Source: Pelagibacteraceae bacterium AG-426-G09 (GTDB taxonomy: Bacteria; Pseudomonadota; Alphaproteobacteria; Pelagibacterales; Pelagibacteraceae). From it: a DNA stretch of 61,408 bases. A program made the translations under genes and the position numbers. Location of the stretch: positions 1-61,408 of the forward strand of contig QCNR01000008.1 of the NCBI GenBank assembly GCA_003210075.1, given 5' to 3'. How positions within the stretch are numbered: position 1 is the first letter of the stretch; each line of letters opens with the position of its first letter. A model generated the notes under the pieces. It ran no database searches, had not been told where the DNA came from, and saw nothing but the letters and a program-made list of their open reading frames with translations. Of this stretch, positions 1-61,408 are shown in pieces.

Positions 1-162
1 AACACAACATCACACCATCACTTTTATGATGAACAAACGAAGGAATTAATTGATATTAATTCTCAAGAGGTTGAGATAAAAAAAACACCAACACCTCCAA
101 ATGGAAAAAAAATTGAGGACATAGAGGTGACAATTAAAATTTCAAAAAAATCTAGTTTATAA
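1..162 (+). CDS. Fur-family transcriptional regulator (Irr/PerR-like), C-terminal part
   Basis: Open from the first base of the window in frame 1 and ending at TAA 160-162, so only the last 53 residues are visible. They contain the His-rich HHHFYDE stretch, then a Leu-Ile-Asp-Ile segment and a Pro-Pro-x-Gly-Lys turn before the last beta strand. This is the usual metal-binding and dimerisation end of Fur-superfamily repressors. The HHHFY form resembles the Irr/PerR branches more than classic Fur, but the DNA-binding domain lies outside the window, so the subfamily is inferred. It lies directly upstream of katG, and a palindromic site overlaps its stop codon, which suggests it controls the catalase-peroxidase gene. 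Confidence 0.8.
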   Translation, partial: NTTSHHHFYDEQTKELIDINSQEVEIKKTPTPPNGKKIEDIEVTIKISKKSSL

Positions 163-174
163 TCATTCTAAACT
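154..174. promoter_or_regulatory. Palindromic Irr/PerR-type operator upstream of katG
   Basis: Inverted repeat AGTTTATAA-TCA-TTCTAAACT: 9-base arms with one mismatch around a 3-base centre. The core TTATAATCATTCTAA at 157-171 differs at one base from the PerR box consensus TTATAATnATTATAA. It also differs at one base from the rhizobial Irr motif TTTAGAAnnnTTCTAAA. It overlaps the stop codon of the Fur-family gene and ends two bases before the -35 of the katG promoter. Operator function is inferred from the match and the placement. Confidence 0.65.
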
Positions 175-176
175 AC

Positions 177-2439
<2,263 letters not shown>

Positions 2440-2453
2440 TAAAGGATAAACTT

Positions 2454-3047
2454 ATGGCGGAAATGAGTTTTGAAGATTTTTACAAAATACCAGACTTAAA
2501 ATTTGACATATCTAGATTAAGAAAAGATCTAGATAAAGTTTTAGAGAGAAAAAAATTTAAGTCTCCTGGTGTAACTCATTTTGGTGCTATTTCACTTAAT
2601 AGAGTTCCAAATGACCAAAGTTCAGTAGAAGGTAATAATGTAAGAGGCAAATACTGGACTATAGCTGATGAAACTGGGACAGAAGTTTCAAGAGACATAG
2701 ATATAGATGAGTCAAAATATACAGAGCTTGTTCCGGAGTTTGAGGACACCTATTTTAAAGAAGTTTACGAAACTTTAAAAAGTAAGTTTAAAATTGGACG
2801 AGTCAGGCTTTTATTAAAAGAACCAAGATCTACTTTAAGTTGGCATAAAGATCCAGAACCAAGACTACATATACCAATTGTTACCAATAAAGGATGCATG
2901 ATGGTAATAGAAAATGTTGCTAAGCATATGCCTGCCGATGGTACAGCCACTATTACAAATAATAAAAAATTTCATAATTTTTTTAATGGGGGTGAGCAAG
3001 CAAGAGTTCATCTTGTTGCATGTGTATTAGAGGACCCTTTTAATTAA
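2454..3047 (+). CDS. 2-oxoglutarate/Fe(II)-dependent oxygenase, Asp/Asn beta-hydroxylase-like
   Basis: Protein of 197 residues whose C-terminal half carries the metal triad of this fold: His131-x-Asp133 in SWHKDPEPRLHIPI and His186 in EQARVHLV, with Arg184 close by as a likely 2-oxoglutarate ligand. The RLHIPI and TNKG stretches are typical of the aspartyl/asparaginyl beta-hydroxylase branch. The substrate cannot be read from the sequence. It starts 14 bases after katG with a ribosome site (AAAGGA), so it is probably cotranscribed with katG and shares its regulation. A role in the oxidative or iron response is inference from position only. It ends against the convergent SH3-protein gene. Confidence 0.7.
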   Translation: MAEMSFEDFYKIPDLKFDISRLRKDLDKVLERKKFKSPGVTHFGAISLNRVPNDQSSVEGNNVRGKYWTIADETGTEVSRDIDIDESKYTELVPEFEDTYFKEVYETLKSKFKIGRVRLLLKEPRSTLSWHKDPEPRLHIPIVTNKGCMMVIENVAKHMPADGTATITNNKKFHNFFNGGEQARVHLVACVLEDPFN

Positions 3048-3493
3048 TTTGGAAGTTGCCCCCAAAAGCCATTAAACAAAATCCATCCTGATATTTCCTT
3101 ATTTGAAGTTTTACACCAATTCTTCTTACACTTCTTTAGCAAAATAAGCTTACCTTTTTCTGCTATAGCAAGCGGTTCTGAAAATTTTGTTGGTTTAGAA
3201 AAAATATAATGTTTTTCAGTCAAAATTACCGAATAAGATTTTTTTAACTGCGATATATGTATCCAACCACTATTATGTTTATGATCAATTATTCTTCTAA
3301 AATTTTCTTTTTTATCAATTATTTTTATAGGTAAATTTTTCTTCAAATAAATATATTTTATTGGATATTCAAAACTTGGGCCATATCTAACGTTTACCTT
3401 ATTGTTTTTTAATATAACAAAATCATCAGCAAATGAAATTTCAATTGGAAAAAAAAATATAAAAAAAATTACAAAAGAAACTAAAATTCGCAT
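3044..3493 (-). CDS. Secreted bacterial SH3-domain protein
   Basis: The first ~20 residues form a signal peptide (MRILVSFVIFFIFFF followed by a small-residue cleavage region ending SFA). The mature part has a bacterial SH3-like fold: NVRYGPSFEYPI, then a GWIHISQL strand near residue 75, and a second, weaker copy of the pattern toward the C-terminus ending in GWI. Such domains usually bind peptidoglycan or wall peptides in the periplasm. A GTG at 3499 is an alternative start, but the ATG at 3493 places the signal peptide correctly. It overlaps the end of the thiF-like gene by 13 bases and closes the ubiE-to-SH3 minus-strand run. Confidence 0.7.
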   Translation of the reverse strand: MRILVSFVIFFIFFFPIEISFADDFVILKNNKVNVRYGPSFEYPIKYIYLKKNLPIKIIDKKENFRRIIDHKHNSGWIHISQLKKSYSVILTEKHYIFSKPTKFSEPLAIAEKGKLILLKKCKKNWCKTSNKEISGWILFNGFWGQLPN

Positions 3494-4233
3494 ATACACT
3501 TTTTTATTTTATTAAATTTAACAATGCGTAATCTTAAATTTAATGTATTAAAGATTAATATTGAATTATTTAAAACATTTTTAGTTTCCAAAATTGTTTT
3601 TATAATTTCATTAGCTTGCAATGAACCAACTACACTTGCCGTTGTTCCAAGAATTCCTTCTTGGTCACAATTTAAAATTTCATCAGATGGTTTTTCTTGG
3701 TAAAAACATTTTAAGCATGCATTTTTTTTATTTTTAAAATTGAATACAAAAATATGACCATCAAATTTGCTAATTGCTCCAACAACTAATTTTTTTCTAA
3801 ACTTAAGAGATTTATCGTTTAATAAAAATTTTGTGTCAAAATTGTCAGAAGCGTCAACAATAATTTGATATTTTTGTATTAATTTATTTATATTTTTTTT
3901 ATCAATTTTTTTTTTAAAAGTGTTTATCTTAATCAAGGGATTTACTTGTTTTAACTTTTTCTTTAATACATCAACTTTATATTTATTGATATCTGACGTA
4001 TTAAATAAAGTTTGTCTATTTAAATTAGAGAGTGAAACTTTGTCATGATCTATTATTCCAATTTCTCCAACACCAGCTCTACATAATAAGTCAGCAATTG
4101 GACATCCAAGTCCTCCCGCACCAACTATAAAAACTTTTGATAAACTAATTTTCGTTTGACCGGATATACCAATATTTTTAAGTACAATTTGTCTTGAGTA
4201 TCTATCAAGATACTTTTTGTTTAATACATTCAT
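3481..4233 (-). CDS. ThiF/MoeB/HesA-family adenylyltransferase
   Basis: E1-like enzyme that adenylates the C-terminal glycine of a small sulfur-carrier protein (MoaD, ThiS or similar). ATP-binding GAGGLG lies at residues 38-43, followed by the DHDKVSLSNLNRQ block with its conserved Asp and Arg. ASDNFDT is the later nucleotide contact and NCDQEGILG holds the conserved cysteine. A zinc site is formed by Cys172/Cys175 and a C-terminal pair Cys246/Cys248, spaced CxC rather than the usual CxxC. At 250 residues it matches MoeB/ThiF without a rhodanese domain. The carrier protein is not in the window, so the pathway (molybdopterin or thiamine) stays open. It overlaps dut by 4 bases (ATGA). Confidence 0.85.
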   Translation of the reverse strand: MNVLNKKYLDRYSRQIVLKNIGISGQTKISLSKVFIVGAGGLGCPIADLLCRAGVGEIGIIDHDKVSLSNLNRQTLFNTSDINKYKVDVLKKKLKQVNPLIKINTFKKKIDKKNINKLIQKYQIIVDASDNFDTKFLLNDKSLKFRKKLVVGAISKFDGHIFVFNFKNKKNACLKCFYQEKPSDEILNCDQEGILGTTASVVGSLQANEIIKTILETKNVLNNSILIFNTLNLRLRIVKFNKIKKCICEF

Positions 4234-4667
4234 TTTCCTGTTGATCCGAAACCACCTTCACCTCTTAAAGTTTCTGGTAAGTTTTTCACTTCTTCCAGAG
4301 TGGCTTTAATAATTGGCACCAGAACCATTTGGGCAATTCTATCTTGATTATTAACTATAAACTCCTTACCTCCATGATTATAAAGAATAACTTTTAACTC
4401 TCCACGATAGTCACTATCAATTGTCCCAGGGGTATTTAAAACAGAAATGTTATTTTTTACTGCCAAACCTGATCTTGGTCTGATTTGTATCTCTGTTTTA
4501 TCAGGAATTGCTATTGATAATCCTGTAGGTATTAGTTCAGATTTTTGAGGCATAACCGTAACAGGCTTATCAAGAAAAGCCATGAGATCCATGCCAGAAG
4601 ATCCATCAGTTTTATACTTTGGTAATATTACCTTTGAATTAAGCTTTTTAATAAGGATTTTAACCAT
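4230..4667 (-). CDS. dut: dUTP diphosphatase
   Basis: Homotrimeric dUTPase that hydrolyses dUTP to dUMP, keeping uracil out of DNA and supplying dTMP synthesis. At 145 residues it is the standard length. The conserved motifs are in order: motif 1 SSGMDLMA, motif 2 RPRSGLAVK, motif 3 NTPGTIDSDYRGE with the catalytic Asp, motif 4 DRIAQMVL, and the C-terminal P-loop-like motif 5 RGEGGFGSTG. It is translationally coupled to coaBC (8-base overlap). The coaBC-dut neighbour pair is widespread in proteobacteria, which supports both calls. Confidence 0.97.
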   Translation of the reverse strand: MVKILIKKLNSKVILPKYKTDGSSGMDLMAFLDKPVTVMPQKSELIPTGLSIAIPDKTEIQIRPRSGLAVKNNISVLNTPGTIDSDYRGELKVILYNHGGKEFIVNNQDRIAQMVLVPIIKATLEEVKNLPETLRGEGGFGSTGK

Positions 4668-5871
4668 TTGCTTTAAGTTCGTTAGAAATTTTTTCTACTA
4701 ACGTTTTAGCAATCATTTCCTTGGTATTAAACGAAATATTTTGAATTTTGGATTTATTTTTTTGAAATATTATTACTTCATTATATTCACTATCAAATCC
4801 TATTTTTCTATTGGATACATCATTTGCAATGATCCAATCACAATTTTTTTCATTTAATTTTTTTCTTGAATTTTCTTCTAAATTATTTGTTTCAGCAGCA
4901 AATCCAATAACAAGCTTTGGTCTTAGACTATTATGTTTTGAAGTAAGATTTAAGATATCTTTTGTATTTTCTATTTCCAAATTTTTAAATTCTTCTTTTT
5001 TAATTTTATTATTTTTCGTTTCTTTCATTCTAATATCTGAAACTGCGGCTGTAAATATTGCTACATCTACGGGAAGATTTTCAATAGTTTTTTCATACAT
5101 TTCATTTGCGCTACTTACAGAAATTATTTCAACTCCATCTGGTGATTTTAGATTTGTAGGGCCAGATATAAGCGTTGTATGAAAACCGATTTTTTGAAGC
5201 TCCTCAGCAATTGCATAACCTTGTTTTCCAGACGATCTGTTGGTAATGAACCTTACAGGATCAATATATTCTCTGGTTGGGCCAGCGGTTACTAACGCTT
5301 TGAACTTTTTATTGCCTTCTAAATTTTTAAAATAATCATTAATTGTATTTGCAATTTCAAAAGGTTCTGAATATTTTCCGGATCCATACTCACCACAGGC
5401 CATTTCACCTATATTTGGACCTATGATTCTATAGTTAGAGCTAACTAGTCTATTTAAATTTTTTTTTGTTATTTTATTCTCCCACATCCTTACATTCATT
5501 GCAGGAGCTAGAAAAATATTTTTATCTGAAGCTAGCGCTACAGTTGTAGCTAAATCTTCAGCCAATCCATTACTTAGTTGAGCAATTTTGTTAGCTGTAA
5601 CAGGAGCAAACAGGATCACATCTGCCCATCTTGATAAAGAAATATGATCCATCTCAGACTCATTTTCAAAATTGAATAAATTGGTATACACTTTTTCTTG
5701 TGAAAGAGAGCTTACTGATAAAGGAGTGATGAATTCTAATGCACCTTTTGTTAAAATAGTCTTAATTTGACATTTGTTTTTTTTAAATATTCTAATTAAT
5801 TCTAAAGATTTGTAAGCAGCTATACCACCGCAAATTACTAACAATATTTTTTTGTTTAACAAATTTTTCAT
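4660..5871 (-). CDS. coaBC: Bifunctional phosphopantothenoylcysteine decarboxylase / phosphopantothenate-cysteine ligase
   Basis: Catalyses two consecutive steps of coenzyme A synthesis. The N-terminal CoaC flavoprotein domain (about 1-185) shows ICGGIAAYKSLE, the APAMNVRMWEN motif and the substrate-recognition flap with Cys in MACGEYGSGK. The C-terminal CoaB domain (about 190-400) shows VTAGPTREYIDPVR and NRSSGKQG, which bind nucleotide and form the dimer. The ATG at 5871 gives 403 residues. A TTG at 5877 would add only two residues and is less likely. It starts 7 bases after ubiB ends and overlaps dut. Confidence 0.97.
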   Translation of the reverse strand: MKNLLNKKILLVICGGIAAYKSLELIRIFKKNKCQIKTILTKGALEFITPLSVSSLSQEKVYTNLFNFENESEMDHISLSRWADVILFAPVTANKIAQLSNGLAEDLATTVALASDKNIFLAPAMNVRMWENKITKKNLNRLVSSNYRIIGPNIGEMACGEYGSGKYSEPFEIANTINDYFKNLEGNKKFKALVTAGPTREYIDPVRFITNRSSGKQGYAIAEELQKIGFHTTLISGPTNLKSPDGVEIISVSSANEMYEKTIENLPVDVAIFTAAVSDIRMKETKNNKIKKEEFKNLEIENTKDILNLTSKHNSLRPKLVIGFAAETNNLEENSRKKLNEKNCDWIIANDVSNRKIGFDSEYNEVIIFQKNKSKIQNISFNTKEMIAKTLVEKISNELKANG

Positions 5872-5878
5872 TACCAAA

Positions 5879-7441
5879 TTAAAATACTATGATCGATAAA
5901 ATTACAAGAAATAATAAACCAATAATACTTTGGTTTTTAAAAGATTTAAGTTCCATTTTTTTTTCATTTAAGGAAGAATAAGCATTTGAACTTTGTGGAA
6001 TTTGACCACTTGCTAAAAATGTTAATGCTTGATTTGCTTTATCCATAACCTTTGGTAATTCAGGAAATTTTTTTAATACTTCAGAAGTGTCTTTTAAAAT
6101 ATTACCTATTTCATTTACAGGATCCTTAGACTCTCTTAACCATTTTTCTAAGACAGGCCTAGAAATTTCCCAAATATTTGCCTCAGGATCCAGTTTTCTA
6201 GCAACCCCCTCAACAACCACCATAGTTTTTTGAAGCAACAAAAGCTGTGGTTGGGTTTGCATATTAAACTTTTCTGTAATATCAAATAGTTGCTTTAGTA
6301 ATTTACCTCCTGAAATATCTTTAACAGATTGCCCAAATATAGGCTCACCAATTGATCTTAATGCTTGAGCCAACTCTTCAGTATTTACTCCTTGGGGAAC
6401 TAAGCCAGCAGTCAAATGAACTTCTGCAACTTTCTTGTAATCTCTTTTAATAAACCCATAGAGTATTTCCGCCAAAAATCTTCTATTTGTCTTATCAATC
6501 CTACCCATTATTCCAAAATCAATAAAAACTAATTGACCATCATTATCTACCAGTAAATTCCCTTGATGCATGTCTGCATGAAAATATCCATCTCTAACTG
6601 CATGTCTTAGAAAATGTTGAATTATATCTCTTGCTAATAATTTGAGATTAACACCAAGTAATTTAATTTTATTAACCTCTCTTATTGAAATGGCTTCTAC
6701 CCAATCTAAAGTAAGAACATTTTCACTTGTAATCTTCCAATATATTTTAGGTATTCTAAAACCAATATCATTTCTTGTGTTCTCATAAAATTCATTTGCT
6801 GCAGCAGCCTCAAATCTTAGATCCATTTCATGATTTGTGATTTCCTTTAATAAAAAAACTACCTCTACAAGTTTTAGTCGTTTAGTTTTTTTTAGCAATA
6901 ATTCAATAATATAAGCTAATAACATTAATGCCTCTATTTCATCATTAAATACTTTTTTAATATTTGGTCTGAGAACTTTAATCGCAACATCTTTTAAAAC
7001 TCCTTCATCTTTAATTTGTGCTTTGTGAACTTGAGCGATTGATGCAGCCGCAACTGGATCTGAAATATTTATATAATCTTTGTAATTTTCATCACCAACT
7101 CCCTTTCTTATTTCATTTAAGGCAATATTTCTTGAAAAAGGAGGAACTTTGTCTTGCAAAGTTTGTAACTGGTTTGATAATTTTTCACCAATTATATCTG
7201 GCCTTGTTGCTAAAAATTGTCCAAGCTTAATAAAGGTGATACCCATCGACTCCATTGATCTACATAATCTTTCATCTTCATTAAAGTTTTGATTCAATTT
7301 TTTTTTTCCGAATAATCCTAACAAACTAAAAAAAACAGTTATTAAAATAGGAACTTTATAAACTTTGGAAATTATATCCAATGTATCTGATAAAGCTAGC
7401 TTCCTACCAATTTTAAATAATGTTATAACTTTTTTTATCAT
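5879..7441 (-). CDS. ubiB: UbiB-family atypical kinase/ATPase for ubiquinone synthesis
   Basis: Membrane-associated ABC1/ADCK-type protein-kinase-like ATPase needed for ubiquinone biosynthesis. It carries the family-specific KLGQ motif (FIKLGQFLATRPDII), the Ala-rich loop AAASIAQVHKA in place of a glycine loop, HADMHQGNLLV as catalytic loop and IDFGIMG as metal-binding DFG. Two hydrophobic C-terminal segments end the protein, as in other UbiB. The start is set at ATG 7441, which overlaps the ubiE stop as TAATG and gives 520 residues. A start four codons earlier is possible. It is coupled to ubiE, as in many proteobacteria. Confidence 0.95.
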   Translation of the reverse strand: MIKKVITLFKIGRKLALSDTLDIISKVYKVPILITVFFSLLGLFGKKKLNQNFNEDERLCRSMESMGITFIKLGQFLATRPDIIGEKLSNQLQTLQDKVPPFSRNIALNEIRKGVGDENYKDYINISDPVAAASIAQVHKAQIKDEGVLKDVAIKVLRPNIKKVFNDEIEALMLLAYIIELLLKKTKRLKLVEVVFLLKEITNHEMDLRFEAAAANEFYENTRNDIGFRIPKIYWKITSENVLTLDWVEAISIREVNKIKLLGVNLKLLARDIIQHFLRHAVRDGYFHADMHQGNLLVDNDGQLVFIDFGIMGRIDKTNRRFLAEILYGFIKRDYKKVAEVHLTAGLVPQGVNTEELAQALRSIGEPIFGQSVKDISGGKLLKQLFDITEKFNMQTQPQLLLLQKTMVVVEGVARKLDPEANIWEISRPVLEKWLRESKDPVNEIGNILKDTSEVLKKFPELPKVMDKANQALTFLASGQIPQSSNAYSSLNEKKMELKSFKNQSIIGLLFLVILSIIVF

Positions 7442-8145
7442 TAGACTTTCCAACCAATGTGGAGCGCTACGATACCTCCGTTTAAATTTAAATATTCACA
7501 TTTATTAAACTTATTTTTTTTCATTAAATTAATAAGTTCATCTTGATCTACAAATTCATTGATGCTTTTAATTAAATATTCGTAAGGTTTTCTATCTCCT
7601 ACTACAAATTCACCAATTAATGGTATTAATTTTGAATAATTTTTATAAAAAAAATCCAAATTTACATTATTAATTTTAGAAAATTCAAGGCATAAAAATT
7701 TTCCACCTGTTTTTAATACTCTAAATGCTTCAGATAAAGATTTATTTATATTTTTTGTATTTCTTAAACCAAAACTAATCACGTAATAATCAAACTGATT
7801 GTTCTTAAATGGCAATTTTTCAGCAGATGCAATGTTCCATGATATATTATCATAATTCTTTAGTTTCCGTTTTCCTAAAGAAATCATTTTTTTATTTGGA
7901 TCTACACATTGAACGATTGAATTTTTATTTGTAGCGTCAAGAAACAGTTTTGCAATGTCGCCAGTTCCACAGGCTACATCAATTAATTTTGTATTAGGCC
8001 TAGGTTTCATAGAATATATCAATTGTTTTTTCCAAGATTTATGTATTCCTAACGACATTAAATTGTTCATTAAATCGTATTTATCATGAACCTTATCAAA
8101 TACTTCTGAAACCAAGTTTTTTGTATTTTGTAGCTTTTGTTGCAT
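7441..8145 (-). CDS. ubiE: Demethylmenaquinone/2-polyprenyl-benzoquinol C-methyltransferase
   Basis: SAM-dependent C-methyltransferase of the ubiquinone pathway. SAM-binding motif I is DVACGTGDIAKLF, with PNKKMI and AEKLPF following and the UbiE signature FGLRNTKN. The reading frame stays open upstream to 8220 with a hydrophobic, non-homologous tail, but that part overlaps the divergent mutM start. The conserved protein begins at ATG 8145 (MQQKLQNTK...VFDKVHDKYD), giving 234 residues. The 35 bases between 8145 and 8181 must hold both divergent promoters or leaders. Confidence 0.95.
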   Translation of the reverse strand: MQQKLQNTKNLVSEVFDKVHDKYDLMNNLMSLGIHKSWKKQLIYSMKPRPNTKLIDVACGTGDIAKLFLDATNKNSIVQCVDPNKKMISLGKRKLKNYDNISWNIASAEKLPFKNNQFDYYVISFGLRNTKNINKSLSEAFRVLKTGGKFLCLEFSKINNVNLDFFYKNYSKLIPLIGEFVVGDRKPYEYLIKSINEFVDQDELINLMKKNKFNKCEYLNLNGGIVALHIGWKV

Positions 8146-8180
8146 TTTTATTTTTTTAGTAATTGATAATATAGTCTGAT

Positions 8181-9062
8181 ATGCCAGAATTACCAGAAGT
8201 AGAAGTAGTAAAACAGTCACTTGAAAAATATATTTTAAATAAAAGATTAGTTAAAATAATAGTTAAAAATAAAAACTTAAGATTTTTGGTTCCAAAAGAT
8301 CTATCTAAAAAATTATCAAATCTGAAAATTTTAAATATTAAGAGGATATCTAAATATGTAGTAATTGAATTTGAAAATAATTTATTTTTAATAATTCATT
8401 TAGGAATGTCAGGAACCTTACATTTATTAAAAAAATTAAAATATTTCAAAAATACAAATTTGAGTTTTTACCACTCTAAAAATCTTCCAAAAAAACATAA
8501 TCATATTTATTTTTATTTCCAAAGATTTAATATTATATTAAATGATCCAAGAAGATTTGGTTTTGTTAAATTAATAAAAGGTAAAAATAATTTAAATAAT
8601 TATTTTAATAAACTAGGTCCAGATCCATTTCAAAAAAGCTTTAATTTTGAATATATTAAAAAATATTTATATAAAAAAAAAAAAAATATTAAAAATACTT
8701 TAATCGATCAGGGTTTTATTTCTGGTATAGGAAATATATATGCTAGTGAAATTTTAAATTACTGCCAAATAAACCCAAATATATCTTCTTGTAAAATTAC
8801 TGATAAACAAATACAAAAAATTATCTTTTATACAAAAAAAGTCTTAAAATATTCAATTAAGAGAGGTGGAACTACAATTAATAACTTTTATTCAATAAAA
8901 GGTAATCAAGGTAATTATCAAAAAGAATTTCGAGCTTATAATCGAGAAAATAAGAAATGTAAAAATAAACAATGCATTGGTACTATTATAAAGTTAAATA
9001 TATCAAATAGAGCAACCTATGTGTGTAATTTTTGCCAAAAAATAAATAAAAAAATTAATTGA
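8181..9062 (+). CDS. mutM: Formamidopyrimidine-DNA glycosylase
   Basis: Base-excision repair glycosylase/AP lyase that removes 8-oxoguanine. It begins with the catalytic N-terminus MPELPEVE, where Pro2 becomes the nucleophile after Met removal and Glu3 is the acid. The helix-two-turn-helix region contains LIDQGFISGIGNIYASE. The C-terminal zinc finger is formed by CKNKQC and CNFC. At 293 residues it is slightly longer than the E. coli enzyme, from Lys/Asn-rich insertions that reflect the base composition. It is divergent from ubiE and followed by rpsT after 34 bases. Confidence 0.97.
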   Translation: MPELPEVEVVKQSLEKYILNKRLVKIIVKNKNLRFLVPKDLSKKLSNLKILNIKRISKYVVIEFENNLFLIIHLGMSGTLHLLKKLKYFKNTNLSFYHSKNLPKKHNHIYFYFQRFNIILNDPRRFGFVKLIKGKNNLNNYFNKLGPDPFQKSFNFEYIKKYLYKKKKNIKNTLIDQGFISGIGNIYASEILNYCQINPNISSCKITDKQIQKIIFYTKKVLKYSIKRGGTTINNFYSIKGNQGNYQKEFRAYNRENKKCKNKQCIGTIIKLNISNRATYVCNFCQKINKKIN

Positions 9063-9096
9063 CCATATAAAATAAGCAAGCTATACAATCGCGCAA

Positions 9097-9357
9097 ATGG
9101 CTAATACTAAATCAGCAATTAAAACAAACAGAAGAATTCGTAGACAGACAATAGTCAATAAGTCAAGAAAAAGCAGGTATAGAAACGCAATTAAGAAAAT
9201 TAACCTCTTAATTGAAAAAAAAGATAAAAAAGGAGCTCTCGGATTTCTTCCAAAATTAAATTCTGAGTTGATGAAAATAGCTAAAACTGGAGTTATAAAA
9301 AAACAAAACGCTTCAAGAAATGTTTCAAGAATAACTAAAAGAATTAACTCTTTATAA
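9097..9357 (+). CDS. rpsT: 30S ribosomal protein S20
   Basis: Small basic protein of 86 residues that binds 16S rRNA. It opens with the family signature MANTKSAIKTNRR, continues as three basic helices, and ends with NASRNVSRITKRI. Length and sequence are standard. rpsT lying upstream of dnaA is a common alphaproteobacterial arrangement. No strong ribosome site is visible. Confidence 0.97.
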   Translation: MANTKSAIKTNRRIRRQTIVNKSRKSRYRNAIKKINLLIEKKDKKGALGFLPKLNSELMKIAKTGVIKKQNASRNVSRITKRINSL

Positions 9358-9608
9358 TTGAATCATACTTAGATTGAATCAACCTATTGTACTAAAGCAA
9401 GTATTTTTACACAAAATCTGTGTTAAAAATAAGTAAACATATTTGATCTAAATAATATTTATAAAAAAAATTTAAAAATTTAAATATTAAAATTTGATTC
9501 AATCTTAGATTTTATTTTATTACAAATTTTTTTCAATTAGGGATTACATTTTTTTTTTAAATTTAAAAATATTTATTTGCATAAATTAATCATTTCAGTT
9601 TAAAACAA
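9358..9608. promoter_or_regulatory. Repeat-bearing spacer between rpsT and dnaA
   Basis: Gene-free 251 bases, one of the longest true spacers here. CTTAGATTGAATCAA at 9368-9382 is mirrored by TTGATTCAATCTTAG at 9494-9508, 15-base arms with one mismatched pair. A further TTGAATCA sits at 9358-9365. TTTTACACA at 9405-9413 fits the DnaA-box form TTWTnCACA and forms an imperfect hairpin with TGTGTTAAAA just after it. The 9440-9560 part is almost pure A/T, as expected for an unwinding element. Three GAnTC sites lie in the repeats. It could be the dnaA promoter, an origin, or both; only the repeats themselves are seen. Confidence 0.4.
9368..9508. repeat. Inverted repeat flanking an AT-rich core upstream of dnaA
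   Basis: Arms at 9368-9382 and 9494-9508, 15 bases with one mismatch pair, separated by 111 bases that include a DnaA-box-like 9-mer and a long A/T run. The arms are too far apart for a simple hairpin and look more like two sites for one dimeric protein. Confidence 0.6.
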
Positions 9609-11042
9609 GTGTCGATGAAAAATTCCTTAAATCAAAATTTAAACAAAAATAGTAATGAAGATATAAATTGGGAATTAATTCAAGAAGATTTCAAAACTAA
9701 ATTTGGAAAAGATGTTTTTGAAAGTTGGCTGAAAAAAATGGATCTTCTTGAGACAAACTCAGATAATTTATTAATATCTGTTCCAACAAGATTTATTAGA
9801 GATTGGATTACATCAAGATATTTAGACAATGTTATTCAAATTGTTAAGTCACATAATAAAAATATTAACAGAATTGAATTTAAAATTAATTCTATTTCCA
9901 ATGCCAATTTTGATAATAATATCAAATCTAACTTGATTAACCAAAATAGTAACGTAATTGATGCAAATCTAGCTTTTATCAAAGACTCTTTCATCCAGTA
10001 TAATAGAATAGATCCAAATAAAAATTTTGATAATTTTATTGTTGGACCAAGTAACAGCCTTGCGTATGAGGCGTCAAAAAAAATTACAAGTAATATTTCA
10101 AATTATAACCCATTATATTTATACTCTGGTGTTGGAATGGGAAAAACTCATTTATTAAATGCAATAGGTTTTAAACTTAAAACAGATTTGAAAGTAATGT
10201 TTATATCAGCAGAGAGATTTATGTACCATTTTGTTAAATCAATTAAATCTAACGAAATGATCAAATTTAAAGACTATTTTAGAAATACTGATGTATTACT
10301 AATTGATGATATACAATTTATGAATGGCAAAGAAGCTCTGCAAGAGGAATTTTTTCATACCTTTAGTGCTTTATTAGACAAAGGATCACAGATTGTAGTC
10401 ACAGCAGATAGACCTCCAAGTAAACTAAGTAGAATTCAAGATAGAATTAGATCAAGGTTTTCAGGTGGACTAGTTGTTGATATTCAAAGTCCAGATTTAA
10501 ATTTAAGAGAGGAAATAGTAAAAAATAAACTAACTGAGTTAAATATTTTAAATGGAAATAACGTAGAAATATCAAAGGATGTTCAAAATTTTATCTGCTC
10601 AGAAATTAAATCAAGTATAAGAGAATTAGTAGGTGCCTTGAATCGAATTATATCTTTTTCAAGAATATATAACAAAGTGCCAAATTTGTCCGAAACTAGA
10701 ATTATTCTTAAAGATTTGCTAAATATTAATGAAAATAAAGTAACAATAGACAATATTCAAACAATCGTATGTAAGTATTTTAAAATTAGTAAAAATGAAA
10801 TGCTATCATCGAGAAGATCTAGATATTTAGTAAGACCAAGACAGACTGCTATATACCTGGCAAAAATGCTTACCTCAAAATCATTGCCAGAGATTGGTAG
10901 ATGTTTTTCAAACAGAGATCACACTACAGTAATACATTCTGTAAAAACAATAGAGAAATTAAGAAAAGAAGACAATGAATTAAACTTAAAGATAGATACT
11001 CTCAAAAGTAAAATTTTATATAACAAACAAGATGAAGTTTAG
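9609..11042 (+). CDS. dnaA: Chromosomal replication initiator DnaA
   Basis: AAA+ initiator that binds DnaA boxes and opens the origin. Domain I covers residues ~20-85 (FESWLKKMDLL), followed by a short Asn-rich linker. The AAA+ core has Walker A GVGMGKTH at 174-181, Walker B LLIDDIQF and the arginine-finger region IRSRFSGG. The C-terminal domain IV carries the DNA-binding signature SRRSRYLVRPRQ and CFSNRDHTTVIHS. It is 477 residues from the GTG at 9609; the ATG at 9615 is an equally possible start, and no clear ribosome site separates them. It overlaps dnaN by 11 bases. Confidence 0.98.
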   Translation: MSMKNSLNQNLNKNSNEDINWELIQEDFKTKFGKDVFESWLKKMDLLETNSDNLLISVPTRFIRDWITSRYLDNVIQIVKSHNKNINRIEFKINSISNANFDNNIKSNLINQNSNVIDANLAFIKDSFIQYNRIDPNKNFDNFIVGPSNSLAYEASKKITSNISNYNPLYLYSGVGMGKTHLLNAIGFKLKTDLKVMFISAERFMYHFVKSIKSNEMIKFKDYFRNTDVLLIDDIQFMNGKEALQEEFFHTFSALLDKGSQIVVTADRPPSKLSRIQDRIRSRFSGGLVVDIQSPDLNLREEIVKNKLTELNILNGNNVEISKDVQNFICSEIKSSIRELVGALNRIISFSRIYNKVPNLSETRIILKDLLNINENKVTIDNIQTIVCKYFKISKNEMLSSRRSRYLVRPRQTAIYLAKMLTSKSLPEIGRCFSNRDHTTVIHSVKTIEKLRKEDNELNLKIDTLKSKILYNKQDEV

Positions 11043-12144
11043 TGTAAATCAAAAAGATTTGCAAAACTCTTTGAATTATTGCCAAGGAGTTATTGAAAAA
11101 AGAAGTACGCTCCCAATTTTATCAAATGTTTTGCTAGAAGCAAAAAATGCTAATCTCAAAATTACTGCAACAGATTTAGATTTAATTTTTATACATAACT
11201 TATCAAATATTGAAATATTAGAAGAAGGCGAAACAACAACTAGTTGCACTACAATGTATGATATTGTTAGAAAATTTAACAACGAAAAAAAAATTAGTTT
11301 TGATTTAGTAAATGAAAATAAAATTCATCTAGAGTCTGATAAATCATCGTTTAATTTAAATTGCCTTAAAGCATCTGAATTTCCAATTACTGATGTAAAT
11401 TTTACTGAAAATGAGTTTACTTTAAACTCAAAAAAATTACTCAAGCTGCTTAATAAATGTAAGTTTTCAGTTTCAAATGATGAGACAAGACATTATTTAA
11501 GTGGAATATTTTTTCATATAACAGAAAATGAAGACAAAAAGTTTTTTACTGCAGTCGCAACAGATAGTCATAGAATGGCTATTTCAAAAACATTGTTGGT
11601 TGAAAATATAAAGTTTGAACCAATAATTTTACCAAAAAAAACAATTTTTCAATTATGTTCTTTACTTGATGATTATGATGGAGACGTAAAAATTTCTAAT
11701 GCAAAGTCAAAAATAAAATTTGAATTTAATAATACAACTTTATTGTCCAAATTAATTGATGGGAAATTTCCAAACTATTATCAAGTTATTCCAAAAGACA
11801 ACCAGAAAAAATTAGAAATTGATTTAAAACCATTTTTAACTTCAGTTGATAGAGTAGCATCGGTCTCTCAAGATAAAAAGGATGGTTTGAGGATGAGTCT
11901 TGAAAATAGTAATTTAAATTTATCAGTTAATAGCAGTAATACTGGAGATGGTAAAGAAAGTTTATCAGTTAAATTTGATTATGAATTGGATATAAGTTTT
12001 AATCCACGATATTTGATTGATGCTGCCTCGAATATGGATGGCAATAAGATTGAAATTTATTTGAAAGATTCAGGATCACCAGCTCTAATAAAAGATCCAT
12101 CTGATTTTGATAGTATCTATGTTATAATGCCAATGAAAGGTTAA
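11032..12144 (+). CDS. dnaN: DNA polymerase III beta sliding clamp
   Basis: Ring-shaped dimeric clamp that tethers DNA polymerase III. It has 370 residues with three similar domains. KRSTLPILSNVLLEA is the typical first-domain start, DSHRMAISK marks the second domain, and the protein ends with the conserved YVIMPMKG. The ATG lies inside the last codons of dnaA (ATGAAGTTTAG), so the two replication genes are translationally coupled. It runs into the convergent plsC by 4 bases. Confidence 0.98.
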   Translation: MKFSVNQKDLQNSLNYCQGVIEKRSTLPILSNVLLEAKNANLKITATDLDLIFIHNLSNIEILEEGETTTSCTTMYDIVRKFNNEKKISFDLVNENKIHLESDKSSFNLNCLKASEFPITDVNFTENEFTLNSKKLLKLLNKCKFSVSNDETRHYLSGIFFHITENEDKKFFTAVATDSHRMAISKTLLVENIKFEPIILPKKTIFQLCSLLDDYDGDVKISNAKSKIKFEFNNTTLLSKLIDGKFPNYYQVIPKDNQKKLEIDLKPFLTSVDRVASVSQDKKDGLRMSLENSNLNLSVNSSNTGDGKESLSVKFDYELDISFNPRYLIDAASNMDGNKIEIYLKDSGSPALIKDPSDFDSIYVIMPMKG

Positions 12145-12845
12145 AGGATACTTTCTAATTCATTATAGAGATTATTTTCTAGTTTTTCTAAGAAAGTTAT
12201 CGAATTCATCCCAGCAGGTATTGTTTCTAAAATGCTAATAGTTATTGTTTTATTTAAACTCATTTTTCCTGATTTAGGCCATACATTTCCAGAGTTAAGA
12301 GATACTGGTACACAATCGATTTTTAACTTTTCATAAATTTTTGAAACACCTTTTTTAAATTTTTGCCTATCGTTTATGTCCGTTCTAGTTGCCTGTGGAA
12401 AAATTATTATTGGTCTTTGAGTGTTATTTTTTGCAGAAATAATTTTTTCGTAGAAGCCTAAGTTTTCTCTAGACACTTTATCCCTTTCTATTGAAATTGA
12501 CCCAATTTTTTTTAGATGCCACCCAAATATGGGAATTTGTAATAATTCTTTTTTTAAAATAAAAATTGGACAATCAAAAACAGTTTGCAAAAAGAAAGTT
12601 TCAAATAGTGACTGATGAAGAGAAGCTATAAAAAATTTTCTTTCATTAGGAATATTTTCAATTCCTTTTATTTTAATTTTTACTGACAGAAATAAATACA
12701 AGCAAATTTTAATCCAATAACCTAAAATCTTCCCTCCAATCAGCATAACTTTTTGTGGAAGCATTAATGCTGGTAAAAATATTATACAGATCGCGATTGT
12801 ACCCATGTAAAAAAAAAATTTAAAAATCAACACTCTGATCATCAA
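12141..12845 (-). CDS. plsC: 1-acyl-sn-glycerol-3-phosphate acyltransferase
   Basis: Membrane acyltransferase of phospholipid synthesis (lysophosphatidate to phosphatidate), 234 residues. An N-terminal membrane segment (residues ~7-35) precedes the catalytic motif HQSLFE, an H-x4-E variant of the usual H-x4-D. The second motif reads FPQATR where most family members have FPEGTR, so an acidic glycerol-phosphate contact is replaced by Gln. The rest (GSISIERDK; VPVSLNSG) fits the family. These variants may mark an alphaproteobacterial subgroup. It starts directly at the end of lysA and converges on dnaN. Confidence 0.85.
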   Translation of the reverse strand: MMIRVLIFKFFFYMGTIAICIIFLPALMLPQKVMLIGGKILGYWIKICLYLFLSVKIKIKGIENIPNERKFFIASLHQSLFETFFLQTVFDCPIFILKKELLQIPIFGWHLKKIGSISIERDKVSRENLGFYEKIISAKNNTQRPIIIFPQATRTDINDRQKFKKGVSKIYEKLKIDCVPVSLNSGNVWPKSGKMSLNKTITISILETIPAGMNSITFLEKLENNLYNELESIL

Positions 12846-14060
12846 TTAAATAATAGTCTTAAGATTTTCCTTTTTTTTAATTCTTAAAATTTTTGAATTT
12901 TTTATTAAAATTTCACTTGCTTTTGATCTTAAATTATAATTTGAACTTAATACTTTTCCATATGCGCCAACATCACAGATTATAACATTATCTCCCTCAT
13001 TAAGCTTCTGATATGATTTTACTGATAAAAATTTGTCAGTTGTTTCACAAACAGGTCCTACAAAATCATGTCTTTTAAAAATTTTGATCCTACTTTTAAC
13101 TGCTGGAATAATTCTATGATAAGCTTTGTAAAGTGCTGGTCTCATTAAGTCGTTCATACCAGCATCAAGTATTATAAAATTTACTTTTTTTGTTTTTTTA
13201 ATGTAAATTATTTTACTTACTAAGAAACCAGCATTTCCAACTATAGATCTACCAGGTTCAAAAATTATTTTTGCATTATTTTTTGTAATAAACTTTAATA
13301 TTTGATCTGCATATTTTTTGTAATTAAGTAATTTAATATTTTTACCATAATTAATACCCATCCCACCACCAAGATCTATGTATTCAAAACTATAGTTAGA
13401 CTTGTTAATTATTTTTTGTATTGCATTGAGCATTTTTAAATAAGGTATATGACTTGTTATTTGACTTCCTATATGAACACTTAAACATTTAATACTTACT
13501 AGTTTTGAATTTTTATAAAGTTTTATAAACTCAATTACCTCATTATCTGAAAGACCAAATTTATTAATTTGTTTACCTGTAGTAATTTCTTTTATAGTTA
13601 AAGCATCTACATTAGGGTTTAGTCTTAAACCAATATTAATTCTTGTATTAAATTTTTTTGCAACTTTTAAAATAACTTCAATCTCACTTTTAGACTCTGC
13701 ATTAATCAAAAGTATTTTTTTTTTGACAGCAAACATAATTTCCTCATAGGTTTTGCCAACTCCTGAAAAAACTATTTTTTTTGGATCAATCTTAGCTTTT
13801 AACGCTGCCATTAACTCGCCCATGGATACTACATCTGCCCCAAGCCCTAATCTTGAAATTTCATTTAAAATTTTAATGTTATTATTTGCTTTGACTGCAA
13901 AACAAATAAGTGGATTTATTTTTTTAAAATTCTTTTTAAATTTTAAAATATTTTCTCTTAGTAAATTGTATGAATAGACATAACTTGGTGTTCCAATTTG
14001 TTTTACAATTTTATTCACTGATACTTTGTTAATTAGCAATTTTTTATTAATATAATGCAT
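12846..14060 (-). CDS. lysA: Diaminopimelate decarboxylase
   Basis: PLP enzyme for the last step of lysine synthesis, meso-diaminopimelate to L-lysine. A TIM-barrel N-terminal domain has the Schiff-base lysine (Lys57 in FAVKANNN), SVHIGSQI and the glycine-rich GGGMGINYG. The C-terminal beta domain has GPVCETTDKF with the active-site Cys and the DVGAYG tyrosine region. At 404 residues it has the standard length. It follows the small lipoprotein gene and argH, the conserved argH-lptM-lysA order. Confidence 0.97.
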   Translation of the reverse strand: MHYINKKLLINKVSVNKIVKQIGTPSYVYSYNLLRENILKFKKNFKKINPLICFAVKANNNIKILNEISRLGLGADVVSMGELMAALKAKIDPKKIVFSGVGKTYEEIMFAVKKKILLINAESKSEIEVILKVAKKFNTRINIGLRLNPNVDALTIKEITTGKQINKFGLSDNEVIEFIKLYKNSKLVSIKCLSVHIGSQITSHIPYLKMLNAIQKIINKSNYSFEYIDLGGGMGINYGKNIKLLNYKKYADQILKFITKNNAKIIFEPGRSIVGNAGFLVSKIIYIKKTKKVNFIILDAGMNDLMRPALYKAYHRIIPAVKSRIKIFKRHDFVGPVCETTDKFLSVKSYQKLNEGDNVIICDVGAYGKVLSSNYNLRSKASEILIKNSKILRIKKKENLKTII

Positions 14061-14083
14061 TAAGAGTTTTAAAATTATAATAG

Positions 14084-14224
14084 TTAAATATTAACTATTT
14101 TAGTTGTTCCATAGACTTTCATTTTAATCAACCCTGATTTTTTCTCGTAAACAGGATCACTTTTTTTTCCACAAGAAAGAAGTGGAATGAAAACAAATAA
14201 GATAATTATTATTTTTTTAAGCAT
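14084..14224 (-). CDS. Small LptM-like lipoprotein (46 aa)
   Basis: A short gene missed by length cut-offs. Its ATG at 14224 lies in the last codons of argH (ATGCTTAA) and it ends 23 bases before lysA. The product opens with two lysines and a hydrophobic stretch (KKIIIILFVFIP) ending in the lipobox LLSC, followed at once by GKKSDPVYE. This is a lipoprotein signal plus the short CGxKxxP tail of LptM (formerly YifL), the helper lipoprotein of the LptD/E LPS-export complex. LptM genes commonly sit between argH and lysA in proteobacteria, so position and sequence agree. The remaining ~20 residues show no other feature. Confidence 0.75.
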   Translation of the reverse strand: MLKKIIIILFVFIPLLSCGKKSDPVYEKKSGLIKMKVYGTTKIVNI

Positions 14225-15599
14225 TTTTATATTTCTTTATCATTTTCTTAATGTTTTCAAAAGATGTTCCACCATATGATTTTTTAGAATTAATGGAGCT
14301 TTTTAGATCAAAAACTTTAATTATGTCATCATTTACTTTTGGTTCAATTTTTTTTATTTCTTTAAGAGATAAATCTGAAAGATTTTTTTTATTTTTTTCA
14401 CAATAATTTACTATTTTTGCGCTGATTTGATAAGATTTTCTGAACGAATAATTTAAATTTTTTACAAAGTAGTCAGCTAAATCAGTTGAAGTAATATAGC
14501 CTTTATTTGCAAGGTTCAACATTTCATTTCTGTTTACAGTAAAATTTTTTAACACCTCATTTAAAACTTTTAGGGAGTCGATTAAATTATCATATGCCTC
14601 AAAAACTATTTTTTTATCATCTTGTAAATCTTTAAAATAAGATAAAGGTAACCCTTTCAGTATAGTCAACATAGAAAATAAATTACCATAAGAACTACCT
14701 ACTTTGCCCCTCAGATATTCTAGTGGATCTGGATTTTTCTTTTGAGGCATAATTGAGGAACCAGTAACGATTTTATCATTTAAGGTTATAAGTCTAAAAG
14801 CATCTGAGTTCCAGATAATGAATTCCTCAGCAAGTCTAGATATATGCATTGCACATACCGCTGATGCAAAAAGAAAATCTAAAACAAAATCTCTATCTGA
14901 AACTGTGTCAATTGAATTTCCAGTTGGAATTTTAAATCCAAGTTTTTTTGTCGTATAACTTCTATCTATATTAAATGATGTTCCAGATATTGCACCAGAT
15001 CCTAAAGGATTTTCCTTAAGATTACTAAAGTTATTATTCAATCTTTTTTTATCTCTATTAAACATTTCAATATAAGCTAAAATATAATGTGCAAAAGAAA
15101 TAGGTTGTGCATTTTTCAAATGCGTGAAACCAGGCATAATAGTATATATATTTTTTTCTGCTATTTTTAGAATATTTTTATTGGTTTGGTCTAAAATTTT
15201 AATAAGTTGCTCGTTAGATTTTAATAGCCATAATTTAAAATCTACTAAAACCTGATCGTTTCTTGATCTTGCCGTATGTATGAAGCCTGCATCATCTCCT
15301 ATAAGTTCAAATAGTTTTTTTTCTATACTCATATGAATATCTTCGTCTTTATAATCAAAAACATAATTTTTTTTAACTATTTGATTTTGAATTTTTTTTA
15401 ATCCCCAGATGATTTTATTTTTAATTTTGAAATTAATTATTTTTTGTCTATTAAGCATTTCAACATGAGCAATAGATGCAAAAATATCTTCTTTGTATAG
15501 TCTTTTATCTATATTAATAGAACTAGAAATCTTTTCAAAAGCAGTAGTTGTTTTTTTTTTGATTCGCGTTCCCCAAACTGGTGTATTTTTTTTATTCAT
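14217..15599 (-). CDS. argH: Argininosuccinate lyase
   Basis: Last enzyme of arginine synthesis, cleaving argininosuccinate to arginine and fumarate. It is 460 residues, the usual length of the fumarase/aspartase-superfamily tetramer. The signature loop GSSIMPQKKNPD with the catalytic serine is present, as are TARSRNDQV and GFTHLKNAQP. Lys/Asn enrichment follows the base composition. It overlaps the downstream lipoprotein gene by 8 bases and heads the argH-lptM-lysA-plsC run. Confidence 0.98.
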   Translation of the reverse strand: MNKKNTPVWGTRIKKKTTTAFEKISSSINIDKRLYKEDIFASIAHVEMLNRQKIINFKIKNKIIWGLKKIQNQIVKKNYVFDYKDEDIHMSIEKKLFELIGDDAGFIHTARSRNDQVLVDFKLWLLKSNEQLIKILDQTNKNILKIAEKNIYTIMPGFTHLKNAQPISFAHYILAYIEMFNRDKKRLNNNFSNLKENPLGSGAISGTSFNIDRSYTTKKLGFKIPTGNSIDTVSDRDFVLDFLFASAVCAMHISRLAEEFIIWNSDAFRLITLNDKIVTGSSIMPQKKNPDPLEYLRGKVGSSYGNLFSMLTILKGLPLSYFKDLQDDKKIVFEAYDNLIDSLKVLNEVLKNFTVNRNEMLNLANKGYITSTDLADYFVKNLNYSFRKSYQISAKIVNYCEKNKKNLSDLSLKEIKKIEPKVNDDIIKVFDLKSSINSKKSYGGTSFENIKKMIKKYKNA

Positions 15600-15650
15600 A
15601 AAAATAACTATTTTAATTGATTTAACTTATTTTAATCAATTGATTAAGTT

Positions 15651-15848
15651 TTAATTTTTAAAAAAGTAAGCAAAGGCCACTAGTGCAATTATAGCAATAA
15701 ATTGTAGAAACACCCTTAATTGCATAAGTTTATTTGAGGCTTTATGAGAGCCACCTTTAAATAGGTTGGCAATACCTAAAATTAGAACTATGCCCACTGA
15801 CAACAGGAGAAATATAGAGATAATTTTGATTAAAGTACCAGATATCAT
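15651..15848 (-). CDS. Small twin-transmembrane protein, HIG1-like
   Basis: Protein of 65 residues with two predicted membrane helices (about 5-28 and 44-63). They are joined by a short basic loop containing SNKLMQLRVFLQ, which resembles the Q/R-rich loop of HIG1-domain (hypoxia-induced) twin-TM proteins common in alphaproteobacteria. In other organisms such proteins associate with cytochrome oxidase, but nothing here ties it to a partner. It lies alone between argH and the divergent esterase gene. A real gene is likely; the function is inferred from the fold only. Confidence 0.7.
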   Translation of the reverse strand: MISGTLIKIISIFLLLSVGIVLILGIANLFKGGSHKASNKLMQLRVFLQFIAIIALVAFAYFFKN

Positions 15849-15892
15849 AATATGATATATAGACTAATAATATAAATTATAACTAAAATAAT

Positions 15893-16552
15893 ATGACATT
15901 TTGCCTAGATACAGTAATTATTGCTCCAGAAAACAATGAACCAATTAAAAATGCTGTAATTCTTTTACATGGATATGGTGGGGATGGTAAAGATATCAGC
16001 ATGTTATCACTTAACTGGAAAAGAACTCTTAAAAATACAGTTTTTTTATGCCCAAATGCGCATGAGGTATGTGAAATTAATCCCGTTGGATTTCAGTGGT
16101 TCGATTTATCAAAAGATGATGAGGAATATATACTAAAAAAATCATTAGAAAGCGAAAATATATTTATAAAATATTTAGAAGAAGTTAAAAGTGAATTTAA
16201 AATATCGAATAATAATATTGTACTTAGCGGTTTCAGCCAAGGCTGCATGATGTCGATTAACTTAGGAGTTACTTCAGAAGAAAAATTTAATTGTATTGTT
16301 GGATTTTCAGGAAAAATTATAAATTCGAAGAATCTACAATTAAGAATTAAAAACAAAACAAAAATATTGTTAATTCATGGAGATCAGGATGAAATTGTTA
16401 GTTCAAATTCTCTTCTTGAAGCAAAAGATTTTTTTGAGAGAAATAAGTTTAATATTCAAACGAATTTAATAAAAAATTGTGGACATAATATACCAATTGA
16501 AGCATCTACCTTAGCCTTAAATTTCATAAAAAAAAATTTAGAAAATAATTAA
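15893..16552 (+). CDS. Alpha/beta-hydrolase, carboxylesterase/phospholipase type
   Basis: 219-residue serine hydrolase. The oxyanion region HGYGGDG lies near residue 26. The nucleophile elbow GFSQG gives the catalytic Ser, HGDQDEIV the Asp and CGHNI the His. Spacing and length match the dienelactone-hydrolase-like carboxylesterase family (YpfH/EstB type). No signal peptide, so cytoplasmic. The substrate cannot be told from sequence. It is divergent from the twin-TM gene with a 44-base spacer. Confidence 0.85.
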   Translation: MTFCLDTVIIAPENNEPIKNAVILLHGYGGDGKDISMLSLNWKRTLKNTVFLCPNAHEVCEINPVGFQWFDLSKDDEEYILKKSLESENIFIKYLEEVKSEFKISNNNIVLSGFSQGCMMSINLGVTSEEKFNCIVGFSGKIINSKNLQLRIKNKTKILLIHGDQDEIVSSNSLLEAKDFFERNKFNIQTNLIKNCGHNIPIEASTLALNFIKKNLENN

Positions 16553-16611
16553 AATTTAAATAATTTATTTGTTATATTGATTTTAAAAATTATATAAGTT
16601 AAAAATATTAA

Positions 16612-17172
16612 ATGTTTAACGAAAATGTATCTTTGGAAAAATGTCCAGCATTGGTATTAAATGCTGACTACAGACCTTTAAGTTATTATCCTTTGTCTTT
16701 ATGGAGCTGGCAAGATTCCATTAAATCAGTTTTTTTAAATAGAGTTTCTATAGTTAGTTATTATGATAGAGTCGTCAGAAGCCCCTCATTCAGTATGAAG
16801 TTACCAAGTGTAATTGCATTGAAGGATTACATTAAACCTTTAAGAAATCCAAATTTTACAAGATTTAACGTTTTTTTAAGAGATAAATTTTCATGTCAGT
16901 ATTGTGGAAGTAAAAATGAATTAACATTTGATCACTTGCTACCTAGATCTAAAGGTGGAAAGACCAATTGGGAAAATGTAGTTACAGCATGTTCAAATTG
17001 TAATGTACAAAAAGGTGGGAGACTGTTAGAAAAATCAGGGATGAAATTAGCAATTTTACCATATGCTCCAACTACCGAGGATCTTCACAAAAATGGAAAG
17101 AATTTCCCCCCAAATTTTTTACATGAAAGTTGGATGGATTATTTATACTGGGATGTTGAATTAGAACATTGA
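16612..17172 (+). CDS. HNH-family endonuclease
   Basis: 186 residues. The second half is an HNH nuclease module: zinc ligands CQYC and CSNC bracket FDHLLPRSKGGKTNWENVV, in which the His of FDH and the Asn of the NWENV helix are catalytic. The N-terminal ~95 residues (VLNADYRPLSYYPLSLWSW) are typical of a conserved chromosomal HNH family in proteobacteria. It is therefore unlikely to be a homing or phage nuclease. Its role is not established. It ends 1 base before the convergent coq7. Confidence 0.85.
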   Translation: MFNENVSLEKCPALVLNADYRPLSYYPLSLWSWQDSIKSVFLNRVSIVSYYDRVVRSPSFSMKLPSVIALKDYIKPLRNPNFTRFNVFLRDKFSCQYCGSKNELTFDHLLPRSKGGKTNWENVVTACSNCNVQKGGRLLEKSGMKLAILPYAPTTEDLHKNGKNFPPNFLHESWMDYLYWDVELEH

Positions 17173-17173
17173 T

Positions 17174-17707
17174 TTAGTATTTTTCTGAAATTTTAATAGC
17201 AATTTTTGATCCAGTTTTAATTATTCCATCAAGAACTTTGTAAAAACCTTCTTTTGTAGCACCTTCGTTAAAAGCAATATTCTTATGGTGCAACTCATCC
17301 TCTCTAAATTTAATTATTTTCTTTTTAAGTTCCTTTTCATCATCACCAATTTCGTCAATCTGGTCTTGATAATGTTTATCTATTACTTCTTCAACTGAAG
17401 CGGTGCACAGCATAGCTGCTTTTTTACCTAATAAGGTTGATCCAAAACCGAGACCAACACCCAATAAATCCCAAATTTTTAAAAAACGTGTTGGCATAAT
17501 ATTTCTTTTATTTATCTCTTTTTCAAAAAATTCAGAGTGTTCTTCTTCATGAACCTTCATTTCTTCAATTAAATTTTTAAGTTTTTCATCTTTATGGAAA
17601 GTATTTAATGCTAAAAGTTGACCCTCATAAATCTTAATAGCTCCTCTTTCCCCGGCGTGATCAACTCGAATAAATTCTTCTAATTTTTTTTTATTAGTTT
17701 TTTTCAT
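17174..17707 (-). CDS. coq7: Coq7-type 3-demethoxyubiquinol 3-hydroxylase
   Basis: Di-iron monooxygenase of ubiquinone synthesis, 177 residues. Ferritin-like helices carry the metal ligands: Glu20 in RVDHAGERGA, the E-x-x-H of HEEEH (Glu54, His57), Glu in ASVEEVIDKHY, and the last E-x-x-H in EDELHH. It catalyses the hydroxylation done by the flavoprotein UbiF in E. coli. Together with ubiE and ubiB in this window it shows an oxygen-dependent ubiquinone pathway. It overlaps dsbB by 14 bases. Confidence 0.95.
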   Translation of the reverse strand: MKKTNKKKLEEFIRVDHAGERGAIKIYEGQLLALNTFHKDEKLKNLIEEMKVHEEEHSEFFEKEINKRNIMPTRFLKIWDLLGVGLGFGSTLLGKKAAMLCTASVEEVIDKHYQDQIDEIGDDEKELKKKIIKFREDELHHKNIAFNEGATKEGFYKVLDGIIKTGSKIAIKISEKY

Positions 17708-18167
17708 TATGTAAGTATTTAATAACTATTAGAGTTAAAGCAATCGATAATATAAAATTAATAGTCGCAAGGGATAAACCAAAGATCCTAAAATTTACAT
17801 CCTTACAATTTTGTAAATTATTATTTAAATTTTGTAATAACTCATCTTTATCAATTATGTTAAGATTGTTACTTGTACAACCTGAAAACTCCTTAAATAT
17901 ATTATTTTCTATACCTATGTGATATCCAGAGATAGTTGCACTTATTAAAAAAATTAAAAGTAAAAAATAGGACCATAGCTTATTATTTGAAAAAAAATAA
18001 CCGAAGAAACATATTACTATAGAAAATATATAAGGAATTCTTTGGTATAAACATAATTTACATACGGGAATTGATAAAACATATTCAATATATAAAGCTG
18101 AGAAAATTGTAAAAATACTGATAGATAAAATAGATAGATAGAAAGATTTTTTTAATTTATGTGACAT
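17694..18167 (-). CDS. dsbB: DsbB-family disulfide bond formation protein
   Basis: Four-helix membrane protein that reoxidises DsbA and passes electrons to quinone. The first redox pair is CKLC, just after the first helix, with the quinone-contact arginine in LYQRIPY. A second cysteine pair (SGCTS and NCKD) lies in the loop between helices 3 and 4. Starting at ATG 18167 gives 157 residues, one base after the stop of the DedA-like gene; an upstream in-frame start at 18179 would overlap that gene. It lies between two membrane or quinone-linked genes. Confidence 0.85.
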   Translation of the reverse strand: MSHKLKKSFYLSILSISIFTIFSALYIEYVLSIPVCKLCLYQRIPYIFSIVICFFGYFFSNNKLWSYFLLLIFLISATISGYHIGIENNIFKEFSGCTSNNLNIIDKDELLQNLNNNLQNCKDVNFRIFGLSLATINFILSIALTLIVIKYLHNEKN

Positions 18168-18168
18168 G

Positions 18169-18777
18169 CTAACTAACAAAATTAATTAGAAAATTGTATA
18201 CCAAGAATGCTACAATTATAACAATAACTGTAAATATAATTGATAAGGTAACTAACTTTTTTTCTATGACCTTTTTCATTGCAGTACCAAAGTTACCAAT
18301 TAGAAATGCTATTATAAAAAATCTTGAACCTCTAGTTAAAATTGAAACAATAATAAAATAAAAAATATTAAAATTTACAAAACCACTTGTGATCGTTAAT
18401 AGTTTAAATGGTACAGGCGTAAAACCGGCTATTGCTAGAAGTGTCATCCATGCAATTATACCTCCATCAGATGAAACTTTATCCTTTAAGAATGAAACAT
18501 TATCTACACCATAAAGTTCAAATATTTTTACTCCTATTTCATTAAAAAAAATATATCCTATGAAATAACCTAAAATTGCTCCAAGAACAGATCCTATAGT
18601 AGCAATTAGTGCAATTCTAAACCATTTTTTTGGTTTTGCTATAGTCATAGGTATTATAATTACATCGGGTGGTATCGGAAAAATAAAACTTTCTATAAAA
18701 GAGATTGTACCTAAAAAAAATTTAGAGTTTTTATTTCCAGCAAGTTCAATAGTTTTATTATATAGTTTTCGAAACAT
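18169..18777 (-). CDS. DedA/VTT-domain membrane protein (YqaA-like)
   Basis: Polytopic membrane protein of about 202 residues from ATG 18777. It carries SNARE-associated/VTT-domain marks: ESFIFPIPPDVIIIP (the E-x-x-x-P-x-P-x-E/D type loop), a GxxLGxxxGY helix, GFTPVPFK and the TRGSRFF arginine region. This branch (YqaA) is linked to lipid scrambling or membrane homeostasis in better-studied relatives. The frame stays open upstream to 18888, but that part is antisense to tRNA-Leu and is not coding. Confidence 0.85.
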   Translation of the reverse strand: MFRKLYNKTIELAGNKNSKFFLGTISFIESFIFPIPPDVIIIPMTIAKPKKWFRIALIATIGSVLGAILGYFIGYIFFNEIGVKIFELYGVDNVSFLKDKVSSDGGIIAWMTLLAIAGFTPVPFKLLTITSGFVNFNIFYFIIVSILTRGSRFFIIAFLIGNFGTAMKKVIEKKLVTLSIIFTVIVIIVAFLVYNFLINFVS

Positions 18778-18835
18778 ATTTCCTTTTAATATATTAATAA
18801 TTTTTATACTATTAGTAATTAATAAATGTTTTTGT

Positions 18836-18922
18836 GGGCGAATGGCGGAACTGGTAGACGCGTTGGACTCAAAATCCAATGGTAGCAATACTGTGAGAGT
18901 TCGAGTCTCTCTTTGCCCACCA
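18836..18922 (+). tRNA. tRNA-Leu (anticodon CAA)
   Basis: Acceptor GGGCGAA (18836-18842) pairs with TTTGCCC, followed by discriminator A and an encoded CCA (18920-18922). The anticodon stem TTGGA/TCCAA encloses loop CTCAAAA, giving CAA. A long variable arm and GTTCGAGTC T-arm complete a class II tRNA of 87 bases. It reads UUG codons. The acyl-CoA synthetase ATG follows only 9 bases later. Confidence 0.97.
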
Positions 18923-18930
18923 ATTTAATT

Positions 18931-20628
18931 ATGGATTTTAAAAAATATAATAATTTGGTAGATTTGTTTTTTGAACAATGTCAGATACAATCAAAGGATA
19001 AAATTTTTTTATCAACCTTAAAAGATCCAAAAAAAAATTATTCTTGGGACGATGTAAGAATAAAAGTTTTAAAACTTGCAAATGAAATTTCAAAAATAAT
19101 AAAAAAAGGTGACAGATGTTTATTAATATCAGAGAACAGACCAGAGTGGATGATTTCTGATTTATCAATAATGTTAGCAGGCGGAATTACGGTTCCTGCT
19201 TATACAACATATGTTTCAAGAGATTATGAATACATTATTAATGATTGTACACCAAGCGTAATTCTTGTTTCAAATGACGATCAGTTTAAAAAAATTAAAA
19301 GTATTTGTGAAAGAAACTCTTCAATAAAAAAAATATTTTCTTATGAAAAGCTAACTGAGGTAGATGATAATGCATATCTTAATATCGAAAATATTTTTCA
19401 AAATAATGAAAATATTGAAATGAATTTAACGAGTAACGCCTCCAGATCAGATCCAGCCTGTATCATTTATACCTCTGGCACTCAAGGTAATCCTAAAGGT
19501 GTCATTTTAAGTCATGGTGGAATTTTGAGTAACTGTGAAGGAGGTTATGCATTACTAAAACCAATTTTAGAAAAGGAAACTAGATTTTTAACTTGGTTAC
19601 CACTATCCCATTCTTATGAGCATGCAGTACAATTCATTCAAATAGCAGTTGCTGCAAAGGTTTTTTATGCAGAAAGCATTGATAAGCTTATCAAAAATAT
19701 GTCTGATTGTTCTCCACATATTATGACAGCTGTACCTAGATTTTATCAGAATTTATATCAAAAAATTACTTCTACTTTTAACAAAGCAAAAGGAATTAAA
19801 AAAAATTTAGTAAATCATACAGTAATACTAGGATCTAAAAAATTTAGAAAAGAAAAAATGTCTATATCTGAAAAAATCATTAATTATATTGTTGAAAAAT
19901 TAGTTAGAAGTAAAATTAAAAAGCAGTTTGGAGGGAGCTTGAAAACCTTTGTTTCTGGTGGCGGTGCATTAGACCCAGAAATTGGAACTCTATTAAATGC
20001 AATTGGACTACCGACTTTACAAGGCTACGGTCTAACCGAAACTTCACCAGTAGTTAGCTGCAATCCTATTGATGACATAAGAATTGAAACTGTTGGATTA
20101 CCATTCAATTGTAATGAAGTTAAAATAGCAGATGATGGTGAGATACTAGTTAAAGGTGAAAATGTAATGTTAGGTTACTGGAATAACAATGAGGAAACTA
20201 AAAAAGTATTAATAGACGGTTGGTTGTACACCGGTGATATAGGCAAGTTTGATAATAATTATCTTAAAATAACAGATAGAAAGAAAGACATAATTATTAC
20301 TCCAGGCGGAGATAATATTTCACCTTTAAAAATTGAAAATATGCTTGTTAGTTTAGATATAATTGATCAGGCTATTGTTTATGGAGATAATAAACCATTT
20401 TTAGTTGCATTAATAATTTTAAATAAAGATTTTGAATACAAAAAAGATAATTTGGAAAAAGAAATTGAAATTTTAAATAAAAATCTGACAAAAGTAGAAA
20501 AAATTAAAAAATATTTTGTAATAAAAGAAAATTTTACAATTGAAAATGGAATGATGACTCCAACTTTAAAATTAAAAAGATTTAAAATTATTAACAAATA
20601 TAAAAAAGATTTTGAAAATTTATATTAA
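18931..20628 (+). CDS. Long-chain acyl-CoA synthetase (AMP-forming)
   Basis: ANL-superfamily adenylating enzyme of 565 residues that activates fatty acids to acyl-CoA. P-loop motif IIYTSGTQGNPKGV, then GYGLTETSP (A5) and WLYTGDIG with DRKKDIIITPGGDNISP (A8 hinge) are in the normal order. The membrane-type insertion region and overall length match the long-chain (FadD15/ACSL) branch. The correct start is ATG 18931 just after tRNA-Leu; frames opening earlier run through the tRNA. No neighbour shares the pathway. Chain length is not readable. Confidence 0.92.
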   Translation: MDFKKYNNLVDLFFEQCQIQSKDKIFLSTLKDPKKNYSWDDVRIKVLKLANEISKIIKKGDRCLLISENRPEWMISDLSIMLAGGITVPAYTTYVSRDYEYIINDCTPSVILVSNDDQFKKIKSICERNSSIKKIFSYEKLTEVDDNAYLNIENIFQNNENIEMNLTSNASRSDPACIIYTSGTQGNPKGVILSHGGILSNCEGGYALLKPILEKETRFLTWLPLSHSYEHAVQFIQIAVAAKVFYAESIDKLIKNMSDCSPHIMTAVPRFYQNLYQKITSTFNKAKGIKKNLVNHTVILGSKKFRKEKMSISEKIINYIVEKLVRSKIKKQFGGSLKTFVSGGGALDPEIGTLLNAIGLPTLQGYGLTETSPVVSCNPIDDIRIETVGLPFNCNEVKIADDGEILVKGENVMLGYWNNNEETKKVLIDGWLYTGDIGKFDNNYLKITDRKKDIIITPGGDNISPLKIENMLVSLDIIDQAIVYGDNKPFLVALIILNKDFEYKKDNLEKEIEILNKNLTKVEKIKKYFVIKENFTIENGMMTPTLKLKRFKIINKYKKDFENLY

Positions 20629-20728
20629 AAAAAAACTTAAATTAATCGCTAATTACTTAACTTTTTTAAAATTACTAAAAAATTTATAAAAAAAAAAATT
20701 TTTGAAAAATTTTTGAAAAAATTAATGT

Positions 20729-20757
20729 TTGACATAACTAATCAAAAAAAATAAAAA
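20729..20757 (+). promoter_or_regulatory. Promoter of the basic-peptide gene
   Basis: A perfect -35 hexamer TTGACA at 20729-20734 and, after 17 bases, an A-rich -10-like TAAAAA at 20752-20757. The -10 is weak, but a perfect TTGACA is rare in this window and it precedes an isolated transcription unit with a strong ribosome site and terminator. Confidence 0.5.
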
Positions 20758-20767
20758 AAGAATAACA

Positions 20768-20789
20768 AACGAATCAATAATGATTCGTT
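20768..20789 (+). promoter_or_regulatory. Perfect 9-base hairpin in the leader of the basic-peptide gene
   Basis: AACGAATCA-ATAA-TGATTCGTT: two perfectly complementary 9-base arms around a 4-base loop, placed between the promoter and the ribosome site AAAGGGAG (20795-20802). It could be a protein-binding operator or an RNA stem that stabilises the messenger. No run of T follows, so it is not a terminator. Confidence 0.6.
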
Positions 20790-20807
20790 AATTAAAGGGA
20801 GCTAAAA

Positions 20808-20891
20808 ATGGCTAAAAGAAGAAAAAAAGCTGCTAAAAAGAAAACTAAGAAAAAAGCTAAGAAAAAAGCTAAAAGAAGAAGAAGAAGATAG
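20808..20891 (+). CDS. 27-residue Lys/Arg-rich peptide
   Basis: ATG 20808 to TAG 20889-20891. The product has 13 Lys, 7 Arg, 5 Ala, one Thr and the start Met: three KKxxKKKA-like repeats closed by five arginines. It resembles the tails of histone H1-like or AlgP-type proteins and extreme ribosomal-protein tails, but no family is recognised. Coding is supported by the gene having its own TTGACA promoter, a perfect leader hairpin, a good Shine-Dalgarno (AAAGGGAG) and a strong terminator 22 bases after the stop. Binding to nucleic acid is inferred from charge only. A noncoding RNA that happens to contain this ORF cannot be excluded. Confidence 0.7.
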   Translation: MAKRRKKAAKKKTKKKAKKKAKRRRRR

Positions 20892-20913
20892 TTTAGTATT
20901 CTTTTTAACTGAT

Positions 20914-20953
20914 AACGCTTCTCATGGCGTATGCGTGGGAAGCGTTTTTTTTT
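20914..20953 (+). terminator. Strong intrinsic terminator
   Basis: AACGCTTCTCA (20914-20924) pairs with TGGGAAGCGTT (20936-20946) over 11 pairs including one G-U, followed directly by T8 (20945-20952). The stem and its GC-rich loop stand out in an AT-rich region. It ends the basic-peptide transcript just before the convergent carD stop at 20952. Confidence 0.9.
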
Positions 20954-21818
20954 ATTCTATAGGTTCAGATATTGGATTTTCTTCTATGTCTTCTGGCCCT
21001 AGATCATTATTTTGGATTTCGGTTTTCTTTTCTAACTTAGCTTTTTGTGCTTCGAGATTTCTCTTTAAAGCTTTATCCAATTTTTTTTGTGTTTCTTCTA
21101 AAGAAGAGCCTAGTACAATTTTAAATTCTGATAGAAGCCTTTCATAGGCTTTTTCAAATAGTTGTCTTTCACTGTATGATTGATCAATCATAAGATCGTC
21201 ACCTTTATTTAAATCTCTCACTACTTCTGCTAATTCATAAATCTTCCCAGAGGAAATTTTTGCTTCATACTCTTGAGCTCTCCTGCTCCACATGGATCTT
21301 TTTATTTTTGGTTTACCCTTTAGAATGCTTATACACTTATTTACTTGATTTATAGTAGCCAGAGGTCTCAAATGTGATTGTTTGTTTACTGGAACCATTC
21401 CGGTTGCTTTATCTTTTTCAAATTTCAATAAATAGCTTTCTACTTCAATCCCACCAATGCTTATTTTTTTAAATTCAGTAATTTGACCAACTCCATGTTT
21501 TGGATAAACAACATATTCTTTGATTTTATAAATTTTTTTTTCAGTATCTTGTTTTTTGATTTTTTTTATTTCAGGTTTTTGTTCATTCGCTTTACTTATT
21601 CTTAAAGATTCACTTTTATTTGCGTCTTCTTTTTTATTAATCTGATTTACTTGTTTAACACCTTTTTTAATTTTATTTTTTTTTGGCTTTAAGATTTTTT
21701 TCTTCTTTTTAGAAATATTTGTTTTTCTTTTAACAACTTTTTTAATTTTTTTTGATTTAGTAGACTTTTTTTTATCAAATGTTTTCTTTAAAATATTTTT
21801 CAAATTTATTTTCTTCAT
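20952..21818 (-). CDS. CarD-family transcriptional regulator with Lys-rich N-terminal extension
   Basis: The CarD/CdnL module occupies roughly residues 95-260: the RNA polymerase-binding Tudor-like part contains [12 protein letters not shown] and MVPVNK, and the helical DNA-contacting part contains [12 protein letters not shown] and [12 protein letters not shown]. Such proteins bind the polymerase beta subunit and stabilise open complexes at promoters. The first ~90 residues are an unusual, very Lys-rich tail with KKKK-type runs. The ATG at 21818 lies 44 bases inside the ferredoxin gene; no later Met precedes the conserved part, so the extension is probably real unless a TTG/GTG start is used. 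Total 288 residues against ~165 for typical CarD. Confidence 0.85.
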
Positions 21819-22101
21819 TTTTATATTTTTCGTTATCTGATGGTGGATCTTTTTTTTGTGTAATGTTTGGCCATATTTCTGAATATTTTTTATTTATTTC
21901 TAACCATTTCTCACTACCATTTTCTGTATCCGGCACTATTGCATTAATAGGGCATTCCGGCTCACAAACGCCACAATCTATACACTCATCTGGTTTAATT
22001 ACAAGCATATTTTTACCCTCATAAAAACAGTCAACAGGACAGACCTCTACACAATCCATTAGTTTACATTTTATACATTTGTCATTAACTAAATAGGTCA
22101 T
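21775..22101 (-). CDS. fdxA: Seven-iron ferredoxin (FdxA-like)
   Basis: Electron carrier with one 3Fe-4S and one 4Fe-4S cluster. Cysteines sit in [17 protein letters not shown] and [12 protein letters not shown], the pattern of the Azotobacter FdI/FdxA family. [14 protein letters not shown] in between is characteristic. 108 residues with a charged, poorly conserved tail after the fold. Its start overlaps the TerB-like gene (ATGA) and its end overlaps carD. In alphaproteobacteria fdxA and carD are frequent neighbours, which supports the grouping. Confidence 0.95.
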
Positions 22102-22520
22102 TTTTTTTTATTTTTTATTTTTTCCTTAATATCACCAACAACCTTCTTGTCTAGATAAAGTAAACCTGAAAGTCTTCTCATTAAATTTGCCTCGTACATA
22201 TCAACATTTTTGTCAGAATAGATTATTGTCCATAAAGCTTCTAATAGTATTAATTTTTTTTCTTCTACTAGATTCTTTGCTTCCTTTGTATACTCTAAAA
22301 TTTGATTTGAATTATTCTCTTCTTCCTCTGCCTTTTTTATTATACTGGGCACATCTTCATTTTTAATACCTAGTTTAATAAGTGTATTTTTAATAATTTC
22401 TCTTTCTTCATCTGCATAATTTTCGTCTATTTTTGCAGCATGAACTAACAGAGAAGTTAATGAAATAGCGGAAATATCATTTTTATTAGAATCTTTATCT
22501 TTTTTAAAAAAATTAATCAT
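22098..22520 (-). CDS. TerB-like (tellurite-resistance/DUF533-type) helical protein
   Basis: 140 residues, mostly helical. The acidic pattern [20 protein letters not shown] followed about 55 residues later by [21 protein letters not shown] matches the two metal-binding D/E loops of TerB-fold proteins. The role of chromosomal single-copy TerB proteins is unclear and tellurite resistance should not be assumed. It is coupled to the upstream helicase (1-base overlap) and to ferredoxin (4-base overlap), so the group is cotranscribed. Confidence 0.7.
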
Positions 22521-24997
22521 TATTTTATATTTAATTGAGTTAATTTAACAAAAGGACTATCACTCATTTTAATATTATCTTTGTTCATCTTAATATTCTT
22601 TCTTTTCGGGACATATTTAAAAAATATATTTTCATCTTTTTCATAAGTTTTATAATTCATCCTTTTTAACAATTTTACAAAATTTTCTTTATTACAACCT
22701 AATAAATTTAACATTTCAGGTGTAAGTTTAATTTCTTTTTGTTTGTCAATTATTTTGGAATTAGAATTAAAAATTAATATAAATAATCTTTCAAGAATGT
22801 CTATTCTCACATAAAACTTATCAAATTTCTCAAAACCGCATAAAAGCATAAAATCTTTGTTAACATTTTTTTTATCTTCAAAAAAATTTAGACCAAAAAT
22901 TGGTGGGCTAAGATTAAAAAATTTTTGATAAAAATTTTTCCATAATAAAATTCTCAAAGATACCGAACTTGGTTTAAAAAGTTTGTATAGAAATACATGA
23001 TATCGGCCAAATTTTACGCCAGATGATCGTAATATTTTTCTATCCTCTTGTGATAATTTTTTTAAAATCGAGCTCACATTTTCTCTTTTGACAACTCCAT
23101 TATTTTCATACAAATTATATGCTAATGCTCTGATTTCAGGGTTATTATCTTTAATATTTTTTAGTTTAATTAAACTTTCTAATTCTGTTTCAATCTTTTC
23201 TTTTACCCATTTTTCTAAAAATATAGTTAATTTACTTCTTTCTTTTGTTTCTATCATGTCATCAATTATCAAATCAATTTCTGGATAAAGGTAGTCTCTT
23301 CCTTTTTGCAGTTTTGCAATAGAAAAATTATTCCAATATATTTTAAAGTCTTTTCTAATTTCAATTAAACCTGTTTCAATTATTTGTTTTATTCTTTTTA
23401 AAAGTTCAGGCATTACAGTTTGTCTAGATGCTTTTTTTAATGATTTGATGTCTGCGTCTAAGGCGTCTACCTTTAAGTCTAGCTCTAACTTCAAACCATT
23501 AAGATTTCCGATAAATTGATCGTTTATTTCAACTTTATTATCAATAATTTTGGTATTAAATGAAATATCTTGTTTAAGGCCTTTTGCTAGAACACTAGCC
23601 CTCTTGTCAATGAAAGTTTTTGTCAATTCTTCATGCAGTCTATCTGAAAGTTTATCCTCAAGGTATTTAGTTCTTTCAATCCAGTAATCATTATTCTCAA
23701 CCCAGTTTGATTTATTAGCTACATAGGACCACGTTCTGACATTTGCGATTCTATTTGAAATAGAGTCAACATTACCTTCTAATTTATCTAGTGATTTTAG
23801 TTGTTCCTTAAAATATGAATTTGGAATTTTTCCAATATTCCCTGATAAAAAATTAAAAACTTTTTTTACTATTTCCAAATGTTTGCCGTAACTTTTTTTT
23901 ACAAAGTCTGGTATTTGACAGCATTCCCACAATAATTTAATACTTTTTTCATCTTCATTAATTTTTAGTTCATTTTGGTTATTTATTAAATATTTTAATA
24001 CTTTCTCGTCTTCACATTCATTTATCTTTCTCAACCACCCTTTGTTAGGTTTTTCCTCTAATGAACTAATTAATTTTTTTGAATTTGAAAAATTTAATTG
24101 AGAATTTCTCCAAAAAATATTTTTTATCTCCTCAAATTTATGATTCTCAATTAGCTCGATTTCATCAGGGTTTATATTTTGAACCTCACCAGTAACACCA
24201 AAATATCCATCATTCATATATCTTCCTGCGCGCCCAGCAATTTGACTGATTTCAGAAAGATTTAATCTTCTTAATTTTTTTCCATCAAATTTTTTTAGAT
24301 TAGAAAAGTATATGTTGTTTAAATCCATATTAATTCCCATTCCAATAGCATCTGTTGCAACTAAATAATCAACATCTCCAGATTGATATAAAGATACCTG
24401 TGAATTTCTAGTTTTTGGACTTAAGGAACCCATCACAATTGCACATCCACCCTTTTGTCTTCTTAATAATTCAGCAATTGCGTATACCTCCTCGGTTGAA
24501 AAAGCTATTATTGCACTTTTTCTCTCAATTCTAGAAATTTTTTTGTGCCCCGAATATGATAATTTTGAATACCTTTCTTTTTTTATAAACTCTACATCTT
24601 CTTCTAAATTTGATATTATATTTTTAATTGTGTGTGATCCCATAAACATTGTTTGTTTTTCACCTCTCAAATTTAAAAGTCTATCAGTAAATATGTGCCC
24701 TCTTTCATGATCATTACACATTTGAATTTCATCTATCCCAACGAATTCTAATTTTTTATCTATAGGCATGGACTCTACAGTGCATAAGAAATATTTCGAA
24801 TTAGAAGGAATTATCTTTTCTTCCCCCGTGATTAAAGCAACTGTAGATGGATCACACTTTTTTATAACTTTATCATAAACTTCTCTTGCTAGTAATCTTA
24901 ATGGAAAACCAATCATTCCAGAATTAAATGAGAGCATTGTTTCTATAGCTAAGAAAGTTTTACCTGTATTTGTAGGACCGAGTACTGCTGTTATCAT
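22520..24997 (-). CDS. SUV3-type DEAD/H RNA helicase
   Basis: Large 825-residue superfamily 2 helicase resembling the mitochondrial SUV3 enzyme and its alphaproteobacterial relatives. Walker A GPTNTGKT lies at the extreme N-terminus (residues 7-14). DEIQM is the DEAD-type motif, GSHT motif III, ATDAIGMGINM motif V and QIAGRAGRY motif VI. After residue ~450 comes a long helical C-terminal region with no motif I can name. It probably unwinds structured RNA in decay or processing. A nuclease partner is not visible here. It heads the helicase-terB-fdxA-carD run. Confidence 0.9.
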   Translation of the reverse strand: MITAVLGPTNTGKTFLAIETMLSFNSGMIGFPLRLLAREVYDKVIKKCDPSTVALITGEEKIIPSNSKYFLCTVESMPIDKKLEFVGIDEIQMCNDHERGHIFTDRLLNLRGEKQTMFMGSHTIKNIISNLEEDVEFIKKERYSKLSYSGHKKISRIERKSAIIAFSTEEVYAIAELLRRQKGGCAIVMGSLSPKTRNSQVSLYQSGDVDYLVATDAIGMGINMDLNNIYFSNLKKFDGKKLRRLNLSEISQIAGRAGRYMNDGYFGVTGEVQNINPDEIELIENHKFEEIKNIFWRNSQLNFSNSKKLISSLEEKPNKGWLRKINECEDEKVLKYLINNQNELKINEDEKSIKLLWECCQIPDFVKKSYGKHLEIVKKVFNFLSGNIGKIPNSYFKEQLKSLDKLEGNVDSISNRIANVRTWSYVANKSNWVENNDYWIERTKYLEDKLSDRLHEELTKTFIDKRASVLAKGLKQDISFNTKIIDNKVEINDQFIGNLNGLKLELDLKVDALDADIKSLKKASRQTVMPELLKRIKQIIETGLIEIRKDFKIYWNNFSIAKLQKGRDYLYPEIDLIIDDMIETKERSKLTIFLEKWVKEKIETELESLIKLKNIKDNNPEIRALAYNLYENNGVVKRENVSSILKKLSQEDRKILRSSGVKFGRYHVFLYKLFKPSSVSLRILLWKNFYQKFFNLSPPIFGLNFFEDKKNVNKDFMLLCGFEKFDKFYVRIDILERLFILIFNSNSKIIDKQKEIKLTPEMLNLLGCNKENFVKLLKRMNYKTYEKDENIFFKYVPKRKNIKMNKDNIKMSDSPFVKLTQLNIK

Positions 24998-25040
24998 TTT
25001 TTTTACATTTCAACTTTTTGTGTCTGTTTTTTAATATTTA

Positions 25041-25112
25041 CTATATCTGGTATCCCCAAAAGAACAAAAATGGGATAAAAGGTGTCCGAATCATTATTTT
25101 AAATGTTCTCAT
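25041..25112 (-). CDS. Possible 23-residue hydrophobic peptide
   Basis: In the 169-base spacer between the thioesterase and helicase genes, ATG 25112 opens a frame ending at TAG 25041. The product is hydrophobic and aromatic (IRTPFIPFLFFWGYQI). Its codons are locally richer in G/C than the surrounding A/T spacer, which hints at selection. There is no clear ribosome site, and an in-frame start further upstream without ATG is possible. I recognise no family. It could equally be a leader or a decayed gene fragment. Confidence 0.25.
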   Translation of the reverse strand: MRTFKIMIRTPFIPFLFFWGYQI

Positions 25113-25166
25113 TAAAAATTTTTTGCTGATTGTATCATCAAAACTAAAAAACTAAATATTTTTTAT

Positions 25167-25589
25167 TTATCCTCCATACCCTGCTCCTGGAATCTTATAA
25201 TTTATAATTTTCCAAACTCCAGATGATGTTGCTACTATTTTGCTTTTTGATTTAAGAATACAACTTAAAAAAACTAATGATTTTGTTTTTTTATTTATTG
25301 TAACAGTACCTATAATCTCATCTTTATATTTTGTAGGTGCAATAAACTTAATTTCTAATGATATTGTTACACAAGGTCTACCTTTAGCACAAGAATGAGC
25401 CGCGGTACCGGCTCCCGCATCGATTATTGAACTAATATATCCTCCATGAGTAATTTTAGCTCTATTCAAATGATTTTTTTTAATTTCTGTTTTGAATTCA
25501 AATTTATTAATATTTATTTTTCTAAATAATAGTCCTCCATTGTTTTTTAAAAAACCTGGTTTTGTACTTATTTGTTTAAATTTTTTCAT
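25167..25589 (-). CDS. PaaI-type hotdog-fold thioesterase
   Basis: 140-residue acyl-CoA thioesterase of the PaaI/YbgC superfamily. The signature HGGYISSIIDAGAGTAAHS holds the catalytic Asp, and VTISLEIKFIAPTK is the conserved following strand. The true start is ATG 25589; the frame is open upstream to 25733, but that extension reads antisense through tRNA-Arg. Substrate unknown. It ends in a Gly-rich tail. Confidence 0.85.
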   Translation of the reverse strand: MKKFKQISTKPGFLKNNGGLLFRKININKFEFKTEIKKNHLNRAKITHGGYISSIIDAGAGTAAHSCAKGRPCVTISLEIKFIAPTKYKDEIIGTVTINKKTKSLVFLSCILKSKSKIVATSSGVWKIINYKIPGAGYGG

Positions 25590-25684
25590 TATAAAAATAT
25601 TGTAAGTAAGATTAGTACTAAAAGAATTATTATAAAAAAATAAATCACTGATTTTTGTAAAGATACTTTCATTTTTACCTTTCT

Positions 25685-25761
25685 TGGTGCGCCTGCTAGG
25701 ATTTGAACCCAGAACCTCCTGGTCCGTAGCCAAGCGCTCTATCCAGTTGAGCTACAGGCGC
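25685..25761 (-). tRNA. tRNA-Arg (anticodon ACG)
   Basis: On the minus strand the acceptor GCGCCTG pairs with CAGGCGC and is followed by discriminator A and encoded CCA (25685-25687 on the plus strand). The anticodon stem CTTGG/CCAGG encloses loop CTACGGA, giving ACG, which is read as ICG after deamination by TadA. D-arm GTAGCTCAACTGG and T-arm GGTTCAAATCC are normal. 77 bases. Confidence 0.97.
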
Positions 25762-25806
25762 TCATAAATAATTTATCTTAGCTTTTAAAGTAATTAATTT
25801 TTATAA

Positions 25807-25953
25807 TCAATTACTCTTATTTAATGATTTAAGGTGATTTTTTAATAAAATATTTTGTATCCAGCATTTACCGTCTAAATTAGATATTGATCTAGATTTG
25901 GGCTTATCTATTAAATAGCACCATATATTAATAAAAATATATCTAATTTGCAT
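25807..25953 (-). CDS. Possible small protein of 48 residues
   Basis: Lies in the 299-base stretch between tRNA-Arg and the pyruvate dehydrogenase gene. ATG 25953 to TGA 25807. The product has a hydrophobic aromatic start (IRYIFINIWCYLI) followed by a polar stretch DKPKSRSISNLDGKCWIQ and a Lys/Asn-rich end. Trp, Cys and Gly codons are far more frequent than chance in a spacer this AT-rich, and the frame uses codons such as GGT and CCC. No ribosome site is obvious and no family is recognised. It reads toward the tRNA-Arg gene on the same strand. Confidence 0.4.
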   Translation of the reverse strand: MQIRYIFINIWCYLIDKPKSRSISNLDGKCWIQNILLKNHLKSLNKSN

Positions 25954-26037
25954 ATCTTTATTTATTTAAATTATTTAGATTGTTTAAATTTTGTATTAAA
26001 TGTGGCCAAAAAAATACTTAATTTTCAAAAAACAACG

Positions 26038-26043
26038 TATAAT
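26038..26043 (+). promoter_or_regulatory. Candidate -10 element for aceE-aceF
   Basis: Perfect TATAAT, 17 bases upstream of the aceE ATG, implying a leader of only about ten bases. The -35 region is weak (TACTTA at 26015-26020). The palindrome ATTGATTCAAT directly precedes the start codon (26050-26060). Confidence 0.4.
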
Positions 26044-26060
26044 AAGTATTTATTGATTCA

Positions 26061-29000
26061 ATGAATAAAAAAATATTAGTTCCAGATATAGGTGATTTTG
26101 AAAAAGTAGAAATTATTGAGGTATTAGTTAAACAAGGTGATGAAGTAAAAATTAACGATCCTTTAATTACTCTCGAAAGTGACAAATCAAGTGTTGAAGT
26201 TCCATCAACAGAGAATGGAGTGGTAGAGAAATTAAATGTAAAGGTTGGAGACAAAGTTTCAAAAGGTGATCTAATTTTATCAATTAATTCTAGAAGCGAA
26301 AATACAAATACCAAAATACCACCAAATACAGAAAAAATAATAAGTGATGCTGAAAAAATTGTAAAAACTGCAAAAATAAAAGAAAAAGAAAAATTATTTG
26401 AAAAAGAAAGTAATTTAGAAAAAACAAAAATAGAAAAACAAGATAATAAAATTATTGTTTCTGATAGTAATGATCCTGATCCTTTAGAAACAAGAGAATG
26501 GATAGAGTCATTAAATGCGGTTGTTGATAATCTTGGAAATGAAAGAGCACATTTTCTTCTAAGACAATTGATTGATCAATCATATCGTAAAGGATCTAGA
26601 ATTCCATTTATTCAAAATACACCATATATAAATACTATACCTCCCAATGAGGAAGAAAAGTCTCCAGGCGATCAAAATATAGAGAGAAAAATTAGATCCT
26701 TAATTAGATGGAATGCTGCCGCAATGGTAGTTAGAGCTAATAAAAAATTCCCTGAACTTGGTGGACACATAGGTACATTTGCTTCAGCAGCAACTTTATA
26801 CGATGTAGGAATGAATCATTTTTGGAGGGCAAAAAATCATCAATTTGGTGGTGATTTAATTTATTTCCAGGGCCACTCTGCGCCTGGTGTTTATTCCAGA
26901 GCTTTTCTTGAAGGGAGATTGACAAAAGATCAGTTAGATAATTTTAGACAGGAAGTAGGTCCAAATGGTCTGTCTTCATATCCTCACCCGTGGTTGATGC
27001 ATAAGTTTTGGCAGTTCCCTACTGTATCAATGGGCCTTGGTCCAATGTTAGCAATATATCAGGCAAGATTTATGAAATATTTAATTAATAGAGGGTTAAT
27101 TAAAGATGAGAATAGAAAAGTATGGGCATTTCTCGGAGATGGTGAAATGGATGAGCCAGAGTCATTAGGTGCTATTGCTTTAGCATCAAGAGAAAATTTA
27201 GATAATTTAATATTTGTAATAAATTGCAATTTACAAAGATTAGATGGCCCAGTCAGAGGAAATGGAAAGATAATCCAAGAATTAGAGGGAAGTTTTAGAG
27301 GAGCTGGCTGGAATGTTATAAAAGTAATTTGGGGATCTTACTGGGATCCACTTTTGGCAAACGACAAAACAGGATTGCTTGTTAAAAGAATGAACGAAGC
27401 AGTTGATGGAGAATATCAAGCATTTAAAGCCAAAGGCGGAGCTTATGTTAGAAATAAATTTTTTGGTAAATATCCAGAATTATCTAAATTAGTATCATCT
27501 TATAGCGATAAGGATATCTGGCGATTAAACAGAGGCGGTCACGATCCTCACAAAGTATATGCAGCGTATAGCAAAGCAATGGAAAATGTTGGGAGCCCTA
27601 CTGTAATTATAACAAAAACCATTAAAGGTTATGGGATGGGAAAATCTGGCGAAAGTATAAACACTACTCACCAACAAAAAAAATTAGATGTGGATGATTT
27701 AATGTATTACAGGGATAGATTTGATGTTCCACTAACCAACGAACAAGTTAAAAATATAGAATATTATAGGCCCAAAGAAAACTCTGAAGAAATCAAATAT
27801 TTAAAAGAAAGAAGGTTAAAATTAGGTGGATATCTTCCTGAAAGGTCTACGTTTGCAAAACCAATTAAGGCACCACCAGAAGATATTTTTGAAGTAATGA
27901 CAAAATCAACAGGAGACAAGGAGATGTCAACGACAATGGCTTTAGTCAGAATGTTAACTAATCTTCTAAGAGATAAAAATGTTGCATCAAGATTGGTTCC
28001 AATAATTCCTGATGAAGCTAGAACTTTTGGAATGGAAGGCTTTTTTCAAAAGATTGGTATATATGCCCATGAAGGTCAAAAGTATGAGCCAGTAGACTCA
28101 GAACAATTAAGTTCATACAGGGAAGATAAAAAAGGACAAGTTTTAGAAGAAGGAATAACAGAGGCTGGATCAATGTCTTCATGGATAGCGGCCGGTACAT
28201 CATATACTAACCATGACATAGAAATGATTCCTATATATATGTTTTATTCAATGTTTGGATTTCAAAGAGTTGGAGATTTTGCTTGGGCCGCAGGTGATAG
28301 TCAAGCAAGAGGTTTTTTAATTGGAGCAACTTCTGGACGAACAACCTTAGCAGGAGAAGGCTTACAACATCAAGACGGACACAGTCATCTTTTGTCATCA
28401 ACGATTCCTAATTGTGTTTCTTATGATCCAACATTTGCATATGAATTAGCAATAATATTTAGAGATGGATTAAAAAGAATGCACGAGAAAAAAGAAAATA
28501 TTTTTTATTATATTACTACAATGAATGAAAATTATTCCCATCCAGAGATGCCAAAAGGTAGTGAAAATGGAATTTTAAAAGGTATGTACAAAATTAAAGA
28601 ATTTTCAAAATTTAAAAAAATAAAAATTCAATTACTTGGTTCAGGGACAATCCTAAGAGAAATGATGAATGCCGCAGAAATGTTACAAAAGGAATATCAG
28701 ATTGATAGTGAGGTGTGGAGTGTTACTAGTTTTAACGAATTGAGAAAAAATGGAATGGAAGTAGAAAGATATAATTTGTTACACCCAGATAAAAAGAAAA
28801 AAAAAACATATATCGAAGAGTGTTTGGGTAATTCTGAAGGTCCTATTTTAGCAGCTTCGGATTATATGAGATTAAACTCTGATCAAATTAGACCTTACAT
28901 TAATAAAAGTTTTTACTCTTTAGGCACAGATGGTTATGGGAGAAGTGATACAAGAAAAAACTTAAGAAAATTTTTTGAGGTTGATAAAAATTATATAACA

Positions 29001-29114
29001 ACTTATGCATTGAGTATTTTGGCAAATGAACAATTGCTATCTTCCAAGCATGCTGTTGATGCAATAAAAAAATACGAAATAGACGTTGAAAAACCAATGC
29101 CTACTAAACTTTAA
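26061..29114 (+). CDS. aceE: Pyruvate dehydrogenase E1 (homodimeric AceE type) with fused N-terminal lipoyl domain
   Basis: Decarboxylates pyruvate with thiamine diphosphate and passes the acetyl group to lipoamide. Residues 1-78 form a complete lipoyl domain with the lipoylation lysine (Lys42 in ESDKSSVEVPS). A charged Lys/Glu linker covers 79-138. From ~139 (DPLETREWIESL) the sequence is a full AceE-type E1, with TPP motif GDGEMDEP...NCNLQRLDGP and the GHSAPGVYSRAF and GEGLQHQDGHSH regions. Total 1017 residues against 887 in E. coli. E1 proteins normally have no lipoyl domain. The homodimeric E1 itself is less usual in alphaproteobacteria, which mostly use PdhA/PdhB. It overlaps aceF by one base (TAATG). 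Confidence 0.95.
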   Translation: MNKKILVPDIGDFEKVEIIEVLVKQGDEVKINDPLITLESDKSSVEVPSTENGVVEKLNVKVGDKVSKGDLILSINSRSENTNTKIPPNTEKIISDAEKIVKTAKIKEKEKLFEKESNLEKTKIEKQDNKIIVSDSNDPDPLETREWIESLNAVVDNLGNERAHFLLRQLIDQSYRKGSRIPFIQNTPYINTIPPNEEEKSPGDQNIERKIRSLIRWNAAAMVVRANKKFPELGGHIGTFASAATLYDVGMNHFWRAKNHQFGGDLIYFQGHSAPGVYSRAFLEGRLTKDQLDNFRQEVGPNGLSSYPHPWLMHKFWQFPTVSMGLGPMLAIYQARFMKYLINRGLIKDENRKVWAFLGDGEMDEPESLGAIALASRENLDNLIFVINCNLQRLDGPVRGNGKIIQELEGSFRGAGWNVIKVIWGSYWDPLLANDKTGLLVKRMNEAVDGEYQAFKAKGGAYVRNKFFGKYPELSKLVSSYSDKDIWRLNRGGHDPHKVYAAYSKAMENVGSPTVIITKTIKGYGMGKSGESINTTHQQKKLDVDDLMYYRDRFDVPLTNEQVKNIEYYRPKENSEEIKYLKERRLKLGGYLPERSTFAKPIKAPPEDIFEVMTKSTGDKEMSTTMALVRMLTNLLRDKNVASRLVPIIPDEARTFGMEGFFQKIGIYAHEGQKYEPVDSEQLSSYREDKKGQVLEEGITEAGSMSSWIAAGTSYTNHDIEMIPIYMFYSMFGFQRVGDFAWAAGDSQARGFLIGATSGRTTLAGEGLQHQDGHSHLLSSTIPNCVSYDPTFAYELAIIFRDGLKRMHEKKENIFYYITTMNENYSHPEMPKGSENGILKGMYKIKEFSKFKKIKIQLLGSGTILREMMNAAEMLQKEYQIDSEVWSVTSFNELRKNGMEVERYNLLHPDKKKKKTYIEECLGNSEGPILAASDYMRLNSDQIRPYINKSFYSLGTDGYGRSDTRKNLRKFFEVDKNYITTYALSILANEQLLSSKHAVDAIKKYEIDVEKPMPTKL

Positions 29115-30394
29115 TGGCTTTAATTGATATAAAAGTACCAAATATAGGAGATTTTAATGATGTAGAGATCATAGAAATATTAGTAAAAGAAGGTCAGTAC
29201 ATAAACAAAAATGATTCAATAATTACCCTCGAGAGCGATAAATCAAGCGTGGAAGTTCCCTCTAATCATCCGGGCAAAGTATCCAAAATAAATGTAAAAG
29301 TTGGAGACAAAGTTTCTGAGGGAGATTTAATACTTAAGATAGAAGCATCTGAAAAAGAGAATGTAAAAACTGATAATAAAGAAATCAGCACACCTAAAGA
29401 AACTCATATATCACCTGAAAACATTCAAGAAAAATCAGAAATAAGATCCAATATTCAAACTATATCTTCCACAAATAAATTAGTACTGGCCAGTCCAAAA
29501 GTTAGAAAATTTGCGAGAGAACTTGGGGCGGATGTAAGTAAAATTTCGGGATCTGAAAAATTTGGAAGAGTTACTGAAGAGGATGTAAAAAGTTTTATAA
29601 AACTTGGCATAAATCAAAAACAGTCATCAAATAATAATGAAGAAAATCATAAGCCACAAACAAAAAAAGAATTTGAACACACTGATTTTGGTGAAATTGA
29701 TGTAAAGGATATACCAAGAATAAAAAAGTTAGCAGCACCACATCTTGTAAATTCTTTTAATATAATCCCTCATGTTACTCATCATGATGAAATTGACATT
29801 ACTGAAATGGAAGAATTTAGAAATTCACTAACAGATCATTATACTGGAGAAAAATTAAAAATTACTCCATTAGCATTTATTATGAAAGCTTTGGTAGCTG
29901 CTCTAAAAGAATTTCCATCCTTTAACTCTTCCATTGAAGACATGAGTAGTGGAAAAATTACTTTTAAAAAATATTTTCACATAGGTATAGCTGTAGATAC
30001 TCCTAACGGCTTGATGGTTCCTAAAATAAGACAAGTCGATAAAAAAAATATTCAAAATTTATCCGCAGAATTAAGAGAAGTTGCAAAAAAATGTAGAGAT
30101 TTAAAAATCGATAAGAAGGAATTTTATGGAGGATCAATGACAATATCTAGTCTTGGAGGTATTGGAGGAAGTTTCTTCACACCCATTATAAATTATCCCG
30201 AGGTGGCAATATTAGGAGTGAGCAAATCAAGTAAAAAACAAATCTTATTAGGAGATAGATTTGAAACAAGAACTATATTGCCAATTTCTTTATCCTATGA
30301 TCACAGAATTATTGATGGTGCAGAAGCTGCACGATTTTGTAATGTGATTAGGGATAATTTGGGTAAAAATTTTGCTTTTAAATTAGCCATATAA
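29114..30394 (+). CDS. aceF: Pyruvate dehydrogenase E2, dihydrolipoamide acetyltransferase
   Basis: Core acetyltransferase of the PDH complex, 426 residues. One lipoyl domain at 1-77 (Lys43 in ESDKSSVEVPS), a Thr/Ser/Lys linker, the E1/E3-binding domain at ~125-162 (SPKVRKFARELG...GRVTEEDV), and the catalytic domain from ~190 ending with the active-site DHRIIDG (His397, Asp401). The lipoyl domain is nearly the same as that fused to E1, including KVGDKVSxGDLIL, so one was probably copied from the other. The E3 (lpd) gene is not in the window. It is translated from a TAATG overlap with aceE. Confidence 0.96.
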   Translation: MALIDIKVPNIGDFNDVEIIEILVKEGQYINKNDSIITLESDKSSVEVPSNHPGKVSKINVKVGDKVSEGDLILKIEASEKENVKTDNKEISTPKETHISPENIQEKSEIRSNIQTISSTNKLVLASPKVRKFARELGADVSKISGSEKFGRVTEEDVKSFIKLGINQKQSSNNNEENHKPQTKKEFEHTDFGEIDVKDIPRIKKLAAPHLVNSFNIIPHVTHHDEIDITEMEEFRNSLTDHYTGEKLKITPLAFIMKALVAALKEFPSFNSSIEDMSSGKITFKKYFHIGIAVDTPNGLMVPKIRQVDKKNIQNLSAELREVAKKCRDLKIDKKEFYGGSMTISSLGGIGGSFFTPIINYPEVAILGVSKSSKKQILLGDRFETRTILPISLSYDHRIIDGAEAARFCNVIRDNLGKNFAFKLAI

Positions 30395-30413
30395 TTATAA
30401 GTTCCTTTTTTAA

Positions 30414-31322
30414 ATGTCTAAATCAATATCTATTTTAAGTGCACTAGGATGTACCTTTATCTGGGGTACTACATTTGTTGCTCAAGATACTGGTATGGAG
30501 TTTATAGGGCCATATTTATTTAATGGTGTAAGATTTTTTGTTGGATTTTTAGTTTTATTACCTTTTTTTTTATATTTTGAAAAAAAAAATATAAAAAAGG
30601 AGCTAGCAAAAAATACTAATGAATTTTTTAAATATTCTTTTTTAATAGGAGTATTTTTATTTTTAGGATCTGCTTTACAACAAATATCACTTCAATTTAC
30701 AGATGTTGCTAATGCAGCTTTTTTTACAATTTTTTATGTACCCATGGTTCCAATAATAGTTTTTTTTCTATTTAAAGAAAAAATTCATTGGAGTAATTGG
30801 CCTTCGGTAATTTTGTGTATTCTCGGTGGTTATTTGCTTACAAATTTTTACGATGCAACCATAAGAAAAGGTGATGCACTTGTTGTTTTGTGTGCTGTAT
30901 TTTGGGCTCTTCACATTATTTATGTTGGAAAAGTAATTAAAGATTTCAATTTGCCGATTTTAATAGGTCTAATTCAAACTTTAGTTGTCTCTATTCTTTC
31001 GATTATAGGCGCTGTCTTATTTGAGGAAATAAATATTGATGGAATATTTAAACAAACATATCAAATACTTTATGCTGGGATATTGTCTGGAGGATTTGCT
31101 TTTGTCTTACAAATTTATGCACAAAAAAATATTACTCCAACACCAGCAGCAATAATATTTTCTTTAGAGGGAGTTATTGCAACAATAGCCGCATGGTTTT
31201 TGTTAAGTCAAATACTTAACTTAAATAATATTATTGGATGTGTATTTATTATTTTAGGAGTTCTGATATCTCAAATAGTACCTGAATTAAAAATAAATAA
31301 AGTAAAACAAAATCAAGGATAA
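30414..31322 (+). CDS. EamA-family (DMT) transporter
   Basis: 302 residues with about ten membrane helices in two repeated halves, each an EamA domain. The first helix has ALGCTFIWGTTFVAQDTG and the second repeat ends with FSLEGVIATIAAWFLLSQ, both typical of drug/metabolite exporters of the RhaT/YdcZ-like group. Substrate cannot be inferred. It starts 19 bases after aceF and may be cotranscribed. Its end overlaps the convergent uppP by 36 bases. Confidence 0.85.
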   Translation: MSKSISILSALGCTFIWGTTFVAQDTGMEFIGPYLFNGVRFFVGFLVLLPFFLYFEKKNIKKELAKNTNEFFKYSFLIGVFLFLGSALQQISLQFTDVANAAFFTIFYVPMVPIIVFFLFKEKIHWSNWPSVILCILGGYLLTNFYDATIRKGDALVVLCAVFWALHIIYVGKVIKDFNLPILIGLIQTLVVSILSIIGAVLFEEINIDGIFKQTYQILYAGILSGGFAFVLQIYAQKNITPTPAAIIFSLEGVIATIAAWFLLSQILNLNNIIGCVFIILGVLISQIVPELKINKVKQNQG

Positions 31323-32054
31323 TAATATTCTATATATAACAAAAATATTAAGTGAAAAATTTTTTGTATAAATTAAAAAATACTTAATAGTAAGATATGA
31401 AAATATATAGGAAAAAATCATTCCTGATATTATATTTAAATTTATTATTTCCTCTTTTACAAATGTATCTTTTAAAGTTAATATACTTGCTCCCATTAAG
31501 GCGGGGATAGATAAAATAAAGGATATTTTAGCAGCATCGAATCTATTAAAATTTAGAAACCTAGAACCAGTTAATACAATACCAGCTCTACTAGCCCCTG
31601 GTATTAAAGCTAAAACCTGAAATAAACCTATTATAAATATATTTTTTAAATTTAAATTTTCATTGAATGATTTAGATACAACAAATTTATCTGAAACATA
31701 TAATAAAATTCCAAAAATAAACGTAGACCACGCAATGATTTCAATATTACGTAAATTTTCATAAATATTATATTCATAAAAAAAATAACCTACTATAATT
31801 AAGGGTAGTGAACCAAAAACAAGTAAATTTAATATTTTCTTATTGTTAGAAAAATCAATTAAATCCCTCAAGAAATAGTGGATGATTGCTATTAGTGAAC
31901 CTAAATGTAAACTAGCATCCGTTAAAACTGAACTTCTGTAAACGTTTAAAATATCTGAAAATAAAACTAAATGAGCTGATGAGCTAACAGGAATAAATTC
32001 TGAGATTCCTTGAATTAGAGATAAAATAAAAGTTTGAAGATAAATCAAAGACAT
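31287..32054 (-). CDS. uppP: Undecaprenyl-diphosphatase
   Basis: Membrane phosphatase (BacA/UppP) that recycles undecaprenyl diphosphate for peptidoglycan and surface-polymer synthesis. 255 residues with ~8 helices. The catalytic motifs are GISEFIPVSSSAHL near residue 16 and PGASRAG near residue 153, with the conserved Glu, Ser and Arg present. The spacer 32055-32230 holds its promoter and that of the divergent gltD. Confidence 0.95.
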   Translation of the reverse strand: MSLIYLQTFILSLIQGISEFIPVSSSAHLVLFSDILNVYRSSVLTDASLHLGSLIAIIHYFLRDLIDFSNNKKILNLLVFGSLPLIIVGYFFYEYNIYENLRNIEIIAWSTFIFGILLYVSDKFVVSKSFNENLNLKNIFIIGLFQVLALIPGASRAGIVLTGSRFLNFNRFDAAKISFILSIPALMGASILTLKDTFVKEEIINLNIISGMIFSYIFSYLTIKYFLIYTKNFSLNIFVIYRILLSLILFYFIYF

Positions 32055-32230
32055 TAATTTTTTATAGGTAAACTATATATTTTGAAATAAAAGCAATACG
32101 TTATATGCATAATACCTATGCATTTAGGTAAAAAACATTGAAAAAAGGGTAATTTTTTTAAAATAAGGTAAATATTACTTACCTTTATATCCTTTTTACC
32201 ATTAATTTTATATTATATAAGCAGCTCACC
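32055..32230. promoter_or_regulatory. uppP/gltD divergent spacer with repeated GGTAA motifs
   Basis: In 176 bases the sequence GGTAA occurs at 32067, 32126, 32148 and 32167, in contexts like TAGGTAAA or AAGGTAAA. It also occurs inverted as TTACC at 32179 and 32196. The last pair forms a palindrome AAGGTAA-n7-TTACCTT (32165-32185) about 45 bases before the gltD ATG. TATGCAT is also repeated. This looks like a multi-site operator, perhaps for nitrogen or amino-acid control of glutamate synthase, but no known consensus is matched. Confidence 0.4.
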
Positions 32231-33670
32231 ATGACAGATAAAATGCTTAAATTTGTAAATATAGGTCAGCAAAACCCACCTAAAAGATCTATAGATGAGA
32301 GAAATAAGGACTTTAATGAGATTTACAAAGAATTTATAGACGAAAAAGCCAAAACTCAATCAAGCAGATGTTCCCAATGTGGGGTACCTTTTTGCCAGGT
32401 CCATTGCCCATTAAGTAATAATATACCTGATTGGTTAAAATTAACTGCTGAGGGTAGACTGGAAGAAGCCTATAGATTATCGCAAAGTACAAATAACATG
32501 CCGGAAGTTTGTGGAAGAATATGTCCACAAGATCGACTGTGTGAAGGAAATTGCGTAATTGAACAATCAGGACATGGAACAGTTACTATAGGGTCTGTAG
32601 AAAAATTTTTAACAGAAACTGCTTGGGAAAATAATTGGATTAAACCAATCACCATTAAAAACGAAATCAATCAAAGTGTGGGGATAATTGGAGCAGGTCC
32701 AGCAGGTCTAGCATGTGCTGAAGAATTAAGAAAAAAAAATTATAAAGTCACTGTTTACGACAGATATGATAGAGCTGGTGGCTTATTAATTTATGGAATT
32801 CCTAATTTTAAACTAGAAAAGCATGTGGTCTTAAGAAGGATTAAATATTTAAAAGAGAGTGGGATTGAATTTGTAAATAATTTTGAAGTAGGGAAAGATA
32901 AATCATTTCAAGAATTAAAAGAAAAACATGATGCAATTTTAATTGCAACAGGGGTGTATAAAGCAAGAGAGATTGATTATCCAGGAAGTGATTTAGGAAA
33001 TATTTTTCCAGCAATGGAATTTTTAACTGCATCAAATAAAAAAGGATTAGGTGATAAAGTTGAATTATTTGATAGTGGAGTTTTAAATGCAGAAGGGAAA
33101 GATGTAGTTGTAATTGGAGGTGGAGATACTGCTATGGATTGTGTAAGAACTTCAATTAGACAAAATGCGAATTCAGTAAAATGTTTGTATAGAAGAGATA
33201 AAGAAAATATGCCTGGATCAGCACGTGAAGTGATAAATGCCGAAGAAGAGGGTGTGGAATTTGTATGGCTTTCTAGTCCAAAAGAATTTTTAGGTAAAAA
33301 TAAAGTTGAAAAAGTTAAGGCTTCAAAAATGAAATTAGGAGAACCTGATGAGAGTGGAAGAAGAAAGCCTATTGAAGAAAAAAATTCTGATTTTGAAATC
33401 AAAGCTGATTTAGTTATAAAAGCTCTTGGATTTGATCCAGAAAATTTACCAGAATTATTCGGTGAGAATAATTTACAAGTTTCTAGGTGGGGAACAATCA
33501 AAGCTGATTTTGATACTATGGAAACATCAATACCAGGAGTATTTGCTGCTGGTGACATTGTAAGAGGAGCCTCATTAGTTGTTTGGGCAATAAAGGATGG
33601 AAGAGATGCCTCAGAGAATATTGAAAAATTCTTAAAAAACAAGATTCAATTAAAACAAAATGTAGCATGA
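32231..33670 (+). CDS. gltD: Glutamate synthase small (beta) subunit
   Basis: FAD/NADPH subunit of GOGAT that feeds electrons to the large subunit. 479 residues. The N-terminal Fe-S region has cysteine pairs (CSQCGVPFCQVHCP and CGRICPQDRLCEGNC). An FAD site GIIGAGPAGLACAEE lies near residue 155, an NADPH site VVIGGGDTAMD near 295, and the C-terminal GVFAAGDIVRGAS completes the FAD fold. It is coupled to gltB by a 4-base ATGA overlap. The reversed D-before-B order and the repeat-rich upstream region are notable. Confidence 0.97.
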   Translation: MTDKMLKFVNIGQQNPPKRSIDERNKDFNEIYKEFIDEKAKTQSSRCSQCGVPFCQVHCPLSNNIPDWLKLTAEGRLEEAYRLSQSTNNMPEVCGRICPQDRLCEGNCVIEQSGHGTVTIGSVEKFLTETAWENNWIKPITIKNEINQSVGIIGAGPAGLACAEELRKKNYKVTVYDRYDRAGGLLIYGIPNFKLEKHVVLRRIKYLKESGIEFVNNFEVGKDKSFQELKEKHDAILIATGVYKAREIDYPGSDLGNIFPAMEFLTASNKKGLGDKVELFDSGVLNAEGKDVVVIGGGDTAMDCVRTSIRQNANSVKCLYRRDKENMPGSAREVINAEEEGVEFVWLSSPKEFLGKNKVEKVKASKMKLGEPDESGRRKPIEEKNSDFEIKADLVIKALGFDPENLPELFGENNLQVSRWGTIKADFDTMETSIPGVFAAGDIVRGASLVVWAIKDGRDASENIEKFLKNKIQLKQNVA

Positions 33671-36600
33671 AAAATTTAAGAGAGAAAAACTTAAAAAAAT
33701 TAAAAGAAAATCATGTTTACCATGAAGGCATGGAACACGACGCATGCGGGGTTGGACTTGTTGTTTCAACAGAGGGGAAAAAATCAAGAAAAGTTGTTGA
33801 AGCAGGGATAGAAGCTTTAAAGGCTGTTTGGCATAGAGGTGCAATCGACGCCGATGGTAAAACAGGTGATGGTGCAGGTATTCATATAGAGATTCCCACA
33901 GACTTCTTCGTTGAGAAAATAGAAGTTACAGGGCACTCACATGATAATTCTGAGCTGTGTGTAGGAATGATTTTTTTACCAAGAAACGATTATAGTGCTC
34001 AAGAGGCCTGTCGAACAATAGTAGAAAGTGAGTTAACTAAAAATAATTTTAATATTTATGGTTGGCGACAAGTACCAGTCAACCCCTCAGTGCTTGGAGA
34101 AAAAGCAGAACAAACAAGACCCGAGATAACCCAAATACTTTTTAAACATAATAATAAAAAAATTATGGATAAAGAACTTAATAGATCACTCTATGAGACA
34201 AGGAGAATAATAGAAAAACAAGCTTCGGCTAATCATTTAAATAGTTTTTATGTATGCTCATTTAGTTCTAAATCTATAATTTATAAAGGAATGTTCTTGG
34301 CTGAGGCCATAGATGATTTTTATCCAGATCTTAAAGATAAAAGGTTTGTATCAAGATATTCAATCTTTCATCAAAGGTTTTCTACTAACACCGCACCTAG
34401 TTGGGATTTAGCTCAACCATTTAGGTCATTAGCTCATAATGGAGAAATAAATACTTTAAAAGGAAATATAAATTGGATGAAAGTACATGAGCAGGAAATG
34501 CACTCCCCATTTTTTCAAAATATAGAAAATCTTAAGCCTGTTATACCATCAGGAAACTCAGACTCAGCTTCACTAGATAATGTTTTTGAATTGCTCACCA
34601 CATCAGGACACTCAGCCCCTTTAGCTAAATTAATGTTAATACCAGATGCTTGGTCAAAAAAAAGTAAAGTACTTCCAAAAGAACATTTGCAATTGTTTAA
34701 CTTTTTAAATAGTTCCATGGAGCCATGGGACGGGCCCGCTGCTATAGCAGGAACAGATAATGAATGGGCCATTGTTGCTTCTGACCGTAATGGATTAAGA
34801 CCAATGAGGTATACCGTGACAAATGATAAACTTCTATTTGCAGGATCAGAAACAGGCATGATTGATATAAATGAGAAAAAAATAATTGAAAAGGGTCGAT
34901 TAGGTCCTGGTGAAATTTTAGGAGTAAGAATTGAGAAGGGTAAGATTTTTAGAAACACAGAGATAAAAAACTATTTAGCTAAAGAATATAAGCATTTTAA
35001 TAATCAGATCATTGACCTTGATAAAAAATTTCCAATACAGAATGAGAAAAATTTATTTGAAGGAAATGAACTGAGAGAAAAACAATACTTATTTGGTTAC
35101 AGTTTAGAGGATTTAGAATTAATTTTACACCCAATGGCAGAAGATGCAAAAGAAGCAACAGGATCTATGGGAGACGATACCCCTTTGGCTGTTTTGTCAG
35201 ATAAATATAGACCTCTTTACCATTATTTTAGACAAAATTTTAGCCAGGTAACAAATCCTCCAATTGACTCCTTAAGAGAAAACAAAGTAATGAGTTTAAA
35301 AACTAGATTTGGGAATCTTGGAAATATTTTAGATTTTAACAATTTAACCGAAGAAAATATTTATGTTTTAGAAAGCCCAATACTTTCAAACACTCAATTT
35401 GATAAATTCACAAATTATTTTAAAGAAAATATTATAACAATAGACTGTACATTTTCAGTAGAGCAAAGTTTAGAAGAGGCCTTAGATAATATAAAGGAAC
35501 AAGCTGAAATTGCAGTTAGAAAAGGTTTTACCCAAATTGTTTTGACTGATAAAAACGTTTCAAGTAAAAAACTACCTATTCCAATATTGCTAGCAGTTGG
35601 TGCAGTAAATACTTATTTGGTAAAACTAAAATTAAGAGGATACGCATCGATTAATGTTCAAACAGGAGATGCAATGGATACTCATTCTTTTGCAACTATC
35701 ATAGGTGTTGGAGGAACAACAGTGAATCCTTATCTTGCATTTGACAGTTTACATCAACGGTTTAACAAAAAGCTATTTGGAAATTTTGAATTCGATGAAT
35801 GTGTTAGGAGATATATTAAATCAGTTAATTTAGGCCTACTTAAAATAATGTCGAAGATGGGAATTTCTGTGATTAGTTCTTATAGAGGTGGATGTAATTT
35901 TGAAACAGTTGGGTTAAGCAGGACAATTGTAAATAATTTTTTTCCTGGTGTACTTTCCAAAATATCTGGAATAGGACTTACAGGTATAGAAAAAAAAATA
36001 AGAAATATTCACCAACAAGCTTTTTCAAAAACTAACAATATTCTCCCAATTGGAGGAATTTATAGATATAGAAAAACTGGTGAAACTCACCAGTACCAGG
36101 GAAGATTAATACACATGTTACAAACTGCTGTTACTAAGGGTTCATATGAAATATACAAGAAGTATGCACAGGGTATTTATGATTTACCCCCAATAAGTTT
36201 AAGAGATCTTGTTGGATTTAAAGAAAAAAATTCTATTAATATAGATGAAGTTGAGCCAATAGAAGAAATTTTAAAAAGATTTGGAAGTGGAAGTATGTCT
36301 CATGGAGCCTTATCAAAAGAAGCTCATGAAACACTAGCCATCGGTATGAATAGAATTAAAGGGGCATCATGTAGTGGAGAAGGTGGAGAAGACAAATCTA
36401 GGTTTAAAATATTAGATAATGGAGATACAGCAAATTCAAGAGTTAAACAGATTGCCTCAGCAAGATTTGGGGTAACAATAGATTACCTAAATAATTGTAA
36501 TGAGATTGAAATTAAAATTGCACAAGGAGCAAAACCAGGAGAAGGAGGACAGCTTCCAGGATTTAAAGTCACTGATGAAATAGCAAAGCTTCGTCATTCT

Positions 36601-38163
36601 ACACCAGGTGTTACATTAATTTCTCCCCCACCGCACCATGATATTTATTCAATTGAGGATCTTGCTCAATTAATTTATGATCTTAAACAAATCAATCCTA
36701 AGGCTAGAGTAGGTGTTAAATTAGTTGCTTCTTCAGGTATTGGAACCATTGCAGCAGGCGTAGCTAAAGCTAAAGCAGATATAATATTAATTTCAGGACA
36801 TTCAGGTGGGACAGGTGCAACTCCACAGACAAGTGTAAAATATGTTGGAATACCTTGGGAGATGGGCCTCACAGAAGCAAACCAGGTTTTAACTCTCAAT
36901 AATTTAAGACATAAAATTACTTTAAGAACAGATGGTGGTATAAAAACTGGAAGAGATGTAGTCATTGCAGCCATGATGGGAGCAGAAGAATTTGGTGTTG
37001 CAACAACTGCACTTGTAGCTATGGGATGTATAATGGTAAGACAATGTCATTCTAATACATGTCCAGTAGGAGTTTGCACTCAAGATGAAAAATTAAGAGA
37101 AAAATTTGTCGGCACACCTGACAAAGTTGTTAATTTATTTACCTTTATTGCTTCTGAAGTAAGAGAAATTTTAGCCGAACTTGGTTTTAAAAATTTAAAT
37201 GAGATAATCGGTAGAACAGATTTACTAAGACAAGTAAGCAAGGGTTCTCCTAATTTAGATGATTTAGATCTAAATCCTTTATTTGTGCAAGCGGACCCAG
37301 GAAAGAATAAAAGGTATTGTGAACAACAAATTATAAATAAAGTACCTGATACATTAGATCAAAAAATTTGGCCTGAGATTGAAAAAGATATAGAAGATAA
37401 AAAAGAAATTGAAAAGGAATTTACTATTCAAAATACAAATAGAGCTGTTGGAACTAGAATTTCATATTACCTTTATAAAAAATATGGAGAAGATAAAATT
37501 GAACCAGAGAGCATCCAGATTAATTTTAAAGGTTCTGCAGGACAATCGTTCGGAGCTTTTGCTATAAAAGGCTTGAAACTTGTATTAAAAGGTGACGCCA
37601 ATGATTATGTGGCTAAGGGGCTATCAGGTGCAACAATTTCTATAAAACTTCAAGATGAAAGTAATATTATATCTAAAGAAAACACAATAATTGGAAATAC
37701 AGTTCTTTATGGTGCCACATCTGGAAATTTATATGCTGCGGGCCAGGCAGGAGAAAGATTTGCAGTTAGAAATTCAGGAGCCACCGCTGTAGTTGAAGGT
37801 TGTGGATCAAATGGATGTGAATACATGACTGGTGGAATGATTGTTATATTGGGCAATGTTGGTGATAATTTTGGAGCTGGGATGACCGGAGGAATGTGCT
37901 TTGTTTATGATCGTAATCATACTTTCCACAACAAAGCAAATCCAGAGTCCATAATATGGCAAAAACTGGAAACTGAGTTCTGGATAAATAATTTAAAAAC
38001 ATTAGTTCAAAAACATTTCCAAGAAACAAATTCTGAAGTGTCAAAAAAAATTCTAGAAAACTTTGAAGAGGAAATTATGAATTTTTATCAAGTATGTCCA
38101 AAAGAAATGCTTGATAAACTTGAAAATCCTATCACAAATAAACAGAGTAATCTTGCAAGTTAA
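33667..38163 (+). CDS. gltB: Glutamate synthase large (alpha) subunit
   Basis: Makes two glutamates from glutamine and 2-oxoglutarate, the key ammonium-assimilation step with glutamine synthetase. 1498 residues. The class II amidotransferase domain becomes active at the cysteine of HDACGVG (residue ~26 before N-terminal processing), followed by WHRGAIDADGKTGDGAGI. The FMN synthase domain has GGEDKSRF and GHSGGTGATP. The 3Fe-4S cysteines are in RQCHSNTCPVGVC. The C-terminal beta-helix has repeated glycine motifs (GNTVLYGATSG). Intact. It ends overlapping the next gene as TAATG. Confidence 0.98.
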   Translation: MKNLREKNLKKLKENHVYHEGMEHDACGVGLVVSTEGKKSRKVVEAGIEALKAVWHRGAIDADGKTGDGAGIHIEIPTDFFVEKIEVTGHSHDNSELCVGMIFLPRNDYSAQEACRTIVESELTKNNFNIYGWRQVPVNPSVLGEKAEQTRPEITQILFKHNNKKIMDKELNRSLYETRRIIEKQASANHLNSFYVCSFSSKSIIYKGMFLAEAIDDFYPDLKDKRFVSRYSIFHQRFSTNTAPSWDLAQPFRSLAHNGEINTLKGNINWMKVHEQEMHSPFFQNIENLKPVIPSGNSDSASLDNVFELLTTSGHSAPLAKLMLIPDAWSKKSKVLPKEHLQLFNFLNSSMEPWDGPAAIAGTDNEWAIVASDRNGLRPMRYTVTNDKLLFAGSETGMIDINEKKIIEKGRLGPGEILGVRIEKGKIFRNTEIKNYLAKEYKHFNNQIIDLDKKFPIQNEKNLFEGNELREKQYLFGYSLEDLELILHPMAEDAKEATGSMGDDTPLAVLSDKYRPLYHYFRQNFSQVTNPPIDSLRENKVMSLKTRFGNLGNILDFNNLTEENIYVLESPILSNTQFDKFTNYFKENIITIDCTFSVEQSLEEALDNIKEQAEIAVRKGFTQIVLTDKNVSSKKLPIPILLAVGAVNTYLVKLKLRGYASINVQTGDAMDTHSFATIIGVGGTTVNPYLAFDSLHQRFNKKLFGNFEFDECVRRYIKSVNLGLLKIMSKMGISVISSYRGGCNFETVGLSRTIVNNFFPGVLSKISGIGLTGIEKKIRNIHQQAFSKTNNILPIGGIYRYRKTGETHQYQGRLIHMLQTAVTKGSYEIYKKYAQGIYDLPPISLRDLVGFKEKNSINIDEVEPIEEILKRFGSGSMSHGALSKEAHETLAIGMNRIKGASCSGEGGEDKSRFKILDNGDTANSRVKQIASARFGVTIDYLNNCNEIEIKIAQGAKPGEGGQLPGFKVTDEIAKLRHSTPGVTLISPPPHHDIYSIEDLAQLIYDLKQINPKARVGVKLVASSGIGTIAAGVAKAKADIILISGHSGGTGATPQTSVKYVGIPWEMGLTEANQVLTLNNLRHKITLRTDGGIKTGRDVVIAAMMGAEEFGVATTALVAMGCIMVRQCHSNTCPVGVCTQDEKLREKFVGTPDKVVNLFTFIASEVREILAELGFKNLNEIIGRTDLLRQVSKGSPNLDDLDLNPLFVQADPGKNKRYCEQQIINKVPDTLDQKIWPEIEKDIEDKKEIEKEFTIQNTNRAVGTRISYYLYKKYGEDKIEPESIQINFKGSAGQSFGAFAIKGLKLVLKGDANDYVAKGLSGATISIKLQDESNIISKENTIIGNTVLYGATSGNLYAAGQAGERFAVRNSGATAVVEGCGSNGCEYMTGGMIVILGNVGDNFGAGMTGGMCFVYDRNHTFHNKANPESIIWQKLETEFWINNLKTLVQKHFQETNSEVSKKILENFEEEIMNFYQVCPKEMLDKLENPITNKQSNLAS

Positions 38164-39020
38164 TGCATGAAATAAATTTATTTTGCTTTGGTTTTGGTCA
38201 GGTAGCCAAAGCTTTTATAAATAAAATCTTAAAAAATAAAATAAAAATTAACTTACTTACTACAAGTAGAAAAAAAACTGGTGAATATAATTACTCAAAT
38301 TTAAAATATATAAACTTTAAATTTGATGAGAAAAGTTTTGATAAAAATCTTTTAAAGGAAGTAAAGAAATTTAGTCATATTCTTATTTCAACACCTCCTA
38401 TAAGTTCAAAAGATCTTTTTTTAGAATTATTAAATTCAAATAATAATCTTTTAGAAAAATCTAAATGGATTACTTATTTATCTTCAACAAGTGTTTATGG
38501 AGACCATGAAGGTGCTTGGGTTGATGAGAATGCTAAATTAATTCCAAGTAGCTTAAAAGGAAAGACTAGACTTCAAATTGAAAATAGATGGAGGATATTG
38601 TCAAAAGATTTTCCAATACAAATCTTTAGACTTGCTGGTATTTATTCAAAAGAAGACAATTTAATTACAAGGATAAAAAAAAATAATTCAAAAATTATTA
38701 AGAAAAAAGACCATAAGTTTTCAAGAATACATTTAGAGGATATTTCAGGTTTTTTATTTAAAAGTTTAAAAAATTTTAAGTCAGGAGAGATATACAACAT
38801 TGCAGATGATAAACCTATTTCAAATGAGGAACTCATTAATGAAATATTGATTAAATATACTCTAAAATCACCAATCTATATAGATTACAATGATCTTGAA
38901 GACTCAACTTTGAAAGAATTTTATTCAGCCTCAAAAAAAGTAAAAAACAATAAAGCAAAAAATTTTTTTAATTATGAACTAATCTATCCAACCATACGAG
39001 AGGGCCTTAATTTATTATAG
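38163..39020 (+). CDS. NAD(P)-dependent epimerase/dehydratase-like SDR protein
   Basis: 285 residues. The N-terminal nucleotide-binding loop is atypical: FCFGFGQVAKAF in place of GxxGxxG. TYLSSTSVYGDHEGAWVDE holds the Ser and Tyr of an extended SDR, and QIFRLAGIYS follows. This resembles the YeeZ-type proteins of proteobacteria. The catalytic Lys of YxxxK is not seen at its usual place, so enzyme activity is uncertain. It is coupled to gltB by TAATG and converges on the hydrolase gene with a 37-base overlap. Confidence 0.7.
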   Translation: MHEINLFCFGFGQVAKAFINKILKNKIKINLLTTSRKKTGEYNYSNLKYINFKFDEKSFDKNLLKEVKKFSHILISTPPISSKDLFLELLNSNNNLLEKSKWITYLSSTSVYGDHEGAWVDENAKLIPSSLKGKTRLQIENRWRILSKDFPIQIFRLAGIYSKEDNLITRIKKNNSKIIKKKDHKFSRIHLEDISGFLFKSLKNFKSGEIYNIADDKPISNEELINEILIKYTLKSPIYIDYNDLEDSTLKEFYSASKKVKNNKAKNFFNYELIYPTIREGLNLL

Positions 39021-39757
39021 ATATAAAAAATTTCCTTATTAAGTTTTTTTAAGTTATTTTTATTTGATAAACTATGATCTCCTCTTTTTATTATAACTAA
39101 TTTTTTTTTGGCATTTTTGAAAATTTTCATAATCTTTTTTGAAATAGAAACTGGAACTACATCATCTTTTTTACCGTGGAGTATTGTGAGAAATATTTTG
39201 TTTTTGAATTTTTTGTTAAAAATTTTATTTTTTCTACCATCTTTAATTAAATTATAAGAAATATTATATTGATAACCTCCGTGATCAAAAATATAAAATT
39301 TATCTTTAACTAATTGTTTTTTCACTTTATTTGAAAACTTATTCCACATAAGTCTATCCAAAAATTCAGGCGCTGGAGCAATTCCTACAAATGCAAGAAT
39401 TCTTTTATTAAAGGATTTTAATAAATTTAGTCCAATCCATCCTCCCATACTAGATCCAACTAAAATTAATTTTTTTCTAATTAATTTTTTTCTAATTATT
39501 TTAATTGCATCTTGAGTCCAACTTGAGATTGTACCATCTTCAAATTTTCCATAAGATTTTCCATGTCCTGAGTATTCTAAGGCTAAAAATCCAATCTTAT
39601 TTCTCTTGCAAAACTTATATAATGTTTTTGGCTTATCCCCTTCTAGATCTGATTTAAAACCATGCAAAAAAACAACGTAAATATCTCCTTGGACATTGTT
39701 AAGTAAACATCTTATTTTTTTATTCCTAGAAATTTTAACAAATTTAAATTTTGCCAT
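38984..39757 (-). CDS. Alpha/beta-hydrolase
   Basis: 257 residues. FLHGFKSDLEG is the oxyanion loop, ALEYSGHGKSYG the second strand region, GSSMGGWIG the nucleophile elbow with catalytic Ser, GKKDDVVP the Asp and KRGDHSLS the His. It resembles the small cytosolic serine hydrolases (palmitoyl-thioesterase/ABHD10-like) found next to housekeeping genes in alphaproteobacteria. Substrate unknown. It is divergent from the glycosyltransferase gene. Confidence 0.8.
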   Translation of the reverse strand: MAKFKFVKISRNKKIRCLLNNVQGDIYVVFLHGFKSDLEGDKPKTLYKFCKRNKIGFLALEYSGHGKSYGKFEDGTISSWTQDAIKIIRKKLIRKKLILVGSSMGGWIGLNLLKSFNKRILAFVGIAPAPEFLDRLMWNKFSNKVKKQLVKDKFYIFDHGGYQYNISYNLIKDGRKNKIFNKKFKNKIFLTILHGKKDDVVPVSISKKIMKIFKNAKKKLVIIKRGDHSLSNKNNLKKLNKEIFYIYNKLRPSRMVG

Positions 39758-39798
39758 AAATTTTAATGATAACTTATGATATTATTATAAGTATATAA

Positions 39799-40953
39799 AT
39801 GCCATCAAAAATAAAAGTTTTGCAAGTTATTCCCAAGCTTGGATATGGAGGTGCAGAAACAGGCTGTTATGATATTGCACATTATCTTTACGAAAAGAAT
39901 TGTGGATCTTATATTGTTACAAGTGGTGGAGATTTGCTCAAATTTGTCGATAAAAAAAAGGTTAAAGTAATAAGACTTCCTGTACATAGCAAAAACCCTT
40001 TGTTAATTTTTATCAATGCTATCATTTTAACATTTATAATATTTTTTTTTAATATCAATATTGTACATGCTAGAAGTAGAGCGCCAGCATGGTCTTGTTA
40101 TTTAGCAACAAAGATTACTAGAAGAAATTTTGTTACAACGTTTCATGGTACATATAATTTTAATAGTAAATTAAAAAAATTTTATAACTCAATTATGGTT
40201 AGATCAAAATTAATAATAGCTGGATCTAATTTTATTTTTTCACACATTAAAGAAAATTACTCAGAATTTATTGGTTTGAATAAAAGGTTATTGGTAATAT
40301 TTAGAGGAATTAATGTAGACTTTTTTGACCAAACTTCCACTATTGAGAGTGATGAAATCGACTTAAAAAGAAAATGGGAAATTGAAGAAAATAAAAAAAT
40401 AATTTTAATGCCAGGAAGACTTACATCTTGGAAAGGACAAGAATTATTTATCGAAGCGATTAATTTAGTAAATATTGAGCTTGGCTACGAAGCCTTTTAT
40501 GCAGTAATTCTCGGAAGCGAGCAAGGTAGAGATTTATATAAGAAAAAACTTATTCGTCTCGTTGAACAATATCGAATGACAAAACAATTAAAATTTATAG
40601 ATAATTGTAAAAATATGGCATTAGCTTATAAAATTTCAGACATAATCGTTTCAGCCTCTATAGAACCAGAAGCTTTTGGCAGGGTGGCTGTAGAAGCACA
40701 ATCAATGCAAAAAACAATTATTGCAAGCAATATTGGAGGCTCAAATGAAACTATTACTGATGAAAAAACAGGTTTTTTATTTGAAGCCGGAGATGCAAAA
40801 TCTTTAAGTAAAAAAATTATGAGGATATTAAATATGGATGAAACTTTGTTAAAAACTGTAGGTAATGAGGGCAGAAAAAACGTTATTAAAAAATTTAATG
40901 TTGAAAAAATGTGTTTTTCTACTTATTCAGAGTATAAAAAGCTAATTAATTAA
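39799..40953 (+). CDS. GT4-family glycosyltransferase
   Basis: 384-residue GT-B glycosyltransferase. The N-terminal domain starts with VLQVIPKLGYGGAETG, and the C-terminal donor-binding domain has GRLTSWKGQELFIEA and the signature PEAFGRVAVEAQSMQ with the E-x7-E pair. A hydrophobic segment at ~75-90 may attach it to the membrane. It probably builds LPS core or another surface glycan. Acceptor and sugar are not readable. Its stop overlaps thrS as TAATG, an unusual partner. Confidence 0.85.
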   Translation: MPSKIKVLQVIPKLGYGGAETGCYDIAHYLYEKNCGSYIVTSGGDLLKFVDKKKVKVIRLPVHSKNPLLIFINAIILTFIIFFFNINIVHARSRAPAWSCYLATKITRRNFVTTFHGTYNFNSKLKKFYNSIMVRSKLIIAGSNFIFSHIKENYSEFIGLNKRLLVIFRGINVDFFDQTSTIESDEIDLKRKWEIEENKKIILMPGRLTSWKGQELFIEAINLVNIELGYEAFYAVILGSEQGRDLYKKKLIRLVEQYRMTKQLKFIDNCKNMALAYKISDIIVSASIEPEAFGRVAVEAQSMQKTIIASNIGGSNETITDEKTGFLFEAGDAKSLSKKIMRILNMDETLLKTVGNEGRKNVIKKFNVEKMCFSTYSEYKKLIN

Positions 40954-42869
40954 TGTTAAACATAACTCTACCAGATGGAAACAGGCTCAACTTTGAAAAA
41001 AAGGTTACAGGATTAGAGGTTGCTGAAAAGATAAGCAAGTCTTTATCTAAAAGTGCTCTATTAATAAGTATTGACGGTAAATTGAAAGATCTTAATACAG
41101 TAATTGATAAAGATTGTTCAGTTAAAATATTTACCTCAAAAGACAAAGAAGGCCTTGAAACAATAAGACATGATACTGCTCACGTTTTAGCTATGGCCGT
41201 TCAAGAGTTATTTCCAGAAACTCAAGTTACAATAGGTCCTGTTATAGAGGATGGTTTTTATTATGATTTTGCAAGAAAAGAACCATTCACCGATGATGAC
41301 TTAAATAAAATTGAAAATAGAATGAAAGAAATTGTTGAAAGAGATGAAAAAACAACCAGAGAGGTTTGGCCTAGAAAGAAAGCTATTGATCATTTTAAAA
41401 AAATTGGAGAAATTTATAAAGCTGAAATTATTAAAAGTATCCCTGAAAGCGAAGAAGTTTCAATTTATTTCCATGGAAAATGGCATGATTTATGTAGAGG
41501 GCCACACTTATCTTCGACAGGAAAAATTGGAAAGTTTTTTAAATTGACTAAGGTTTCAGGCGCATACTGGAGAGGTGACTCAAATAATGAAATGCTACAA
41601 AGAGTATACGGTACTAGCTGGTCAACTCAAAAAGAATTGGATGATTATCTTAGAAGAATAGAAGAGGCTGAAAAACGTGATCATAGAAAATTAGGAAAGT
41701 TAATGGACCTATTTCATTTTAGAGAAGAAAGTCCCGGAGCTGTTTTTTGGCATGAAAAAGGATGGGCACTATTCCAGAAACTTGTCTCATATATGAGATA
41801 CAAGCAAGATCAGGCAGGATATAAAGAAATAAATACTCCTGAAATTTTAGATAGATCACTTTGGGAAAAATCAGGTCACTGGGAAAAATTTGGTGCAAAC
41901 ATGTATACTTCTGAAACACCAGACCAAAAAATATTTGCAATTAAACCAATGAACTGTCCTGGTTGTGTACAGGTATTTAATCAAGGTTTGAAGAGTTATA
42001 GAGACCTACCTTTTAAAATGTCTGAATTTGGAAAAGTTCATAGATATGAACCATCAGGAGCTTTACATGGACTTTTAAGAGTGAGAGCATTTACCCAAGA
42101 CGATGCTCATATTTTTTGTACTGAAGATCAAATAACAGAAGAGTGTCTTTCTGTAACAAATTTAATTTTAGAAATTTATAAAGACTTAGGATTTGAAAAT
42201 GTAATTCTTAAATATTCTGATAGACCGGATTTAAGAGTTGGAGATGATGCAGTTTGGGATAAATCTGAAGCAGCATTACTTAAAGCAGTGGAAGCTTCAA
42301 AGTTAGAATACAGTATTAATAAAGGTGAAGGGGCCTTTTACGGGCCAAAGATAGAATTTGTATTAAGGGATGCAATCGGAAGAGATTGGCAATGTGGGAC
42401 TTTACAAGTTGATTTAAATTTACCTGGTAGATTGGGTGCTAGTTATATTGATAAAGATGGTACAAAAAAAATTCCTGTTATGCTTCATAGGGCTTTATTC
42501 GGTTCTCTTGAAAGATTCATAGGTATACTTATAGAAAACTATGCTGGAAAATTACCTTTTTGGATTTCTCCATTGCAAACAGTTGTAATTCCCATATCAG
42601 AAGATTTTAATGATTATGCTTTATCAGTTCATAGAAAAATTAAAAAGGCTGGTATTTCTTGCGATGTAGATTTAAAAAATCATAATTTAAATTATAAAAT
42701 TCGTGAACATTCTAACTCAAAGGTTCCAATGCTATTAATATGTGGAAAAAAAGAAGTTGACTCTAATGCTGTAACTATTAGAAGATTGGATTCTAATAAA
42801 CAAGAAAATATGTTAATTGACGAGTTTATAAAAAAATATACCGATTTAAACAAAGCTTCATCTATTTAG
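40953..42869 (+). CDS. thrS: Threonyl-tRNA synthetase
   Basis: Class II synthetase of 638 residues. TGS domain at 1-60, editing domain with HDTAHVLA and GPHLSSTG, catalytic domain with the zinc-binding MNCPGCVQ and motif 2 FGKVHRYEPSGALHG, motif 3 HRALFGSLERF, and the anticodon-binding C-terminal domain from ~540. Start set by the TAATG overlap with the glycosyltransferase. It leads the conserved thrS-infC-rpmI-rplT-pheS-pheT order. Confidence 0.98.
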   Translation: MLNITLPDGNRLNFEKKVTGLEVAEKISKSLSKSALLISIDGKLKDLNTVIDKDCSVKIFTSKDKEGLETIRHDTAHVLAMAVQELFPETQVTIGPVIEDGFYYDFARKEPFTDDDLNKIENRMKEIVERDEKTTREVWPRKKAIDHFKKIGEIYKAEIIKSIPESEEVSIYFHGKWHDLCRGPHLSSTGKIGKFFKLTKVSGAYWRGDSNNEMLQRVYGTSWSTQKELDDYLRRIEEAEKRDHRKLGKLMDLFHFREESPGAVFWHEKGWALFQKLVSYMRYKQDQAGYKEINTPEILDRSLWEKSGHWEKFGANMYTSETPDQKIFAIKPMNCPGCVQVFNQGLKSYRDLPFKMSEFGKVHRYEPSGALHGLLRVRAFTQDDAHIFCTEDQITEECLSVTNLILEIYKDLGFENVILKYSDRPDLRVGDDAVWDKSEAALLKAVEASKLEYSINKGEGAFYGPKIEFVLRDAIGRDWQCGTLQVDLNLPGRLGASYIDKDGTKKIPVMLHRALFGSLERFIGILIENYAGKLPFWISPLQTVVIPISEDFNDYALSVHRKIKKAGISCDVDLKNHNLNYKIREHSNSKVPMLLICGKKEVDSNAVTIRRLDSNKQENMLIDEFIKKYTDLNKASSI

Positions 42870-43414
42870 TGTCAGACTTTAAAAAAATTTTTTTTCAAAG
42901 AAGAAATAAATCCTTTGGACCAAGGTATAATAACAGAATTAATTCATCTGAAGTCCAAGTTATTGGAAGTGACGGAGAAAACTTAGGCGTCCTTAATTTA
43001 CAACAAGCGATCAGTAAAGCTAAAAATGAGGGGCTTGATTTAATTGAAATTGCACCAAATACAAAACCTCCAGTATGTAAAATTATGGATATTGGTAAAT
43101 ATAAATATGATCAACAAAAGAAGGCAAGCAAAGCAAAAAAAAATCAAAAAAAAGTAGAACTCAAAGAAATTAAACTTAGACCAACTACCGAAGTTCATGA
43201 TTATACTTTTAAAATCAAAAATGCTCAAAAGTTTCTGTCGAAAGGTGACAAAGTAAAATTCACAATAAAATTTAAAGGAAGAGAACTTCAACATGTAAAT
43301 CTTGGGAATGAATTAATGGATAAAATCAAGGTTGATATGGAAAATATAGGAAAAATAGAGTTACAGCCAAAATTTGATGGAAAACAAATGATTATGGTAG
43401 TACAGCCAGCATAA
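42869..43414 (+). CDS. infC: Translation initiation factor IF-3
   Basis: Binds the 30S subunit and checks the start codon and initiator tRNA. 181 residues with N-domain ([16 protein letters not shown]) and C-domain ([34 protein letters not shown]) joined by a Lys-rich linker. No ATG lies near the expected start: the best candidate is GTG 42869, sharing a base with the thrS stop (TAGTG). An ATT codon six codons later would also fit. Rare start codons allow IF-3 to limit its own synthesis in other bacteria, and the same may hold here. Confidence 0.95.
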
Positions 43415-43463
43415 TTATTCTAGTTGTAAAATAGTTTGGATTTTGTATAACCCCTTAAAAATT

Positions 43464-43670
43464 ATGCCTAAACTTAAAACAAAAAGCTCAGCAAAAAAAA
43501 GATTTAAAATTACTTCAAAAGGTAAAGTAATGATGCCGCAAGCAGGTAAAAGACACGGCATGATTAAAAGAACTAATTCACAAATAAGAAAACAAAGGGG
43601 TACTACCGTAATGTCAAAACAAGACAGCAAAATTGTAAAATCGTACATGCCTTATAGTTTGAGAGGATAA
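43464..43670 (+). CDS. rpmI: 50S ribosomal protein L35
   Basis: 68-residue basic protein starting [14 protein letters not shown], the family signature, and ending with the conserved SYMPYSLRG-type tail. The start is ATG 43464; the frame opens 21 bases earlier but without homology. It follows infC after 49 bases and precedes rplT by one base. Confidence 0.97.
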
Positions 43671-43671
43671 T

Positions 43672-44028
43672 ATGGCTAGGGTAAAAAGAGGTGTAACTAG
43701 TAAAGCTAAACATAAAAAAGTATTAAAATCTGTAAAAGGTCAGTTTGGTAGAAGAAAAAATACAATAAGAGTTGCTAGACAGGCAATGGAAAAGGCAATG
43801 CAATATGCCTACAGGGATAGAAGAAATAAAAAAAGAGATTTTAAATCTTTATGGATTCAAAGAATCAACGCTGGAGTTAGAAGCGAAGGTCTTACTTACT
43901 CAAAATTCATTAATGGATTAAGCAAATCTGGAATTAAACTGGATAGAAAAATTTTAGCTGAAATTGCTTACGAAAATCCAATAGCTTTTAAAACTATAGT
44001 AAAAAAAGCTCAATCAGCACTAAATTAA
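43672..44028 (+). CDS. rplT: 50S ribosomal protein L20
   Basis: 118 residues. [16 protein letters not shown], then [17 protein letters not shown] and [20 protein letters not shown] are the conserved rRNA-binding segments. Needed early in 50S assembly; in E. coli it also represses the infC-rpmI-rplT message. The 49-base infC-rpmI gap is the only place such a leader could lie here, and no clear structure is visible in it. Confidence 0.98.
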
Positions 44029-44071
44029 TCTTCACTATTGTTTTTCTCCAAGTAAGAAATAATCTGTAAAA

Positions 44072-45139
44072 ATGTCAGATTTTGAAAAATTAATAAATGA
44101 TTTTAAACAAAAAATTATAGAGGCAAAAAACTCTGAAGAAATTGAAAATATTAGCTCTGAAATTTTTGGGAAGAAAGGTTTCATAAATTCTGAATTTTCA
44201 AAGATTGGAATACTTTCTCCAGAGGATAAAAAAAAATTTGCTTCACAAATTAATAACGGCAAACAAGAGTTGGCAAAAGTTTTTAGTCAAGTTTCATCCA
44301 AAATTAAAAACAAAGAACTAAATGAGAATATTGAAAAAGAAAAAATAGATGTAACTTTGCCAGAAAAAGAATTCAAAATTGGAAAAATTCATCCAGTTTC
44401 ACAAGTAATAGATGAAATTTCATCAATTTTTTCAGAAATAGGTTTTAGTGTAGAAGAAGGACCAGATGTTGAGAGTGACTATAATAATTTTACAGCCTTA
44501 AATACACCAGAAAATCATCCAGCAAAAGATATGCATGATACTTTTTATCTTGATAATGATATGAAAACTTTACTGAGAACCCATACTTCACCTGTTCAAG
44601 TAAGAACTATGTTAAAAGGCAAGCCTCCTTTTAAAATAATTGCACCTGGCAGAACATATAGAAGTGATAGTGATCAAACTCATACTCCAATGTTCCATCA
44701 GTTAGAAGGATTACATATTGATAAAAATATTAATATGGGACATTTAAAAGGATGTTTAAATTATTTTATAAAGGAATTTTTTGAAATTGAAAAAATTCAA
44801 ATGAGATTTAGACCAAGTCATTTTCCTTTCACTGAGCCTTCAGCAGAAGTTGATATAGGGTATAAGATTGAAAATAATAAAATTGTTATAGGAGAAGGTG
44901 ACAAATGGTTGGAAATATTAGGTTGTGGAATGGTTCATCCAAATGTTTTAAAAAATTGTAAAATTGATACAAAAAAATTTCAAGGATTTGCATTTGGTAT
45001 AGGTATAGACCGCCTCGCAATGTTAAAATATGGCATCAATGATCTAAGATCCTTCTTTGAAACAGATTATCGATGGTTAAATCATTATGGTTTTGACCCA
45101 CTTGATGTACCAACAAATTACAGAGGGTTAAGTAAATGA
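44072..45139 (+). CDS. pheS: Phenylalanyl-tRNA synthetase alpha subunit
   Basis: 355 residues. Coiled-coil N-terminal arm (~1-90), then the class II catalytic core with the loop [12 protein letters not shown], motif 2 [15 protein letters not shown] and motif 3 [30 protein letters not shown] is typical. It overlaps pheT by 4 bases (ATGA), giving 1:1 production of the alpha2-beta2 enzyme. Confidence 0.98.
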
Positions 45140-47514
45140 AGTTAACAAAGAACTGGCTTCAAGATCATTTGATAACAAATAAAACAGAAAACCAAATTGT
45201 TGATAAATTAAATAATATTGGTTTAGAAGTTGAAAAAATAGAAGAAACTAAAAATGAACTAAGTGATTTTATAGTAGCTAAAATCATAAAAGCAGAAAAG
45301 CATCCAAATGCTGACAGGTTAAAATTATGCAAAGTAGATATTGGCAATTCTAAAATAATTGATGTTGTATGTGGTGCGCCTAATGCAAAAGAAAATTTGT
45401 TGACTATTTATGCTCCACCAGGATCTGTAATTCCTAAAAATCAAATGAAATTACAGGTGACAAAAATAAGAGGCATAACATCTCATGGTATGCTTTGTTC
45501 CGAGGCAGAATTAAATCTCTCTGACGAGAGTAGTGGTATTGTTGATCTAGATAAAAAATATAGTTCTAAAATTGGAACCTCATATTTCAAAAACGATAAT
45601 ACAAATTGTATTGAATTATCCATTACACCTAATAGACCAGATTGTCTTGGTATAAGAGGTGTAGCAAGAGACTTGGCCGCAAGTGGAATTGGAAAATTAA
45701 AAGAGTTAAAATTTAAAAAAATAAAAAATACCTTTAAACATAATATTAAAGTATCAATTGATAAAAATAAAAATCAAGCTTGTTCAATTTTTGGAAGCTG
45801 TGTTATAAAAAATATCCATAACACAGAAAGTCCATCATGGTTAAAAAAAAGATTAATTGCCTTGGGTCTTAGGCCAATCTCTGCAGTTGTAGATATAACG
45901 AATTATGTAATGTTTGATCTTAATAGGCCACTACATGCTTATGACATCAGCAAAATCAAAAATAAAATAATTGTTAGAAATTCAAAAAAAGGTGAAAGCT
46001 TTGAAGCATTAGATAATAAAACTTATAATTTACAAGATGAAATGTGTGTAATTGCTGATGACGAAGGTGTTTTGGGGTTAGGAGGCATTATTGGTGGCAC
46101 TAGGTCTGGTACAGAGCTTGAAACGAAAAATATTTTATTGGAATCAGCATATTTTAATCCGGAGATTACTCGTAAAACTGCAAAAAAATTGAATATAAAT
46201 AGTGATGCAAAGTTTAGATTTGAAAGAGGAATTGACCCAGAGTCAATTAAGACAGGTCTAGAAGTTGCCGCAAAATTAATTATCGAAATTTGTGGTGGAG
46301 AACTTTCAGAGGTTAACATTCAACAAACTAAAAAATTTGAAAAAAGAAAAGTAAAATTTGATCCAAATATTGTAACAAAGATTGTAGGTATAAAAGTAAA
46401 TAATAGTGAAATAAATAAAATTCTAGCTAGCTTAGGATTTGTTGTAAAAAAAAGGTCAAAAATTTTCGATGTGGTTGTGCCTTCTTGGAGGCCAGATATA
46501 TTTAGCGAGATAGATTTAGTTGAAGAAATAATAAGAATTAAAGGCTTAGATAAACTAGATTCAATATATCCAGAAAAAGTAAGGTTAAAGCCTACACTTA
46601 ATTATTTTCAGAGGCACTTTCACTTAGCCCAAAGATCAGTTGCATCTAAAGGATACTTAGAAGCAATTACATGGTCATTCACTGATGAAACAATAAACAA
46701 CAAATTTAGAGAAAATATTGAGGAAGTAAAAATTGTGAATCCCATAAGTTCAGATTTAAATGTTTTAAGAAGTTCTTTATTTCCAAATTTAATTTATTAT
46801 TTAGAAAAAAATCTTAATAGAGGTTTTAATAATCAATCATTATTTGAAATTGGACCAACATTCATTGGAAAAAAACCTGGAGATCAAATTACTGTTATTT
46901 GTGGAATTAAAAAGCAGCAAACAGATGATAAACATATAAATGATAAAGAGTCATTAGATATATTTGATATAAAAAGAGATGTAGTTAAAACACTTATTGA
47001 ACTGGGAATACACAAAAAAGAAACTACAATTATAACAAATACACCTAGTTATTATCATCCAGGTATTTCTGGATCAGTTTTTTCTAAAGACAAAAAAACT
47101 TTACTTGCATATTTTGGTCAAATCCATCCTGGAATAATTTCAGATTCATTTGGATTTGAAATTTTTTTAGAAAATGTAGTTATCCATAAAGAGAAATTTA
47201 AAAATGAAAAGAAGAGTTTAAATTACTCAGATTATCAAAAATCAGATAGAGATTTTGCTTTTTTGATAAATAAAAAAACTGAATCTCAAGTTATTACAGA
47301 TATAATTGAAAATATAGATGATACATTAATCAAAAAGGTTAAAATTTTTGATGTTTATGAGGGAGAAAATATAGATAAAGATAAAAAATCAATAGCTATA
47401 AAAGTTACAATTCAATCAGATTTTAAAGCCTTAAATGAAAATGATTTAAATGAAATCTCTGAGAAAATTATAAATACAGTTGAAGAAAAAGCTCAAGCTA
47501 AATTAAGATCTTAA
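45136..47514 (+). CDS. pheT: Phenylalanyl-tRNA synthetase beta subunit
   Basis: 792 residues. N-terminal tRNA-binding EMAP-like domain ([15 protein letters not shown]), B3/B4 editing domain ([29 protein letters not shown]), B5 domain, catalytic-like core and C-terminal FDX-ACB anticodon domain ([14 protein letters not shown]). All domains present at usual length. Its stop overlaps the lepA start as TAATG. Confidence 0.98.
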
Positions 47515-49322
47515 TGAACAACATAAATAATATAAGAAATTTTGCAATAATTGCTCATATAGATCATGGCAAATCTACCATAGCAGATAGGATCATTCAC
47601 AAATGTGGTGGGTTGACTGATAGAGAAATGAAGGCTCAAGTGTTAGACTCTATGGATATTGAGAGAGAAAGGGGAATTACTATTAAAGCCCAAACTGTTA
47701 AACTAAATTATAAATCTAAAGATGGTAAAGAATATATATTAAATATTATTGATACTCCTGGACATGTAGATTTTAGTTATGAAGTCAGTAGATCCTTATA
47801 TGCTTGCGAAGGTTCTATTCTGATTGTGGATAGCACTCAAGGTGTTGAAGCACAAACATTAGCTAATGTATACCAAGCGCTTGATATGAATCATGAAATA
47901 ATACCAATACTAAATAAGATTGACCTTCCAGCATCAGATATAGATCGCACTACTAAACAAATAGAAGATGTTATAGGCATTGAAACTGGAAATGCAATTC
48001 CATGTTCAGGAAAAACAGGAGAGGGAATAGATGATATATTAGAGACAATTGTAAATCATCTTCCACCACCCAAAGGTGATATTAATAACATACTTAAATG
48101 TCTATTAGTAGATAGTTGGTACGATACTTACCTAGGAGTTGTTACCTTGGTAAGAGTTATTGATGGAAAAATACAAAAAAATATGAAAATTAGAATGATG
48201 TCGACCAATCAAGAGTATACCGTTGAAAAAGTAGGAGTGTTTACACCAAAACCAAAAGATATAAATGAGTTAAATACAGGTGAGATAGGGTTTATTATTA
48301 CAGGTATCAAAAATCTTTCTGATACAAAAGTAGGAGATACAATTTGTGATGCCACAAAACCAATTATTAAAGCTTTACCAGGTTTTAAACCGAGTAAACC
48401 TGTTGTATTTTGTGGTTTATTTCCAGTTGATAGCTCTGATTATCAAAAACTTAAAGATGGACTTGCTAAACTTCAATTAAATGATGCAAGCTTTTCATTT
48501 GAGGCAGAATCATCTTCTGCTCTAGGACTAGGTTTTAGATGTGGGTTTTTAGGATTGTTACATTTAGAGATTATTACTGAAAGATTAGAAAGAGAATTTG
48601 ATATTAATCTTATTACTACTACTCCAGGTGTAGTTTATAAAGTTTTTTTAAATAATGAAAAAATTATAGAACTACAAAATCCATCTAGTTTACCAGATCC
48701 AACTTTAATTAAAAAAATTGAGGAACCTTGGATAAAAGCTACGATTATAACCCCTGATGAATACCTTGGTTCAATAATTAAACTCTGTCAAAATAAAAGA
48801 GGTATTCAAACTAACTTAAGTTACTCGGGAAGTAGAGCTGTAATAAATTATGAAATACCATTGAACGAGGTAGTATTTGATTTTAATGATAGATTGAAAT
48901 CTATGACAAGTGGTTACGCTAGTTTTGATTATGAGATGTTAGACCACAAAGAAGGTGAACTAGTAAAACTATCTATCCTCGTGAATAGTGAGCAAGTAGA
49001 TGCACTTGCCATGATGGTTCATAAAGACTTTGCTCAAAATATAGGCAGAGAAGTTTGTGAAAAACTAAAAGACTTAATTCCTAGGCATAACTTTATGATA
49101 CCAATTCAAGCTGCAATTGGAGGCAAAATTATCGCTAGAGAAACTATTAAAGGTTTTAAAAAAGATGTTTTGACTAAAATTCATGGTGGAGGCGCCCTTG
49201 ATAGAAAGAGAAAGTTGCTAGAAAAACAAAAAAAGGGTAAAGCAAAAGCTAAGCAATTTGGTAAAGTAGAAATCCCCCAAGAAGCATTTATAGGGGTTTT
49301 AAAAATAAATAAAGAAATCTAA
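47514..49322 (+). CDS. lepA: Elongation factor 4 (LepA)
   Basis: Ribosome-associated GTPase that assists translation under stress and 30S assembly. 602 residues. G1 [10 protein letters not shown]3 DTPGHVDF, G4 NKIDLP and G5 SGKTGEG in domain 1. EF-G-like domains follow, and the LepA-specific C-terminal domain ends with [21 protein letters not shown]. Coupled to pheT. It ends against the convergent GT17 gene with a 4-base overlap. Confidence 0.98.
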
Positions 49323-50119
49323 ATAAACCATTCTTTGTATAATTGAAAATTTGTAGTTATCTCTTCTGGTAAAATATTCATCTCATTTATCTTTTTAAAT
49401 GTTTTTTTTCTACCAAGAGGATCAGATAATGATAATATTCTTTGCTGTATTATGTTCTTATCTAAATTTTTGTCGTTTATAAACTCTTCGTGTGGTGAAG
49501 AATTAATTTTATTTACGATTTCAGTAGGTGACAAAAAATATGAAAAATGCCATCCACCATTTTCAATTATTTGTATATTTTTTACTTTGTCAAATCTCCA
49601 AAAAGAATAATTCAAGTTTTTTTTTTTTATCTTAGTACGTAACCAGTTAAATGATTTTAAATTTTTCATTTTACATCCCCTTGTACCTTCCCATAAATAT
49701 TCTGAATGGTTTATAATATTAAACTTATAACAAAAATGTTTTTGATCGAATAAAAAAAATTTATATTTAAAGTTTATATCTTGAAATTTTTTTGGATCTG
49801 GTATCTCATCACTATCAGAAAAAATAATTAAATCTTCATCATTTGCCTCTTTAAGACCTTCAAAAATAAAATCTCTTTGATAATCCTGTCTTTCCCACCT
49901 TGATAAATTTTCCGGGAATTTGTCTAAAACTAAATGAATTATTTTATGTTTATAATTTTTAAATATTTCAGGATTAAAAAGCTTATTTTTTTTTTCACCC
50001 TTGTGACTATAAATAGACTCACACACTACAAAATAATCAACATATTTATCAAGTATCTTAAGTCTTAAATTAAATAGAAACTCTTCTTCAAAATAAGTAA
50101 TACAATCATATATTTTCAT
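49319..50119 (-). CDS. GT17-family glycosyltransferase
   Basis: 266 residues. The N-terminus [20 protein letters not shown] followed by [15 protein letters not shown] matches family 17 (beta-1,4-N-acetylglucosaminyltransferase-like) enzymes, and [12 protein letters not shown] provides the DxD-type metal site. [12 protein letters not shown] is another family landmark. Bacterial members sit in surface-polysaccharide clusters. Sugar and acceptor unknown. First gene of the small polysaccharide group between lepA and tRNA-Ser, on the opposite strand to lepA. Confidence 0.8.
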
Positions 50120-50125
50120 ATTAAT

Positions 50126-50881
50126 TTAATATTTTTTAGTTTTGAAAAAAAATTTTTTAAGTTTCCCAAAGTAAAATAATTTTAATTTTTGGTATATATT
50201 ATATTTATATTCTTTATTGTTAGTGCCAATTATACCATCAATAATTGGATACGTGCTAGGTATCTCAAATTTATAACCCTCTAAAATAGCCTTTAATGTC
50301 GCCGATGCAATGCAGTGTTCAAAAAAAAAATTATTTGTGTCATTAACCCTTTCAGCTTCGGGGATAACAAAGTTAACAAGAAATTTTTTCTTTCCAGCAT
50401 AAATATTGGCTGCAGAATATTTTAAATTATCACTTAAGTTTAAAAATATATCTGTTTGAGATTCATAAAATTCTTTTACAAATTTTTCAAAATTTTTAAT
50501 ATAATATCTACCCGAGACGTGGATAAAACTATCGCAGTCTTTTAGTAGTGATGAATTATTTATTGCCTCTTTCAAAATAATTGATTCTCCATATCCTTTT
50601 CCCAACTCTGGTGAATAATGATTACCCAAATCGTTAGATAAAAACTCAACTTTTTTATTTTTTTTAAATTTATCGCTAATTTTAATTAGCTCAGAAATAT
50701 CATGTCCAGAGTTTTCTATTATCAAGATTTTATCTACAAATTTATTTTCTAACCATTTTTTCAGAGAAATTTTGTAATCTTCTAATCTTAAATTTTTATC
50801 TCTTCTAACTAAATTTTGAACTTTATTTGGATTTATAGTACATCCCAAAATAAGACAATAATTTTGATTATCATTCATCAT
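50126..50881 (-). CDS. Putative surface-glycan glycosyltransferase-like protein
   Basis: 251 residues, not firmly recognised. It starts YCLILGCTINPN and contains KILIIENSGHD, GKGYGESIILKEAI, SFIHVSGRYYIKN and a long basic C-terminus. The GxGYGE...IHVSGRYY pattern resembles nucleotide-sugar-binding GT-A-like proteins found in polysaccharide clusters. No DxD motif is evident at the expected site. Six bases separate it from the GT17 gene, so both are cotranscribed. It diverges from the DUF4422 gene across 60 bases. Confidence 0.45.
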   Translation of the reverse strand: MMNDNQNYCLILGCTINPNKVQNLVRRDKNLRLEDYKISLKKWLENKFVDKILIIENSGHDISELIKISDKFKKNKKVEFLSNDLGNHYSPELGKGYGESIILKEAINNSSLLKDCDSFIHVSGRYYIKNFEKFVKEFYESQTDIFLNLSDNLKYSAANIYAGKKKFLVNFVIPEAERVNDTNNFFFEHCIASATLKAILEGYKFEIPSTYPIIDGIIGTNNKEYKYNIYQKLKLFYFGKLKKFFFKTKKY

Positions 50882-50941
50882 GTACGAATATTTAATTTTA
50901 TTTTGTTTATATTTAAATTAAAAATAATGTATTAATATACA

Positions 50942-51745
50942 ATGTCAAAGCTAGAAATTTATTGTGTTACAAATAAAGCAATTAAATCACTAGAAAAATT
51001 TCAATATAAATTATGCGCTGTAGGAAAAGAAAACCTTCCCGATGATTATATCAAATGTAATACTGGTGATAATATTTTTTCTAAAGAAGAATTTTATTCT
51101 GAATTAACTTTTCATTACTGGTTCTGGAAAAATAAATTAAATTTAAACAGCGAGGGTTGGATCGGCTTCTGCCAGAAAAGAAGATTTTGGATAAATCTAA
51201 ATTCAGCAAATACTGAAATAGATAAAGATAATTATTATAATCACTTACTGGTAAAGCCAGATATTACATGGAAAGATAAAGAAAGTATTATATGTGAAGA
51301 AATAAGTGTAAATAATATGAAAAAAATGAAACTAATCAAAAGAGGTTATAAAAATATCTTTTTTGATCCATTAATATTTTTTGACCCAAAAAAACAAACC
51401 ATCAAGGTACATTTTGATATACACCACGGTTTTGGAAATCTTGACAAAGCAATAGATTTACTTGAGGATAATCACAGAGAAGAGTTCAGAAAATTTGTTA
51501 ATTCATCTACATCTTTTAATCCACATATAATGTTTATTACTAAAGCAAAAATAGCAAATGAATGGTTTAAAAATTTATTTTCATGGCTGTTTAAATGTGA
51601 AAAGATATTTAAATTTAACGATCTAAAAGGTTATGATACAAAAAGGTTATATGCATATCTATCGGAGAGATATTTATCTTTCTGGTTTAAGAGATATACA
51701 AATTATAAAGTTTGGCCCTGGAGGTTTTTAGAATTAGATAAATGA
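50942..51745 (+). CDS. DUF4422-type capsular-polysaccharide protein
   Basis: 267 residues. NTGDNIFSKEEFYSELTFHY followed by the WFWKN and GWIGFCQKRRFW segments matches the DUF4422 family, thought to be glycosyltransferases of capsule synthesis. The second half (FNPHIMFITKAKIANEWF; LSERYLSFWF) also fits the family. No membrane segment. Its last 4 bases overlap the sulfotransferase gene, so the two are coupled. Confidence 0.7.
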   Translation: MSKLEIYCVTNKAIKSLEKFQYKLCAVGKENLPDDYIKCNTGDNIFSKEEFYSELTFHYWFWKNKLNLNSEGWIGFCQKRRFWINLNSANTEIDKDNYYNHLLVKPDITWKDKESIICEEISVNNMKKMKLIKRGYKNIFFDPLIFFDPKKQTIKVHFDIHHGFGNLDKAIDLLEDNHREEFRKFVNSSTSFNPHIMFITKAKIANEWFKNLFSWLFKCEKIFKFNDLKGYDTKRLYAYLSERYLSFWFKRYTNYKVWPWRFLELDK

Positions 51746-52470
51746 TAAAAATTTTTAATAAATTAATTAGTAAATTTGATAGAAAATATTTTTCAAAATT
51801 ATTAATAAAAATTGATTCTTTATCATTAACAAACCTTGATGAAAGGAGAAGAAATTTCATATTTAAATATCATAGAAATGATTACAAATTTGACAAAAAT
51901 CAAATTGTATTTACTCATGTTCCAAAAACTGGTGGAGCTTCTATAAGAGAACATTTAGAAAAAAATTTAAAAAATTTTTATATTTTTGAAAAGAAAAGTG
52001 AACATAATCCAGTATCTTTATTGTGTTCTCCTAAAGAATATAAATATATTACTTTTTTAAGGGATCCAGTAAAAAGAGTTTATTCATACTATAATATGTT
52101 ACTAAAATACAATTATGTAGCAGGTCATGAATTGGCAAAAAAAAGTTTATCAGATCTTCTTATAAACTCTCATCATGTTAGAAATTTGTATTGTCAGTAT
52201 TTTAGTGGACTTCCTTTTGAAAGTGTAAACGACGAAATTTATAATATGGCTATAAATAATCTTAGAGATTTTTATTTTGTTGGAAAATTTGAAGATTTCA
52301 ATAATTCGTTTATAGATTTATGTAATAAATTACATCTACAAAATAATACATTAATTCATATAAATAAAAATACATATATCGAAATCTCGAAAGATCAAAA
52401 AAATTTAATTGAAAATTATAATAAGTACGACATAAAACTTTACAATGAGTTTTTTAAAATTTTAAAATAA
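51742..52470 (+). CDS. Sulfotransferase-family protein
   Basis: 242 residues. The 5'-phosphosulfate-binding loop HVPKTGGASIREHLE lies near residue 60 and the 3'-phosphate motif FLRDPVKRVYSYYNML near residue 108, both in the right order for PAPS-dependent sulfotransferase family 2 proteins. YFVGKFEDFNNSF is a typical later segment. It probably sulfates a surface glycan built by its neighbours, which is inference. 47 bases precede tRNA-Ser. Confidence 0.8.
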   Translation: MIKIFNKLISKFDRKYFSKLLIKIDSLSLTNLDERRRNFIFKYHRNDYKFDKNQIVFTHVPKTGGASIREHLEKNLKNFYIFEKKSEHNPVSLLCSPKEYKYITFLRDPVKRVYSYYNMLLKYNYVAGHELAKKSLSDLLINSHHVRNLYCQYFSGLPFESVNDEIYNMAINNLRDFYFVGKFEDFNNSFIDLCNKLHLQNNTLIHINKNTYIEISKDQKNLIENYNKYDIKLYNEFFKILK

Positions 52471-52517
52471 TTTAATCGAAATAAATTTGCCTAATTTTGT
52501 AGGGATATTAAAAATTT

Positions 52518-52607
52518 GGAGAGATGGCCGAGCGGTTTAAGGCGCACGCTTGGAGAGCGTGTATAGGGGCAACTCTATCGTGGGTTCGAATCCCACTCTC
52601 TCCGCCA
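52518..52607 (+). tRNA. tRNA-Ser (anticodon GGA)
   Basis: Acceptor GGAGAGA pairs with TCTCTCC, followed by G and encoded CCA (52605-52607). Anticodon stem CACGC/GCGTG encloses loop TTGGAGA, giving GGA. A long variable arm (TATAGGGGCAACTCTA) marks it as class II; T-arm GGGTTCGAATCCC. 90 bases. It lies between the polysaccharide genes and gyrB. Confidence 0.97.
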
Positions 52608-52681
52608 AAAAATATTAAAAATATTTAAATTTAAAGGATTTATATAAAAGTAACTTAATTTTTTTTTTTTCATTAAATTAC

Positions 52682-54826
<2,145 letters not shown>

Positions 54827-56108
54827 ATGGAGTTTTTAAAAAAATTCTAAAAACTACTCTTTAAATAGAAAAACTTATATAAACTTAAGATGGATTGCAA
54901 TAATTGGCCAGTTAGTTGCAATAAATATTGCAAGTTTTTTTTTCAAATACGATTTTTCTTTTATCAAAGCAAATCTAATAGTTTTAATAGGTGCGATCAG
55001 TAATATTTATTTAATAAGTTTTTATATTAAAAATTTACTTTCAAATAAAACAGCTTTTAATTTTCTAGTTATAGATATTTTACAGTTATCATTGCTTTTG
55101 TATTTAACAGGAGGAATTTTAAATCCATTTATTATTTTTTTATTAATACCTAGTGTTTTTGCATCATTAAGTTTAGAAAAAAAAACAAACTATATACTAA
55201 TTATGATTACACTAATAAGTATAATATTTCTTACTTTTTTTTATGAAGAAACTTCATTACCCTTTCCCAAAAAATCATTGGTTGATCTATATTTTTATTA
55301 TTCAATACCTGTTTCACTAATAATTGCTTTATTTTTTTTAAATTTTTTTGCGATTACTTTTGGTCAAGAATCAAGCCTTAGGAAAAATGCTCTTGATAAG
55401 ACTCAACAACTAATAGCAAAAGAACATGAATTAGTATCTCTTGGAGGCCAAGCAGCAGCAGCGGCTCACTCTTTAGCAACACCTCTTTCCACGATTAAGT
55501 TGATTACTCAAGAATTGTCGAAATCTTTAAGAGGAAACAATGATATTGAAAAGGATATATTATTATTAAGACAGCAAGTCGAAAGATGTAACCAAATATT
55601 GAAAAAATTGACATTAAATCCAGATATTGATGATGAATTTATCGAGAATGAACTTACTTTGTCAAATTATCTTAAAGAGATAATTAGATCATTTGAGTCT
55701 ATTAGTAAAAAAAAATTTTTTTTTCAAGATAATCAAAATACAAATCCAATTAAATTTAAAAGATCTATAGAAATTATTTATGGATTAAGAAATTTTATTG
55801 GAAATGCAAATAAGTTTGCAAAAGAAAAAATATTCATAACTATAAATTCTGATAGCGAAATTACAGAAATAATAATTGAGGATGATGGAGATGGTTTTCC
55901 TAAAGATATTTTAGAAAAAATTGGAGAACCATATATAAAAACGAAAGAAAAAAATTATAATAATAAGTCAGGTTTAGGACTTGGTATTTTTATTGGAGGT
56001 ACATTGCTAGAAAGAAATTATGCCAAAATTACTTGTAGAAATTCTATAACTAGAAATGGTGCTGAGGTTATAATTAAATGGAACAATAGAGATTTAGCTG
56101 GGATCTAG
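54827..56108 (+). CDS. regB: RegB/PrrB-like redox sensor histidine kinase, frameshifted near the start
   Basis: Homology runs well upstream of any in-frame ATG. A coding frame from 54840 reads [18 protein letters not shown], a typical RegB N-terminus. ATG 54827, touching the gyrB stop, starts MEFLKKF and then hits TAA 54848. Removing one base from the T5A7 run at 54833-54844 joins the two frames into a 426-residue protein. In that numbering the quinone-site motif GGILNPF is at 95-101, phospho-acceptor His214 in [12 protein letters not shown] and redox Cys254 in ERCNQIL, the same 40-residue spacing as His225 and Cys265 of Rhodobacter RegB. An ATPase domain with N and G boxes follows. The partner RegA is not adjacent. 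Confidence 0.85.
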
Positions 56109-57904
56109 TTATAGTTTTTTTTGTTTTTAAATAAATTACTTAATTCTCCAATCATTACATCACCTAATTCTTGAACATCTGTAATTTTAATTGCCTTTTT
56201 GTAGTATCTTGAAACGTCATGTCCTATCCCTATAGCTAATATTTCAATATCCTCTTTTGTTTCTATAAATTTTACAACTTTTTTTAAATGTTTTTCCAAA
56301 TAATCGCCTGAATTAACTGATAGAGTAGAATCATCTACGGGAGCACCATCAGATATAACCATAAGAATTTTTCTTTCTTCTTTTCGTTTTTTTAATCTAT
56401 TGTAGGCCCACATTATTGCCTCTCCATCAATATTTTCTTTCAAGATTCCTTCTTTAAGCATAAGACCTAAATTTTTTTTTGATTGACGCCATTGACTATC
56501 GGCACTTTTATAAATTATATGCCTTAAATCATTTAAACGTCCGGGATTTTTTACCTTACCTTTTTTATTCCAATACTCTCTCGATTTACCACCTTTCCAG
56601 TTTTTTGTAGTAAAACCTAAAATTTCTACTTTAACTGAACATCTTTCCAAAGTTCTTGAAAGTATGTCTGCACAAAGAGCTGCGATTGTTATTGGTCTTC
56701 CCCGCATTGAGCCTGAATTATCAATTAAGAGACTTACAATGGTATCTTTAAATTCAAAATCTTTTTCCTTTTTAAATGATAAAGAATTGTATGGATCAAT
56801 AATGACTCTAGGTAATTTAGAACTATCTAATAAACCCTCCTCTAAATCAAAATGCCATGACCTATTTTGTTTTGCCATAAGTTGCCTTTGTAACTTATTT
56901 GCTAATTTAATTATCAAATCTTTAAAATTAATTAGTTGTTGGTCAAGATTTTTTCTAAGTTTTAATATTTCATCAGCTTCGTCTAAATTTTCAGCTTTTT
57001 CTATTTGATCAAATTCTTTAGTAAAAATTTTATATTCATTTTCACCTTTCGAAGTATTAAGTTTTTGGACAATATTCTCAGCACTTTGCTGTTCACTTTC
57101 AGTATCTAAAAGTTGTTCTTCCATTCTAAATTCATTAACATCCAGATCTGCTTCAGACAGAGACTGACTTTCAGTTTGATTTTGATCTTCATCATCATTT
57201 GTTTCATTATTTGAATTTTCATCTTGTTGAGTATTTTGGTCATTTTCTTGTTTTTGTTCATTATTTTCCTCTTCTTCATCTCTTTCAAGAAAATCTAATT
57301 CATCCAAAATTTCAACAAATTTAGAGCTATACAACTCTTGATTCTCTATATTTTGTTTTAAAAAACTTAAATGTTTTCCAAAAGTATTTTTAAATTCATT
57401 TTCCCAAAATCCTAATATTTTCTCACACAATTGATTTGGCTTTATACCAATAAAATTTTTCAACATATAAATTTCAAAAGCTTCAGCAATAGTAGTATCA
57501 TCTTTAGACTCGAGCTGATCTTTTCTCTTATGGATAATTTTGTAGTTGTAGTTTTCAATCAAATTCTTTTGAATACCTTGCAACATATTTGTTCCTAGTT
57601 TTTCATACCGTATTTTTTCTGAAATATTGTACAGAGCTTTTAAAGTAGGTTTTGTAGGTAGATTTTTTAAATATATCTTTTTGTTTGAAAATTTTCTTTT
57701 TAGAGCCTCCGAGTCTGTTTCTGCTCTAAACTTTAAAAAATCATATTTGTTATTTAGATTATCAAGTTCAAAAAAATTATAATTTTTTGAGCTATCATTT
57801 TTTTGGTCTAGAACTGTTTTACTTGTAAAATCTTCTGAGATTGCTTTTACTGTGGATATTAAGGCTTGCTTGAACTTTTCTTTTAAATTTTCATCTTTTT
57901 TCAT
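56105..57904 (-). CDS. cobT: CobT-like cobaltochelatase subunit (VWA domain)
   Basis: 599 residues. A helical N-terminal half, an extremely acidic Gln/Glu/Asn-rich middle (about 210-265), and a C-terminal von Willebrand A domain with MIDAS motif [19 protein letters not shown] and the CobT-specific [13 protein letters not shown]. In aerobic B12 synthesis CobT and CobS power cobalt insertion by CobN. No CobN or other cobalamin gene is visible, so the pair may serve another process. It lies directly after cobS with no gap and converges on the kinase gene with a 4-base overlap. Confidence 0.92.
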
Positions 57905-58879
57905 CTAAATCTGAATATTAACCAATGACTCTGGCAAATCTTCCCCAAAACATCTTTGATAGTATTCAGCTATAGTATTTTTTTCAACGTCATCACACTT
58001 ATTTAGAAATGTTACTCTAAATGAATATCCAACATCTTGAAAAATTTGACTATTCTCTGCCCAATGAATAACTGTTCTTGGACTCATCACTGTTGATATA
58101 TCGCCAGCTATAAAACCTTTTCTTGTTAATGTTGCAACTTTTATCATATTGGCTATGGTCTCTTTTCCCTTAGTATTATTCATACTCTTATTTTTTGACA
58201 AAATTATTTCCATTTCTTTTTCAAGCTGCAAATAGTTTAAAGTGGTTACAATATTCCATCTATCCATTTGTCCCTGATTTATTTGCTGTGTACCATGATA
58301 AAGGCCACTCGTGTCTCCTAAACCAATTGTGTTTGAAGTAGCAAACAATCTAAAAAACTTGTTTTGCTTAAGTACTTTATTTTTATCAAGCAGAGTAAAA
58401 CTTCCTTCTGATTCCAAAACTCTTTGGATTACAAACATTACATCTGGTCTACCAGCATCGTATTCATCAAAAACTAAAGCAACCGGGTTTTGAATTGACC
58501 ATGGCAAAATACCTTCCTTAAATTCTGTAATTTGTTTACCATCTTTTATGACTATGGCATCTTTACCAATTAAATCTATTCTACTTATGTGACTATCTAA
58601 ATTTACTCTAATACATGGCCAGTTCAATCTAGCAGCGATCTGCTCTATGTGTGTAGATTTACCAGTACCGTGATATCCTTGAACTAAAACTCTTTTGTTA
58701 AATGAAAAACCAGACAAAATTGCTAAAGTTGTATCTCTATCAAACTTATAACCTTTATCGATTTCTGGAACAAACTCCCCTTTTTTTGAAAATCCATCTA
58801 TTTCCATATTACTTTCAATTCCAAAAGTTTGTTTAACTGAAAGTTTAATATCTGGCGTTTGATTAATATTTGGTATCAA
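57905..58879 (-). CDS. cobS: CobS-like cobaltochelatase AAA+ ATPase subunit
   Basis: 324-residue MoxR/CobS AAA+ protein. Walker A GYHGTGKST at 68-76, Walker B LVFDEYDAGRPDVM, sensor 1 ATSNTIGLGD, with YHGTQQINQGQMDRW as the CobS signature. It forms a chaperone-like ring with CobT. Its start overlaps the J-domain gene by 17 bases, so dnaJ-like, cobS and cobT form one unit, a conserved alphaproteobacterial arrangement. Confidence 0.95.
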   Translation of the reverse strand: MIPNINQTPDIKLSVKQTFGIESNMEIDGFSKKGEFVPEIDKGYKFDRDTTLAILSGFSFNKRVLVQGYHGTGKSTHIEQIAARLNWPCIRVNLDSHISRIDLIGKDAIVIKDGKQITEFKEGILPWSIQNPVALVFDEYDAGRPDVMFVIQRVLESEGSFTLLDKNKVLKQNKFFRLFATSNTIGLGDTSGLYHGTQQINQGQMDRWNIVTTLNYLQLEKEMEIILSKNKSMNNTKGKETIANMIKVATLTRKGFIAGDISTVMSPRTVIHWAENSQIFQDVGYSFRVTFLNKCDDVEKNTIAEYYQRCFGEDLPESLVNIQI

Positions 58880-59396
58880 TTTTTCCTCTGTATGTATTTT
58901 TAAGTTTTGTATATGCTAAAGTAATTACTTTAAGTTTCTCCTCAAATTTTTTATTTCCAGCATTCATATCAGGGTGAAATTTTTTAACAAGCTTTTTAAA
59001 CTTTTCTTGTATTTTTTTCCACTCGATCCCAGCCGGAATATCAAGAATGGTAAAAGCTTGAAAATCTTGGTTATCAAACCTAAACTTTTTCATATGATCT
59101 AAATTTTCAGAATTCATAAATCGTTTCGTATCATCTCTTAAAGCATTATTCCAAAGTACTTTGAAAAAATTATCTGAAGAACTGAAGCTTTGAGTGGGTT
59201 TGTGCCATATCATATCAGATTTAATAAAATCTAAAATTTGTTGATCGTTCATCCCTGAAAAATAATTCCAATTTTTATTAAATTCTTTAACATGTTTTAA
59301 ACAAAGCATTCTATATTTTTTACTATTATCCTTTTCAACTGGAGCTTTAAACTCTCCTAAATTATTACATTTATTCCACTCACAAATTGTTTTCAT
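58863..59396 (-). CDS. J-domain co-chaperone linked to CobS/CobT
   Basis: 177 residues. The C-terminal ~60 residues form a J domain with the essential HPD in KKFHPDMN, preceded by EWKKIQEKFKKLVK. The N-terminal part has Cys5, Cys10, Cys32 and a nearby His, a possible metal site, and a helical WNYFSGM segment. It presumably recruits DnaK to the CobST assembly. That role rests on gene position. Its start lies 25 bases from the divergent bolA. Confidence 0.85.
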   Translation of the reverse strand: MKTICEWNKCNNLGEFKAPVEKDNSKKYRMLCLKHVKEFNKNWNYFSGMNDQQILDFIKSDMIWHKPTQSFSSSDNFFKVLWNNALRDDTKRFMNSENLDHMKKFRFDNQDFQAFTILDIPAGIEWKKIQEKFKKLVKKFHPDMNAGNKKFEEKLKVITLAYTKLKNTYRGKIDTKY

Positions 59397-59421
59397 AAAT
59401 TTTTAATTTATAATATTAAAT

Positions 59422-59682
59422 ATGGATATAGATAATTTAATTAAAAATATCAAAAGAAAATTATTTGAAAATTCTATTATTGAGGATGTAATTGTGGAAG
59501 ATAAAACCTATCTTCATTTAAAACATTCTTCTCATGAAAAAAATAAATTTCATATAAAGTTAACCATTTGTTCAAAAGAACTTAATAAAATTAACAAATT
59601 AGAAGCAACAAAAAAAGTTTATAGTATTCTAAATCATGAAATAAAAAATTATATACACTCTATTCAAATTTTATTTGAGTAG
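59422..59682 (+). CDS. BolA-family protein
   Basis: 86 residues. The beta-alpha-beta-beta BolA fold is recognisable from VEDKTYLHLKHSSHEKN, LTICSKELNKI and ATKKVYSILNHEIKNYIHSIQI, including the conserved final His. BolA proteins bind Fe-S clusters together with monothiol glutaredoxins and act in iron control or as regulators. No glutaredoxin gene is adjacent. The end overlaps the convergent aroB by 12 bases. Confidence 0.85.
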   Translation: MDIDNLIKNIKRKLFENSIIEDVIVEDKTYLHLKHSSHEKNKFHIKLTICSKELNKINKLEATKKVYSILNHEIKNYIHSIQILFE

Positions 59683-60768
59683 TTCTGATTTTATAAAATT
59701 TCTAATTTGAACTGTGTTGTATTGTTTACTAATATTTACACGTCCTATTTTTTTAAGGGTTATTAAATTTAATTTTTTTGAGACATTTTTTTTATCATTA
59801 GCCATGAAATTTATAATTTTTTTTAAATCTTTTCTTGAAAATAACTTACTTAAATTTGTAAATTTTAATTTTGATAAATGTGACAAGATTTGTTCATAAT
59901 CATTTTTTCCTAACAAATTAAGCTTCTTACTTAATTTTGTCGCTGAAAGTATACCATATAAAACAGCTTCTCCATGATTTAACTTGCTTGAGTAATTTAA
60001 TGTTGCTTCATAAGCATGACCAAATGTATGACCTAAATTTAAACTTTTTCTCAAATTATTTTCTTTTTCATCTTTTTCAACAATTTGTTTTTTAACTTTA
60101 CAACTTTCTAAAATTGCTTTTTGGATAAACTTTGGATTTAATTTTAAAATATTTGACAAATTTTTATCTAAAAATAAAAATAGTTTTTTATTTGCAATTA
60201 GCGAATGTTTAAATATTTCAGCATAACCACAAACTACCTCTCTTCTTGGCAAACTTTTAAGTAACTTTGTGTCAGAAATTACCAAATCAGGTTGACAAAA
60301 TGAACCAATCAAATTTTTACCAAATTTATTATTAACACCAGTTTTACCACCGATTGAAGAATCTACTTGTGATAAAAGGGTTGAGGGTATGTTTATAAAT
60401 TTCATACCTCTTTTATATAAACTTGAAGCGAAACCAGATATATCACCAGTGATACCACCGCCAACACATATTATTACATCATTTCGAGTAAAATTATTTT
60501 TAAATAATATTTCCAAAATAGAATTAATAGATTTAAAATTTTTATTTTTTTCTGAAGCATTAAATAAATAAACTATTTTTTTTGTAGAGTTTATATTAGA
60601 CTTTATCTTCTTAATAAAATTCTTTGGAACTTTTTTGTCAACTATTAGTAAGGAATTTTTGAATTGTATATTTTCCTTTTTAATAATTTTTTTTAATTTA
60701 GCAAATATGTCGTGGCCAATATAAATATTATAATGTTTACTTTTAGTTTTTATGTTTATTATTTTCAT
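59671..60768 (-). CDS. aroB: 3-dehydroquinate synthase
   Basis: NAD- and metal-dependent second enzyme of the shikimate pathway. 365 residues. CVGGGITGDISGFASSLYKRG binds NAD and substrate, and the metal ligands are in the later LNLGHTFGHAYE and LNHGEAVLYG. It overlaps aroK by 26 bases; aroK-aroB pairing is near universal in proteobacteria. Confidence 0.97.
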   Translation of the reverse strand: MKIINIKTKSKHYNIYIGHDIFAKLKKIIKKENIQFKNSLLIVDKKVPKNFIKKIKSNINSTKKIVYLFNASEKNKNFKSINSILEILFKNNFTRNDVIICVGGGITGDISGFASSLYKRGMKFINIPSTLLSQVDSSIGGKTGVNNKFGKNLIGSFCQPDLVISDTKLLKSLPRREVVCGYAEIFKHSLIANKKLFLFLDKNLSNILKLNPKFIQKAILESCKVKKQIVEKDEKENNLRKSLNLGHTFGHAYEATLNYSSKLNHGEAVLYGILSATKLSKKLNLLGKNDYEQILSHLSKLKFTNLSKLFSRKDLKKIINFMANDKKNVSKKLNLITLKKIGRVNISKQYNTVQIRNFIKSELLK

Positions 60769-61270
60769 TTTGAATAAGTTTTGATATTTTTTTTATAATC
60801 TCGTTTTTATTTTTGTTTTCACAATTAACTCTAAAATCTGACATTTTATAGAACTTTACTCTTTTTTTATATAGTTCAGCAATATCTTTGCTACTTAAAT
60901 TTAAAGCTAACGGTCTTCTTTTATTTTTTTTGACTCTATCTAAAATAGTTTTAATTTTCCAGTTTAACCAAATGGATAAACTATTACTTGTAATTTTTTT
61001 TCTAATTTTTTCATTTAGAAAGGCACCACCTCCAATCGAAATAATGCATCTAGTCTTTTCTAGAAAAATTAAGGACATTTTTTCTTCAAGATTCCTAAAA
61101 TATTTCTCCCCATCGTCTTGAAAAATATCAACTATTCTTTTATTTTCCGATTTTTCAATTTCTGCGTCAATATCAAAAAAATCATATTTTAGTTCTTTTG
61201 CTAGTTTAAAACCAATTGTGGTTTTACCAGCCGCCATCATACCAATTAATACTATATTTTTTTTAAACAT
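60743..61270 (-). CDS. aroK: Shikimate kinase
   Basis: 175 residues. Walker A GMMAAGKTT at ~10-18, FDIDAEIEK with the shikimate-binding Asp, FRNLEEK with the conserved Arg, and ISIGGGAF. RRPLAL is the lid arginine. Phosphorylates shikimate with ATP. First gene of aroK-aroB; its promoter must lie in the 55 bases shared with the divergent gene at 61326. Confidence 0.97.
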   Translation of the reverse strand: MFKKNIVLIGMMAAGKTTIGFKLAKELKYDFFDIDAEIEKSENKRIVDIFQDDGEKYFRNLEEKMSLIFLEKTRCIISIGGGAFLNEKIRKKITSNSLSIWLNWKIKTILDRVKKNKRRPLALNLSSKDIAELYKKRVKFYKMSDFRVNCENKNKNEIIKKISKLIQNENNKHKN

Positions 61271-61325
61271 TTATTAATATTGAAAAAACATAAATATGTC
61301 TTATTTCTAAACTAATTAAACATTT

Positions 61326-61408
61326 ATGGAATTTCAAAGAAAAAATAACAACTCTATTATTGGTAAGTTAAGAGGCCCACTAGTAAAAATATCATTTTTT
61401 ATTATAAT
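61326..61408 (+). CDS. Start of an unidentified gene
   Basis: ATG 61326 opens a frame that runs off the window after 27 codons. The visible part is basic and polar (MEFQRKNNNSIIGKLRGP), then becomes hydrophobic (LVKISFFII), as expected for a cytoplasmic tail before a membrane helix. Too short to name. It is divergent from aroK. Confidence 0.5.
   Translation, partial: MEFQRKNNNSIIGKLRGPLVKISFFII

Follow-up and report, generated by a model that had tools for sequence, protein, structure and literature searches.

The question raised by this locus is what role can be assigned to a gene for a 27-residue peptide rich in lysine and arginine, flanked by promoter-like and terminator sequences of its own, in a SAR11 genome, where little spare DNA is kept. 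The window, that is the whole stretch of 61,408 nucleotides analyzed here, belongs to contig C8 of the source genome G000 (1.16 Mb in 38 contigs), and the unit occupies positions 20729–20953 of its plus strand. The components listed in a preliminary description of this DNA, TTGACA, a perfect 9-bp hairpin, GGGAG, and a 27-codon open reading frame with 20 Lys or Arg residues, are all present. The promoter-like site (20729..20757, +) combines the −35 hexamer TTGACA (20729–20734) with a 17-bp spacer and a weak −10 hexamer TAAAAA (20752–20757), so poor that it went unreported in a sigma-70 scan; a transcription start is predicted near position 20764. It is followed by the 5' leader hairpin (20768..20789, +), AACGAATCA-ATAA-TGATTCGTT, with 9 base pairs, no mismatch, and the loop ATAA, which includes at 20770–20775 the hexamer CGAATC discussed below. 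The ribosome binding site GGGAG (20797..20801, +) lies inside the longer motif GGGAGCTAAA[AG]ATG, and the reading frame (20808..20891, +) runs from the ATG at 20808 to the TAG at 20889–20891, with its Ala and Thr residues often spaced 3–4 residues apart. The intrinsic terminator (20914..20953, +) has a stem at 20914–20946 with 13 pairs, six of them G–C, and a T-run reaching 20953, such that its 3' end falls within the stop codon of the neighboring carD gene. A chance origin is unlikely in view of the count of terminator-like sites in 20500–21100, 2 versus 0.1 ± 0.4 in shuffled sequence, the two being the unit's own terminator and the leader hairpin on the minus strand. Throughout the window, the 27-codon frame alone among ATG-initiated frames of 20 codons or more reaches 70% Lys plus Arg, and none of 100 dinucleotide shuffles of the window produced a comparable one.

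The unit recurs within the genus Pelagibacter, referred to here as g1. A DNA search retrieved it from 28 of 60 relatives at E < 1e-30, two of the 28 copies being cut by a contig end; all 28 genomes belong to the 36 same-genus relatives, and weaker matches in other genomes fell mostly on the A-rich coding part. Of the 397 genomes of the order, 227 contain the hairpin-plus-GGGAGC pattern, all of them from the same genus, with no match to its reversed control among the matches listed. In a leader-pattern scan, 79 of the 80 named records listed were Pelagibacteraceae, Pelagibacterales or Candidatus Pelagibacter, the remaining record being a chance match in one Thermoactinomyces. The longer ribosome-site motif is found in 28 of the 29 loci recovered by DNA similarity, the other one being cut by a contig end; loci found by searching with the motif were not counted as evidence for it. 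Pooling 176 copies and removing duplicates gave 158 distinct same-genus units; the Thermoactinomyces row remains in tallies of 159 rows and was dropped for those of 158, and a copy at a contig edge (L009), two cut copies (L106, L129), locus L030 and all sister-genus loci were left out. One of the secondary DNA-search matches, that in L030, is explained by a longer protein of a same-genus genome, a predicted 440-residue product (421–1743, +) whose start resembles a signal peptide and whose Lys-rich C terminus, the source of the match, comprises over 100 residues of repeats (KKKATKKK). In 158/158 distinct units, selected by a script that required GGGAGCTAAA[AG]ATG ahead of the frame, the basic frame is open, with 20–41 residues (20–30 in 149 of them). 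The script recognized the terminator pattern in 151 of 159 rows; the other eight comprise the chance match, one truncated copy, and six in which a variant hairpin and T-run are visible by eye.

Selection acts on the frame and on its charge. The comparison of synonymous with nonsynonymous change, proposed at the outset as a check, gave pN/pS = 0.21 over 254 close same-genus pairs, which, like the peptides in the spacing analysis below, are related and not independent. Across these pairs Lys–Arg exchanges (321) far exceed changes between basic and non-basic residues (60), whereas a random single-base change, with an assumed kappa of 2, would favor non-basic residues by approximately 3 to 1. Differences at codon positions 1, 2 and 3 number 97, 385 and 572. 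Between neighboring sequences, gaps in multiples of three make up 524 of 736 in the reading frame versus 69 of 607 in the leader, the former figure being partly forced because the frames were anchored at start and stop. The lysine codon AAG accounts for 30% of the pooled same-genus frames' lysine codons, compared with 0–19% in four nearby genes of the window, and the longest A-run is 6–8 in 156/158 frames; both features may reflect the avoidance of slippery runs. The unit is, then, a real protein gene, conserved together with its promoter-like and terminator sequences. A loss of the frame with retention of the hairpin, which had been put forward as the mark of an RNA gene, is not seen in the genus, where hairpin and frame are both retained. 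The early suggestion of a partly structural RNA survives to the extent that conservation of the 5' leader reaches across the order.

The gene of the CarD/CdnL family (carD; 20952..21818, −; Pfam PF02559 and PF21095) faces the unit tail-to-tail. The earlier term "isolated" therefore does not hold, as 154 of the 155 same-genus loci with sufficient flanking sequence have carD convergent to the unit. In L186, the remaining locus, the unit is kept although no directly convergent carD lies within 900 bases. On the upstream side, a gene for an AMP-binding, acyl-CoA ligase-like protein is found in 142/142 same-genus loci with room. carD is a synteny marker for the peptide gene. Its product had been said to carry a Lys-rich tail; the Lys-rich part is in fact an N-terminal extension of approximately 90 residues, with the first Pfam domain starting at residue 97. 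In another alphaproteobacterium (L209), the CarD core is likewise preceded by a stretch rich in Lys and Ala. On the minus strand, the leader hairpin at 20768–20789 is terminator-like, and so carD transcripts might cross the peptide gene as antisense RNA and stop there.

With CarD as an anchor, the adjoining DNA was read in other genera, namely g5–g11 (family f1) and g2, g3, g4 and g13 (family f2). Next to carD, 46 of 49 sister loci have a convergent Lys/Arg-rich frame with its leader. The peptides comprise 76–91 residues in f2, 34–58 in g7, 31–38 in g5, 32 in g11, 31–32 in g6, 21–24 in g8, 22–23 in g9, and 21 in g10. Of the three exceptions, L080 is interrupted by the end of its contig and L258 rests on a spurious CarD match. 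The third, L061 (1961–2107, −), comes from one genome of g12 (83% completeness); its leader is intact, and the frame appears to slip in an A-run, through either sequencing error or genuine decay, yielding 20 residues of the basic type before continuing into 27 unrelated ones. Outside the order, no convergent Lys-rich frame directly behind carD was found in the best 28 of 95 alphaproteobacterial genomes with CarD, a few of these 28 loci being incomplete. An 18-codon Arg-rich frame behind carD in L228 passed a loose composition filter and looks like chance. The f2 proteins, likewise convergent to carD, contain AAPKKK/PAKK repeats, and proline-containing repeats are also found in g6 and g7. The proposed homology of the long f2 form with the short form rests on position, on the leader, and on a similar start (AKxxKKAKKK), since low complexity by itself proves nothing. 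A tblastn search of 190 genomes of the class sample with an f2 protein gave one weak match and nothing in G000 and G061, two genomes of the order, among the matches listed, and is thus uninformative on absence elsewhere. Most sampled ocean SAR11-type genomes keep one tiny stand-alone gene for a polybasic peptide.

This picture is extended by a sequence profile covering promoter and leader and derived from 38 leaders. It gave one strong match in each of 26 selected genomes from 13 genera (26/26), with extra matches at 1e-3 or worse, a test that is partly circular in that many of these genomes had supplied the profile. Over the order it matched 335 of 397 genomes, 135 of the 151 good ones, and all 13 genera, once each among the matches listed. 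Of the 62 genomes missed (16 of them good), one was traced to its cause: in G004 the copy L009 starts inside the unit. In the other 237 genomes of the class sample there was one weak match (G471, E 8e-4), dismissed as chance and lacking a basic frame.

Both TTGAC and CGAATC are invariant in 38/38 leaders from 13 genera, the former by design, as the leaders were trimmed at TTGAC. Most of the 38 leaders were chosen by a script seeking CGAATC, yet the hexamer is present in 46 of the 49 sister loci and in L061. It lies at approximately +6 of the predicted transcript, and its distance from TTGAC is nearly fixed, 39–41 nt in 46/46 leaders of other genera and 39–42 nt in the 154/154 same-genus units that include the upstream part. 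Its pairing partner varies. In g1, g8, g9, g10 and g12 the partner is GATTCG or GATTTG, L027 of g1 being the only exception, and compensatory change in the outer stem of g1 is almost absent. In g5, g6, g7 and g11 the hexamer is mostly unpaired and the stem is formed by the next bases; this stem carries two paired substitutions between lineages and is partly broken in L076. The paired changes in the inner stem are T–A to A–T (CACTTA/TAAGTG versus CACATA/TATGTG) and A–T to G–C. In the f2 leaders, GAATCA(C) pairs with (G)TGATTC. A 5' hairpin kept with a sequence-fixed 5' strand is more than a plain stem requires. No consensus fold emerged from the order-wide alignment, because it mixed two types of leader. 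A repeated operator, as expected of a regulon, was considered and rejected: in a scan of 15 genomes the full CGAATC/GATTCG palindrome was found at the peptide locus, and only there, in 10/10 Pelagibacter genomes tested; looser matches elsewhere turned up in three of the 15 genomes, and a reversed control pattern also matched in three.

The two leader types differ in the computed accessibility of the ribosome site, all leader folds discussed here being predictions. The leaders of g5, g7, g11 and f2 contain a patch, CTCC or CCTC, able to base-pair with the ribosome site, and genus means of computed accessibility are 0.24–0.45, compared with 0.86–0.94 in g1, g8, g9, g10 and g12 and 0.81 in g6. 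The CTCC/GGAG stem of f1 is invariant wherever it is present, which leaves no covariation to argue for or against it; an alternative pairing outscored it in a simple stem search in L070, L077 and part of f2. In a CarD tree of 45 rows the genera with an open site form one clade with support of 96/98, and g6 is placed beside it with weak support (81/37). Occluded types, among which L080 was labeled by family alone, are found on both sides of the f1/f2 split. The simplest history, as judged from this one gene tree, would start from an occluded leader and a longer protein, followed by loss of the occlusion and shrinkage of the protein.

In the peptide itself, the non-basic residues, mostly Ala and Thr, are in excess at spacings of 3, 4, 7 and 8, below expectation at spacings of 1, 5, 6 and 9, and never 2 apart (55 distinct but related same-genus peptides, 1000 shuffles). 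As far as can be judged from residue spacing, this is a stripe along a helix. Along these lines, AlphaFold2 in single-sequence mode modeled a 30-residue form as one helix (pLDDT 95) and an 89-residue f2 form as two (pLDDT 82), in a context where Lys/Ala sequences are prone to helix prediction. Same-genus forms are 60–81% basic and have no large hydrophobic residue past Met1; having no hydrophobic side, they are unlikely to serve membrane or pore roles. Searches of Pfam, NCBIfam, PDB sequences and Rfam gave no credible match to peptide or leader. For the short and long forms the best Pfam/NCBIfam hit had E 4.3, below the cut-off, with models that are weak on low-complexity sequence; Rfam reported only tRNAs above the gathering cut-off in the window and eight loci. 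The initial impression that the peptide belongs to no named family thus agrees with the libraries searched, and the protein is called H1-like here rather than placed in a family. No description of the gene was found in the literature searched, in which subscription papers are sparsely covered. The available text of PMC5069961 makes no mention of histone, lysine or small RNA. Neither Table 1 nor the four further main-text motifs of Meyer et al. 2009, on structured RNAs of Candidatus Pelagibacter ubique, include a region adjacent to carD; the leaders reported there (rpsB, rpsL, ffh, SAM-V) resemble the present one in being conserved 5' leaders that each precede a single gene, and in occurring in the same group of organisms.

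The closest parallel in composition is provided by the H1-like proteins, such as Chlamydia Hc1/Hc2, Bordetella BpH1, and the C-terminal domain of Pseudomonas AlgP. With these the peptides share Lys/Ala(/Pro) repeats, few or no acidic residues, and in-frame variation in length, features that are strongest in f2 and g7 and reduced in g1; the f2 orthologues resemble such tails. Variation by in-frame repeat units, a habit of H1-like proteins, is described for Hc2 (PMC2848022), and the KPAA-repeat domain of AlgP is described as DNA-binding (PMC9239181). Unlike H1-like proteins, the Pelagibacter form has mostly 20–30 residues, Arg-rich ends and no separate N-terminal domain; its gene has a dedicated conserved leader and carD synteny, and no sequence-family match links it to them. 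On balance, we regard as probable, with considerable reservation, a shrunken H1-like, helical polycation with a putative affinity for nucleic acids and a controlled leader. The peptide would be a stand-alone polycation of minimal size, one Lys/Arg helix that bears an Ala/Thr stripe. It would represent, in Pelagibacter, a histone-H1-like protein rich in Lys and Ala that has been kept beside carD in the order. By analogy with H1-like tails, it would most likely bind DNA and/or structured RNA through its charge, neutralizing and bridging phosphate backbones as a small counter-ion or packing protein, presumably an abundant one. Its own promoter, if transcribed as predicted, and the conserved 5' leader would set the output of peptide. 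Where the protein is longer, the leader is mostly predicted to be capable of covering the ribosome site with a CTCC...GGAG stem. Pelagibacter and its nearest genera have lost this stem and their site is open, which suggests that translation, once damped, rose as the protein became smaller. Autoregulation through the leader may be proposed as well. A bolder version, advanced here tentatively, would have a universal and probably essential peptide, shrunk from an H1-like ancestor, governed by a new cis-acting leader RNA whose CGAATC would serve as the binding site of the peptide itself or of a dedicated partner.

The main rival to the H1-like polycation is a ribosomal role like that of bS22/eL41: the peptide would be a basic helix seated on the 30S subunit near h27/h44/h45 and autoregulated through a leader of the kind found before ribosomal protein genes. 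A conserved leader with occlusion of the ribosome site is typical of ribosomal protein genes. Size, extreme charge and the predicted short single helix encoded by a stand-alone gene also fit bS22/eL41/mS38. PF08213, the bS22/mS38 family, was found in none of the whole genomes of relatives (0/31), versus one match, in Corynebacterium glutamicum, among 14 control genomes; the corresponding ribosomal site could therefore be free. The peptide differs from these proteins in basic content, 60–81% in the genus compared with the 55–65% reported for the short helices of bS22/eL41 proteins (PMC10085706), and in matching neither PF08213 nor, in its short form, any other Pfam or NCBIfam model. eL41 is annotated most often with 25 residues in eukaryotes (PMC7005279). 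A range of 20–91 residues within one order is unexpected for a fixed rRNA pocket and favors a general polycation, and the proline-containing repeats of g6, g7 and f2 look H1-like; the ribosomal reading is accordingly given less weight and appears rather unlikely. Less probable still is a dual-function or structural RNA, in which the leader would be as important as the peptide and CGAATC would be a binding site for protein or RNA. The hexamer is invariant although its partner is GATTCG, GATTTG or absent, it keeps a near-fixed distance from the −35 element, and the inner stem shows paired changes; against this stand the strong selection on reading frame and charge, the failure to obtain a consensus fold, the partly broken inner stem of L076, and the scarcely compensatory outer stem of g1.

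That the unit is an appendage of carD, exerting antisense control over it or terminating it with the peptide as an incidental product, is quite improbable, for all that its convergent position is nearly constant, its hairpin resembles a terminator on the minus strand, and a mycobacterial CarD is reported to be regulated by an antisense RNA (PMC8820732). The terminator of the unit's transcript ends inside the carD stop codon, so that there is almost no overlap; the minus-strand terminator shape is absent, by eye, from the other leader type; the peptide is under selection; and L186 keeps the unit with its carD match beyond the test distance. An attenuation leader peptide sensing the supply of Lys and Arg, as a short frame rich in two amino acids and followed by a terminator might suggest, scarcely merits belief. 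No long same-strand frame follows down to 24997, carD and the next three genes lying on the opposite strand, and orthologues reach 91 residues; as an attenuator the unit is ruled out by gene order, in the window and in 154 of the 155 same-genus loci with room.

In spite of the scarcity of spare DNA in SAR11 genomes, a unit with promoter-like site, leader and terminator is kept in all 13 sampled genera. It appears to trace a protein cut from approximately 90 to approximately 23 residues with charge and gene address retained. The product is an H1-like basic protein in kind, and the leader before it is uncharacterized. Genes of such size are easily overlooked, and the family models searched do not cover the peptide. 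It is a candidate for the condensation of DNA or the stabilization of RNA in SAR11 cells, which have very few proteins for such tasks. If this holds true, it would be among the smallest free-standing chromosomal or ribosomal proteins known, in cells that are among the most abundant in the ocean.
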